Shown: one piece after another, positions 1 to 44,323 of the stretch
Layout of the letters: every line of letters starts with the position of its first letter
Position numbering within the stretch: the first letter of the stretch is position 1
Virus record (IMG/VR): IMGVR_UViG_3300042868_003025
Location: 1 to 44,323 of that record
Length of the DNA stretch: 44,323 bases
From: a virus
Direction: 5' to 3' (one strand)
The notes under the pieces: model-generated
Database searches by the model: none
Seen by the model: only the letters and a program-made list of their open reading frames with translations
What the model was told of the DNA's origin: nothing
Position numbers and translations under genes: made by a program

Positions 1-120
1 TCAATGTGGTCCCGTGTCGCAGACACCGACGCCTACGAAGCTCGCATCTACCAGTACTCACAGCTTGGTACCTACCGCAGAAACGCACACGCGGTACTAT
101 CAAACATCACTGAGAAGTAA
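1..120 (+). CDS. Major capsid protein, C-terminal fragment (partial, cut by window start)
   Basis: The first 39 codons are open from base 1 and end at TAA 118-120. They are identical, base for base, to the last 120 bases of the complete capsid gene at 42209-43441. This is therefore the 3' end of the major capsid protein gene seen through a circular or terminally redundant sequence. The reading frame enters from outside the window, so there is no start codon here. A strong terminator follows at 135-178. Confidence 0.9.
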   Translation, partial: SMWSRVADTDAYEARIYQYSQLGTYRRNAHAVLSNITEK

Positions 121-134
121 GAAGCGACTAATCG

Positions 135-178
135 CCCGTAGGGATCAGGCCCCCGTCTCACCTGATCCCTACGGGTTT
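135..178 (+). terminator. Rho-independent terminator after capsid gene (first copy)
   Basis: A perfect 15-bp stem (135-149 with 161-175, CCCGTAGGGATCAGG and its complement) encloses an 11-nt loop and is followed by TTT. The same stem and loop are kept at 43456-43500 although flanking bases differ there. It separates capsid transcription from the next structural genes. Confidence 0.85.
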
Positions 179-194
179 CAACATAGGAGACAAG

Positions 195-617
195 ATGTCA
201 TACATAGAATTCGATAAAATCGATGGACTTTATTCAACTGATCACCGCAGAGTTGCGGAAGTAATCAAGGACCTATTCCCAACAGTAAGGCTTATAAAGG
301 TTGACTCTCTCCACCCAACCTACAATCCTGAAATGCCTTTCGCGCTTGTTGACGAGCCGCACATGCTACCCCCTTACGTAATCAGATACATGAAACCATC
401 TGAGGTTGACCAAAGACTTGTTGCCTGGCTAGTTGAAAACAACATGCACGACGCTAACTCAAAGGTTAACAGACTAAAGATTTTAGAAATGGCAGAAGCT
501 GCCATGAAGGCCAAGCGTGAGCTAGAATGGATGGGGGAAAAGAAAGATATGATGAAGTCGATCATGAAGTCCAAGAAGCACGAATACCGTCACAACGGGA
601 AGGTTATAAACAGATAA
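195..617 (+). CDS. Hypothetical virion-module protein, 140 aa
   Basis: I do not recognise the family. It lies between the capsid and the head-tail adaptor, so a small head or connector role is inferred from position only. The start is supported by GGAG at 186-189, five bases before the ATG. The C-terminal third is strongly charged (KRELEW, EKKDMMKSIMKSKKHEYRH) and probably helical; the N-terminal half is mixed and globular. Its stop overlaps the next start by one base (TAATG), indicating translational coupling. A second allele at 43516-43938 differs at about 12 of 140 residues. Confidence 0.75.
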   Translation: MSYIEFDKIDGLYSTDHRRVAEVIKDLFPTVRLIKVDSLHPTYNPEMPFALVDEPHMLPPYVIRYMKPSEVDQRLVAWLVENNMHDANSKVNRLKILEMAEAAMKAKRELEWMGEKKDMMKSIMKSKKHEYRHNGKVINR

Positions 618-1288
618 TGCCAGCAGAAACGTTTACCAGAACAACTCAAGATGTAGCAGACCGAGTAAAGGTTTCTTTTGGCGACACTTCTGGATCTCAG
701 ATCACCGACACCATGATAGTTAGATGGATTAATGACGGACAGCAAGAGATTGTAAACAACAACGCAATTCTTAAAGACACTAAATACGCAAACATTGTGG
801 CTGAGCAATCTGACTACACTTTCCCTAATGATAGGGTTCAGTACATTGAGGCTCTTTACGTAGATGGCAGGCCTATAAAGAACGCAACACCACAAGAGTT
901 TAGGGACTTTATATTGAAAGAAGACCCTGAGCTTATAGCTAGAGCAGACATCCCCTTGGTTTGGCAAGAGCGTGCTGGCATAATTACTTTTTACCCGACC
1001 CCACAAAAGAGCTTTGCAAATGGTCTAAAAATGGAGTACGTAAAGCAGCCAGTTTCAATCTCAAGTATTAATAGCTCAACCCTACTCAGCATCCCGGACA
1101 GGTACCTAAATGAATTAGTTTCCTACGTGATGGCACAGGCCCTAGAGATGGACGAAAACTACAACGCAGCTCAGCTTAAGAGGGGTGAGTTTAGAGAAGG
1201 GCTGGACCGTCAATACTTAAGAGAAAACACTTCTCAAATCTCAAAGTACCCACAAGTCCTAGCAGATCCGGACGATTACCTTGTCTGA
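617..1288 (+). CDS. Head-tail adaptor-like protein (223 aa)
   Basis: The N-terminal pattern IVRWINDGQQEIV (about residues 34-46) is typical of phage adaptor proteins that sit under the portal ring, as in the SU10-type or gp4-like adaptor group; this is recognition by eye. I chose ATG 617 because it overlaps the previous stop (TAATG). The upstream in-frame ATG at 527 lies inside the preceding gene. The rest is consistent with a small mixed domain ending in a helical region (SYVMAQALEMDENY). Position after capsid and before a long beta-rich protein fits a connector. Function is inferred from motif and order. Confidence 0.7.
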   Translation: MPAETFTRTTQDVADRVKVSFGDTSGSQITDTMIVRWINDGQQEIVNNNAILKDTKYANIVAEQSDYTFPNDRVQYIEALYVDGRPIKNATPQEFRDFILKEDPELIARADIPLVWQERAGIITFYPTPQKSFANGLKMEYVKQPVSISSINSSTLLSIPDRYLNELVSYVMAQALEMDENYNAAQLKRGEFREGLDRQYLRENTSQISKYPQVLADPDDYLV

Positions 1289-2846
1289 TTTAATTCGTGA
1301 GCGATCTTTAGACCTAAACGATTTTTCTGGTGGTTTAAATAATTTCTGGGACGCATCCTCTATTTCAGAGAACGAAGTTCCTGCGCTTTTAAACATGGAG
1401 TTTTCACCTAACGGTGCTTTGACCTCTAGACCTCCGATTGTAGATTCAGGACTCGACTCTCCTGTTGAGGGAGAGTATGTTGACATTATTGGCTTCTATA
1501 TGCCAGCTGGTGGGCGTCGCTACATTGTTGCCGTCTCGGATTCAAAGACCTGGGTAAAAGACACAGACACCGATACTGACTGGATCGAAGTTTGGGCCAG
1601 CAGGGCTACTAGCTTTGTCCAGTACGACGACGAGGCTGTATTTTCTAAAGCTACTACTGGCGGACGCCGCTGGACAGCCGAGGATGGTGGCGAAAACATT
1701 GCAACAATGCCAGCCCTAGACGGCCTACTAGTTTTTAGAGATCGTTTTTTCGGGTTTGGTGTGCCTGACACTGACGGTCAAACAAAGCTTTATTTCAGCG
1801 ATATCATTACTCTTGCCGAGCCTGAGGGTGTTTGGACTTGGAACGTTGACTCTGTAATAAACATAGGACGCGGAGACGGACAGCGAATTACTGGAATGAT
1901 CGCTGACTACAGTAAGATAATTATCTTTAAGAGCAACTCTACTTACTCGCTAACCTATTCAGCGTTAGTTGAAGAGGGTACCGTTTCATTGATTCAACAG
2001 GGAATTGGTGCCGAAAACAAAGAGTGTATAGCTAGCTACCAAAATGGGTACCTAGTGCTTCACGATCAGACTTTGTACAAGTTTATGAATGACAACTTTT
2101 CCCCGCTTAACGCTCAGAAAGTTTCATTTCAAGTGGTTGAAAAAGCTCCGCCCTGGAAGAAGTCTTTTGTTGTTTCTACCCTCGGAGATCGCGCTACTGT
2201 GTGGTTCTCAGGAAACTTCTACACTTTAAACTTAGTAACAGGAACGTGGAGTAACTGGCAATCAGAATATTCTGATCTTGCTAAGTTGGTGCAAAGACCA
2301 AGATTTGCAGATGAAATAGAGCAATACGAACTTGCCTACGGCATTAGCGGCTCGGACGAAGCAAGTAAGCATCGCATTTACACGGTTGAGGACAGGCCTA
2401 TATCTTCATTTGGATCTGAGAGTTTTACTTGCTTTATGCGAACAAAAATTTACGATCTTGGAACTCCTGCCGAATGGAAAAGACTGTACTGGTGGGCGCT
2501 GGATCTATCAGCAAAGGGTCCCGTAACAGCAAAGGCTTATATTGTTTCACTTACAAGCCTTATAGCTACGTACGATCTTATGAGTCAAACTACTTGGGAC
2601 GCCATAAGCATTAACACTTGGGATAGACCTCTTGACGGGGACGCTGTAGTTAGCACCGATAGAGAGATTATCTCAGGAGTACCGCAAAGAGCCCTGATAA
2701 AGATGGACGAGTCGCTGCGCTTCAGGAGAATCTATTTTGAGGTATACTTAGAGTGCGAAGGTACGGCGGAAACGGCTCCAGCGCAGATATTTAGCATAAA
2801 CCCGATGGTAGGAATAAAGGCAAAAATGAGAAGCGGAGTCAACTAA
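1281..2846 (+). CDS. Nozzle-like / tail accessory beta-rich protein (521 aa)
   Basis: It starts at TTG 1281, overlapping the adaptor gene by eight bases. The N-terminus has LNDFSGGLNNFWDAS and later EFSPNGALTSRPP, a pattern common in short-tailed phage nozzle or gp10/stabilisation-like proteins, where the polypeptide wraps into a beta propeller below the portal. The middle is rich in beta-strand patterns with aromatic and glycine turns, and no coiled coil is visible. Length and position after the adaptor support a tail nozzle or hub. No direct homology test was possible, so the function call is moderate. Confidence 0.6.
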   Translation: MSDLIRERSLDLNDFSGGLNNFWDASSISENEVPALLNMEFSPNGALTSRPPIVDSGLDSPVEGEYVDIIGFYMPAGGRRYIVAVSDSKTWVKDTDTDTDWIEVWASRATSFVQYDDEAVFSKATTGGRRWTAEDGGENIATMPALDGLLVFRDRFFGFGVPDTDGQTKLYFSDIITLAEPEGVWTWNVDSVINIGRGDGQRITGMIADYSKIIIFKSNSTYSLTYSALVEEGTVSLIQQGIGAENKECIASYQNGYLVLHDQTLYKFMNDNFSPLNAQKVSFQVVEKAPPWKKSFVVSTLGDRATVWFSGNFYTLNLVTGTWSNWQSEYSDLAKLVQRPRFADEIEQYELAYGISGSDEASKHRIYTVEDRPISSFGSESFTCFMRTKIYDLGTPAEWKRLYWWALDLSAKGPVTAKAYIVSLTSLIATYDLMSQTTWDAISINTWDRPLDGDAVVSTDREIISGVPQRALIKMDESLRFRRIYFEVYLECEGTAETAPAQIFSINPMVGIKAKMRSGVN

Positions 2847-3064
2847 TGGCTAAGATTTTCGGTGCCCCAGACTTTAACCCTTTTGCCGCTGGTGCAAAAG
2901 TCTACGGTGGAGGTCGCTACAACCCTACTATGGGTCCAGTTGACAAAACTGGCTATGCAGAACGCGACAAGAAACTAAAAGTAAAGAGAAACGCAGTACA
3001 GGCAAAGCTTAAGGCGCAGTCAAAAGGCGCTTACGCAAGTTCAGATTCGATGAGGTTTAACTAA
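2846..3064 (+). CDS. Small basic hypothetical protein (72 aa)
   Basis: Not recognised. The first half is glycine and proline rich (FGAPDFNPFAAGAKVYGGGRY) and the second half is lysine rich (DKKLKVKRNAVQAKLKAQ). The ATG overlaps the preceding stop by one base, and its own stop overlaps the next ATG in the same TAATG manner, so it belongs to a tightly coupled virion operon. A minor virion component is likely from position only. Confidence 0.65.
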   Translation: MAKIFGAPDFNPFAAGAKVYGGGRYNPTMGPVDKTGYAERDKKLKVKRNAVQAKLKAQSKGAYASSDSMRFN

Positions 3065-3618
3065 TGGCAGCGCAATTCGATCCAGCAAAAGCGGAAAAAG
3101 ACGCCACATACCAGTACATGCTAAACCAGTCTTTGGGCGACTTTAGACAAAGGGGTGTAAACGAAAGGGAGAGGCTTTCTAATCTTTACACTAACATTTA
3201 CGGCGACACTGGTCAGCTAAAAACTTTCGACACTTCTGCTCAGCAAAACCAAAGAAGACTAGCTGCTGAAATGGCTGCTAAAGGAACCCTAAGAAGCGGT
3301 GCTTACGCTGGTGGTCAAAGAGGCTTGGGAACTTTGCAGCAAAAAGAACAAGCAGCTCAACGTACGGGCATCGAAAGAGGCTACACGGATCAGACATCCC
3401 CTCAGGCTCTTTTTGAATTAGGTCTAGCAAGAGGTAATGATAACAAGGTTCGTGAATTAGTTCAGGGCGAAGAGCTAACTTACAAGGACGCTACTACGGG
3501 AGAAAACAAGACGGTGAAATACGACTGGACCAACACCACTGCAGGTAGGGCTGCAAAGCAAGCTGCTTTACAGCAGTGGATGCAAAGACAACTAGCTGGC
3601 GTAACGAGTGTGATTTAA
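3064..3618 (+). CDS. Hypothetical virion protein, Gln/Ala-rich (184 aa)
   Basis: Not recognised. It is rich in Q, A, R and G and mostly predicted helical (AQQNQRRLAAEMAAKGTLRSG), ending in a tail of ALQQWMQRQLAGVTSVI. Such composition is common in internal or ejection proteins of short-tailed phages. It is translationally coupled to the 72-aa gene upstream, and two bases separate its stop from the next start. Virion role is inferred from operon position. Confidence 0.65.
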   Translation: MAAQFDPAKAEKDATYQYMLNQSLGDFRQRGVNERERLSNLYTNIYGDTGQLKTFDTSAQQNQRRLAAEMAAKGTLRSGAYAGGQRGLGTLQQKEQAAQRTGIERGYTDQTSPQALFELGLARGNDNKVRELVQGEELTYKDATTGENKTVKYDWTNTTAGRAAKQAALQQWMQRQLAGVTSVI

Positions 3619-3619
3619 T

Positions 3620-4912
3620 ATGGCTGAATGGTGGAACGATCCTAACGCGCAGGGTATTACTAAAACTGGGCAGGATCTATTTAACTTTGGTGTCGGCGCA
3701 TTGGGTGCTTTCAGAGGTTTTACGGGGGGACTAGCAGGAATAGTTGGACAACCAATCGATTGGATTACTTCACAAAAACCAAGGCCAATTAACTTTGGCC
3801 CAGCGTTTTCCGGTGGAGCAAAAAGCGTAGGTCCAACCCTAGGCCCAGATGGTAAGCCTATTATTCCTGTATCTCCTACTAATGGTCCCAACCGCGGCGG
3901 TAATAAAACTCCTCCACTAAGCCCCTTAGAGCAATTGCAATACGACATGGCAATGGCAATGACACAAGCAAACAGCCCGGGTCAAGGAGTAAACCTATCT
4001 GGTTACAACAATGCTCTACGAGAGCTTGAGTCCGAAAAAAGTCGTATAAACGATCGCTACAAAAAGTTCTCTGGTCAAATATCTGACATCTACGGAACAT
4101 TAACTGGAATTACTCAGGCTGATATTGCAAACATTGCGCCTACGGGTGCATCTTTAAGAACGGGTCTTTCTGCTCAAGAAGCAGAGCGAGCTGCAGCTAC
4201 GCGTGCTACAGAAGAAGCTAGGCGTGCAGCTGCAACCCAAGCTCGTCAAGAGTTGGGATTAGAAGAAATTGCTGGTGAATACGCTGGCGGTGACGTAGTT
4301 ACAGATCAGTCAGAAGGTATAGTGTCTGACTCAGAGGCAGTAAGAAGCGCTGCTGAAAACACTTTACTGGCAAATGAAGCAATCGCTCAACAATCAGGGC
4401 AAAACCGGATTACCGGTTATGGTTTACAGCAAGAAGAGTCTTCTAAGCAGCTGCAAAAATCTCTTGAAGACGCTTTGGCTGCAATTAGAGCAGAACAGGC
4501 TCAAATTGAAATGGCAAGATCTCAGGCAGCTAGTCAGGCTCGTGGAGGCGGACCCGACTGGGCTACTAGGGCGGCAGGGTTGCAAATGCTTCAAGGATTG
4601 GGAGCGCCACCTCAGGCAAACGATTACATTGGGCAGTGGTTACAAAACAACCCAACAGCAGCACCTCTTGCTGCTCCTGCACTAAACAGCTTTAACGCGT
4701 ATATACAAGCAAACTATGACAAGCTTTTTAACGAAAGCGGCGCAAAAAAAGTAGACCCAAATCTCGCTCTTCAGCGTTTTAGGCAAGTTGCCTCTCCAGC
4801 TGATCTTCAAGCGCTAGGTGACGCTAATATTAGCCTATTTTTAGCTGGATACTATAACAGTTTAGGGCAAACACCAAGTAATCCTTTTGGACCTCCTCCC
4901 GGCGCTAGATAG
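3620..4912 (+). CDS. Internal virion-type protein, coiled-coil rich (430 aa)
   Basis: Not assigned to a named family. The N-terminal 60 residues contain a hydrophobic glycine-rich stretch (FGVGALGAFRGFTGGLAGIVG), then a proline-rich linker (to about residue 100), then a long alanine/glutamine/glutamate helical region (about 125-310) with a probable coiled coil, and a proline-rich C-terminus. A hydrophobic N-terminus plus long helices is what ejected inner-core proteins look like. It precedes two giant proteins that share this character. Role inferred from composition and order. Confidence 0.65.
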   Translation: MAEWWNDPNAQGITKTGQDLFNFGVGALGAFRGFTGGLAGIVGQPIDWITSQKPRPINFGPAFSGGAKSVGPTLGPDGKPIIPVSPTNGPNRGGNKTPPLSPLEQLQYDMAMAMTQANSPGQGVNLSGYNNALRELESEKSRINDRYKKFSGQISDIYGTLTGITQADIANIAPTGASLRTGLSAQEAERAAATRATEEARRAAATQARQELGLEEIAGEYAGGDVVTDQSEGIVSDSEAVRSAAENTLLANEAIAQQSGQNRITGYGLQQEESSKQLQKSLEDALAAIRAEQAQIEMARSQAASQARGGGPDWATRAAGLQMLQGLGAPPQANDYIGQWLQNNPTAAPLAAPALNSFNAYIQANYDKLFNESGAKKVDPNLALQRFRQVASPADLQALGDANISLFLAGYYNSLGQTPSNPFGPPPGAR

Positions 4913-4949
4913 TTAAGGAATACCTATCATTTATTGATAGACTAATTAC
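4913..4949 (+). promoter_or_regulatory. Leader with hairpin between distant SD and start of giant gene
   Basis: AAGGAA (4915-4920) is 29 bases from the ATG at 4950, too far for normal initiation. Between them lies a small hairpin, CTATCA 4924-4929 pairing with TGATAG 4935-4940. Folding it would bring the purine box to about 12 bases from the start. No other good ribosome site is visible. Confidence 0.35.
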
Positions 4950-7900
4950 ATGGCCACAGATCCTAAATTCGACGCGATATATGAGCAGATAGCTCGTCGC
5001 GCTGCCACAGGAAATCGAAACAAGTTTGACACCTCAGCCCTCCTAGCGCAGTATGGCAGTGGGACCACCACAGGTTTCTCAGGCCCCACCGAGTCGCCAA
5101 AAAATGGCTGGAGCCTTGGACAGGGTATAATTGACTTTCTTTCAACCGGATCTTATTTCACCGCAGGTGTTGGAAAACAGATCGGAGAAGGCGTAAGTGC
5201 TCTAGGCCGTGGTGATGTTCTTGGTGGTGTTGCAAGACTTAACCCAATTGGATTGGCTGCTGGTGGTGTAGTCGAAGGTGTTAACAAAAAACGATCTTGG
5301 TCAGAAAACCTATTAGAGCTTGGCGCGGATCAAGGTACAGCATCTGCCGCAGGTCTTGCGCTTGATATTGCAGTAGACCCTCTTTGGCTTATCCCGGGTG
5401 GTGGTATAGCTGCAGGTATAAAAGGAACTGCTCGAGGACTTCAGGCTGTTAGTGGTGCTAATAAAGCTGGCGTAAAGTTTTCGGCTGAAACTTTTAAGCA
5501 AGCTGGCGAAAGACTTGCTAAAGACACTGAGTTTGCAGCTTTTGGTGACAAGCAGATTCCGCTTGTCACAAGCAAGGATGCTGCAGAAAGACTCTCCCCA
5601 CTGAGAGATGTTGGAACAGAAGCTGGCAGACTTACTGGAAGTACAGCAGATCTTTATCAGCAGGGCACTGGTAAAATTTCTTACTTTAGTGGCGCTGGTT
5701 TGTCTAACCTTTACCAAGGTGTAAAGCAAGCCAATATTGAAAACTACGCTGAATGGGCTGCACTTAGAAGGGTCCGCAAGGCTGACAAGGCTACAAGAAA
5801 AGAAGATCCAGTAAAGATCGCAAAGTTCCAGCAAAAGTATGGAATTAATCCAGCTGCACTTATCCCAACAGCGCCTAAGGTTATTGACGAGGTAGCGTCA
5901 AACGCTGCGCGAGCTGCAGATTCCCCTGATCTAGTTAACGACATCCCAAACCCTGCAGCAGAAGCAGCGGAAACAATTGACAAGTCTATTGACGTACAGA
6001 AGAACACGAAAGTTCTTGATGATATAGATAAGGACGCTAATGCTGTAAATGAAGTGGCCGGCAAGATTCTTGATGATGTTGGTGCTGTTGACAAGTCTAT
6101 AAACCTTGTAGCTCGTGAAAACCTAGGGGCAGCCAGGGATGGTTACATAACTTCTAGAAAGCTACCGGCTGCAGCAGTTGATGCCAAGGCACTTGCTTCG
6201 GTTAAGGCATCCCCGTCTGCCGGAAAGATTGCAGACGAGTATGACAAGCTAATTAGCAATCCTAAGGATCCAAGAGTTATTGCTGCTTATGCAAAATTGT
6301 CTGAAGAAGTTGCAGATCAGTTTAAGTACTTAACAGAAGAGCTTGGCGTAAAGGTTGAGTTTACAGATGCCGATCCATACATAAAGCGAAATGCTGATGA
6401 CACTCCAGTATTGAACAAAGACGGCGACACTATTCCTGACTCAAAGGCCATGATGGAAGATGTGCTGCAAAATAAAACCTTGAAAGTCTTTAAGACTGCA
6501 GATGAGCAAGTTCACCCTATTCTTACAAAAGAAATAAACGATCAATTCAGGGCGGTGCATGACTTCTTTGGGCACGCTGCTTCCGGTCGTGGATTCCTAG
6601 CTGATGGAGAAGAAGCTGCCTGGGTTTCTCATTCTGTAATGTTCTCTCCGCTAGCTCGTCGCGCAATGACTACAGAAACTCGTGGTCAGAACTCATGGGT
6701 AAATAAATACGCAACCCCTGAAAAGAAATTTGCTGATCAAAAAGCTGGGCTACTTCCTGATGAGTACGTACTGCTTCCTTCTGAATATTCTGCTGTTGAA
6801 AATGTTGTATTAGCCACAAACAGCCTGATCGGTAGAACAGCATTCGTTCTTAACAGCGTAGCCGATCTTGTAGTTGACGAACTTAGTACTGTAATCCAGC
6901 AGGGTCGCGGACTTCAGTACACAAAGGAGAGCTTTGCCTCAATTCAAAAGTCTCTTGAAAAGGTAACGGAAAGTAGCTTTGTCCGCCCAGGGACTAAAGA
7001 GCACAAAGTTGTAGTTAGCACCCTTGAGTCTGTGCTAAAGAGAATTGACGGAAATCAGCGACTAGGCAGCACTGCAGAAGATCTAATCAAACTTATCTCT
7101 AATCTGCCTGCAGAGAGCGCTAACGCCCTTTCCAAGGTCCTAAATACACCTACCGACGCCACCGATCTAATAAGCCGTGCAGCAGCCTCTGAGGGCCGTA
7201 CAATGGCACCTCCTAAGCCGTTTAAGCCTACAACTTGGTCTGGTCCACAGGGTAAATACGGTAAGCCAGCATTTACCATGAAGCAACTAGAAACTTACTT
7301 CCCAGATGACCCAATCTTTAGAGATCCTAAAACTCTAGATCTAGCCATGGGTGTCACACCACCTGCCAAGGCTGGCGTAAGAGCAGCCAAGGGCGAAACA
7401 AAAGAGCAGGCTCTTCTTCGTCGCCAGAGCAGAATTTGGGAAGACTTCAGAAGTCGCAACACTGACAGACTTAACAGCGTTACTGAGTCTGAGAGAACCG
7501 CATGGAAAACGGAAAACAGCATTCCGGCCTCAGATCTCTCAGTTCCTGGTGGTAGAGGAACAGTTGGCGCAGGAGCAATGCCACTTAACCTGCCTAAGCA
7601 AATCTTTAGATCTAAAGATGGTCGCGTAATAACCACACTCGCTGAAGTAATTGAAAACATTAGCGCAATGATCATCCGTGAACCTATTCGAATGGTTCGT
7701 GGTACGGGTGGTTTAGAAACTGCGATTAGCTCTCAAATTCAAAAGAGAGTTCCTGTCACTAGAAAGAAAGTAGACGAAGAAGGTAATGTCTACAGCTTCG
7801 AAGAAGGAATGTTCCCTGAAGACGAGATCATAGAGTTTGCAACAACCAGGGTAAGAGGTGCAAAGTTTGATGTGGTCGGAGCAGACAACTTGCCGATCGA

Positions 7901-9029
7901 GGGATGGTTGCGGGACGTCAGGGCCGGTAGAGGATTACCTGCAGGCTCAAAACTAATTCCTAGCATTGATGAAGCTGGCGTACCAAACGCACAAGCACAG
8001 CAACTTATTGTCAGGCTAAAAGAACTAGACAAGGCCGGCAGGCCTATGCCACAGATCGACAGGATGCAGCCAGTCGTAAGAGAATGGATAGTTGACAAGC
8101 TTAAGGCTGCCAGAGCAGCTGTTGCTAACTCTAACATTCGTATAGCAAGGCCGATCAACACAATGGACGAACAAACGATCGCAATTGCAGCAAGAAAACT
8201 AATGGACGAAAATCCAGCAGTAAAGAGCTTTTCGGATGCAAAGCTGTTTGTTTCTGGCTTTGAAGACGCCATGAAAATGCTAAGTACTAAGCCAAAAACT
8301 CAGATCTTTGTTAACCGTGATGACCTCCTTCCTACACGTGGTGCGCTACAGCCTAAGGTTGAAAGAACTTTTGCCGGAACAGTAAAGCCTGGTGGCGAAG
8401 TACAGCCAATGGAGCTAGACCTAGGCGGCATGAAATGGAGCAACGAAGATGCTACTTTGCTTACTGAAAGCGGCAAGCAGTACACCGGTAGAGCACCAGC
8501 AAAAGGTGCTGCTAGAGATAAGCTAAACAGGACTTACGAATCGCAGCTTGCTGCAAAGGGTAAAGAAAAACTGGCGTCCGTTGTTAACGCAATGAGGGCC
8601 ATAGATGTTGTTGCCGGCGCTATTACCGCAGGTCAATTAAAAGCCTCTCCTGAGCAAGCTCAGCTCTTTAGTGGCATATTAAGACAGTTAAACATAAACA
8701 CAGCTCCAGACGCTACACCTCAGCAGATTTTTGAGATGTTCAGCAAGAACGCCAGCCTCGGGTTCAAGGATCTTATTCAGGGCATTGAGGCAGCTGCTAA
8801 AAAAGAAGCAGTTATGTATCAAACCCAGAAGATGTTTACTATGTCTGTTCAGGAAAACAAGGCTATTTTAGAGGCTTTAGAAAAGACGGATCCGGGCGAG
8901 CTTCAGCGTAAGGTGATAAGATTAACGGAAGATGCTGTGGAGCAGGTAAATAACGCATGTAGGACTAGGTACGGAACCCTGGCTTCAGACGCTACAGAGT
9001 TTTTAGAAAGAACGGTTAGAGGAGAATAA
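4950..9029 (+). CDS. Giant internal virion / ejection-type protein with HDFFGH domain (1359 aa)
   Basis: Residues about 40-160 are hydrophobic and glycine rich (LSTGSYFTAGVGKQIGEG, VDPLWLIPGGGIAAGIKG), suggesting membrane activity. Residues about 425-600 form a recognisable conserved block: HDFFGHAASGRGF (H at 537), GEEAAWVSH, and MTTETRGQNSWVN (from 573). I know this block from large proteins of many marine and actinobacterial phages and from polyvalent-type proteins; its activity is unknown to me. The His, Asp and Glu spacing looks enzyme-like. The remainder is helical with charged stretches. It is coupled to the following giant gene by TAATG overlap. Ejection into the host is inferred. Confidence 0.7.
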   Translation: MATDPKFDAIYEQIARRAATGNRNKFDTSALLAQYGSGTTTGFSGPTESPKNGWSLGQGIIDFLSTGSYFTAGVGKQIGEGVSALGRGDVLGGVARLNPIGLAAGGVVEGVNKKRSWSENLLELGADQGTASAAGLALDIAVDPLWLIPGGGIAAGIKGTARGLQAVSGANKAGVKFSAETFKQAGERLAKDTEFAAFGDKQIPLVTSKDAAERLSPLRDVGTEAGRLTGSTADLYQQGTGKISYFSGAGLSNLYQGVKQANIENYAEWAALRRVRKADKATRKEDPVKIAKFQQKYGINPAALIPTAPKVIDEVASNAARAADSPDLVNDIPNPAAEAAETIDKSIDVQKNTKVLDDIDKDANAVNEVAGKILDDVGAVDKSINLVARENLGAARDGYITSRKLPAAAVDAKALASVKASPSAGKIADEYDKLISNPKDPRVIAAYAKLSEEVADQFKYLTEELGVKVEFTDADPYIKRNADDTPVLNKDGDTIPDSKAMMEDVLQNKTLKVFKTADEQVHPILTKEINDQFRAVHDFFGHAASGRGFLADGEEAAWVSHSVMFSPLARRAMTTETRGQNSWVNKYATPEKKFADQKAGLLPDEYVLLPSEYSAVENVVLATNSLIGRTAFVLNSVADLVVDELSTVIQQGRGLQYTKESFASIQKSLEKVTESSFVRPGTKEHKVVVSTLESVLKRIDGNQRLGSTAEDLIKLISNLPAESANALSKVLNTPTDATDLISRAAASEGRTMAPPKPFKPTTWSGPQGKYGKPAFTMKQLETYFPDDPIFRDPKTLDLAMGVTPPAKAGVRAAKGETKEQALLRRQSRIWEDFRSRNTDRLNSVTESERTAWKTENSIPASDLSVPGGRGTVGAGAMPLNLPKQIFRSKDGRVITTLAEVIENISAMIIREPIRMVRGTGGLETAISSQIQKRVPVTRKKVDEEGNVYSFEEGMFPEDEIIEFATTRVRGAKFDVVGADNLPIEGWLRDVRAGRGLPAGSKLIPSIDEAGVPNAQAQQLIVRLKELDKAGRPMPQIDRMQPVVREWIVDKLKAARAAVANSNIRIARPINTMDEQTIAIAARKLMDENPAVKSFSDAKLFVSGFEDAMKMLSTKPKTQIFVNRDDLLPTRGALQPKVERTFAGTVKPGGEVQPMELDLGGMKWSNEDATLLTESGKQYTGRAPAKGAARDKLNRTYESQLAAKGKEKLASVVNAMRAIDVVAGAITAGQLKASPEQAQLFSGILRQLNINTAPDATPQQIFEMFSKNASLGFKDLIQGIEAAAKKEAVMYQTQKMFTMSVQENKAILEALEKTDPGELQRKVIRLTEDAVEQVNNACRTRYGTLASDATEFLERTVRGE

Positions 9030-12000
9030 TGTCAAAATGTGCAGATGACGCAGGACGCGCAGCATTATCGTCAGCAGAAGCAGCTGGTGCGCTTGACATT
9101 ATCAGGCCATACTTGCAAACCTACGACAAGCTAAGACTTGGAACTACTGATAAAGGTAGAGGTAGCATTACTAGCGGTGGTGAGGTTGCTGTTCGTGGAG
9201 CGATTGAACGCTTTACAAGAGAAGAAGAATTACTTGAAGGTTTCACCCGTAAAGGTGGAATTGAAATTAAAGCAGGCGAGGGAAAGAAGTTTAAGAGAGA
9301 AGCTCAGCAGAAGAGCATAGTAAATCAATTTCATCTTGCCAAGGGTTATGCTTTTGTTGCGGGTATCGCTAGAGCTAATGGTAGAAAATCTGGAGTTATG
9401 GATCTTGCCCAGGCTCGTATATTTTCTGATCAAGCATTCTTGCACGACTCTTTTTACCGTCGTATGGGCATACCGCTAACCACCGTTAAGCCTAGCGTGC
9501 TAGCAGGTGCTGAACATTGGTCTCACGTAACTTTTGGCGATCTTGCTCGTATCTTTAAGGTCGAAGGTAAGCTAGAGTCTTTTGCTAACTACTTCCTTAG
9601 AAGCACTGATGGCACAAAAAATATTCAAACACAAAACACCGCTGAAGCCGTGCGTCGTATTGTCGAACACGCTGATACGTTCGGCAGGGTAAACATGGAT
9701 GAGGACATCGCTCTGTTACGTCCTCAAATTATTGACGCGCTGACAAATCCCTCTGGTCTAGGTAGACCTAAAGCCAAAAGCGCTGAAGCCGAAGGTTACG
9801 ATAAAGCAATTGCCTGGGGTACAAGCCCAGAGGGTAAAAAACTAATCGAAGAGCTTGCGGACGAGCTGCTGTCAGAAGGCACAATAACTAACATTCTAAA
9901 ACTTAATGAAGAAATGCGCTTAGTCAACATGGCGTTTTCTAGGGGGGATGGGCTAAAAGCTGCACAAGGTGTAATTGACATGCTTCTTAAGCTACCAAAC
10001 CCTAATGATAGAGTTTTTGCTTACGGCGATGTTATTAAAAACGGTCTTTTTAGAAAGATGCTTAAAGACGATCCAATGACAGCTCACATGCCAGGAGAAA
10101 TGAACCTGGCTTGGGGGGAGAACTTCATTGCAGAATTTTTGTCTGGTATTGACGATAGTTCGCTTGCGTTGTCAAAAACAGTTGCTGAAAGAGCTGCAGC
10201 TAACCAGGCCGACAAAGCAGCAAAGGCTGCCGCGAAGGCTCAAGGTAAGAAAGTTCCGGAATCTAGAAAGACTCTAAACAGAAATAGGCAAGTAGATAAA
10301 GAGTTTAAAGAGGCTGCGCCAGCCATCGCCTCTAAGGCAAAAGAGAACATGCAGGACCCGAATGTTAGAGTTGGCGAATACGGCGACGAAGCTGCTGAGC
10401 TAGCAGAAACTTACCGCTTGCAGTTTGACGTAGGACCCTTGATGAGCTTCCCTGTAAAAGCATTTAACTGGGTTAACGATCGCGCCATCATGGGTGAAAA
10501 GATGAAGACTCAGGTAATCGGAGCTGAAAACTTTAGAAAACACAACGCTGCTTCTATGGTTGGAGAGCTCGGTAAGTTTTACAATGCTTACGGTCGGGAC
10601 AAAGGTCTGTTTAATAAGGTCTTTATGCAGCTACAAAAAGGCACTTCGGTAGAAGCTATGACTGGTGTTGAGCGCGAGATAGCAGAAACCATGAACATTT
10701 TCATTCAGGATGTGTTTGGTATCGGTTCTAGAAACAACCTAGATCTTAATGCTATTGATCTAGAAGAGTTTACGAAGAGCATGAAATACCTTGGCATGGG
10801 TAAGCTCGCAGACGAAATCGAAGCACTTGATGGTTTTGCCGATGATGCAGTAGGTGAATGGTGGACAAAAATTTCCGTTGATCCTGAAGCAGACAACGCA
10901 CTAGATATCATGTCAAAGACTTACTCTGCTATGCAGCTTTCAAGAATCAAGCCAGCTATTGCTGGATCACTGCGGCAAAACTTCAGCCACACTGCTGATG
11001 GGTTAACGTACCAGCAAGCAATTGATCGCGGGTACAAGCCAATAGCTGAGACTGATGCGCTTTCAAGATTCATTAACATTGGTGACAAGCCTGTTCTATT
11101 TCACCCTCAGATCATCCGAAGAATGGGTGCTGTCAATGGACACCTTAACTACGAAAGAAACTTCGACGGAAACTGGCAGAAGTTCTGGAACATTGTTGAT
11201 CCTACAATCGGTGTTATGAAATCCTCCATTACGCTTTGGCGTCCAGGACATCACATGGTTAGTGCCGTAGGAAACACCTTGATGAATACAATTGCAGGCG
11301 TAAAAGCAGGTGACTACGCTATGGCTGTTCGCATGATGGTAAAGCGTGGCGATCTTGATGATGTTGATGAAGATATTTTAACTCAGGCACTTAGGGGGAA
11401 CGAATTAGAGAATTACAAGGTCGTAGACGGTCAAAACGTTATGGAGCTTGTAATCGATGGTAAAAAGATAGACGTTCCTATGGAGGTTCTATTTAGAGGA
11501 GGTATCGAACTAGGTGGTGTTCCTATCTCCGCTAAAGCTGCTAGAGATAACCTAGACGATGCTAATCCTAACGAAATGGGTCTAGAAGGTATTACTAGAA
11601 GAAACCCGGTGTTCAGGGGAATCTCTAACATTGATCACGCTCTAGGTCGTTTTGCTGCAGCTCGTGACAACGTAGCAAGGTGGGCATTGTTTACTAGAGA
11701 GCTACGCAGAAAGCCTCACGCAACTATTGAGGATGCGATCCTTTACGCTTCTTCGAAGGTTCACGAGTTTCACCCAACAGTGGGAACCCTGTCTGCCGGA
11801 GAACGCAAGTACGCAAGACGAATATTTTACTTCTACACTTGGCAGAAGCAGGCCATGTTTAAGATCATGGAACTTGCAGCTAACCAGCCAGCGCTGGTTA
11901 CAATGCCTAGCAAGGCCCTTTATGCGCTCGCTACAGCTAATGGAATGAACCCAGAAAGCTTTGGTGATCCTTGGAACCCAGAGGGCCTGTACGCCTCTTA

Positions 12001-12532
12001 CTACACTAACTCTGTGTTTGGTCCACAATGGGAAGACATTGAGAGAGGTGCAGTGGGTATAAAGCCAGCATCGCCTCAGCTAGACATTATGGATGCGTAC
12101 TTCAGCACGTTTAGCACAAAGCCAAATAGAGGCTTCTGGGAAGGGCTAGGAGAGATGATGGCGGGGGCTGGAGAGGCTATTGTAGGAAAGAACCTAACAC
12201 CAATCGCCAGGATCCCTATGGAGCTCCTGACTGGAAATAGAACTGGCGACATGGGTCAGATCACAAACTTGCCAGAATACCTATTAGATCAGACTGGTTT
12301 AGGTGGTGTATCTAGAGTTACAGGCTTTACCCCATGGGGTGCTGAGCGTAGCGACATCAAGGAAGGCGAGTTCGGTGAGGCAGATAGAGAGCGCCAGTGG
12401 TTTAACACGCTAACTGGATTTAAGCTAACTTATTACGAAAACCCTGCTGCAGTTGAAAGAGCACGCCAAGAACGTATAGACTATTGGCTAAGGTATTACA
12501 AATCAGGTAAATATTACGTAGAGGATAACTAA
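9029..12532 (+). CDS. Giant internal virion / ejection-type protein (1167 aa)
   Basis: The start overlaps the preceding stop by one base. The protein is largely helical. Its C-terminal third (from about residue 900) has RRIFYFYTWQKQAMFKIMEL, NPESFGDPWNPEGL, and a glycine/proline-rich block ending in EYLLDQTGLGGVSRVTGFTP. I recognise this C-terminal pattern from large virion-associated proteins of aquatic podoviruses. Position after other ejection-type proteins and size suggest an inner-core protein that helps DNA cross the envelope. No enzymatic motif is visible. It is the last big gene of the late plus-strand operon. Confidence 0.65.
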   Translation: MSKCADDAGRAALSSAEAAGALDIIRPYLQTYDKLRLGTTDKGRGSITSGGEVAVRGAIERFTREEELLEGFTRKGGIEIKAGEGKKFKREAQQKSIVNQFHLAKGYAFVAGIARANGRKSGVMDLAQARIFSDQAFLHDSFYRRMGIPLTTVKPSVLAGAEHWSHVTFGDLARIFKVEGKLESFANYFLRSTDGTKNIQTQNTAEAVRRIVEHADTFGRVNMDEDIALLRPQIIDALTNPSGLGRPKAKSAEAEGYDKAIAWGTSPEGKKLIEELADELLSEGTITNILKLNEEMRLVNMAFSRGDGLKAAQGVIDMLLKLPNPNDRVFAYGDVIKNGLFRKMLKDDPMTAHMPGEMNLAWGENFIAEFLSGIDDSSLALSKTVAERAAANQADKAAKAAAKAQGKKVPESRKTLNRNRQVDKEFKEAAPAIASKAKENMQDPNVRVGEYGDEAAELAETYRLQFDVGPLMSFPVKAFNWVNDRAIMGEKMKTQVIGAENFRKHNAASMVGELGKFYNAYGRDKGLFNKVFMQLQKGTSVEAMTGVEREIAETMNIFIQDVFGIGSRNNLDLNAIDLEEFTKSMKYLGMGKLADEIEALDGFADDAVGEWWTKISVDPEADNALDIMSKTYSAMQLSRIKPAIAGSLRQNFSHTADGLTYQQAIDRGYKPIAETDALSRFINIGDKPVLFHPQIIRRMGAVNGHLNYERNFDGNWQKFWNIVDPTIGVMKSSITLWRPGHHMVSAVGNTLMNTIAGVKAGDYAMAVRMMVKRGDLDDVDEDILTQALRGNELENYKVVDGQNVMELVIDGKKIDVPMEVLFRGGIELGGVPISAKAARDNLDDANPNEMGLEGITRRNPVFRGISNIDHALGRFAAARDNVARWALFTRELRRKPHATIEDAILYASSKVHEFHPTVGTLSAGERKYARRIFYFYTWQKQAMFKIMELAANQPALVTMPSKALYALATANGMNPESFGDPWNPEGLYASYYTNSVFGPQWEDIERGAVGIKPASPQLDIMDAYFSTFSTKPNRGFWEGLGEMMAGAGEAIVGKNLTPIARIPMELLTGNRTGDMGQITNLPEYLLDQTGLGGVSRVTGFTPWGAERSDIKEGEFGEADRERQWFNTLTGFKLTYYENPAAVERARQERIDYWLRYYKSGKYYVEDN

Positions 12533-12750
12533 TGTCAGAAGAGACGAACGAAGTACAGCTAACCGACGAAGAAGCACAAGATCGCATCAAGAACATGTTC
12601 TTGGCGTTAGATGCTATTTACAAGCTACATGGACCAAACCAAGAAGTAGATCCATGGATCTGTCAGACTTGCAGTAACTGCGATGGTGACATTGCTTGGC
12701 CTTGCGAAACTGAAAAGATCATTCTCGACTCGTTAGGCGTTACTTCTTAA
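12532..12750 (+). CDS. Small Cys-rich protein, putative zinc-binding (72 aa)
   Basis: Coupled to the giant gene by TAATG overlap. The C-terminal half has WICQTCSNCDGDIAWPCET, a CxxCxxC cluster plus a further Cys before ET, similar to many short actinophage proteins with a WPC-E-T signature. The N-terminus is acidic and helical. Zinc binding is likely; function unknown. It ends 11 bases inside the convergent gene on the other strand, and I see no terminator between them. Confidence 0.65.
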   Translation: MSEETNEVQLTDEEAQDRIKNMFLALDAIYKLHGPNQEVDPWICQTCSNCDGDIAWPCETEKIILDSLGVTS

Positions 12751-13039
12751 CGTTAGACTTTTTAAGAGCTAAGGCTTTTTTCTTTGCGTCAGCTTTAGAG
12801 CTCGCACCCCAAGCGTTCAGCGACAGCAACAATCTAGTAGGCTTGCCGTTCTTGTATTCAGGGCCAGGCATGTTGCCCATGCGAGCTAAGAATGATGCCC
12901 TGCGAGGATTGTTGCCAGCCTTAACCGGTGGCTTTAGATCTGATCCAGGATTAGCAGCTTCGTAAGACTTACGTCCTTTTTCGTTCAAGCCACCCGCAGG
13001 GTTTTTGCCAGCCTTACGCTGCCATGCCTCACTAGGCAT
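12740..13039 (-). CDS. DUF6321-like basic protein (99 aa)
   Basis: The sequence WQRKAGKNPAGGLNEKGRKS, then LKPPVKAGNNPRRASFLARM and GNMPGPEYKNGKPTRL, is a pattern I know from widespread phage proteins annotated as DUF6321; the family number is from memory. It is very basic with a lysine-rich tail (KKKALALKKSNVKK), so nucleic-acid contact is plausible. It is the last gene of a minus-strand run and overlaps the convergent plus-strand gene by 11 bases. Function unknown. Confidence 0.7.
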   Translation of the reverse strand: MPSEAWQRKAGKNPAGGLNEKGRKSYEAANPGSDLKPPVKAGNNPRRASFLARMGNMPGPEYKNGKPTRLLLSLNAWGASSKADAKKKALALKKSNVKK

Positions 13040-13041
13040 TG

Positions 13042-13179
13042 TTAGCCGCCGTATACTTGCGACTTAACGCCAGACCAGTTCTGCTTCTTGCCAGAGGACT
13101 TTATCTTTAGGGCAGCTTTTTTTGCTGCTACTTTACCTTCTGGGGTGTAAGGATATTCTTTACCTGCTACGTTTGGCAT
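13042..13179 (-). CDS. Tiny basic protein (45 aa)
   Basis: Reading the minus strand from ATG at 13179 gives MPNVAGKEYPYTPEGKVAAK followed by a lysine/alanine stretch and ending QVYGG before TAA at 13042. Short phage proteins beginning MPNVAGK-YPYTP and ending in a lysine-rich tail are common, often in late or lysis regions; role unknown. The start overlaps the stop of the proline-rich gene upstream by one base (TAATG), which supports translation. It is shorter than usual gene-finder cut-offs. Confidence 0.7.
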   Translation of the reverse strand: MPNVAGKEYPYTPEGKVAAKKAALKIKSSGKKQNWSGVKSQVYGG

Positions 13180-13442
13180 TATGGTTTTGCCGGCCTAACT
13201 ATTTGTCTAGATTCGTCAGCTTTTCGCGCTGTTTCTTTAAAATCTGCAATTGCCTTTAACTTTGCGTCGCGATCTGAAGTGCTTGGCTTAATTGGTTGCT
13301 TCTTAACTGTACCTGGCTTAACTGGTAGTGGCACTGGACGATTTGCGTTTGGTGTTGGTACTCCAGGAATAGGCTTCTTTGTTACTCCAATAGAAGGCCT
13401 GCTTGGTGTGCCTGGCGCTGGCTTAGGGGCTGGCTTGTTCAT
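13179..13442 (-). CDS. Proline-rich low-complexity protein (87 aa)
   Basis: Not recognised. The first 55 residues are proline and lysine/arginine rich (NKPAPKPAPGTPSRPSIG, KPIPGVPTPNANRPVPLPV), followed by a short charged helical segment (DRDAKLKAIADFKETARKA). It is probably extended or disordered. It is linked by one-base TAATG overlaps to the holin-like gene upstream and the 45-aa gene downstream, so all belong to one operon read from the 13.6 kb promoter. Confidence 0.6.
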   Translation of the reverse strand: MNKPAPKPAPGTPSRPSIGVTKKPIPGVPTPNANRPVPLPVKPGTVKKQPIKPSTSDRDAKLKAIADFKETARKADESRQIVRPAKP

Positions 13443-13621
13443 TAGTCTTCCTTAATGTTATTGAGGGCTAGTGTCGAGTTTCCGACGGCTAGAACAGCAG
13501 CGATCACGTTAAGGATCAGTGTGCCTTCTTCGGTCGTAAATAACCCATAGCCAATTAGTAGTGGAACTAGGGCTACAGAAATGCCATAGATGTATCTGCG
13601 TACGTTTGCGTTTAGACTCAT
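13442..13621 (-). CDS. Putative holin, two membrane segments (59 aa)
   Basis: Minus-strand ATG at 13621 begins MSLNANVRRYIYGISVALVP and the frame ends at TAA 13442. Two hydrophobic segments are clear, about residues 11-28 (IYGISVALVPLLIGYGLF) and about 35-52 (LILNVIAAVLAVGNSTLA), with a basic N-terminus and a charged C-terminus. This two-segment layout matches small actinophage holins, which form inner-membrane lesions at lysis. No ribosome-binding site precedes the ATG, but a TATACT box sits six bases upstream, so the message is probably leaderless. A second holin candidate lies at 32331-32576, next to the amidase. Confidence 0.65.
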   Translation of the reverse strand: MSLNANVRRYIYGISVALVPLLIGYGLFTTEEGTLILNVIAAVLAVGNSTLALNNIKED

Positions 13622-13627
13622 GGAATT

Positions 13628-13633
13628 AGTATA
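13628..13633 (-). promoter_or_regulatory. -10 box of leaderless promoter for holin operon
   Basis: On the minus strand TATACT is followed by exactly six bases and then ATG (13621). With this geometry transcription would begin at the A of the start codon. No good -35 is visible. The same TATACT-N6-ATG arrangement occurs at 36356-36361 before the fibre accessory gene. Confidence 0.6.
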
Positions 13634-13661
13634 CCTTATTTGCCAGAAAGAATCGCCTAAC

Positions 13662-14843
13662 CTAGGCGCTTTCTACCCACTCAGTTCCGTTATAAACAAA
13701 GACACTGGCGGCATTCCAGTCTGTGCCGTCATAGACGTGCAGGGTGCCCTCAACCCAGTCATCAGCGGTACGAACCCTTACTATGCCTGCGCCAGCTGAG
13801 GCGTTAATAACCTCACCCACAAATTGCTGCGTAATTGCCCCATCGTCGTTAACTGCTCGAAGGGTAAAGTCGTATGCACCCAGGGTTGTTGGAGTTCCAG
13901 TGACCGCACCAGTTGTGGTGTTAAATGATATACCTGCAGGCAGGGTTCCAGCAGAAACGCTGTAGCTAGTTGCGTTGGTAGCGCTTACAGCATCTGCGTA
14001 GACTACATCTTCATAGAATGTAGCTAGAGTGTTGTCTGTCCATACAGGAATAACAGGAGCTGCAGTCGATACCGTAAACGTGGTTGAGTTTGTTCCGGTG
14101 TGTGCACCAGTAGATGTGTAAGTACCGTTGTGTGCATCAGTTACAGCGTTAAGTGCAGCAACCCTAAAGTCATATGAAGTTCCAGCAGTTAATCCAGTAA
14201 TTGCTCTAGATGTTGCGGTTGATCCAGTATCCGCAACTGCAACAAGCCAAGTTGGAGAAGATGAAACCTTGTAAAGAATTCGGTATCCATTAATTGCAGC
14301 TCCACCATTGCTTGTTGGAGCGGTCCAGGAAAGTGTTAATCCTGTTCCAGTAACCGAAGATGATGCGACGCTAGTAGGTTCGTTTGGTACAACTTGCCAC
14401 TCAATAGCAGCATACATTCCAGCGGATGGGTAGTCAGTTAGCTTTACTCCTTCACGCCAAAGACCGCCGTTAGAAGTTCCGCCTCGCCAAATGCGAACTT
14501 CGCCACCATCTGTTTTTTGAAGTCCATAGTAAACAGTGTCTCCAACAAACTTAGCGAACCCTGGACTAACCGTTTGAGTACCAGTTGCGCTAACTGTACC
14601 TGACTGGTATCCGCCTCCTCCGCTAGTGTTGTCTGCTAACTGAAGCTGAACGTTTCCAGAAGAAGTAGATCTAAAGTACACAGAAAAGCTGTTAACTCTA
14701 ATTGGTCTTAGAGTTGTAGCGGAAAGCGATCCAGTTAAAGGTGCATCAGCTGACGGGAAGCTAAATTCAGATACGACATCATCGCCAGAACCATAGGCGT
14801 TAAAGTAGGTATACTGGGTAGAGCCAAGTATTTGGGATGGCAT
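13662..14843 (-). CDS. Tail fibre / adhesin with FN3 and Ig-like domains (393 aa)
   Basis: The N-terminal 150 residues are beta-rich and probably virion-associated. Residues about 155-262 form a fibronectin type III domain (LTLSWTAPTSNGGAAINGYR, later TGLTAGTSYDFRVAALNAV). Residues about 268-350 look like a putative-Ig/He_PIG repeat (LPAGISFNTTTGAVTGTPTT). The C-terminus repeats a short motif, VYDGTDWN and VYNGTEWVESA. FN3 and Ig modules on phage fibres are thought to bind carbohydrate or tune adhesion. It resembles the 302-aa protein at 32640-33548 in layout, so the two are likely paralogues. Start follows the upstream gene by three bases. Confidence 0.75.
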   Translation of the reverse strand: MPSQILGSTQYTYFNAYGSGDDVVSEFSFPSADAPLTGSLSATTLRPIRVNSFSVYFRSTSSGNVQLQLADNTSGGGGYQSGTVSATGTQTVSPGFAKFVGDTVYYGLQKTDGGEVRIWRGGTSNGGLWREGVKLTDYPSAGMYAAIEWQVVPNEPTSVASSSVTGTGLTLSWTAPTSNGGAAINGYRILYKVSSSPTWLVAVADTGSTATSRAITGLTAGTSYDFRVAALNAVTDAHNGTYTSTGAHTGTNSTTFTVSTAAPVIPVWTDNTLATFYEDVVYADAVSATNATSYSVSAGTLPAGISFNTTTGAVTGTPTTLGAYDFTLRAVNDDGAITQQFVGEVINASAGAGIVRVRTADDWVEGTLHVYDGTDWNAASVFVYNGTEWVESA

Positions 14844-14846
14844 TTA

Positions 14847-15113
14847 CTACGCCTGAATCCAGATGTCCCCAGTGCTAAAACCTGTCGTAGGCTCTGAAGA
14901 GCTAACAATAACTCGTCTTCCAGCAACACGAGTGCTGTTGTAAACGGCTCCAGATGTGGTCAAAGTTTCAAGCGCGTCAATTGCGTTGTTCTGAATTTCA
15001 ACTGCTTCGTCTACTTTGTCCCAGTTACTGTTAATGTCGCTAGTACGAAACTGCTCTGCGGTTCCAGGGGTAGCCTTAAATAAACCAAGTTCGGTAGTAG
15101 TGGTTGATGCCAT
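14847..15113 (-). CDS. Small tail-fibre-associated protein (88 aa)
   Basis: The pattern TTTELGLFKATPGTAEQFRT, then NSNWDKVDEAV, then STGDIWIQA, is common in short proteins or N-terminal parts beside phage tail fibres, where it probably forms a helical trimer. It lies directly upstream of the FN3 fibre in the same direction and overlaps the stop of the preceding gene by one base. The call is from pattern and context. Confidence 0.6.
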   Translation of the reverse strand: MASTTTTELGLFKATPGTAEQFRTSDINSNWDKVDEAVEIQNNAIDALETLTTSGAVYNSTRVAGRRVIVSSSEPTTGFSTGDIWIQA

Positions 15114-15880
15114 TATTCTTCCTTAGCCAAGGGCAATATTTCAATAGTCGTCTCGCTCACAAGTATATCATCTGGAGCGGGTTCAGGGATAACTGTGGTA
15201 GGCGAATTTCCCTGTGCAAGTGCCATCAGTTCCCTACCTATATTGCGCTTTGTGATCGGATCTCTAACATGGCGCAACACGATATCCTGCACCTGAAACA
15301 ACAAGCTAGTGACATCAATGCTGTTTTTAGCGTTTGGATCAAACCTGCCGGTTAGCTGGTTTAGGAATGTGATCGCTTTCATATCCCCTGCTTGCACCAT
15401 TTGGCCAAGAGCCTGATCAGCGATAGGGATGTATTTCTTTAGGTTTTCCTCAGCTTTTGCCGAAAACGCGCCAGCAAAGTGCTTGTCGCGCATCCAGCCA
15501 TCGAGCTCAGCTGTTGAGATCTTCATCTGCTTAGCTAGCACCTGAGGTGGCTTAAGGTTCATCGGGTTTAGATAAGCCTGCAAGAATGTTTCCTGACGCA
15601 ATGTCAGGTTAGGATTTTTAGTGGTCTTTATTCCACGATCTTCCATAGCACGCTGAAACTTCGAGGTTTCAAATACTATTTCAATCTCTTCCGGATTTAG
15701 ACTCTCGTCTTGATCCTGAACAGTCTGTGACTCGACAAAGAACCCCCTACGATCCGCCGCGATAGCGGCAGCCAGCACTTTCTCAAAAAGCGCTTGTTCT
15801 TTGCCGGGCTTGGATTTGTAAAGTTTCGTCTCAAACTTTGACAGATCCAAATTCAGATCGTGTTCTGAATTGTTACTCAT
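15113..15880 (-). CDS. Candidate small terminase subunit / HTH protein (255 aa)
   Basis: Residues about 92-140 read LTLRQETFLQAYLNPMNLKP followed by QVLAKQMKISTAELDGWMRD, a helix-turn-helix layout like small terminase or phBC6A51-type proteins that recognise packaging sites. The rest is helical with an acidic tail. Against the call: TerL is about 21 kb away on the opposite strand, whereas small and large subunits usually sit together. No other small-subunit candidate lies beside TerL, so the assignment is reasonable but unproven. It overlaps the 94-aa gene upstream by eight bases. Confidence 0.5.
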   Translation of the reverse strand: MSNNSEHDLNLDLSKFETKLYKSKPGKEQALFEKVLAAAIAADRRGFFVESQTVQDQDESLNPEEIEIVFETSKFQRAMEDRGIKTTKNPNLTLRQETFLQAYLNPMNLKPPQVLAKQMKISTAELDGWMRDKHFAGAFSAKAEENLKKYIPIADQALGQMVQAGDMKAITFLNQLTGRFDPNAKNSIDVTSLLFQVQDIVLRHVRDPITKRNIGRELMALAQGNSPTTVIPEPAPDDILVSETTIEILPLAKEE

Positions 15881-16157
15881 TAGGCCATTCCTTGTCTAGT
15901 ACCAATAATGCGATGATCGCATAGTTGGCTAGATCAATGAAGCTGTCTCTGAGGCTTTCGTTCTGAGGGTCTGCACCGTTGTCATACAGGTGATTAATCC
16001 TTGCTAGCTTGTCATGCATACGCACTCTAAGGCCGTTAATTGGGCCTCCAGGGCTCTGTGAGATGTTCTTTGGTCCATAATCCTTATGTTTCTTAATTAG
16101 AAGCTGCTCAGCCTCCACAAAGGTTGCGCGGATGTTTTGTTCGAATTTGTCGCTCAT
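15873..16157 (-). CDS. DUF1599/Nmad1-like nucleotide-modification-associated protein (94 aa)
   Basis: The segment LLIKKHKDYGPKNISQSPGG, then RMHDKLARINHL, then SLRDSFIDLANYAIIALLVL, matches the Nmad1 (DUF1599) all-helical group, related in fold to NTP pyrophosphatases and found near nucleotide-modifying genes in phages. I chose ATG at 16157 because AGGAAGG lies just upstream and it overlaps the previous stop by one base. A longer frame to 16253 would overlap the metallopeptidase gene by 97 bases. Substrate unknown. Confidence 0.7.
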   Translation of the reverse strand: MSDKFEQNIRATFVEAEQLLIKKHKDYGPKNISQSPGGPINGLRVRMHDKLARINHLYDNGADPQNESLRDSFIDLANYAIIALLVLDKEWPNE

Positions 16158-16492
16158 TATTTCCTTCCTAGCAGGTATTTCACTAATTGTGGGTTGTCTA
16201 TCAGAACCATCAGTAGAGGTTCCTCGTATAAATTGATGAAAAAATGTTCCCATGTGTCTAGATCCTTATTTATTGGGTGATGTCCGGCATAGAAGACGAA
16301 CTTTAGGCAGTGAAGTATCTCGTGAACAAGCGTCTGTTTCTTTTTAGTGTCGTTTAGCTTGTTAGACAATACTATGAGGTTTTGATCGTCAAGTGAGTAT
16401 CCCACTGCCTCTTGTAGCATTCCATCGTTTGCGGGGTCTCGAGTCACAACCTTAAAGACTTGTGATCCAATTTTTATTGTCTTCGGGATCAT
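16157..16492 (-). CDS. HExxH metallopeptidase-like protein (111 aa)
   Basis: The motif TLVHEILHCL (HEILH at residues 57-61) is a zinc-peptidase signature, with later glutamates (WEHFF, NLYEE) as possible third ligands. N-terminal beta patterns (KTIKIGSQVFKVVTRD) are like small phage ImmA/IrrE or SprT-like proteins. It follows an HTH regulator gene that overlaps it by four bases, an arrangement seen in repressor plus anti-repressor protease pairs. Cleavage of the neighbouring regulator is inference only. Confidence 0.65.
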   Translation of the reverse strand: MIPKTIKIGSQVFKVVTRDPANDGMLQEAVGYSLDDQNLIVLSNKLNDTKKKQTLVHEILHCLKFVFYAGHHPINKDLDTWEHFFINLYEEPLLMVLIDNPQLVKYLLGRK

Positions 16493-16998
16493 GCTGCTGG
16501 CAATTTCTCTAGTTCGACTACGTACTCTGGCGTCAGTCCGTATGGCCCATAAGCTTCAACTAGCTTGCGAGCTAGCGTTTCCGGAAAGCTTTGTAATAGA
16601 CCATCTTCATAGCGTGAAATTATTGCGGGATTCATGTGCAATGCAGATGCAAGAGCTGTTGGGGTCTTTGCGATCTCAGATCTCCATTGCTTGAATGACT
16701 TGTAATACTGGTTGAGTGTGTACGGCGGGATCAGCATTAGATTCTGCACGGCAGGCTTTGCTTCTACCTGTAGCGGTTGGCTGACGTAGCTTTCGATCTT
16801 CTCGAACAGCTCGGTTGCTGATGTGCCTAGTCCATTAGCTAGCACGGCTACGATCTTCTCTGCAGGCTTCTTAGTTCTGCCATCTTCGATTGCTGTGATC
16901 GCTGCACGGTTTACGCCTGCACGGCTTGCCAGATCTTTCTGAGAGAGTCCCAGCTGCAGTCTTGCAAGGCGAACAGGATGATCAATGATTCTTGCCAT
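16489..16998 (-). CDS. Two-domain XRE-family HTH regulator (169 aa)
   Basis: Residues about 10-62 are a Cro/CI-type HTH (RLQLGLSQKDLASRAGVNRA, then AITAIEDGR). A second similar unit is at about 105-150 (TPTALASALHMNPAIISRYE). AAGGAG precedes the ATG at a good distance. The gene faces the plus-strand accessory block across 45 bases that hold overlapping -10 elements on both strands, a typical place for a switch or autorepressor. No integrase is present in the window, so a lysogeny role is not shown; it may control early genes or host genes. Confidence 0.8.
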   Translation of the reverse strand: MARIIDHPVRLARLQLGLSQKDLASRAGVNRAAITAIEDGRTKKPAEKIVAVLANGLGTSATELFEKIESYVSQPLQVEAKPAVQNLMLIPPYTLNQYYKSFKQWRSEIAKTPTALASALHMNPAIISRYEDGLLQSFPETLARKLVEAYGPYGLTPEYVVELEKLPAA

Positions 16999-17010
16999 TT
17001 CGTCTCCTTG

Positions 17011-17039
17011 TTGATGTTTGTACTAGACAGCTTATCATA
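17011..17039. promoter_or_regulatory. Overlapping divergent promoter elements between regulator and accessory block
   Basis: Plus strand: TTGATG (17011-17016), 16-bp spacer, TATCAT (17033-17038). Minus strand: TATGAT (17034-17039), without a clear -35. The two -10 boxes overlap, so polymerase binding in one direction would block the other. This fits a switch controlled by the HTH protein at 16489-16998. Confidence 0.4.
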
Positions 17040-17070
17040 TTAAATGTCTGGAGGGGTAAGGCTATATATA

Positions 17071-17088
17071 GACGGGGACGGATGGAAC
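17071..17088 (+). repeat. GGGGACGGATGGAA repeat, copy A
   Basis: The stretch GACGGGGACGGATGGAAC shares its core with copies at 17826, 18426 and 19107. Here it lies in an open frame from ATG 17044 that reads RLYIDGDGWNLDNIE. At amino-acid level this resembles the GDGWN peptides of the other copies even where bases differ. Downstream GCATAGTA is also shared with the region before 18580. Confidence 0.55.
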
Positions 17089-17178
17089 CTTGACAACATC
17101 GAATGCACTGCATTTAGGGCAGGCCTGCCGGGCATAGTAAGCTATAAGTGTCAAATCAAAAAAGAAAGGATGTTTGAC

Positions 17179-17313
17179 ATGAGCAACCCAGTGCTAGGCT
17201 ACGTCATAGACGGCAAGGCCACATGCATCGAATGTAACAGAGTGTTCAACCTATACAACGTGGACGACGCCGAAGAATGGTACGCCGGCCATGACTGTGA
17301 GGTAGACGAATGA
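17179..17313 (+). CDS. Small zinc-finger-like protein (44 aa; longer 89-aa form possible)
   Basis: ATG 17179 follows AAAGG at a nine-base spacing and gives MSNPVLGYVIDGKATCIECN with one CxxC pair plus a later HDC, a possible small zinc knuckle. The same frame is open from ATG 17044, which lies five bases after a TATCAT box and could be read leaderless to give 89 aa. I prefer the short form because the extra part contains an intergenic repeat found before other genes. The next gene overlaps its stop by four bases (ATGA). Function unknown. Confidence 0.5.
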   Translation: MSNPVLGYVIDGKATCIECNRVFNLYNVDDAEEWYAGHDCEVDE

Positions 17314-17513
17314 GCCGGTACAAGCTAACTCATACCACATGGGTAGCGGACGATGGTAGCTACGGGCATGGTCACATAGTCTTGTATGACTACACTGACC
17401 TAACCCCGGAACAGCAAGAAACCATGGAGGCATTGCCGGACTACGACAAATCGGAATACGTCATGGCATTACTCGACGGCGATGACCTTACTGAATGGGA
17501 GGTTGACGAATGA
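17310..17513 (+). CDS. Small acidic hypothetical protein (67 aa)
   Basis: Not recognised. It reads MSRYKLTHTTWVADDGSYGH and then a strongly acidic half ending DGDDLTEWEVDE. ATGA overlaps at both ends show it is translated within a three-gene unit (44, 67 and 43 aa). Acidic small proteins like this are common in phage early regions, sometimes as inhibitors of host or defence proteins, but nothing here shows a target. Confidence 0.6.
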   Translation: MSRYKLTHTTWVADDGSYGHGHIVLYDYTDLTPEQQETMEALPDYDKSEYVMALLDGDDLTEWEVDE

Positions 17514-17641
17514 GCATAGGCGTGACACTGAGACTCATCCCAACTCGCATGGGCTACATGTACGAATGCCCCGAATGCGAGGCGCGATTCCTCCCTGCAA
17601 TTGCAGACTTTCACAAGTGTCCGGAGGTAGAGGAGGAATAA
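17510..17641 (+). CDS. Tiny zinc-finger-like protein (43 aa)
   Basis: The frame from ATG 17510 to TAA 17641 reads MSIGVTLRLIPTRMGYMYEC and continues with PEC, then ADFHKC, making a CxxC plus HxC pattern of a single small zinc finger. It overlaps the previous stop (ATGA) and is immediately followed by the first tRNA-like hairpin. It is too short for usual ORF cut-offs. DNA, RNA or protein contact is possible; no target is visible. Confidence 0.6.
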   Translation: MSIGVTLRLIPTRMGYMYECPECEARFLPAIADFHKCPEVEEE

Positions 17642-17649
17642 GCAAGGTA

Positions 17650-17689
17650 GCTTGACTGGCAGACACCGGGGTTCAAGTCCCCGGCAAGC
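17650..17689 (+). ncRNA. tRNA-like mini-helix, copy 1 (acceptor-like stem plus T-arm)
   Basis: Outer stem GCTTG (17650-17654) pairs with CAAGC (17685-17689). An 11-nt linker ACTGGCAGACA follows the first strand, then a six-pair arm CCGGGG/CCCCGG (17666-17671 with 17679-17684) closes a seven-base loop TTCAAGT, which fits the tRNA T-loop consensus. There is no D arm or anticodon arm, so it is not a decoding tRNA. A second copy at 19642-19681 keeps the fold with three compensatory pair changes. It starts nine bases after a stop codon. Processing by RNase P or protection of the message are possible roles. Confidence 0.6.
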
Positions 17690-17767
17690 ACGTGTGCCGA
17701 ACAAATCAGTAGGCATTCATCGGGAATGAAACCCGGTTATCAAACGAGCTAGCAAACACTAGCGCTA

Positions 17768-17806
17768 ACCCTGCAAGCCCATCCCCCGGGCCTGCAGGGT
17801 TTTTTT
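17768..17806 (+). terminator. Rho-independent terminator of first accessory unit
   Basis: ACCCTGCAAGCCC (17768-17780) pairs with GGGCCTGCAGGGT (17788-17800) with one mismatch, followed by a run of T to 17806 and then ATGCCC. The same T-run plus ATG(C/T)CC tail occurs after three later terminators. Before it, a smaller hairpin GCTAG/CTAGC lies at 17748-17763. Confidence 0.85.
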
Positions 17807-17823
17807 ATGCCCGGCGCAGAAAC

Positions 17824-17865
17824 AAGGGAACGGATGGAAAGATGATGATGTGCCTACAATGAATT
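17824..17865 (+). repeat. GGGAACGGATGGAA repeat, copy B, with second box
   Basis: GGGAACGGATGGAA (17826-17839) is followed by GATGATGATGTG and then TGCCTACAATGAATT (17851-17865), which corresponds to CGCCTGCAATGGATT in copies C and D. The frame reads QGNGWKDDDVPTMNL then stop, but has no ATG of its own here. It lies between a terminator and the promoter of the 132-aa gene. Confidence 0.6.
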
Positions 17866-17885
17866 TATAGCCTGCCCTACTTGTC

Positions 17886-17938
17886 TAGTATTATTGTTCT
17901 TGTAGCCACTTGGCTACCAAATAAAAGGAGCAATCAAA
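17886..17938 (+). promoter_or_regulatory. Promoter and hairpin leader of the 132-aa gene
   Basis: A TAGTAT -10-like box (17886-17891) predicts a start near 17898. The transcript would begin with hairpin GTAGCC-ACTT-GGCTAC (17902-17917), then an A-rich spacer and AAAAGGAG (17923-17930) eight bases before ATG 17939. The same order occurs before the genes at 18580 and 19296. No clear -35 is seen. Confidence 0.5.
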
Positions 17939-18337
17939 ATGGCAACAGGAACAATCAAGGTAAACCGCACCGCACTAATCGCCAAGCTAGAGTCAGTCAA
18001 GGCAGACCTAGAGAAGCAGTTAGCTAGGAAAAGGGAAATAAAAGACCAGTATGAACTTGAGCTCAAGAAGTGGAGAGATGGAGCTGTAAAGCACATTATT
18101 GAGGTTCAGAGCCACCGCTACGGCAACACTTTTGAGTTCAGAGTGTCAGACGCTTACTTGGCTAAACTACCCAAGGAGAAGCCTTTTGACCCTAAGAACC
18201 CAAACATAGTTTCCCCTAGTTGGAGCATTGAGTCAGACATAAAGAACCTAGCTCAATCCCTAGCAATACTGAAGCTATCAGAAGAGCAGACAGTCAATCA
18301 GTCCTTGCTCAAGAGCCTAGCTCAGTATCTAGCGTAA
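17939..18337 (+). CDS. Hypothetical helical protein (132 aa)
   Basis: Not recognised. Residues 12-50 form a likely coiled coil (IAKLESVKADLEKQLARKRE and onward). The middle is beta-patterned with basic residues (HRYGNTFEFRVSDAYLAKL). The C-terminus is helical and leucine-rich (NLAQSLAILKLSEEQTVNQS). It is alone in its own unit, with promoter, 5' hairpin and terminator, so it is likely expressed independently. A dimer is plausible. No partner or function can be read. Confidence 0.7.
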   Translation: MATGTIKVNRTALIAKLESVKADLEKQLARKREIKDQYELELKKWRDGAVKHIIEVQSHRYGNTFEFRVSDAYLAKLPKEKPFDPKNPNIVSPSWSIESDIKNLAQSLAILKLSEEQTVNQSLLKSLAQYLA

Positions 18338-18343
18338 AAAGCC

Positions 18344-18386
18344 ACCCTGCCAACACCGCCCCCCTCGGTGTTGGCAGGGTTTTTTT
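18344..18386 (+). terminator. Rho-independent terminator of the 132-aa gene
   Basis: A perfect 15-bp stem, ACCCTGCCAACACCG (18344-18358) with its complement (18366-18380), a seven-base C-rich loop and a T run to 18386, again followed by ATGCCC. Confidence 0.9.
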
Positions 18387-18425
18387 ATGCCCTAAACTTG
18401 ATGCCAACCAAAATTGCTAGGCTCA

Positions 18426-18508
18426 TTTATAACGGGGACGGATGGAACGATGATGATGTGTTTTTGATGATGCGTTTTGATGATGTGATGATGCGCCTGC
18501 AATGGATT
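18426..18508 (+). repeat. 35-bp intergenic repeat, copy C, with CTGCAATGGATT box
   Basis: Bases 18426-18460 match 19107-19141 at 34 of 35 positions. A second box CGCCTGCAATGGATT (18494-18508) is identical at 19154-19168. The spacer here holds GATGATG-type short repeats. An open frame from ATG 18401 to TGA 18514 (37 aa) reads through it and contains RLIYNGDGWNDDDV and ends MRLQWIP. No good ribosome site precedes that ATG. Confidence 0.7.
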
Positions 18509-18531
18509 CCGTGATGACCGTGCCTGCATAG

Positions 18532-18579
18532 TAGTATTGACCTTGTAGCCACTTGGCTACCTAACTAAAGGAGCAAACC
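18532..18579 (+). promoter_or_regulatory. Promoter and hairpin leader of the 144-aa gene
   Basis: TAGTAT (18532-18537) sits the same distance as at 17886 before an identical hairpin, GTAGCC-ACTT-GGCTAC (18545-18560). AAAGGAG (18567-18573) follows, six bases before ATG 18580. The bases around the hairpin are nearly identical to those before 17939, showing a duplicated leader. Confidence 0.5.
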
Positions 18580-19014
18580 ATGCAAAGAACATACCAAGTA
18601 ACCTACGAAGCAACCTACTACGTCCGAGCTAACGACGAGGACGAGGCTATCGAGCTGGCAATTGAACAGCACAACGACGGCCCGGATGGGTGTTGGGAAG
18701 CGCAGTTAGAGCCTTACGTGTCACCACTTGAGGACCTTGACGACGGCACCTACATCCAAGGCGTCGACGGCCTAGAGGACTACGAGGCACCAAAGACCGG
18801 CTACTGGATAGGCACTGTACCCGTGCAGAGCCTGTCAGATGTACCCCTAGGCGCCTTCCTAGGCGTCTGGACCGACCCAGCTGATGGCAAGCGGTACTAC
18901 GATATAACCGTGTATCAAATTGACCTCACTGAGGCGCTAAGAATTGGCAAGCTATTCAGCCAAATAAGCATCTGGGATATATCAGAGAAGAGACCTATTC
19001 CAGTAAACGTCTAG
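18580..19014 (+). CDS. Hypothetical acidic protein (144 aa)
   Basis: The N-terminus MQRTYQVTYEATYYVRANDE followed by DEAIELAIEQ resembles small beta-strand plus helix domains found in many phage and plasmid accessory proteins (often DpnD/PcfM-like by appearance, not certain). The remainder is acidic with beta patterns (YWIGTVPVQSLSDVPLGAFL). It is a single-gene unit with its own leader and terminator. Function unknown. Confidence 0.65.
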   Translation: MQRTYQVTYEATYYVRANDEDEAIELAIEQHNDGPDGCWEAQLEPYVSPLEDLDDGTYIQGVDGLEDYEAPKTGYWIGTVPVQSLSDVPLGAFLGVWTDPADGKRYYDITVYQIDLTEALRIGKLFSQISIWDISEKRPIPVNV

Positions 19015-19027
19015 GTTGCTCCCTAGT

Positions 19028-19068
19028 AACCCTGCAGGCACTGATCTTCGGTGCCTGCAGGGTTTTTT
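19028..19068 (+). terminator. Rho-independent terminator of the 144-aa gene
   Basis: AACCCTGCAGGCAC (19028-19041) pairs with GTGCCTGCAGGGTT (19051-19064) around a nine-base loop, then T to 19068 followed by CATGCCC. The stem shares the CCCTGCAGG core with the terminator at 17768. Confidence 0.88.
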
Positions 19069-19069
19069 C

Positions 19070-19171
19070 ATGCCCAAATCCGGGTGGATGATGACGATGT
19101 TGCGCTTTTATAACGGGAACGGATGGAACGATGATGATGTGCCCTGCCTGCACCGCCTGCAATGGATTTAG
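19070..19171 (+). CDS. Possible 33-aa peptide spanning repeat copy D
   Basis: ATG 19070 directly follows the terminator T-run, and the frame ends at TAG 19171. It contains MLRFYNGNGWNDDDV and ends HRLQWI, matching the 37-aa frame at 18401-18514 at both the GNGWNDDDV and LQWI blocks. There is no recognisable ribosome site and the U-run lies just before it, so translation is doubtful. It may simply be a DNA repeat with an open frame. Confidence 0.25.
   Translation: MPKSGWMMTMLRFYNGNGWNDDDVPCLHRLQWI
19107..19168 (+). repeat. 35-bp intergenic repeat, copy D, with CTGCAATGGATT box
   Basis: Bases 19107-19141 differ from copy C at a single position (GGGAACGG against GGGGACGG). The second box at 19154-19168 is identical to that of copy C. 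The spacer between them is shorter than in C and unrelated to it, so the two boxes are kept while the bases between change. Confidence 0.7.
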
Positions 19172-19202
19172 GCAAGCATGTCTGGCAGTGATAGCATCTA
19201 AT

Positions 19203-19295
19203 CATGACTCACATAGTAGACACTGAGAGTCATGCCTATACAAAAAAATCGATACGTGTTAGCCAGTTTGGCTAGCACAGAAAAGGAGCACCACA
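19203..19295 (+). promoter_or_regulatory. Upstream region and hairpin leader of the 112-aa gene
   Basis: ATGACTC (19204-19210) and GAGTCAT (19227-19233) form an inverted repeat enclosing CATAGTAG, a string also seen before 18580. Further on, TAGCCA-GTT-TGGCTA (19260-19274, extendable by a wobble and a G-C pair) gives the same type of hairpin as before 17939 and 18580. AAAAGGAG then precedes ATG 19296. The -10 is not clear. Confidence 0.4.
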
Positions 19296-19634
19296 ATGAC
19301 CACAGAAACAACGCTAGACGACGTGTACGAGGCTTGGAAGGTTGAGCAAGACTATTCTGACCAAGCAACCCGTGAACGCTTTGAGGAGGCACTGATAGGC
19401 GAGTTCTATAGCTATGCAGAATTAGCCGAGCATGTCTTAGAAGGCACCGGAGATGTTGATGATCTATTGAACAAGGTAGACAGCCACTTGGCCCCATACT
19501 TGACGTTTGATTATCAGATGTTTGGAAGGGACTTGGACCTTAGTGGCGACGTTTACACAATTGAGCTACAGCTACCTATTGGTACAGCTGGCCACAGCAT
19601 AAAAAGAACGTATTACTTTTGGGCTAACGTTTAG
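19296..19634 (+). CDS. Hypothetical acidic protein (112 aa)
   Basis: Not recognised. The N-terminal half is helical and acidic (TTLDDVYEAWKVEQDYSDQA, then FSYAEL-type pattern EFYSYAELAEHVLEG). The second half is beta-patterned (DVYTIELQLPIGTAGHSIKR). AAAAGGAG precedes the ATG. The gene is followed after seven bases by the second tRNA-like hairpin and then by the 98-aa gene without a terminator, so these probably share a transcript. Function unknown. Confidence 0.65.
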   Translation: MTTETTLDDVYEAWKVEQDYSDQATRERFEEALIGEFYSYAELAEHVLEGTGDVDDLLNKVDSHLAPYLTFDYQMFGRDLDLSGDVYTIELQLPIGTAGHSIKRTYYFWANV

Positions 19635-19641
19635 TCCAATA

Positions 19642-19681
19642 GCCTGACTGGCAGGCATCGAGGTTCGAGCCCTCGACAGGC
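19642..19681 (+). ncRNA. tRNA-like mini-helix, copy 2
   Basis: Outer stem GCCTG (19642-19646) with CAGGC (19677-19681), an 11-nt linker ACTGGCAGGCA, and a six-pair arm TCGAGG/CCTCGA (19658-19663 with 19671-19676) closing TTCGAGC, again a T-loop. Compared with copy 1, one outer pair and two arm pairs change as pairs and none is broken. It lies between two protein genes of one transcript and is followed at once by hairpin GCTAGC-ACATC-GCTAGC (19686-19702). Confidence 0.6.
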
Positions 19682-19685
19682 ACGA

Positions 19686-19723
19686 GCTAGCACATCGCTA
19701 GCCAAGTAGAAAGGAGCACCACA
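19686..19723 (+). promoter_or_regulatory. Hairpin and ribosome site before the 98-aa gene
   Basis: GCTAGC (19686-19691) and GCTAGC (19697-19702) form a hairpin with loop ACATC. GAAAGGAGCACCACA then precedes ATG 19724 and is the same ribosome-site string as before 19296. It continues the hairpin-then-AAAGGAGCA leader pattern, here inside a transcript rather than at its start. Confidence 0.5.
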
Positions 19724-20020
19724 ATGGGAAGCAATTTCGCAACAGAGCTAGCTAATGGAGTCTTTCCCGACTTGACGCTAGAAGCACAGATTCAGATACA
19801 CCTAAAGAGCAACCACTATCCACCGGTCCCGTTGAGCATGGTCCAACCATGCCTCGAGGCGATCGATGCCTATTGGGAAGACGACCTCAAGAAAGAGATC
19901 GATCTAAACGGAGCTCAATGGCGTGGTAATTCCACCGCACCAGCTTGGGCCATAATTGAGTCACACCACCTTGATGCATGGTGCACCGAGGATGATTACA
20001 TCGAAGAAGAAGGAGAATAA
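19724..20020 (+). CDS. Hypothetical protein (98 aa)
   Basis: Not recognised. It contains LANGVFPDLTLEAQIQIHLK near the N-terminus, then YPPVPLSMVQPCLEAIDAYW, and an acidic C-terminus (DAWCTEDDYIEEEGE). Composition suggests a compact helical protein. AAAGGAG at a nine-base distance supports the ATG. The next gene begins two bases after its stop. It sits with the 135-aa and 192-aa genes in one unit closed by the terminator at 21010. Confidence 0.6.
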   Translation: MGSNFATELANGVFPDLTLEAQIQIHLKSNHYPPVPLSMVQPCLEAIDAYWEDDLKKEIDLNGAQWRGNSTAPAWAIIESHHLDAWCTEDDYIEEEGE

Positions 20021-20022
20021 CA

Positions 20023-20430
20023 ATGCAAGCACTACACACACCAGTACTATTACCGACCGACGTGATCGGTATAAACATCGCACCAAAAGTTAGCATCTCA
20101 GCGATCATCGATCTGATCGACTCAGCACCCCAAGCTATTGGGTATTGGGTTGATCAGTATAAGGATGTTCATTACACACAAGAAACGCCTAAGCGGATCT
20201 ATAAGCTGAACATCGTTGATGAAAACACTGAACAAGAGTACCTAATCAGCGTAAACACGATCATCGAAGGGATTCAGAAGATCGTAGCTGGCAACGTGGA
20301 GATCAACCACAGTTACATTAGCTACATCCTTAGCGATCTTGGCCAAGGCTTAGCTGGTGGCTACATCGACGGCGAGACCCTTGATGTGATCATCCAAGTT
20401 GGACTGTTTGGAGAGATAGTTTATGGCTAA
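20023..20430 (+). CDS. Conserved phage/plasmid hypothetical protein (135 aa)
   Basis: The segment SAIIDLIDSAPQAIGYWVDQ and the C-terminus DVIIQVGLFGEIVYG resemble a family of small phage and plasmid proteins with a GYW near the start and a QxxLFGExVYG ending; I know no function for it. The region between has alternating strands (KLNIVDENTEQEYLISVN) and helices. AGAAGGAG precedes the ATG. It overlaps the next gene by eight bases. Confidence 0.65.
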   Translation: MQALHTPVLLPTDVIGINIAPKVSISAIIDLIDSAPQAIGYWVDQYKDVHYTQETPKRIYKLNIVDENTEQEYLISVNTIIEGIQKIVAGNVEINHSYISYILSDLGQGLAGGYIDGETLDVIIQVGLFGEIVYG

Positions 20431-21001
20431 CTTATGTCAGAACAGGGTATTCATTACCGCATCGAAGGCGTCACTTGATGCATTCGAGAAAGTTATTGCA
20501 GACAAGGGAGGTGAGCTAGGAGAGGCCCTTGAGGCCCTCCTGCCACCCCCTAAAGGCTTGCCTTATGATTCTCAAGAAGAATTGTTTGGCGAGTTTGCTG
20601 ATGCACTGGATGGAAATACCGGCAGGCAGTACTCGACCGAGTACAACTGGAGGATCGCATTCCATGGCACCAAGGCAGTCTATCCGGGAGGCACTAACAA
20701 GCGGATCGATAAGGAGCTTTTGTTCCTTGAGTACGCAACAGCTTGGGCCCCTAACATCGAGTACTGGCATAACCTGATCAAAGCAACACCACGATTCTTG
20801 GACTTCATCGTAAATCACCAATACTACGAGGATGGCCTTGGATTCATAGGCGATGCCAAAATTGATCAGACTTACGTAAAGAACAACCAAAAGGATCTAA
20901 CAATCGAGCACTGGAAGAAAGCCGGAGCGATCGTAATGGAGGATGAGATCCTTTGGGATAGCACGCATAACGTAAATCTATTCGATGCATTCCCCGTATA
21001 A
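20423..21001 (+). CDS. Api92-like / DUF1281-type protein (192 aa)
   Basis: The N-terminus MANLCQNRVFITASKASLDA is the usual start of Api92-like proteins (MANWC-N-), a ferredoxin-like fold found in phages, plasmids and islands and often linked to accessory regions. The central GEFADALDGN and aromatic residues (STEYNWRIAFHGTKAVYP) agree, although the usual second Trp-rich block is weak. Last gene of its unit, followed by a strong terminator. Role unknown in this family. Confidence 0.65.
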   Translation: MANLCQNRVFITASKASLDAFEKVIADKGGELGEALEALLPPPKGLPYDSQEELFGEFADALDGNTGRQYSTEYNWRIAFHGTKAVYPGGTNKRIDKELLFLEYATAWAPNIEYWHNLIKATPRFLDFIVNHQYYEDGLGFIGDAKIDQTYVKNNQKDLTIEHWKKAGAIVMEDEILWDSTHNVNLFDAFPV

Positions 21002-21009
21002 AGGCACAC

Positions 21010-21052
21010 CGTAAAGGCCCTGTCAGAGAGATCTGGCAGGGCCTTTTTTTTA
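21010..21052 (+). terminator. Rho-independent terminator after Api92-like gene
   Basis: AAGGCCCTGTCAGA pairs with TCTGGCAGGGCCTT with an inner loop of few bases (stem between about 21014 and 21046), followed by a long T run and ATGTCC, the same tail type as the three earlier terminators. Confidence 0.85.
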
Positions 21053-21081
21053 TGTCCTAAATAGCAATGACAATACGGAGG

Positions 21082-21125
21082 CTACTCATTACTAATCGGC
21101 TCATGAGTAGATTAGTAGTGAGTAG
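21082..21125. repeat. Long inverted repeat, first operator/iteron pair
   Basis: CTACTCATTACTAATC (21082-21097) is the reverse complement of GATTAGTAGTGAGTAG (21110-21125) at 15 of 16 positions. The half-site GAGTAGATTAGTA is repeated at 21226-21238 and, inverted, at 21254-21268. It may be an operator for the HTH gene at 21282 or iterons of an origin. Confidence 0.65.
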
Positions 21126-21224
21126 CTATCTCTCTAGGGACCTAACCCCAAAACAGGTTTTCGAGCCTATTCAATGGGATCCCGACACGCCAAAAAACAC
21201 CTTGACCACCAAAAACTCAAAACT

Positions 21225-21268
21225 TGAGTAGATTAGTAAAAATGCTTCATCAATTACTCATCTACTCA
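21225..21268. repeat. Second inverted repeat next to HTH gene
   Basis: TGAGTAGATTAGTAA (21225-21239) is the reverse complement of TTACTCATCTACTCA (21254-21268) at 14 of 15 positions. It ends 13 bases before ATG 21282, so protein binding here would cover the promoter or leader. Half-sites are the same as in the repeat at 21082-21125. TTGACC (21202-21207) may be a -35. Confidence 0.65.
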
Positions 21269-21281
21269 GAAAGGCTAAAAC

Positions 21282-21893
21282 ATGACACACTTCGATCCAA
21301 TTTATGGCAACCTTTTGACCTCAAAAGAGGTCGCCAATAGGACCGGATTCACCCTCAACCAACTACGCAATCATCGCCAGCGACCAGAGACATCACCCCT
21401 GCCATTCATCAGACAAGGTGGCACCTCATGGTACAGAGAAGATGACATAGCGATCTGGCTTGAGAACAATAACGGAGTCGAGTACGACTACGTGAAGGTA
21501 CCTAACGTGCCATCGGCACCGCTTAGGACTCAAGTAAAAGACAGCAAGCACCGCGAGCACCTAGACAAGCTCACAGCGATCACTACTCGCAACGCTTGGT
21601 CCAAGTGGTACAGCTTCTTTGTGGATCAGTCCGGGTGGAAAGGCAATGCATACGAGGACTCTCGAGCATGGATGACCTATTACTGGAAGCTCAAAGAGAA
21701 CGAGGATCTACAGGAGCTCTTCCCAAGCCTTGCAGAGTTCAACGGCATGAGAAACAAAGATCCGTACAGGTACTGGCCAGCGATCACCTATGCCATGAGA
21801 AAGGCTATGTCAGAGATCTATCAATGGGAGGCTACAGACGAGGAGATCCTTTCAGCTCCCGTCGGGGAAGTACCACCTAGCAAGCTAGACTAA
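21282..21893 (+). CDS. HTH_17-type DNA-binding protein (203 aa)
   Basis: Residues about 8-60 (LLTSKEVANRTGFTLNQLRN, then PLPFIRQGGTSWYREDDIAI) are a MerR/excisionase-like winged HTH. The remainder is a Trp/Tyr-rich helical domain (NAWSKWYSFFVDQSGWKGNA) that I do not recognise. GAAAGG precedes the ATG. The two palindromic repeats just upstream are natural binding sites, so autoregulation or an initiator role at a replication origin are both possible. Helicase and primase genes lie 3-6 kb downstream on the same strand. Confidence 0.7.
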   Translation: MTHFDPIYGNLLTSKEVANRTGFTLNQLRNHRQRPETSPLPFIRQGGTSWYREDDIAIWLENNNGVEYDYVKVPNVPSAPLRTQVKDSKHREHLDKLTAITTRNAWSKWYSFFVDQSGWKGNAYEDSRAWMTYYWKLKENEDLQELFPSLAEFNGMRNKDPYRYWPAITYAMRKAMSEIYQWEATDEEILSAPVGEVPPSKLD

Positions 21894-21927
21894 GTTGATC
21901 AACGACATAAACGAAGGAGACATATAC

Positions 21928-22167
21928 ATGGCAGGCAGTATTTTACCTACTAGAGTCCGCGAGGACCTCAGAAAGCATAAATGGCTACTCTTCTCGAAAA
22001 CGTCCGGTGTCGAGGCGTATACCAAGGGTTTTGCTACTATCTACATTCAGCCTAGTAAAAGTGACAAAGACTTCTTTGCATGGGTGATCGATTACAGCAA
22101 TAACCCTCAAAGTAAGTACGGCTCGGGCGTTACCGAATCGTTATCTGACACGCTAAAAAATAGTTGA
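21928..22167 (+). CDS. Small hypothetical protein (79 aa)
   Basis: ATG 21928 has GAAGGAG eight bases upstream; an in-frame TTG at 21895 lacks a site. The protein reads MAGSILPTRVREDLRKHKWL, then aromatic-rich strands (FATIYIQPSKSDKDFFAWVI). Not recognised; small alpha/beta fold. It lies in the same direction after the HTH gene. Confidence 0.6.
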   Translation: MAGSILPTRVREDLRKHKWLLFSKTSGVEAYTKGFATIYIQPSKSDKDFFAWVIDYSNNPQSKYGSGVTESLSDTLKNS

Positions 22168-22233
22168 CTTATGTCAGTGGCTAGCATTACTGTCGATTAT
22201 GTGAGATAACTCACACCAATGAAAAGGAGAGAT
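22164..22233 (+). promoter_or_regulatory. Promoter and hairpin leader of 99-aa gene
   Basis: TTGACT (22164-22169), an 18-base spacer and TACTGT (22188-22193) form a plausible promoter. Transcription would start near hairpin GTGAG-ATAA-CTCAC (22201-22214), and AAAAGGAG (22222-22229) follows. As in the 17-19 kb leaders, a hairpin sits at the 5' end before the ribosome site. Confidence 0.5.
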
Positions 22234-22533
22234 ATGAGAAAGTTCAACCCCGGCTTTCCGCCACAGATCGTGGCAGTGTCGGTTAGAAGGCTCACTAGGC
22301 GTCGCCTAGACAGAGCTATAAAGAAGTTCGCACGCTTCTTCAATGTCGACAACGACCTTGAGCAAGTGTCTAGGTTTGCTGAGTATTACGGCTACACACT
22401 CGGCACAACTGAGAACTTTGTGTTCATCGTGCTTGATGGATCAGAGTTCAACGACATAGCTATTGAGAACCCAGAGATCCTCGAGCTAGCAATACATAGC
22501 GAGAAAGATCTTGAGGCGGTGGCAATACTATGA
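22234..22533 (+). CDS. Small hypothetical protein (99 aa)
   Basis: ATG 22234 is preferred over ATG 22219 because AAAAGGAG lies between them. The protein has a basic N-terminal half (AVSVRRLTRRRLDRAIKKFA) and a more acidic C-terminal half (ENPEILELAIHSEKDLEAVA). Not recognised. It overlaps the next gene by four bases (ATGA), the first of a run of coupled genes to 26494. Confidence 0.6.
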   Translation: MRKFNPGFPPQIVAVSVRRLTRRRLDRAIKKFARFFNVDNDLEQVSRFAEYYGYTLGTTENFVFIVLDGSEFNDIAIENPEILELAIHSEKDLEAVAIL

Positions 22534-22916
22534 CCCAGCAATGGATGAAAGAGCACAGCCTTTACACTGACTATGACTACAACGTCTGGTCTGATAAGGA
22601 TAACCAGATAACACTCACAGCTTATCGACTAAAGGTTGTACACCTGAGTGAGCTCGAGACTGACATCAACACTGACACTGAGCGTTATGAGTCAATCTCG
22701 TTTTACTTACCGGATCAGTACAAGCAAGTACTATTCCTGATCGACCAAGCTAACCCGGCTAAACACTTAGCTGAGCACGGCTTAGTTGACTATGACGATT
22801 GGGTTGACATCAGCTTTCTAACCAGAGCTGGAGCACCCATCGAAGTGTTTGACTTTCTGCAAGCACTACCAGAGTACGAACCAATCATCGAAGATTACCG
22901 AAAGGATGTAGCATGA
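22530..22916 (+). CDS. Hypothetical acidic protein (128 aa)
   Basis: Not recognised. It has mixed alpha/beta patterns (SLYTDYDYNVWSDKDNQITL, then FYLPDQYKQVLFLIDQANPA) and is acidic and aromatic. ATGA overlaps at both ends show coupling to the 99-aa and 124-aa genes. Function unknown. Confidence 0.6.
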   Translation: MTQQWMKEHSLYTDYDYNVWSDKDNQITLTAYRLKVVHLSELETDINTDTERYESISFYLPDQYKQVLFLIDQANPAKHLAEHGLVDYDDWVDISFLTRAGAPIEVFDFLQALPEYEPIIEDYRKDVA

Positions 22917-23287
22917 GCACCACTGAAACACGAGCACTGATAGACGAGGCCAAGGCCAAGTTAGTTAGCAAGCCCAAGGCATCGAAGACTAATGCCAAGG
23001 CTATCGAAGCTAGCGACGCCAACACGGCTAACGCATTACTGGCACAGCGATCAGAGTTATACGACGCCAAGAAGAAACTCGAGGCAGAGTTAGCTGAGAT
23101 CGACGCCATCATCAAGGACATGATCGGCAATAACGACGAGCTCCACATCCACGGAGCCAAGGTTGCCAGCATCGCCCGGTGGAAAGAGACATCGCTGATC
23201 ACTGACAAAGTGAAAGAGCTATTCCCACTCACCGAGTTCCCTGATATCTACAAGCGCATCTCGAAGTCAAGGATGACCATCCACTAA
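22913..23287 (+). CDS. Coiled-coil protein, recombination-associated type (124 aa)
   Basis: Residues about 40-72 form a coiled coil (LLAQRSELYDAKKKLEAELA and onward), then a C-terminal domain with the pattern LFPLTEFPDIYKRISKSR. This layout is common in short phage proteins next to PD-(D/E)XK exonucleases; here such a nuclease lies 2.4 kb downstream in the same operon. A role as accessory factor in DNA processing is inferred. Overlaps the previous stop by four bases and the next start by one. Confidence 0.55.
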   Translation: MSTTETRALIDEAKAKLVSKPKASKTNAKAIEASDANTANALLAQRSELYDAKKKLEAELAEIDAIIKDMIGNNDELHIHGAKVASIARWKETSLITDKVKELFPLTEFPDIYKRISKSRMTIH

Positions 23288-23475
23288 TGGGATACATCTG
23301 GATTCACGAGACCTCAGGTACATCGAGGTTTGTAGACGCACGGTACTTACCGCCATGCAACATATGTGGCAAGCAATTAGATCTATGCCCTAAACACGAT
23401 AAGGAGAATGAAAATGGCAAAGATGGCATCACTGTACGAGGAGACGACTCGTCCAACAGCAGTAACAATAACTGA
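23287..23475 (+). CDS. Small zinc-binding-like protein (62 aa)
   Basis: ATG overlaps the preceding stop (TAATG). The first 40 residues have CNICGKQLDLCPKH, a CxxC..CxxH pattern of a small zinc finger; the last 20 residues are Asn/Ser-rich low complexity. The last 62 bases overlap the next gene in another frame. The overlap and odd tail make the C-terminus uncertain, but the metal-binding part looks real. Confidence 0.5.
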   Translation: MGYIWIHETSGTSRFVDARYLPPCNICGKQLDLCPKHDKENENGKDGITVRGDDSSNSSNNN

Positions 23476-23689
23476 GGATCAGTGGATACATGCTTATTCA
23501 CCAATTACTCACAGCCCGGTTGACAAGGTGGATAGCTTTGTACCGGAACGCAATGTCTGGACACTAGTCGAGACTGACGACAAGTTATACATTCTGAACG
23601 GTTTCAGAGTTGTAAACAAAATCGGCTACCACATTACCGAAGAGCGATGGAAGCACGGACAAGAGATCGAGGTGAGAATAAATGACTAA
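23414..23689 (+). CDS. Small hypothetical protein (91 aa)
   Basis: ATG 23414 is chosen over ATG 23408 since AAGGAG lies seven bases before it. The protein begins MAKMASLYEETTRPTAVTIT and has beta patterns in its middle (NVWTLVETDDKLYILNGFRV). Not recognised. It overlaps the following Cys-rich gene by eight bases. Confidence 0.6.
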   Translation: MAKMASLYEETTRPTAVTITEDQWIHAYSPITHSPVDKVDSFVPERNVWTLVETDDKLYILNGFRVVNKIGYHITEERWKHGQEIEVRIND

Positions 23690-23885
23690 GTACGAAGACG
23701 AGATCGAGCTATGTGAGTACTGTGGCGACACGCCAGAGGACTGTGCAGATGCTGGTGAGTGCAACTACAGTGCAGACATCCCTTGTGGACTATGCAGTAG
23801 CACTTGCCGTTGCGACGAGACATATGAGCAACGTAGAGAGCGCGAAGCAGACGAGTTCTTTGACGATCTAGACAGCTGGCACTAA
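23682..23885 (+). CDS. Cys-rich acidic protein, putative zinc finger (67 aa)
   Basis: Cysteines are arranged as CEYCGDTPEDC, then CNYSADIPCGLCSSTCRC, enough for two zinc sites. The C-terminus is acidic (EADEFFDDLDSWH). Overlaps its neighbours by eight bases and one base. It lies immediately before the WhiB-like gene in the coupled operon. Function unknown. Confidence 0.6.
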   Translation: MTKYEDEIELCEYCGDTPEDCADAGECNYSADIPCGLCSSTCRCDETYEQRREREADEFFDDLDSWH

Positions 23886-24181
23886 TGAGTGAGCTAATGA
23901 AGAACCCCACTCAATTGCAAGACTGGCTTAGCTTGAACTATGCCATTGACGCTGAGTCTGGACAAGTACCATGCAGACAAGCACCGGATCTATACTTCCC
24001 GGAGAAGATCGGCAATGGCTACGACAACAGCGTGATCAGAATGGCGATCAAGGCTTGCAAGACTTCTTGCCCAGTCATTGAGCAGTGTGCCACCTATGCA
24101 ATCACACATAAGGAATCCGCAGGTATATGGGGAGGACTTACCTCATCCGAACGTAAACGTCGATGGAGTAAAAAAGCTTGA
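23885..24181 (+). CDS. WhiB-family regulator
   Basis: All family marks are present: cysteines at 30, 58, 62 and 68 (C..CxxxCxxxxxC) for a [4Fe-4S] cluster, then GIWGG at 80-84 and a basic tail (SSERKRRWSKK). WhiB-like proteins bind the host primary sigma factor region 4 and change promoter use, and phage versions such as TM4 WhiBTM4 interfere with host WhiB proteins. They are restricted to actinobacteria and their phages, which fixes the host group. Coupled by TAATG overlap upstream and TTGA overlap downstream. Confidence 0.92.
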   Translation: MSELMKNPTQLQDWLSLNYAIDAESGQVPCRQAPDLYFPEKIGNGYDNSVIRMAIKACKTSCPVIEQCATYAITHKESAGIWGGLTSSERKRRWSKKA

Positions 24182-25740
24182 GCTTATACAACGACGTTTT
24201 ATTCGATTACCAAAAACTCGCGGTTGATCGGATAGTAGAGCGAGAGATCGCTTTGCTAGCTGATCAACCCGGGTTGGGTAAGACACTAGAAGTCTTATCC
24301 TCGCTTGAAGAGCTTGGCGTGTTCAATGGGCCGGGGAAGATGACACTGATCCTCACGCCAATAATTGCAGCTCAGACAGCATGGCGCGACACAATCGAAA
24401 AGTATCTGAACAAGTCATCCCCGGTCGAGATCATTGATCTGTCATACGGCACGGCTAGTCAGCGCGTGAAGCGATTCAGTGAGGCTTGGAACAAAGAGAG
24501 TGATCTACCTGCAATCGTTATTGCTAACCACGCGCTCGTCGAATGGAAAAAGAACGAGGGCCTAAGGGTGCCTGAACTACTGGACGTAAATTTTGATGCA
24601 ATTGTGATCGACGAGTCACACCTAGTCTTACCAATACTAAATGACCGTAAGCCAACAAAGTTTTGGCTAGGCCTGAACCGATTCAATTACGTGAAGTATC
24701 GCATTGCAGTGTCAGGTACACCCGATAGAGGCAAGCTAGAAAATAGATATGGCACATATAAATTTTTGAGACCCGGATCATTCGCAAGGTATTCCCGATG
24801 GGCATGGCTTGAAGAAAACTTTTGGGTATATGAAAAACAAGTAGCACGCAATCGCACAATAAAAGCTATCGGCACACTGAAGAGCCCTCAGCGTTGGGCT
24901 GATGCTGAAGACGATGTGATCATCCGGCGCACAAAGAAAGAAGTACTTACTGATCTTCCCGACAAGCAATACAACTATGTCGAGATAGAACTAACTAAAG
25001 AACAAAAGCTGGACTACGGTAATGCAATCAAACACGCTTATGAAGAGAAACAAAAAGCATTGCTTGAAGATAAGCAGACAGCATCGGCTATGGTGTTTGC
25101 ATTGCGAGCGCGACAAATCTCATCATGTCAATGGACCGGCGACCCACAGAACCCAATACCTTTAGTGGGAGGTAAGTCAGCAAAACTTGACTGGCTCATC
25201 GAGTGGCTCAACGAGCGTGGCTTTGATGAAGGTAAGGGTAAAGTTGTGATCGCATCGCAATTTAGTTTGGTATTGAATTGGTTGAAGACTGAGCTAACTC
25301 AGATGGGATATTCCTCCGAGGTAATAACAGGATCAACTCCCCAAGCGATGCGTACCAAAGTTCAGAAAGACTTCCAAGAAGGAGAGCTCAACATCGTATT
25401 GCTATCCGGCAAGATGGGTGTTGGTATTACACTTGATGCGGCCGACGACCTAATTATGTTTGACCTACCTTATGACCCTGACACAATTGAACAGATCGAG
25501 GACCGCATCCACAGGGCATCGAGGAACCACCAAGTGGTGATCTGGACCTTGCTAGCCATCGGTACCATTGATCAAGCTGTGGCCAGAACAGTGTCAAAGC
25601 GCTACCAAGCTACCCGAGAGTCTATGGATGGCCGTAGAGGAATTGACTTTGAAAGAAAAATCCTTGAAAAGATCCGCGTGTCGGCACGAATGTCAGACGT
25701 TAGTGATAATGTAGATTTCTCAGGAGGAGATAATGGCTAA
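24178..25740 (+). CDS. SNF2/DEAD-like SF2 helicase (520 aa)
   Basis: It starts at TTG 24178, overlapping the WhiB stop. Motif I is QPGLGKT (about residues 30-36), motif II DESH (145-148), motif III SGTP (about 178), and motif VI QIEDRIHRASR (about 439-449). Two RecA-like halves are complete. Such short SNF2-like enzymes are common in phage replication modules and may remodel forks or strip proteins from DNA. No nuclease domain is fused. It overlaps the nuclease gene downstream by eight bases, suggesting joint action. Confidence 0.85.
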   Translation: MSLYNDVLFDYQKLAVDRIVEREIALLADQPGLGKTLEVLSSLEELGVFNGPGKMTLILTPIIAAQTAWRDTIEKYLNKSSPVEIIDLSYGTASQRVKRFSEAWNKESDLPAIVIANHALVEWKKNEGLRVPELLDVNFDAIVIDESHLVLPILNDRKPTKFWLGLNRFNYVKYRIAVSGTPDRGKLENRYGTYKFLRPGSFARYSRWAWLEENFWVYEKQVARNRTIKAIGTLKSPQRWADAEDDVIIRRTKKEVLTDLPDKQYNYVEIELTKEQKLDYGNAIKHAYEEKQKALLEDKQTASAMVFALRARQISSCQWTGDPQNPIPLVGGKSAKLDWLIEWLNERGFDEGKGKVVIASQFSLVLNWLKTELTQMGYSSEVITGSTPQAMRTKVQKDFQEGELNIVLLSGKMGVGITLDAADDLIMFDLPYDPDTIEQIEDRIHRASRNHQVVIWTLLAIGTIDQAVARTVSKRYQATRESMDGRRGIDFERKILEKIRVSARMSDVSDNVDFSGGDNG

Positions 25741-26494
25741 GATAGACATACTCGGCGTCAAGCCCGAGGACTACGACAAAGCAGATCAGATTGCGCACGC
25801 GTCCGCACAAACATGGATGGCTCGCATCCCGGAACTATTTGTTACCGAAAGATCTAAGCAAATCGAGATCGGCATCAGTGAAGTCGGAATGGATTGCCGT
25901 AAATGTGTAGCTCGCAAGCTTGCTAAGACACCAAGGATCATTGATGGATCATGGTACCCGTTCATCGGAACAGCAGTTCATGATGCACTTGAGCGCGGGT
26001 TCAATGAGCGTTACCCACTTGACTACAAACTTGAAGAAAGACTATTTGTACACGAGTACAAAGATCTAAAACTTACCGGATCATGCGACATGATGGCCTT
26101 CACTGGCGATGCAGGTTGGTCCGGGGTTGTCAACGATTGGAAGGTCGTTGGTGACTCAGCCCTTGCTGAAGCCCGTAGAGGGAAGATCAAGGAGCAATAC
26201 AGAATCCAAGCGATGCTTTACGGCTACGGTTGGGAACAAAAAGGCTACAAGGTTAGCCATGTATCATTGACATTCCTACCAAGGGATGCCAAGCTCGAGG
26301 ACGCAGTGGTGGTAATGCTCCGCTACGACCGCGAGGTCGCAACCGAATCACTAGCTCAACTTGAATCGATGATCGATGCAGCTGAGCTAGTCGGTTGGGA
26401 CAAAGTTATCGAGAAGCAACCAAAAGCAGGTTTCTGTTTTAGTTGCAGGCGTTATGATCAGACTGATCATTCAGACGTTGACTCGATGATATAA
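25733..26494 (+). CDS. Cas4/RecB-like PD-(D/E)XK nuclease with four Cys (253 aa)
   Basis: The nuclease core shows GTAVHDALE (residues 79-87), SCDMM with D119, and NDWKVV with D135 and K137, then a downstream QAMLYGYGW helix. Cysteines at 55 and 58 plus 235 and 238 (CRKC and CFSC) could hold an iron-sulfur cluster as in Cas4 and AddB. There is no CRISPR array in the window. AGGAGG precedes the ATG. It probably processes DNA ends during replication or recombination with the neighbouring helicase and OB-like protein. Confidence 0.82.
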   Translation: MAKIDILGVKPEDYDKADQIAHASAQTWMARIPELFVTERSKQIEIGISEVGMDCRKCVARKLAKTPRIIDGSWYPFIGTAVHDALERGFNERYPLDYKLEERLFVHEYKDLKLTGSCDMMAFTGDAGWSGVVNDWKVVGDSALAEARRGKIKEQYRIQAMLYGYGWEQKGYKVSHVSLTFLPRDAKLEDAVVVMLRYDREVATESLAQLESMIDAAELVGWDKVIEKQPKAGFCFSCRRYDQTDHSDVDSMI

Positions 26495-26526
26495 ATCAGA
26501 AAACTATAAAACTAAGGAAACTAAAC

Positions 26527-27153
26527 ATGACTGAAAACAATGAAATACTACCAAGTGTTGATGACCTACTAGCAGGCGGTGGCTCCAAGTCACTGTCCTT
26601 CAAGGACTTCAATGTCGGTGACTCCTACGAGGGAATCATCAAGGGACTTCGCACCGTGCAAGTTCGCAACTACGATGACCCAACCAAGTTGGAGTTCTGG
26701 GACGATGGCAAGCCAAAGCTTCAGATCGAAGTAACGCTTGACACAGACTACAGCGATCCTACTGACGACGAGGACACCGGCGAGCGTCGTGTGTTTCTAT
26801 TCGGACAGAAGCTAACCGCTGCAAAAGAAGAACTAAAGCGCAGAGGTCTAGCTAAACTGGAGATAGGCTCACGCTTTAAGATCACCTTGACTGGCACTAA
26901 GCCAGCCAAGAACCCTCGCTACAATGACGTAAAGCTTTACGGCATTGAGCTACACCCTGCAGTATCTAACCCAGCAGTCGACGCACTGTTGGCATCAGGC
27001 GCTAGCGAAGTAAAAGGTGCTAAAATAGATAAGCTGACATCAAAGCAGGTAACTATTGCAAACACATTGCAAAGTAACGGTTTCGATGCAGACGAGATTG
27101 CAGAAAACTTGGGAGTTAGTGTTGAGGCCGTAAACGCCTCCCTAACCTTCTAA
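26527..27153 (+). CDS. OB-fold-like ssDNA-binding-type protein (208 aa)
   Basis: Residues about 23-140 show a beta-rich core (GDSYEGIIKGLRTVQVRNYD, then GERRVFLFGQKLTAAKEELK and RFKITLTGTKPAKNPRYNDV) similar to actinophage proteins called single-strand binding. The C-terminal 50 residues look like a small HTH (SKQVTIANTLQSNGFDADEI). Position between a nuclease and a primase-helicase supports a DNA-replication role. Its terminator-like hairpin follows. Moderate confidence without a homology search. Confidence 0.6.
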   Translation: MTENNEILPSVDDLLAGGGSKSLSFKDFNVGDSYEGIIKGLRTVQVRNYDDPTKLEFWDDGKPKLQIEVTLDTDYSDPTDDEDTGERRVFLFGQKLTAAKEELKRRGLAKLEIGSRFKITLTGTKPAKNPRYNDVKLYGIELHPAVSNPAVDALLASGASEVKGAKIDKLTSKQVTIANTLQSNGFDADEIAENLGVSVEAVNASLTF

Positions 27154-27159
27154 CAAAGC

Positions 27160-27210
27160 GTGTGACGGGCTCCGTCCTTTCCCTCCTTTCAACGGAGCCC
27201 GTCACACTTT
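27160..27210 (+). terminator. Long hairpin between OB-like gene and primase
   Basis: GTGTGACGGGCTCCGT (27160-27175) pairs perfectly over 16 bases with 27192-27207, with a pyrimidine-rich loop of 16 bases, followed by only TTT. It is likely a terminator or attenuator; the short T-run makes termination strength uncertain. GAAAGG lies just after it for the next gene. Confidence 0.65.
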
Positions 27211-27226
27211 AACGAAAGGACGTTTC

Positions 27227-29713
27227 ATGGACTCTCCATCCAAATTCAAGGAGCTTCTCTACCGGCTAGGTAGAACTGACGACGACGCAGTTACAATCTG
27301 CTATCAGTCGCAGACGCAAAAGTTTATGGCCAAGACGGTTAAAGTTGATCTTGTCGACTCGGTTGTCGAAGCACTCGATCAGCTAGGTAACAACATCTGG
27401 TTCGAGATCAACCCATCAGATGTCACCGGTCGCGCAACCGCACAAAACATTACACGCCTTGCTGCTTTCTACATTGACATCGACTACAAAGATGGTGGTG
27501 CAGGATCTGTAAAGAACGCAAAAGATTTCATGGAGACTCTCACCTCCCTTATCGGTGTGGAGCCAACAGCGATTGTTCTTTCCGGACACGGCATCCAGCC
27601 TTACTGGGCAATTGATCTTGAAGAAGAGTACGACTTTGCTCTCGCGCAAGGCGTACTAAATCGATGGGGCGTGTTTACTAAGTTCCTGGGTGGAACGATG
27701 GACATCAGTTTGGACTCAGTGTTTGATCTACCAAGGATCTTCAGGGTTCCGGGCTCTCACAACCGTAAGGATCCAGCTAACCCAATTCCTGTACTTGCAC
27801 AGCTACCTAGGAACTGGCGACCAGTATCGATAGAAGAGATCAACGACATACTGATTGCTCACGGCATCACCAATGAGCACAGCCTTCCTGACAGCTATGA
27901 GCCGGTCATCACATCCGATAAGTGGGAGTTCGCTCACGATGATTGCCAGTTCACCCCAACCCTTTACGCTGGTATCAGACCTACTAATGGTGTACCAAAG
28001 AGTAGGCACGGTTGGTTGCTACAGCAATTAGTGCTAATAAATGCAGCTCACCGCAATGGTTGCATAACACAAGAGACCTACTCAGATCTAGTTGAGCGAG
28101 CTGGCGAGCGCTTTGAGTACTTCTTAACTCAAGGTTTAGCACGCCCGTTGAACCACAATGAAGTAGGTTCAGCGAATAAGTGGGCTATTGCTAAGGTTGA
28201 GACATTCTCCGATGAGAAACTTAACCAAGAACTTAGACAGCACAATCACTCAAATTTTTTGACAGGCGACCCGACCAGCGTCCTTGGGGAGCCTTCAGCC
28301 AACGCTAACTACTCGATAGATGAGATGATGAGTCTCTACGAGGGTACGTACGGCACCTATGGACGCACTGATGCTGCAAACGCTAGACGCCTAGTGTACT
28401 TCTCTGAGGGTAAGTTTAAGTACGTGCCTGACGTTGGATGGTACTTTTGGGATGGCGGTCGCTACGTTTTTGACAAAGACAAATCAATTATGCAAATGGC
28501 TATAGAAGCTGCCGAATTTGTTGAACAAACAAATGGATCAGCTGATCAAATTAAATGGGCACAAGCCTCATCAAACAAAGAAAGGATCGTAAATGCAATT
28601 ACACTCGCGGGTACCGACCCAGAGGTTTTGGTACAGGCTATCGAACTGGATGCGCAAGCGAATGATCTATGTACGCCAAACGGCGTGGTCAATCTTCAGA
28701 CAGGCGAAATTAGACCGGCGGTTAAAGGCCTTGACCTTAACACACGCCAAACTACAGTTGCTCCTAAGAGGGCGCAAACGCCTATCTGGAATGCATTCCT
28801 CAAAGAAGTTCTACAAGACGAAGAGAGGATTAGCTACCTGCAGGAATTGCTTGGAGCCTCTCTATTCGGAGACGCCAGGTATCATGTGCTTCCCGTGCTC
28901 GCTGGATCCGGAGCTAACGGAAAATCCACGCTTCTGGACGTAGTAGCTGGCATACTAGGTGACTACGCTGCATCTATGCCTGAGAACTTCTTGCTCGACA
29001 CTAACTCAAGCACTCACCCAACAGAGATTGCTCGGTTAAGGGGTGTGCGCTTTGCTATGGCATCGGAGACTAGGCCTGACGGTAAGTTTAACGAATCACG
29101 AGTAAAGATGCTTACTGGTGGCGACATGCTGTCAGCACGCTTCATGAACAAGAACTTCTTTGACTTTAAGCCAACTCATACCTTGTTCCTAGCCGTCAAC
29201 CACTTGCCTGCAGTTAAGTCCGGTGGTGATGGATTCTGGAGAAGACTTCGCAAGATGGACTTCAAGGTAACTATCCCTAAGGATCGCCAGAAAGAAAACT
29301 TCGCTCAGCTAATGATTGAGACAGAGGGATCTGGAATTCTTGACTGGATGGTCGAGGGTGCGGTTAGAGTAACCGTCCAAGGCTTCAATGAGCCTAATAG
29401 CGTACGCCTATCTACCCTTGAGTACCGACACGAAGAAGACCACATTGCCAAGTTCCTTGACGAGCGTGTTGTTGCAGCCTCTAACGCCAGTGCCACCAAG
29501 ACAGCAGTATTCAATGCCTACCGTGACTGGTGTGATGATAACGGTGAGCGTCCGATCACTCAAAACGCATTGAACCGTGAGATCCGCTCAAGAATGAACG
29601 TGCCTGAGGTAGAATTGATGGGTATCAGAATGTTTAGTGGCATTGAGCTATTGAACCTGAACCCAACGCCAAAGGACATGGCGGGCGAGGAAAAAGATGA
29701 GTACTGGCGGTGA
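27227..29713 (+). CDS. Primase-helicase of D5/P4 type (828 aa)
   Basis: The N-terminal 210 residues resemble an AEP/RepB-like primase: FYIDIDYKDGG (about 81-91) supplies catalytic acids, with LSGHGIQPYWAID and RVPGSHNRKDP further on. The centre (about 400-530) is like the D5_N region (TPNGVVNLQTGE). The C-terminal SF3 helicase has Walker A GSGANGKST (560-568), Walker B-like RFAMASET and sensor FLAVNHLPAV. No DNA polymerase gene is present, so the phage likely uses host polymerase. The following gene overlaps its end by 17 bases. Confidence 0.88.
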   Translation: MDSPSKFKELLYRLGRTDDDAVTICYQSQTQKFMAKTVKVDLVDSVVEALDQLGNNIWFEINPSDVTGRATAQNITRLAAFYIDIDYKDGGAGSVKNAKDFMETLTSLIGVEPTAIVLSGHGIQPYWAIDLEEEYDFALAQGVLNRWGVFTKFLGGTMDISLDSVFDLPRIFRVPGSHNRKDPANPIPVLAQLPRNWRPVSIEEINDILIAHGITNEHSLPDSYEPVITSDKWEFAHDDCQFTPTLYAGIRPTNGVPKSRHGWLLQQLVLINAAHRNGCITQETYSDLVERAGERFEYFLTQGLARPLNHNEVGSANKWAIAKVETFSDEKLNQELRQHNHSNFLTGDPTSVLGEPSANANYSIDEMMSLYEGTYGTYGRTDAANARRLVYFSEGKFKYVPDVGWYFWDGGRYVFDKDKSIMQMAIEAAEFVEQTNGSADQIKWAQASSNKERIVNAITLAGTDPEVLVQAIELDAQANDLCTPNGVVNLQTGEIRPAVKGLDLNTRQTTVAPKRAQTPIWNAFLKEVLQDEERISYLQELLGASLFGDARYHVLPVLAGSGANGKSTLLDVVAGILGDYAASMPENFLLDTNSSTHPTEIARLRGVRFAMASETRPDGKFNESRVKMLTGGDMLSARFMNKNFFDFKPTHTLFLAVNHLPAVKSGGDGFWRRLRKMDFKVTIPKDRQKENFAQLMIETEGSGILDWMVEGAVRVTVQGFNEPNSVRLSTLEYRHEEDHIAKFLDERVVAASNASATKTAVFNAYRDWCDDNGERPITQNALNREIRSRMNVPEVELMGIRMFSGIELLNLNPTPKDMAGEEKDEYWR

Positions 29714-30314
29714 TTTCTGCTTCGCTTGCAGATCTAGCTTTCATAACGAATGCCACGAAGCGTGGTCAGACGCCGTACAGGAGTGCTGCTGCGGTGGCGA
29801 GATAGTATTTACTGCCACGGGAGAAGTTAAGAGCTCCGGAGAGGTTATAGGCGAAAATGGCAAGGATACCGGGTATATTGAGGACGGCTTCGAGTCGTAC
29901 AAGGATATTGACCAGTATAAAGACCCGATTTCGACAGGACGGAAGCGTGCAGCGCAGATGTACCCTATCGAGGTTGGGATGGTTTGTGAGTGGGCTAATC
30001 TGCTTAGCGCTGGTGGTGGGGTCAAGCCCATTGTCGGCTGTCTAGGAAGGCCTGCATCCGATCGTCACCACGGGCCAGACAAGAACACCATGAATAATGC
30101 GAATGGAAATGTTCACCGGATCTGTGACTACTGCCACAATACTTGGCACGCTCAAAATGACCCCGCTTATGGAGATCGCCCAGACCCTACTGTGCCGTTT
30201 ATACCCAAGGGCGAGCTTGGCACTGACTGGTTTGCGCACGACGGCGACACTAAGGCAACCGTAGAGCAGCTTATAAACGCTGAGCGTCAGCGCGTTGAGG
30301 ATTCTAGTAAATAA
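29697..30314 (+). CDS. HNH-like / zinc-binding protein (205 aa)
   Basis: The N-terminus has CFACRSSFHNECHEAW and then CCC, a zinc-finger-like cluster. From about residue 95 there is CEWAN, then GCLGRPASDRHHGPDKN and VHRICDYCHNTWHAQND, the layout of an HNH-type endonuclease with its zinc knuckle. Such proteins are common in actinophage replication regions. It starts within the primase gene in another frame. It ends directly against the convergent metallophosphoesterase stop, with no terminator visible. Confidence 0.65.
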   Translation: MSTGGDFCFACRSSFHNECHEAWSDAVQECCCGGEIVFTATGEVKSSGEVIGENGKDTGYIEDGFESYKDIDQYKDPISTGRKRAAQMYPIEVGMVCEWANLLSAGGGVKPIVGCLGRPASDRHHGPDKNTMNNANGNVHRICDYCHNTWHAQNDPAYGDRPDPTVPFIPKGELGTDWFAHDGDTKATVEQLINAERQRVEDSSK

Positions 30315-31280
30315 CTACTTCTTTGAAGTGAACTTCTGTCCACGGAAGTAAGCTACACCATCATTGATCTGCACTAACTCAAAGAATGGTTGATTATCCT
30401 CCAGGGTGACTACTGTGATTCCCTGTTGCCAGTTCTCGTAGTATCTAGCAGATGTTCCATCGATGTGTGTAGATCCATTAACGCTAGGGACCGCTCCATC
30501 AACTCGACATAAGCATCCCGGACTGACTGCGACTGACTTAATAGATCCGTCACGGTTAAAGGTTGTCTTTGACTGAAGCTCTTGTCTGTGGACGTGTCCA
30601 AAGATTGTTGAGATGTGTGGGTCTGCGTTTGTGTAAGCTGCTGCTGTTGATCCACCTGATCTAACTTTTGTACCATGGATTGCTCTGAGGTTATCAGTAA
30701 GCCAATAGGCTCCCGCTGGGTAGGCGTCAATGTATTCAACTCCGATCTCATCTAGCCTTAAAAGGTAAGGAATGCTCATTACTGGGAGCTCTTCAGCGTT
30801 TGCACGCTTCAAGCCCCAAGCGCTCGCTGCATTGATAGAAATGAACTTCTCCATACGGCGATCATGGTTTCCCTCGATCAATACTATCTCAGCATCAGGG
30901 CCTGCAGCTGCACGTTGCTCTTGTAGAAATCTGTGCCCTCTATCAAAAGCTTTTTGAGTTGTGCCGGCAAACGCAGCTTCTTGCTCAAAACGACCCTGAC
31001 TTGGTAGATCTAGGAAGTCTCCTAAGTTAATCACACCATCAACACGGTCGTTAAAGTAAAGCCAGTTAGTTATCTGAAGAGCTACGTCCATAGCGGCTTC
31101 ATCGTGGAATGGCATCCACTGGCCGTCAATGTGTCGGTAGCCGATCTGGGGATCAGGTAGGACCGACCACACCTTATGGCGTGTACGGGCCTTACGGGGC
31201 TCCTTAGGAGCGCTTATGTAAACCGGCTTTGCTGGCTGAATAAGGTCCCATTTTGGCTGGGGTCTAAGATTGTCCAACAC
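30315..31280 (-). CDS. Calcineurin-like metallophosphoesterase (321 aa)
   Basis: Motifs are in order: PDPQIG (D43, with Gln where most families have His), INLGDFLD (87-88), IEGNHDRR (137-140), IHG and FGHVHRQ. This makes a two-metal phosphoesterase, as in Mre11/SbcD or phage DNA-end and nucleotide phosphatases. The changed first motif is worth checking for activity. It follows a small HTH-like gene overlapped by 17 bases; both come from a promoter at 31527-31554. Substrate unknown. Confidence 0.85.
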   Translation of the reverse strand: MLDNLRPQPKWDLIQPAKPVYISAPKEPRKARTRHKVWSVLPDPQIGYRHIDGQWMPFHDEAAMDVALQITNWLYFNDRVDGVINLGDFLDLPSQGRFEQEAAFAGTTQKAFDRGHRFLQEQRAAAGPDAEIVLIEGNHDRRMEKFISINAASAWGLKRANAEELPVMSIPYLLRLDEIGVEYIDAYPAGAYWLTDNLRAIHGTKVRSGGSTAAAYTNADPHISTIFGHVHRQELQSKTTFNRDGSIKSVAVSPGCLCRVDGAVPSVNGSTHIDGTSARYYENWQQGITVVTLEDNQPFFELVQINDGVAYFRGQKFTSKK

Positions 31281-31494
31281 AGGCGCACCTCCCGTTTCTG
31301 TGTAACCTCACTTGGTCATCATAGCACTTTAAGCCACGCTCTGTTAGGGCTGTAGCCAATGCAGCATGAGTCCAGCGAGGATCTGCAAGGTTATCGTTTA
31401 ATATGGTTAAGTCTTCTTTACTTAATAAATCAGTTGCATTCCGCATAAAAGCACAGATGTACTCTTTTTCAGGCGGTGTTAATCCTTTTAGCAT
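31264..31494 (-). CDS. Small HTH-like DNA-binding protein (76 aa)
   Basis: ATG 31494 is chosen because AAGGAG lies seven bases upstream; an earlier ATG at 31509 is too close to that site. The segment WTHAALATALTERGLKCYDD followed by QVRLHRNGRCAC resembles short actinophage HTH proteins ending in HR-G-C-C. It probably binds DNA and may involve the two terminal cysteines. First gene of a two-gene unit with the phosphoesterase. Confidence 0.65.
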   Translation of the reverse strand: MLKGLTPPEKEYICAFMRNATDLLSKEDLTILNDNLADPRWTHAALATALTERGLKCYDDQVRLHRNGRCACVGQS

Positions 31495-31526
31495 GATCGT
31501 CTCCTTCATGTACTACTTCAAGGTTT

Positions 31527-31554
31527 AGCCTAACCTAGTGGTCAGGACTGTCAA
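31527..31554 (-). promoter_or_regulatory. Sigma70-type promoter for HTH-like/phosphoesterase unit
   Basis: On the minus strand TTGACA (31549-31554) is followed by a 16-base spacer and TAGGCT (31527-31532). The -35 is a perfect consensus match. It lies between the amidase stop (31573) and the 76-aa gene. Confidence 0.65.
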
Positions 31555-31572
31555 GTACCTAAAATAGCGTGT

Positions 31573-32331
31573 CTAAGGAAGTCTACCCCAAGTAATCCAG
31601 CCAACAATGCCATCTACCTTGATACCCTGTTCACGCTGGAACTGTCTGACTCTAGCCTCGGTGATAGGGCCAAACTGACCATCACGCTTTAGACCTAGAA
31701 CGCTCTGAAGGTAAACAACATTTGAGCCTGTTGATCCACGCCTTAGCCATCTAACTAGCTTTGGCTTTCTGCTGGCCGGAGGTGGTGTTGGAATAACTGG
31801 TGCAACAGGTGCGACTGCTTGAGACGCTCTGCGGTTACACTCGGCAACGATGTAGTCAAGCTGAGATGTTAAGAATGGTCCAGGGCAAGCGGTAGCTGAG
31901 TATTGTGAATGCCAAGCAATGTAGAATTCGCTTTGCACCTGAGTTTTAATGTTCTTAGCAAAACCTCGGTTAGCTCTTGGAGAAATGCTAGCGTGAAAAA
32001 TGATTACATCTATCAAAGCCTCGATAGCAGCAGATGACACAGGCCAATCTCCACCGACAGCAGAGTTGTCAATCTCAAAGCTGACGGCACTAGGGTCAGG
32101 CTGACCACCTGTTGAGAATGGTCTGCGCTCAGGGTTTACGATTCCTGTTACTGCACCTGAGTTAGAGATGTGATAGGTCGGGTGAGAGTTGCGTGGGTTC
32201 TTGTTAGCAACATAGTTCAGGCCATTAGTTCCTGCCACGTGGTGAATGACAACTCCGTTAATGGCTTGTCCATTACGGGATCCGCCAAAACCATTGTCTT
32301 GAATACCTGCTACTTTTGGATACCAGCTCAT
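31573..32331 (-). CDS. Endolysin: N-acetylmuramoyl-L-alanine amidase with peptidoglycan-binding domain (252 aa)
   Basis: Residues about 20-170 are an Amidase_2/PGRP domain: VVIHHVAG with zinc-ligand histidines 30-31, HPTYHISNSG, VSFEIDNS, and WHSQYSATACPGP with the other His and Cys ligands. A proline-rich linker (APVIPTPPPAS) leads to a C-terminal PG_binding_1 domain (LQSVLGLKRDGQFGPITEAR). It cuts the stem peptide from muramic acid at lysis. The ATG overlaps the stop of the upstream holin-like gene, forming a lysis cassette. No signal peptide, so it needs a holin. Confidence 0.92.
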   Translation of the reverse strand: MSWYPKVAGIQDNGFGGSRNGQAINGVVIHHVAGTNGLNYVANKNPRNSHPTYHISNSGAVTGIVNPERRPFSTGGQPDPSAVSFEIDNSAVGGDWPVSSAAIEALIDVIIFHASISPRANRGFAKNIKTQVQSEFYIAWHSQYSATACPGPFLTSQLDYIVAECNRRASQAVAPVAPVIPTPPPASRKPKLVRWLRRGSTGSNVVYLQSVLGLKRDGQFGPITEARVRQFQREQGIKVDGIVGWITWGRLP

Positions 32332-32576
32332 TATTTTCCTGTCAGATTAATTAGTAAACCAATAATTGAAATTACTGCACCGCTTAGACCAGCATAAGCT
32401 ACTCGCTCAATCCAAGCAAGCCTTGCTAAGTTAAGCTCTAGCTCCCTAATCCTGTCCGGAACGTCATCAAGGTGATCTAATTTTTGAAGGACTTTTATAA
32501 GGATCTGCCCATGCTCCAATTGCTTTTTGTAGATGTCCGCTTGCGTAATACGTACGCTTGTGTGTTCTTCGGACAT
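32331..32576 (-). CDS. Putative holin or lysis membrane protein (81 aa)
   Basis: I use ATG 32576 (MSEEHTSVRITQADIYKKQL); the longer frame begins in the intergenic region. A charged coiled coil (about 20-50) is followed by VAYAGLSGAVISIIGLLINL, a single C-terminal membrane segment. This coil-plus-one-segment layout is seen in actinophage holins next to endolysin genes. It overlaps the amidase start by one base. With the two-segment candidate at 13442-13621 the phage would have two lysis membrane proteins, perhaps holin and antiholin. Confidence 0.6.
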   Translation of the reverse strand: MSEEHTSVRITQADIYKKQLEHGQILIKVLQKLDHLDDVPDRIRELELNLARLAWIERVAYAGLSGAVISIIGLLINLTGK

Positions 32577-32639
32577 AGGTTGGCTTTCTAGGCTTTGGGG
32601 ATTGTCATAATCTCTAAAATTATAACACAATCGCTTATT

Positions 32640-33548
32640 TTATTGAGCTTCGCCCCATGAAGAGCCGTTCCAAATCTTTGGAATTCTTTCAACCCAAGCT
32701 GATCCGTTCCACATTTTTGACTTACCTAAAACAAAAGCGCTACCGTTCCAAGCTTTATGTCCACCAAGGGCTGGAGTAGTAACGTTTACTTGGCTACTGT
32801 TAGTACCAGTAACCCTTGTTGACAACTCGTAAGTAGAGTTATTTCCGTCAGTTACGCCATTTGTAGCTGCTACTAAAAAGTTGTAAGTGGTGTTAGGTAA
32901 AAGACCTGTGATTGTAGCCGTAGTTGCAGTACTTAGCTTTCCGCTGGCGGTCCAACTTGTGGCAGCAGAGGTTTTATAAAGAATACGATATCCAGTTATT
33001 CCTGTACCGCCATTGTCGCCAGGAGCCGTCCATGAAAAAGACGCAGAAGTCGCAGTTGATGCCGTTGAGGTGAAAGAACCTGGCGCACTTGGATTTGTGA
33101 TCCAGTTGATAGTTGACCGAATAGAACCAGCAAGAGCCAAGCTGCCGTTGTAGTAACAACCGCCACCGCTTGTGCTGCGGAATACACGGGTTGTCGTTGC
33201 GTTTAGCTTTCGCCACCCATACCAAAGAGCTGAGTTTGCGTCCCAAAGTAGGTTCGGCGATTCGGTTCTAGTTTGTGCGCTAGCTGTGTATTGTCCGCCA
33301 GCCCAGACATCTCCGCCGTTTACGCTTGCTGATAGCTTGCTATATACAGTTCCACCGCTGTTGGTGTAAACGATGGTGAAGCTAGTGATTTGAACTGGTC
33401 TTGCGGTGGAAGCAGTTAGTCCTGTAATTGCACCTGATAAGTTTGAGCCACCAGTGTCAAGCAGCGATGGGCTAGTACAGTTTGCACCGCTAAAACCATT
33501 GGAAAAAGTGCTAGTAGTAATTGCAACGGATCTGGATTGTGCGCTCAT
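32640..33548 (-). CDS. Second FN3-containing tail fibre protein (302 aa)
   Basis: Layout is like the 393-aa fibre at 13662: a beta-rich N-terminal part (including TARPVQITSFTIVYTNSGGT), an FN3 domain at about 155-250 (TGITGYRILYKTSAATSW, then TGLLPNTTYNFLVAATNGV), and a C-terminal three-fold WNGS repeat (AWNGSAFVLG, MWNGSAWVER, IWNGSSWGEA). There is no Ig-like domain. It probably decorates or tips the fibre whose main shaft is the collagen-like gene upstream. Paralogy with the other fibre points to duplication and divergence of adhesion modules. Confidence 0.75.
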   Translation of the reverse strand: MSAQSRSVAITTSTFSNGFSGANCTSPSLLDTGGSNLSGAITGLTASTARPVQITSFTIVYTNSGGTVYSKLSASVNGGDVWAGGQYTASAQTRTESPNLLWDANSALWYGWRKLNATTTRVFRSTSGGGCYYNGSLALAGSIRSTINWITNPSAPGSFTSTASTATSASFSWTAPGDNGGTGITGYRILYKTSAATSWTASGKLSTATTATITGLLPNTTYNFLVAATNGVTDGNNSTYELSTRVTGTNSSQVNVTTPALGGHKAWNGSAFVLGKSKMWNGSAWVERIPKIWNGSSWGEAQ

Positions 33549-33557
33549 GCGTTAATC

Positions 33558-36073
<2,516 letters not shown>

Positions 36074-36074
<1 letters not shown>

Positions 36075-36349
36075 TAGACTCCTCCTCCGTCCCAAGCTGG
36101 GATCGGGGTATAAATAGTGCTAGGAATACCGCCGTCTATATTCCAAAGCCCTCCTTCGATATCTGAAAAACTTATTCTTTTAGACGTTCTTCCGTCGTGA
36201 ACGTGATCCCCCGGACTCGCTTGGGTAGGCGACACTCCTAGAGTATGATGTTGAGAGTTAACACTTTTATCCACATCTGAATTAAGATGAAAAGAGTTAA
36301 CCCCAGAAGCATCAATCTCGTTATTACTTGTAAAAGAAGACGAGGGCAT
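36074..36349 (-). CDS. Fibre-associated protein (91 aa)
   Basis: ATG 36349 starts [20 protein letters not shown]; then [20 protein letters not shown] and [11 protein letters not shown], a pattern common in small proteins coded before phage fibres, perhaps an attachment or chaperone-like part. No ribosome site is visible, but TATACT lies six bases before the ATG, so the message is probably leaderless and the gene opens the minus-strand fibre-lysis operon. The longer frame to 36466 runs into the divergent gene and is unlikely. Confidence 0.65.
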
Positions 36350-36355
36350 AAGATA

Positions 36356-36361
36356 AGTATA
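36356..36361 (-). promoter_or_regulatory. -10 box of leaderless promoter for fibre-lysis operon
   Basis: TATACT on the minus strand, then six bases, then ATG (36349): the same geometry as at 13628-13633. A loose -35 (TTGCTC, 19 bases away) may exist. It lies between this operon and the divergent gene at 36379, so promoters for both directions are packed within 30 bases. Confidence 0.6.
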
Positions 36362-36378
36362 GAGCAAAGGAGCCGGAA

Positions 36379-36810
36379 TTGAGCAAAGCCAAGCAGATCG
36401 GAACACGCGCCGAGACAGCTGTAAGAAATTATTTATTAGGAGCAGGGTACAGCCCACTAGACGCACATAGGAACGTGCTGAAAGGACAAGACGATGAGGG
36501 CGATGTTTGGCTACGTGAAAAATATGGTCTTATTGTATTTGAGATCAAGGGCGGGAAGTCCGCCAAAGAGGCCTCCTACCAGCAAATCGGCAAGTGGTAC
36601 GAAGAAGCAGAAAAAGAGCGAGATAACGCAGCGGGGCGTCTGGGTTTCCTTGTTACTCAGCGTGCTGGGGTTGGCTACCCCCGCGCTGGTGAGTGGTGGG
36701 CTTATGCAACTTTGGGAGATCTTATCTATCTTCGTACTAATCTTGAGCTTACTGATAAGACGCTCGTAAGAATAACGCTAGCTGAGTTAGTAAAATTAAT
36801 ACATGGCTAA
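36379..36810 (+). CDS. Resolvase-like / PD-(D/E)XK nuclease (143 aa)
   Basis: TTG 36379 is the start, with AAAGGAG six bases upstream. The sequence IGTRAETAVRNYLLGAGYSP, then GQDDEGDVWL, then LIVFEIKGGKSAKEASYQQI gives E, D and E-x-K in the order of Holliday-junction-resolvase or restriction-like nucleases. Its placement just before TerL suggests it clears branched DNA before packaging. It overlaps TerL by eight bases. Confidence 0.7.
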   Translation: MSKAKQIGTRAETAVRNYLLGAGYSPLDAHRNVLKGQDDEGDVWLREKYGLIVFEIKGGKSAKEASYQQIGKWYEEAEKERDNAAGRLGFLVTQRAGVGYPRAGEWWAYATLGDLIYLRTNLELTDKTLVRITLAELVKLIHG

Positions 36811-38341
36811 GGATGACATTGACTTTTCAGAAGCGCTTAGAAGGCTGGGTGAAGGCCTTCAAGAAGCCTCGCACCAGCCCAATTTATACGATTATGTACC
36901 TAGCGAAAAGCAGCTCCTCTTTCACCAAGATGCAAATCCAGATCGACTATATATCGGAGGAAACCGATCTGGTAAATCACTTGGTTCTACAATCGAAGCT
37001 ATCTGGTGGCTTACCCATTCTCATCCGTACCGCAAAACTCCAGACGGACCCATACGAGGAAGAGTTGTAGCGGTTGACTTCCTAAACGGTGTCGACAAAA
37101 TTATCTTGCCGTTATATAAACAGTGGCTACCTAAGAAGTACTTAGTCAATGGATCCTGGGATCAGAGCTACTCCCGGGAGCGCCACGTGCTCACCCTAAA
37201 CAACGGCTCTTTTGTGGAGTTCATGTCCCAAGATCAGGACCTAGATAAGTTTGCCGGATCCTCCCGCCATTTTGTTCACTTTGACGAAGAGTGTCCTAAG
37301 TCTGTATTTCAAGAATGTCTTGCTCGTCTTGTAGACACTGGTGGTGTTTGGTGGATGTCCCAGACACCAGTGCAAGGTATGGAGTGGATCTTTGACGATA
37401 TCTACGTTCCAGCTAAAGAAGGCCAGAAAGCTATTGGTATCGTTGAAGCCGAAATGGCTGACAACCCAACCCTGTCAAAGGAAGCTATCAACAAGTTCCT
37501 AGACATGCTTCCAGAAGAAGAACGGATCATCCGTAGCAAGGGTCAGTACGTACACCTAGGTGGTGCCGTATTCCCCGACTTTAACCCAGCAACTCACTGC
37601 ATACCAAAAGGGCAGTTTGTTCCAGGGCCAGAACACAGGATTATTAGAACTATGGACTCGGGTTACACCAACCCTACAGTGTGGCTGTGGATGGCGGTAG
37701 ATGAGCACAACAACGTGACGGTCTTTAGAGAGCACTATCAATCTAAGCTGAACGTAGCCGAGCATTCCGTGATAGTGAACAAGATCACTAAAGAGGTCGA
37801 AAAGCAGGCAGGTAGTAAAGTCTGGCTAACCACGGGTGATCCAGCCATAAAGCAGACTAAAGAGCACACAGGTACCTCTATTCTTCAGGAGTACCAAAAG
37901 CATGGGATTTTTATAGCCGTAGACATGATCCCTACTGATCGTCGTATTGGGCTTGAACGAATCCGGCAGTACCTAAAGCTAAACAAGAAAAGCAAGCGCC
38001 CACACCTGATGATTACCGACGACTGCCCTCACCTTATTGCCGAGTTACCTAAGCTAAAGTGGAAGAAATGGGCTAGTGTTAAGGTAGCAGAGCAAAATAA
38101 TAAGTTAGAAGATATCCGAGACAAGGACAATCACTGCTATGATGCTCTTAAGTATGCAATGACATTTATGGCGGATCTCGCGCCGGACAATACTGATTTG
38201 CCTACAGATAGAACACAATTTCACAATGCTTTTTCTGATGCATTTGGACCAGTTGTGCCACTAGGAGACGTTGATGACAGCGACGACTGGGGTTCCAACT
38301 GGAAAGGCGCATCAGACGTCAGATCACTGGAAGGACAATAA
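36803..38341 (+). CDS. terL: Terminase large subunit
   Basis: ATPase: Walker A GGNRSGKS (52-59), Walker B HFDEE (D161-E163) and a coupling region following (WMSQTPV). Nuclease: RTMDSGYTNP with D285, a second acidic patch near TTGDPA, and D447 in DNHCYDAL. Length of 512 aa is typical. It powers DNA packaging through the portal and cuts concatemers. It is coupled to the next gene by a one-base overlap. The candidate small subunit lies elsewhere (15113-15880). Confidence 0.93.
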   Translation: MAKDDIDFSEALRRLGEGLQEASHQPNLYDYVPSEKQLLFHQDANPDRLYIGGNRSGKSLGSTIEAIWWLTHSHPYRKTPDGPIRGRVVAVDFLNGVDKIILPLYKQWLPKKYLVNGSWDQSYSRERHVLTLNNGSFVEFMSQDQDLDKFAGSSRHFVHFDEECPKSVFQECLARLVDTGGVWWMSQTPVQGMEWIFDDIYVPAKEGQKAIGIVEAEMADNPTLSKEAINKFLDMLPEEERIIRSKGQYVHLGGAVFPDFNPATHCIPKGQFVPGPEHRIIRTMDSGYTNPTVWLWMAVDEHNNVTVFREHYQSKLNVAEHSVIVNKITKEVEKQAGSKVWLTTGDPAIKQTKEHTGTSILQEYQKHGIFIAVDMIPTDRRIGLERIRQYLKLNKKSKRPHLMITDDCPHLIAELPKLKWKKWASVKVAEQNNKLEDIRDKDNHCYDALKYAMTFMADLAPDNTDLPTDRTQFHNAFSDAFGPVVPLGDVDDSDDWGSNWKGASDVRSLEGQ

Positions 38342-38811
38342 TGAACGTATTTAACAAAAGCTACCGCTTCTACCAGGCCGGTGCCCCGTACCCAGGAGTT
38401 TGCCTAGCTTGCTCTAACGTAAACAACCTATGGGACCTAGGGGTAATTAGCGGAACGAACCGCGGAGCCTATCTTTGCGACACATGCCTACAGGACCTAG
38501 CCCTGTTTGCCGGTTTTGTACTCAAGGCCGTACATGAGAAGGAAACTTCAGAATTAAGTACTAAGATTAAAACTCTAAGCAGCCAAGTGGAGGTTGCGCC
38601 AAAGCTTATAAAGGAGCTAACACATGATATCAATTCTATACTCGGCAACTTTGTCACTAACCTTGCTAGCGTCTCTAGTGCTAGTAAGCCTGTACAATCT
38701 GAAAGTCTTGAAGCCAACATTGGAGACGCTAAGAGAGTCGCTGGAGCTACAAAGAAAAGCAGCGAAGGATCAGCAAAAACTTCTAAGCCAAGCACTAAAT
38801 CTGCTGAGTAG
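38341..38811 (+). CDS. Zinc-ribbon plus coiled-coil protein (156 aa)
   Basis: Residues 21-24 CLAC and 46-49 CDTC form a four-Cys zinc ribbon. A helix follows (LALFAGFVLKAVHEKETSEL), then a charged coiled coil and a Ser/Lys-rich tail (SSEGSAKTSKPSTKSAE). Not recognised as a named family. Its last 188 bases overlap the next gene in another frame. Coupled to TerL by TAATG. It may be a packaging accessory or minor protein. Confidence 0.6.
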   Translation: MNVFNKSYRFYQAGAPYPGVCLACSNVNNLWDLGVISGTNRGAYLCDTCLQDLALFAGFVLKAVHEKETSELSTKIKTLSSQVEVAPKLIKELTHDINSILGNFVTNLASVSSASKPVQSESLEANIGDAKRVAGATKKSSEGSAKTSKPSTKSAE

Positions 38812-38980
38812 CAAAGACCCAATTGCCTACCAAATGGTATCGGCTGTAACACCAGAACCTATGGACACTTCAGTGTATAATGGACCGTATATGACTGGCG
38901 AAGAATACCAGGAATTACTAAACACTGAAGCTCGTATGGACGAGCTTTGGAAAATAGCTCAAGAAGACATAGAGGACTAA
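38624..38980 (+). CDS. Membrane-anchored coiled-coil protein overlapping previous gene (118 aa)
   Basis: ATG 38624 has AAAGGAG seven bases upstream, inside the preceding gene. The N-terminus is one membrane segment (SATLSLTLLASLVLVSLYNL), then a coiled coil with LLSQALNLLSSKDPIAYQMV, a pattern I know from actinophage proteins near the portal, then an acidic tail. The part after 38811 has no competing gene. The 188-bp two-frame overlap recalls nested spanin genes, but no lipobox is seen. Role unknown. Confidence 0.65.
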   Translation: MISILYSATLSLTLLASLVLVSLYNLKVLKPTLETLRESLELQRKAAKDQQKLLSQALNLLSSKDPIAYQMVSAVTPEPMDTSVYNGPYMTGEEYQELLNTEARMDELWKIAQEDIED

Positions 38981-38981
38981 A

Positions 38982-41171
38982 GTGGCAGTTAACCCACTAG
39001 ATGAGATCACTGAAGGCGAGCCAGATCTTGCTTTGCTAGAAAAGACCCCTACCATCAAGGACACAGATCTAGTAGAAGACAGCGTTCTTAACAGATTTAA
39101 AAAAAGAGAAGAAGCTAAAAAACTTGTAGCTTGGATAAAAGCAGAGTACGACAAGTGCAGACTAAACCGCCGTACAGAAGAAAACGATTGGTACCTTCAG
39201 CTTGCTTTTTACAACGGTCAGCAATATCACTCTTGGGCAACAATCAACGGTCGCCAAGGCTTGTCCGAAGAGCCAAACCCATCTGGCCTTCCTCGCATTA
39301 CCGTAAACCGCATTGAGCCTATTGTGCGTACCGAGGTTGCTAAAACCACCTCAGGTCAGCCGTCAGCTTCTGTAGTCCCAGCCTCCAACGACGATGACGA
39401 TCTTCTAGCTGCTACAGCAGCTGAGCAGGTATGGCAGTCTGTCTATGATAAGAATAACTTCCAAACTCAGATCCTACAAAAGGCAGAGTTCTGGAGAGCT
39501 ATCACTGGTAACGGATTCATTAAAGCTATGTGGGATTCTTCAATTGAAATCAAGACTCCTCGCACCGAAGTAGATGAACTAACTGGTGAGAAAAAAGTAG
39601 TTCAGGAAATTAGCGGAAAGGGTGACGTAAAGTTTGAGGCAGTCTCCCCGTTCCATGTTTTTGTTCCGGACCTAGCTCAAGAGGATATCGAAGAGCAACC
39701 TTACATCTTTAACGTGTATACAAAGTCAGAACAGTGGGTTAAGTCTACCTTCAAGAACGTATTGCCAGAAAACTTTACCCCTACAAAGGTAAGCGCTACC
39801 GACATTCAAGAAGCCGCTTTAATGGATCTTCGTGGAGTAGACAGCGCCCGTCCTGACATGGTTCTAGTTATCGAGATGTGGGCTAAACCTCACGGTTGTC
39901 CATGGCTGCCAAAGGGTGGTCTAGTCACTATTGTTGACAACGAAATTGTGCAGTACTCAGAAGAAGGCATCCCTTACGCTCACGGACAGTACCCAATTGC
40001 TCATCTGCATGGAATTCAGAACGGTAAGTTCTACCGCAGGTCAGTAGTTAAAAACATCATTCCATTGCAACGTGAGTACAATAGAACTCGTTCACAGATT
40101 ATTCACGCAAAGAACTTAATGTCTAAGCCACAGATGATGTACGCAGAAGGTTCAGTAGACCCTAAGCGTATTACAGCTAAAGCTGGTCTGTGGGTTCCTG
40201 TTCGTCCGGGATTCCAGTTCCCAACACCTATTCCTATTCAGCCAATTCCTAGCTACGTAATTCAAGAAATCCAGCAGCTTCAGGCTGACTTCGAGGACCT
40301 ATCCGGTCAGCACCAGATTAGCCGTGGAGATTCGGCCCCAGGTGTTACCGCTGCGACCGCTATTGCGTATCTAGGTGAGCGCGATGACGCTTACCTAACT
40401 ACGATCTTTAATAGCATTGAAGCTGCATTAGAAAAACTAGCAAGGCAGGCCCTTAGCCTATTTGTCCAGTACGTACAGAGTGATCGCTTGATCAAGACTG
40501 TCGGTACAGATGGATCATTTGACGCGCTAATGTTGTCTGGTGCAGACATCGCATCTGGTACAGACATTAGAATCGAGTCTGGATCGGCACTTCCAACGTC
40601 CAAGTCTGCACGTCAGGCCTTGATCACAGAGTGGATGAAGATGGGCTTCATCTCTCCACAAGACGGTCTCCGTGTACTAGAGATGGGCATGTTAAAGCAG
40701 TACTACAACCTGATCAAGATCGACGAAAACCAAGCTCAACGCGAGAACTTGATGATGAAGAAGCTATCTCCAGAAGAAATCGAGCAACACTACGCAGAGT
40801 GGCAGGCCGGTATCGAGCGTGGCGACGAGGACAAGTTTGTTCCAGGATCAGAAGCAGAAACCGGTACCGCTATTCCTATGAACCCTCCAACACTTGTTGC
40901 AGCTCACGATTACGACAACCACGCTGTACACATCGAGGTTCACAACAGATTCCGCAAGAGCCAATCTTTCGATCTATTGCCTCCTGAGATTAAAGCAGAA
41001 TTCCAGAAGCACATTCAAGCTCACGAGGTTGCATTGATGCAACGTCAGATGCAGGCTGCGCAAATGGGAATGATGGGACCGGCAGAACAGGCAGGAGCCC
41101 CGGCGGGAGAGTCAGCACTAGCTGATGAAGCGCCAGAGCAGTCAGGGATGACTGAAGAACAACTAGGATAG
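38982..41171 (+). CDS. Portal protein, P22-like (729 aa)
   Basis: GTG 38982 with GAGG just upstream. Size and the stretch RRTEENDWYLQLAFYNGQQY, later GLPRITVNRIEPIVRTEVAK, and IIPLQREYNRTRSQIIHAKN are typical of P22-type portals of podoviruses, as are the helical stem and the long C-terminal helical region (HIQAHEVALMQRQMQAAQMG). It forms the dodecameric channel at one vertex, binding TerL outside and the adaptor (617-1288) later. Followed closely by the scaffold gene. Confidence 0.88.
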   Translation: MAVNPLDEITEGEPDLALLEKTPTIKDTDLVEDSVLNRFKKREEAKKLVAWIKAEYDKCRLNRRTEENDWYLQLAFYNGQQYHSWATINGRQGLSEEPNPSGLPRITVNRIEPIVRTEVAKTTSGQPSASVVPASNDDDDLLAATAAEQVWQSVYDKNNFQTQILQKAEFWRAITGNGFIKAMWDSSIEIKTPRTEVDELTGEKKVVQEISGKGDVKFEAVSPFHVFVPDLAQEDIEEQPYIFNVYTKSEQWVKSTFKNVLPENFTPTKVSATDIQEAALMDLRGVDSARPDMVLVIEMWAKPHGCPWLPKGGLVTIVDNEIVQYSEEGIPYAHGQYPIAHLHGIQNGKFYRRSVVKNIIPLQREYNRTRSQIIHAKNLMSKPQMMYAEGSVDPKRITAKAGLWVPVRPGFQFPTPIPIQPIPSYVIQEIQQLQADFEDLSGQHQISRGDSAPGVTAATAIAYLGERDDAYLTTIFNSIEAALEKLARQALSLFVQYVQSDRLIKTVGTDGSFDALMLSGADIASGTDIRIESGSALPTSKSARQALITEWMKMGFISPQDGLRVLEMGMLKQYYNLIKIDENQAQRENLMMKKLSPEEIEQHYAEWQAGIERGDEDKFVPGSEAETGTAIPMNPPTLVAAHDYDNHAVHIEVHNRFRKSQSFDLLPPEIKAEFQKHIQAHEVALMQRQMQAAQMGMMGPAEQAGAPAGESALADEAPEQSGMTEEQLG

Positions 41172-41178
41172 GAGACGC

Positions 41179-42051
41179 ATGTCAAACGAGGAAACAAACC
41201 TAGACGATCTAAGTCTAGAAACACCTGATCTGGAAACCCCTGATCTTGAAACACCAGAAACACCTGAAACACCTGAGGTAGTAAAGCCTCACCCTGCTCA
41301 TGAGAAGCTTTTGGCTGAACTGCCTGAGGCTTGGCATCAGAAGGTTCTTCCACACCTACAAGACCAAGACAAGTACTACCAACAGCAGCTTGAAAAGTTC
41401 TCGCCTTACAAGGACTTTATCGACAATAACGTAGACGCTGCTTACATTACTCAAAGCATTCAGCTAGCTCAGGCTATCGCGGAAGACCCTCTAGGTATCC
41501 ATGAAAACCTGACTAGGGCTTTGATGGCCCAGGGTTTACTTCAGGAAGACGCTGAAGAGGCTGCATCAGAGATCATAGAGGAAGAGGACTTTTTTGAAGA
41601 CTCAGACATTTCCCCTAAGCTAAGAAAAGAGCTAGCCGCTCGTGACGCAAAGCTGGAGGAGCTTGAAAAGAACCTTGCTCAGCAAAACTTTGATCGCGAC
41701 ACAGCCGCAGAGTACCAAATATTGGAAGGCGAGCTAGCGGGTCTAAAAGACGTATACGAAGTAAGCCCAAAGCAGGAACAGGCAATAATCGAGCTGATGG
41801 AGGCCTCAATCGAAAGAGGTCAAGACATTAGTGTCATTGAAGCTGCTAAAAAGCTAGTTGGTATTACTGGGGTTGGCTTTAAAAAGATTGGTGCGGCTAC
41901 CGCTACCGGACTAGATGCTCCTATAGTAGTAGGATCAACTGGCGGAGTTCCTTTTGAGGCCGTGTCTATACCAAAGGACTTTAAAGACAAAAAGGCCATG
42001 CTTGCTCAGATGTTTGAGCAACAGCTTAAGGCTGGACCAAACAGTCTATAA
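41179..42051 (+). CDS. Scaffolding protein (290 aa)
   Basis: Position between portal and capsid, strong acidity and coiled-coil content (DAKLEELEKNLAQQNFDRDT) identify a scaffold. The N-terminus has tandem ETPDL/ETPET units (about residues 13-35), low-complexity repeats likely variable in length, then a helical core (QDQDKYYQQQLEKFSPYKDF). The C-terminus (KDKKAMLAQMFEQQLKAGPN) resembles a capsid-binding helix. It shapes the procapsid and leaves. A terminator follows. Confidence 0.82.
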   Translation: MSNEETNLDDLSLETPDLETPDLETPETPETPEVVKPHPAHEKLLAELPEAWHQKVLPHLQDQDKYYQQQLEKFSPYKDFIDNNVDAAYITQSIQLAQAIAEDPLGIHENLTRALMAQGLLQEDAEEAASEIIEEEDFFEDSDISPKLRKELAARDAKLEELEKNLAQQNFDRDTAAEYQILEGELAGLKDVYEVSPKQEQAIIELMEASIERGQDISVIEAAKKLVGITGVGFKKIGAATATGLDAPIVVGSTGGVPFEAVSIPKDFKDKKAMLAQMFEQQLKAGPNSL

Positions 42052-42053
42052 AT

Positions 42054-42096
42054 AAAAAGAATCCTCACTCCCCACCACTGGTGGGGATTCTTTTTT
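42054..42096 (+). terminator. Rho-independent terminator after scaffold
   Basis: CCCCACC (42070-42076) pairs with GGTGGGG (42080-42086), and outer AAAAAGAAT (42054-42062) pairs with ATTCTTTTTT (42087-42096) past a one-sided bulge. The T-run is six long. The A-rich 5' side could make it act in both directions. Confidence 0.82.
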
Positions 42097-42101
42097 GCCT
42101 G

Positions 42102-42208
42102 TGCTACAATAAAACTGTCTGTAAGTACAGCCCCTAAGGGGTCAGGGCAAAAGACTTGAGCGTATATCGCATTTCATCTATTCATACAAACAACTAGGAG
42201 TCATTCAC
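42102..42208 (+). promoter_or_regulatory. Capsid promoter and long 5' leader
   Basis: An extended -10, TGC then TACAAT (42102-42110), follows the terminator. The leader of about 90 bases holds CTGT/ACAG and CCCC-TAA-GGGG hairpins (about 42115-42143) and ends AGGAG eight bases before ATG 42209. This gives the capsid gene its own promoter, separate from the packaging genes. Confidence 0.6.
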
Positions 42209-43441
42209 ATGGCAGGACAATCAATTCTGACTTTCGCGTCAGAAGCAATCAAACTAGTGTATGGAGACCTCCACGAGCAGCTGCGCGACAAGAACCCTGC
42301 ACTGCAGCTCATCGAGGCTTCATCCGCTAACATCACCAAGAACGGTAAAGAAGTTATCTTCGACACCCACATTGGACGTAACCAGGGAATCGGTGCACGT
42401 GGCGTTCGCGAGAAGCTACCACTAGCCGGAGCTCAGAAGTACAAGCAGGCTCACCTGTACCTAACCAACCTATACGGATCCATCGAGGTTGACGGTCAGC
42501 TATTCGAGCAGGCTTCAGAGGACTACCAGTCCTTTATCAACGTTGTTGACAACGAAATCCGCGGTCTAAAGAAAGACCTAGCTAACGACCTAAACCGTCA
42601 GGTTTACGGCGATGGCTCAGGTAAGCTAGCCGTTGTAGTTGCACAGCCAAGCTCTACTGTTCTAGAAGTCGACTCAACTCACTTCCTAGAAGAGGGTATG
42701 GTTTTCGACGTAGTTGACCCAACCACTGGTGTAAAGCAGCAGTCTGGTGCAGCGAGCTCTCTTGAGATCGTGGGAATCAACGAAGAGGACAGCGAGATCA
42801 CCGTAACTGGTACTCTTGGAACCTTCACCACCAACATCAACGCAGGCGACATTCTAGTTCGTTCTTCCAACGGAGTTAACTCCTTTGGCAAGGAGTGGAC
42901 CGGTCTTGGCGCTATCGTTGACGATGCATCCGAACTACACGAGATTGACCCAGCAGATTACCCAATCTGGAAGTCAACTGTAGAGACTCTTGGCGTGCCA
43001 GGAACCTCAACAGGAACTCTAACCGAGCTCGCTCTTATCAACCTAGTTCAGAAGGTTGACAAGAAGGGTGGAGATGTAGACGTAATGCTAGCATCCCCAG
43101 GCGTTTTCAACGCTTACTGGGACTTGCTACAGGGTCTACGTCAGTTCACCAACGGTGCAACCCTTGAGGGTGGACAGCGTGCATTTACATTCGATGCAGT
43201 TGGCAAGCCAATCAAGTTCGTATCCGACTACGCAGCTCCAAAGGGAACTGTGTACGCGCTAAGCAGCAAGGAAATTGTTGTTAACCGCAAGAAGGACTGG
43301 GCATGGATGGACCGCGATGGATCAATGTGGTCCCGTGTCGCAGACACCGACGCCTACGAAGCTCGCATCTACCAGTACTCACAGCTTGGTACCTACCGCA
43401 GAAACGCACACGCGGTACTATCAAACATCACTGAGAAGTAA
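42209..43441 (+). CDS. Major capsid protein (410 aa)
   Basis: Directly after the scaffold and of the usual size for an HK97-fold coat. It has the early helix region (LTFASEAIKLVYGDLHEQLR), the RNQGIGARGVREKLP loop, a central beta-rich insert (about 150-215, like an I-domain) and the C-terminal region ending LGTYRRNAHAVLSNITEK. Codon use is more regular than in its neighbours, as expected for a highly expressed gene. Its own promoter and two flanking terminators make it a separate unit. Its last 120 bases reappear at window start. Confidence 0.88.
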   Translation: MAGQSILTFASEAIKLVYGDLHEQLRDKNPALQLIEASSANITKNGKEVIFDTHIGRNQGIGARGVREKLPLAGAQKYKQAHLYLTNLYGSIEVDGQLFEQASEDYQSFINVVDNEIRGLKKDLANDLNRQVYGDGSGKLAVVVAQPSSTVLEVDSTHFLEEGMVFDVVDPTTGVKQQSGAASSLEIVGINEEDSEITVTGTLGTFTTNINAGDILVRSSNGVNSFGKEWTGLGAIVDDASELHEIDPADYPIWKSTVETLGVPGTSTGTLTELALINLVQKVDKKGGDVDVMLASPGVFNAYWDLLQGLRQFTNGATLEGGQRAFTFDAVGKPIKFVSDYAAPKGTVYALSSKEIVVNRKKDWAWMDRDGSMWSRVADTDAYEARIYQYSQLGTYRRNAHAVLSNITEK

Positions 43442-43448
43442 GAAGCGA
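43322..43448 (+). repeat. End redundancy: identical to bases 1-127
   Basis: Bases 43322-43448 equal 1-127 exactly, covering the end of the capsid gene and seven bases beyond. After that the sequences diverge, while keeping the same genes in order. The unit length by this match is 43321 bases. Confidence 0.9.
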
Positions 43449-43455
43449 ATAAACG

Positions 43456-43500
43456 CCCGTAGGGATCAGGCCCCCGTCTCACCTGATCCCTACGGGTTTT
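43456..43500 (+). terminator. Rho-independent terminator after capsid gene (second copy)
   Basis: The 15-bp stem (43456-43470 with 43482-43496) and loop are identical to those at 135-178. The T-run here is four long. Confidence 0.88.
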
Positions 43501-43515
43501 AACATAGGAGACAAA

Positions 43516-43938
43516 ATGTCATACATTGAATTTGATAAAATTGATGGACTCTACTCAACTGATCACCGCAGAGTAGCGGAAGTAATCAGTGACCTTTTTC
43601 CTACCGTTAGGCTAATAAAGGTGGATTCACTTCACCCGTCCTACGATCCTGAAAGGCCTTTTGCACTAGTAGATGAGCCACACCTGCTTCCTCCTTATGT
43701 AATTAGATACATGAAAGAGTCAGAAGTAGATCAGAGACTAGTTGCATGGCTTGTTGAAAATAACATGCGCGATCCAAATTCAAAAGTTAATAGACTACAG
43801 ATTTTAGAGATGGCAGAAGCCGCCATGAAAGCAAAGCGTGAGCTAGAATGGATGGGGGAAAAGAAAGACATGATGAAATCAATCATGAAGTCCAAGAAGC
43901 ATGAATACCGTCACGACGGAAAGGTTCTTACTAGATAA
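43516..43938 (+). CDS. Hypothetical virion-module protein, second allele (140 aa)
   Basis: Same length and start as the gene at 195-617, with about 12 amino-acid differences in 140 but many more silent base changes, so both alleles are under selection to keep the protein. GGAG precedes the ATG as in the first copy. It likely represents a related strain joined at the end of the sequence rather than a true duplicate. Function unknown. Confidence 0.75.
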   Translation: MSYIEFDKIDGLYSTDHRRVAEVISDLFPTVRLIKVDSLHPSYDPERPFALVDEPHLLPPYVIRYMKESEVDQRLVAWLVENNMRDPNSKVNRLQILEMAEAAMKAKRELEWMGEKKDMMKSIMKSKKHEYRHDGKVLTR

Positions 43939-44323
43939 TGCCAGCAGAAACCTTTACCAGGACTACCCAGGACGTCGCAGACCGTATCAAAGTTTCATTT
44001 GGAGATCTTTCTGGATCCCAGATTACAGACGTAATGATCGTCCGATGGATCAACGACGGGCAGCAAGAAATCGTTAATAATAACGCAATCCTTAAGGACA
44101 CTAAGTACGCAAACGTAGTCGCTGGTCAGGCTGACTACAGCTTCCCAACAGATAGAGTCCAGTACATAGAGGCCCTTTATGTTGACGGCAGGCCTGTGCG
44201 AAACGCTACTCCTCAAGAATTTAGAGAGTATATCCTTAAGGAAGACCCAAACCTTATCGCTAGGGCAGACATTCCTAACCTGTGGCAAGAGCGCGCCGGT
44301 ATTATTACATTCTATCCAACTCC
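43938..44323 (+). CDS. Head-tail adaptor-like protein, second allele (partial, cut by window end)
   Basis: ATG 43938 overlaps the previous stop (TAATG) as at 617. The visible 128 codons match the adaptor at 617-1288 with mostly conservative changes (for example SFGDLSGSQITDVM here, SFGDTSGSQITDTM there). The gene runs off the window. The motif IVRWINDGQQEIV is intact. Confidence 0.72.
   Translation, partial: MPAETFTRTTQDVADRIKVSFGDLSGSQITDVMIVRWINDGQQEIVNNNAILKDTKYANVVAGQADYSFPTDRVQYIEALYVDGRPVRNATPQEFREYILKEDPNLIARADIPNLWQERAGIITFYPT

Follow-up and report, generated by a model that had tools for sequence, protein, structure and literature searches.

The two 40-nt elements described here, found in a 44,323-nt stretch of viral DNA (IMG/VR record IMGVR_UViG_3300042868_003025, hereafter the window), are members of an extensive family of small tRNA mimics, which occurs in many bacterial viruses and in some archaeal ones. 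Their covariation points to a tRNA elbow that lacks an anticodon arm and has a single pair as its D-stem, and host tRNA-processing enzymes probably act on the viral message at these sites. With moderate confidence we favour tRNA punctuation, in which host RNase P would cut on the 5' side of the element.

Copy 1 reads GCTTG-ACTGGCAGACA-CCGGGG-TTCAAGT-CCCCGG-CAAGC, and copy 2 reads GCCTG-ACTGGCAGGCA-TCGAGG-TTCGAGC-CCTCGA-CAGGC (Table 1). Both had been located by a sequence-only reading of the window, and the sequence confirms their coordinates as well as the compensatory stem changes that it had listed between them, namely one outer pair and two arm pairs; a fourth paired change, A14 to G14 in the linker with T29 to C29 in the loop, had been missed. 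Copy 1 satisfies all tertiary pairs (C7-G13, A14-T29, C15-G28, G9-T24 and G10-C25). A third copy was not found in the window, even allowing 3 mismatches. In thermodynamic folding, copy 1 adopts the reported fold (-16.4 kcal/mol) and isolated copy 2 prefers an alternative to it; the predicted fold of the element is based on covariation and not on minimum free energy.

Table 1. Coordinates of the two elements and of their surroundings in the window.
Feature	Position	Strand	Evidence or remark
Element copy 1	17650..17689	+	Sequence; covariance models R1 70.2 bits, R2 67.5 bits
Copy 1 acceptor	17650-17654 with 17685-17689	+	
Copy 1 linker (D-loop-like)	17655-17665	+	
Copy 1 T-stem	17666-17671 with 17679-17684	+	
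Copy 1 T-loop	17672-17678	+	
Element copy 2	19642..19681	+	Sequence; covariance models R1 69.1 bits, R2 67.6 bits
Copy 2 acceptor	19642-19646 with 19677-19681	+	
Copy 2 linker	19647-19657	+	
Copy 2 T-stem	19658-19663 with 19671-19676	+	
Copy 2 T-loop	19664-19670	+	
43-codon ORF upstream of copy 1	17510..17641	+	TAA 8 nt before copy 1; no PHROG match
R41-C42 (AC) after copy 1 acceptor	17690..17691	+	Equivalents of discriminator 73 and C74
Non-coding tail 3' of copy 1	17692..17805	+	Small hairpins, then terminator-like inverted repeat with T run
112-aa gene 5' of copy 2	19296..19634	+	Weak anti-restriction protein match (phrog_2059, E = 2e-5); stop codon TAG 7 nt before copy 2
R41-C42 (AC) after copy 2	19682..19683	+	Sequence; family conservation
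Second hairpin GCTAGC-ACATC-GCTAGC, in leader of next gene	19686..19702	+	Sequence
98-aa gene 3' of copy 2, no assigned function	19724..20020	+	AAAGGAG ribosome-binding site at 19710-19716

Hundreds of phage contigs carry the element. Scanning 2.58 Mb for structure alone gave 705 matches, whereas the reversed sequence gave 0 and the shuffled sequence 1; the count is not a prevalence, because the scanned loci were mostly retrieved with seed patterns. A scan of 1.61 Mb returned 529 matches against 0 and 1, and these controls exclude a chance origin. Hosts of the element-bearing viruses include Streptomyces, Mycobacterium, Gordonia, Bacteroides and haloarchaea, and the named phages comprise Konstantine, Rope, Endor1 and other Camvirus, and cluster A relatives. 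The plasmids and E. coli genomes searched gave no match, and a match in Vibrio PG07 was rejected, as by eye it looks like part of an unannotated tRNA. The main class has 5 + 6 bp, an 11-nt linker and an 11-bp rod, while a 6 + 6-bp sub-type (79 distinct elements) has a 12-bp rod and a 10-nt linker; across the family the length is 40-43 nt and the linker between acceptor and T-arm 10-13 nt. The sequence-only reading had not recognised the RNA class; no Rfam family matches the elements at the gathering threshold and no prior description was found in open-licence papers. As far as these searches showed, the family is visible in well-studied phages yet apparently undescribed, and, if true, it would be a widespread structured-RNA family outside Rfam with unusually strong covariation, tertiary pairs included.

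The acceptor/T-arm mini-helix with T-loops proposed earlier keeps its pairs in homologues, with no systematic breaks: 99.7% of alignment cells are paired, with double changes in 13 of the 15 pairs, and pairing falls to 25-48% when the partners are slid out of register. G1-C40 is present in 132/142, and pairs 7-13 and 14-29 are among the ten with the highest MI-APC, the others being helix pairs. The comparison of sequences thus shows an acceptor/T-arm rod (5 + 6 or 6 + 6 bp) and a miniature D-loop, formed by the 10-11-nt linker, which docks onto the T-loop by means of G18-U55 (or A18-G55) and G19-C56. In the main class the docking is locked by a linker/T-loop pseudoknot (14-29 and 15-28) and by the one-pair D-stem (7-13). 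Among 228 NGGCA-core sequences, pairs 14-29 and 15-28 are formed in 228/228, with six and two pair types, respectively, and pair 7-13, which closes the GG loop, in 98.7%. The G18-U55 equivalent is swapped only for A18-G55, with 250 GG/T and 10 AG/G cases among all 11-nt linkers (240 and 10 in the gapless set) and none mixed in either set. The G19 and C56 equivalents are invariant (117/117, covariance-model set), and positions 10 and 25 are G-C in 249/250. Likewise the T-loop, TTCRANY with G53-C61 closure, U54 and A58, is invariant in 117 distinct cores except for T24 to G (3) and T24 to C (1). In sub-type III, strict covariation was not supported for a pair between linker G7 and loop C28. The docking of GG into the T-loop, previously inferred from the two copies, is backed by the exchange of G18-U55 for A18-G55 and by pairs 14-29, 15-28 and 7-13, all three absent from that account.

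These compensatory changes at almost every pair, tertiary ones included, weigh against a DNA-level signal (a recombination or att site), decayed tRNA genes or chance, as do the scanner counts (705 against 0 and 1), the strand and stop-codon placement described below, and the lack of any tRNA call in the window; although the linker looks like a D-loop and the 3' half like the 3' end of a tRNA, we find such an origin hardly credible. A full tRNA in the same place, or a split one, was likewise rejected, given that ARAGORN and Rfam made no call in the window and that the linker is too short. An att-site relic of a tRNA was discarded in view of the multiple copies and compensatory changes.

Sequence context shows the element immediately 3' of stop codons, in the orientation of the genes; R-C comes next, in many cases with a hairpin and a ribosome-binding site behind it. 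The median distance from stop codon to G1 is 8 nt (335/400 within 20 nt), against control medians of 58 nt on the opposite strand and 66 nt at random, and the next start codon follows at a median of 44 nt (42 nt from copy 2 to the next ATG); that both copies in the window trail a stop codon by a few bases had already been noted correctly. All copies share one strand in 111 of 112 multi-copy loci, the exception having two divergent operons. In the right arm of Endor1 the element occupies 8/8 gaps of at least 80 nt, and in Rope 8 annotated gaps hold a model-called element, with one more seen by eye. The layout is of the punctuation type, in which tRNA-like units separate the genes and share their orientation; like the family spread, R41-C42 and the second hairpin, it was not part of the sequence-only reading.

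In the tail of copy 1, one hairpin shows paired changes in the relative L035 (GCTAG/CTAGC to GCTGG/CCAGC), and the terminator-like site was not among the calls of a simple terminator scan. An 8-codon ORF 3' of copy 1 was rejected as a leader peptide and is read as structure, because its stop is lost in L035 while the hairpin there covaries. The element itself was rejected as an intrinsic terminator, as no T run follows it.

A spacing of 6-9 nt would bring the element near the downstream edge of a ribosome on the stop codon, and the tRNA elbow is recognised in each of the three ribosomal sites (PMC4810234). An uncut element might then block exonucleases as a compact RNA, or manage the terminating ribosome and re-initiation, since a tRNA elbow can touch the ribosome. 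We regard this as improbable: a pure barrier has no need of the invariant G19-C56 face, the faithful A18-G55 exchange or R41-C42, and many of the genes that follow carry a ribosome-binding site of their own some 44 nt away.

In the main class (5 + 6 bp, 11-nt linker), R41 and C42 are each present in 344/345. In a separate count, position 43 is T in 150, G in 88, C in 36 and A in 24, so that the C75 equivalent is unconserved; CCA is not encoded. Haloarchaeal copies have C41, and one of them lacks C42. In 41% of family members, against 4% of shuffles, a stem of at least 6 bp begins no more than 9 nt from position 41. The element combines features of RNase P substrates, namely the acceptor/T rod with G1-C72, the elbow and R73-C74.

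We propose that each element is a cis-acting RNA within a polycistronic phage transcript, where host RNase P would read the G19-C56 elbow face, the coaxial acceptor/T rod, G1-C72 and bases 73-74. A cut on the 5' side would separate the cistrons. Less surely, the element would remain at the head of the downstream message as a structured cap with a 5'-monophosphate, because C42 corresponds to C74, which inhibits or generally disfavours tRNase Z (RNase Z), and cap and second hairpin together may shield that message from 5'-end-dependent decay. RNase P recognises the elbow through stacking and forms pairs with nucleotides 73-75 (PMC4810234; PMC11143913), and some phage RNAs and mRNAs are processed by it (PMC11143913). 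Several points speak against RNase P: the rod of the commonest class is 11 bp against the 12 of tRNA (the 6 + 6 class has 12), C75 is unconserved and no CCA is encoded, haloarchaeal copies have C41 with one lacking C42, a 5' cut would leave the upstream message with an unstructured 3' end of about 6-9 nt, and the alternative predicted for isolated copy 2 may compete with the fold.

The proximity to the upstream stop codon (median 8 nt) and the conserved R-C would also suit a mimic of a tRNA 3' end, with cutting or trimming downstream of the element by tRNase Z, or by an endonuclease and 3' exonucleases. The upstream message would then end in a tRNA-like fold, which the host CCA enzyme might extend to CCA, with R-C as the first two bases of RCCA. 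The element would guard the 3' end of the preceding gene, and the second hairpin the 5' end of the next. In many copies the hairpin starts 3-5 nt past the acceptor, and a cut between them would therefore give both products structured ends. We nevertheless consider this reading unlikely, as C74 is generally unfavourable for tRNase Z, long 5' leaders make poor substrates for it, and CCA is not encoded; in its favour, the elbow is read by both tRNase Z and CCA enzymes (PMC4810234).

The placement in operon gaps genome-wide fits RNase P use better than decoy or CCA-enzyme use. A released decoy or sponge, in which the excised element would occupy tRNA-binding host or defence factors, would account for the faithful elbow mimicry, and plant-virus tRNA-like RNAs do hijack tRNA-binding factors (PMC4810234), but there is one copy per intergenic gap at a fixed stop-codon spacing, not arrays or units with their own promoters, and the anticodon arm is missing, which makes a decoy very unlikely in our view.

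Returning to punctuation by RNase P, we lean slightly towards a pan-viral RNA class, covering viruses of Actinobacteria and Bacteroidetes and haloarchaeal viruses, in which the pseudoknot-locked, anticodon-less elbow would be the standard intercistronic processing signal and host tRNA maturation would yield monocistronic messages with defined ends. If true, this would explain how messages are separated and stabilised in compact phage operons, and tRNA punctuation would have arisen anew in viruses of two domains, convergently with mitochondria. It would also inform on the minimal elbow that a tRNA enzyme needs, and the element would be among the smallest natural tRNA-elbow mimics for studies of RNase P, tRNase Z and CCA enzymes, also usable as an RNA part.

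In mitochondria, tRNA-shaped units between same-strand genes likewise serve as processing signals, the role proposed here, but those are real tRNAs, whereas the phage elements are anticodon-less mimics with no decoding role. MALAT1 mascRNA/menRNA (RF01684) is also a tRNA-like RNA inside a long transcript, and mascRNA is cut by RNase P; it differs in sequence, size and architecture, and belongs to a eukaryotic lncRNA and not to bacterial or archaeal viruses. Its model scores 17.7 bits on copy 1 against a gathering threshold of 42.5, over the T-arm only. In Haloferax volcanii, tRNA-like elements are reportedly cut by tRNase Z, which would make them an archaeal processing signal too, in what is said to be a cellular rRNA context. 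The 3' tRNA-like structures of plant viruses (TYMV) share a viral RNA, a near-perfect D/T-loop elbow and a pseudoknot, and that of TYMV is an RNase P substrate (PMC11143913; PMC4810234), but they are 3'-terminal, aminoacylated and from RNA viruses, whereas the elements are internal, tiny, multi-copy and from dsDNA phages. Host RNase P also cuts phage transcripts such as C4 antisense RNA and T4 gene 32 mRNA (PMC11143913); these are not known to form a repeated intergenic family with an elbow.

With tRNA (RF00005) the element shares the T-loop consensus and the D/T-loop pairs G18-U55 and G19-C56, but a 10-13-nt linker between acceptor and T-arm replaces the cloverleaf with its anticodon arm. The acceptor/T stack, 12 bp in tRNA, is 11 bp in the main class and 12 bp in the 79 distinct 6 + 6 elements. 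The tRNA-like domain of tmRNA (RF00023) similarly has an acceptor, a T-arm and a D-loop that docks on the T-loop without a full D-stem, and no anticodon arm. However, tmRNA is several hundred nt long against 40-43, and its tag-coding mRNA-like domain, alanine identity and encoded CCA were not seen in the element, which is intergenic, multi-copy and without an Rfam match at the gathering threshold. In other loci, ARAGORN calls a 'tRNA-???' in L178 and, in L034, a tRNA-Pyl that overlaps a copy, and the latter locus also carries a separate 81-nt tmRNA-like RNA that does match RF00023 (53.6 bits).

The element carried twice by the window is an RNA-level tRNA mimic, which bears an elbow and lies on the sense strand at the ends of genes. 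Both 40-nt copies are present exactly as the sequence-only reading described, and no third was found in the 44,323-base linear virus record, even allowing three mismatches; the two differ at pair 14-29 (A-U and G-C). A covariance model, R1, built from 41 of 42 distinct cores (a mis-registered copy from comparison locus L069 was left out), gave 280 matches at E ≤ 1 from 87 sources. Most of these were unseen by the linker and T-loop pattern, which matched 86 stretches in IMG/VR and 97 copies across the loci read, including the window's own.

Coordinates of the elements, their core and neighbouring or related features (L-handles are contigs read for comparison)
Feature	Source	Position	Remarks
Copy 1	window	17650-17689 (+)	
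Copy 2	window	19642-19681 (+)	
Acceptor	core (1-40)	1-5 with 36-40	
Linker	core	6-16	
T-stem	core	17-22 with 30-35	
T-loop	core	23-29	
Stretch after copy 1	window	17692-17805	non-coding; small hairpins (paired changes in one of them in relative L035) followed by terminator-like repeat
Leader motif GGGRACGGATGGAA, often then GATGATGATG	window	17070-17090, 17826-17850, 18433-18460, 19114-19140	ahead of several rightward genes
Gene preceding copy 2	window	19296-19634	weak likeness to anti-restriction proteins (phrog_2059, E = 2e-5)
ARAGORN tRNA-Pyl call	L034	9354-9438	overlaps mini-element
ARAGORN 'tRNA-???' call	L178	4719-4787	overlaps mini-element
tmRNA-like RNA, 81 nt	L034	12636-12716	Rfam tmRNA, 53.6 bits
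GOLLD RNA	phage Rope (L109)	11061-11521	180.6 bits
Three tandem copies	L090 (MAG ADurb.Bin236)	4084-4369	116 bp apart

Among 142 distinct model-found rows, 99.7% of cells are paired and double changes occur at 13 of 15 pairs, whereas sliding the partner columns by 1-3 lowers pairing to 25-48%. When all column pairs were ranked by MI-APC, the top ten consisted of helix pairs together with 7-13 and 14-29. Since our first structure-only scanner ignores the linker pairs, it provides an independent test of them: in the 228 NGGCA-core sequences, 14-29 is always paired, with six pair types, as is 15-28 (C-G in 224, G-C in 4), and 7-13 is paired in 98.7% (C-G, G-C, A-U and U-A), while control column pairs show no more pairing than shuffles. 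The docking of the linker GG into the T-loop, previously suggested from tRNA, is borne out by the combinations observed (GG with TTC, 250; AG with TGC, 10; mixed, 0), a swap that equals a G18-U55 to A18-G55 exchange. The G19 and C56 equivalents, which in tRNA form the flat elbow face read by RNase P, the ribosome and T-boxes (PMC4810234), are invariant in 117 of 117 model-found cores. Sub-type III has a 6+6-bp rod and the linker ATGGTCGNAG, and among the 79 distinct 12-bp elements wide variation is seen at all but two of the twelve pairs.

That scanner, which combines a 5-bp acceptor, a GG- or AG-containing linker, T-stem and T-loop, gave 529 matches over 1.61 Mb, with 0 once the sequence was reversed and 1 once it was shuffled, and a broader version 705 against 0 and 1 (2.58 Mb), totals that speak for specificity and not for prevalence, as most of the scanned sequence was fetched for carrying a seed pattern. 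Named carriers include the Streptomyces Camvirus phages (Endor1, Joe and many others), Mycobacterium Konstantine, Rope and relatives, Gordonia phages, and haloarchaeal tailed viruses, where the element occupies one conserved gap; additional sub-types are present in Fowlmouth, SWU2, Dagobah, Fromanvirus Mabel, Gordonia MakoManhole and Bacteroides phage BF1-TP2. Plasmids and E. coli gave no match, and in bacterial assemblies the copies are confined to a single locus or a handful of contigs, the pattern that prophages would give.

For 406 elements, the median distance from the nearest upstream ORF stop to G1 is 8 nt (58 on the opposite strand, 66 at random positions), a count including 39 cases at -6 in which the element's own TGA was taken as the stop, and the closest downstream start codon that has a ribosome-binding site follows at a median of 44 nt. 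All copies share one orientation in 111 of 112 loci with at least two, the exception being Gordonia Aleemily, with two divergent operons. In the Endor1 right arm all eight gaps of at least 80 nt hold an element and shorter gaps none; Rope has eight gaps with a model-called element, and divergent copies can be read by eye in several gaps of 80-100 nt that had counted as 'empty' in Konstantine, Rope and Fowlmouth. The tandem array in L090 differs from this usual one-per-gap layout, and in L178 and L138, too, copies of sub-type III lie near one another.

The acceptor is directly followed by R41 and C42, either of which is found in 344 of 345 main-class copies. In 41% of copies, but in 4% of shuffles, a stem 6 bp or longer begins in the next 9 nt, mostly 3-4 nt past position 41. 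Copy 2 matches the family layout exactly (stop, element, hairpin, start), an order also seen in the haloarchaeal viruses (L106, L290-L292), in which the hairpin varies by paired substitutions, the element being nearly constant. What follows copy 1 is not a gene but a set of small hairpins and then a terminator-like repeat.

We infer that tRNA-processing enzymes recognise the element. RNase P would be the first choice, because the conserved features are those it needs, namely the T-stem-loop/elbow, a coaxial rod as ruler, G1-C72 and pairing with bases 73-74, and because phage RNAs and mRNAs are already among its known substrates (PMC11143913). Against RNase P argue the main-class rod of 11 bp, the variability of base 75 and the fact that such a cut would leave the upstream message with an unprotected 3' end. 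The missing CCA and the C at position 74 are unfavourable for efficient tRNase Z cutting, so the element would stay on the downstream message as a cap. The main rival reverses these roles: the upstream message would end in the element, its 3' end thereby protected, and the second hairpin would guard the downstream 5' end. Where the element sits with respect to the stop codon agrees well with this rival. The stretch after copy 1, where hairpins and the terminator-like repeat stand in place of a gene, may be a 3'-UTR small RNA set free by a cut at 17650. The repeated leader motif possibly represents promoter or operator repeats.

The structural and replication genes of the window are phage-like, and an actinobacterial host is likely, since phages of Arthrobacter, Microbacterium and Cellulosimicrobium encode distant relatives of a protein that is among the largest in the window.

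In the window, neither ARAGORN nor Rfam 15 at gathering threshold reported anything, and the sole tRNA-like echo at permissive settings is a mascRNA match in copy 1, confined to its T-arm and below threshold (17.7 bits, cut-off 42.5). No Rfam family matches the elements, and ARAGORN mostly passes over them; its two exceptions, one a false tRNA-Pyl, indicate that they can lead to spurious tRNA annotations in phage genomes. No prior description was found in open-licence full-text papers, so an earlier account elsewhere is possible; the architecture and deployment appear new, whereas tRNA mimicry as such is already known. Other structured RNAs accompany mini-elements in Rope and in L034, where the tmRNA-like RNA has a 7-bp acceptor, a D-loop, one inner hairpin and a T-arm, without the tag-coding domain.
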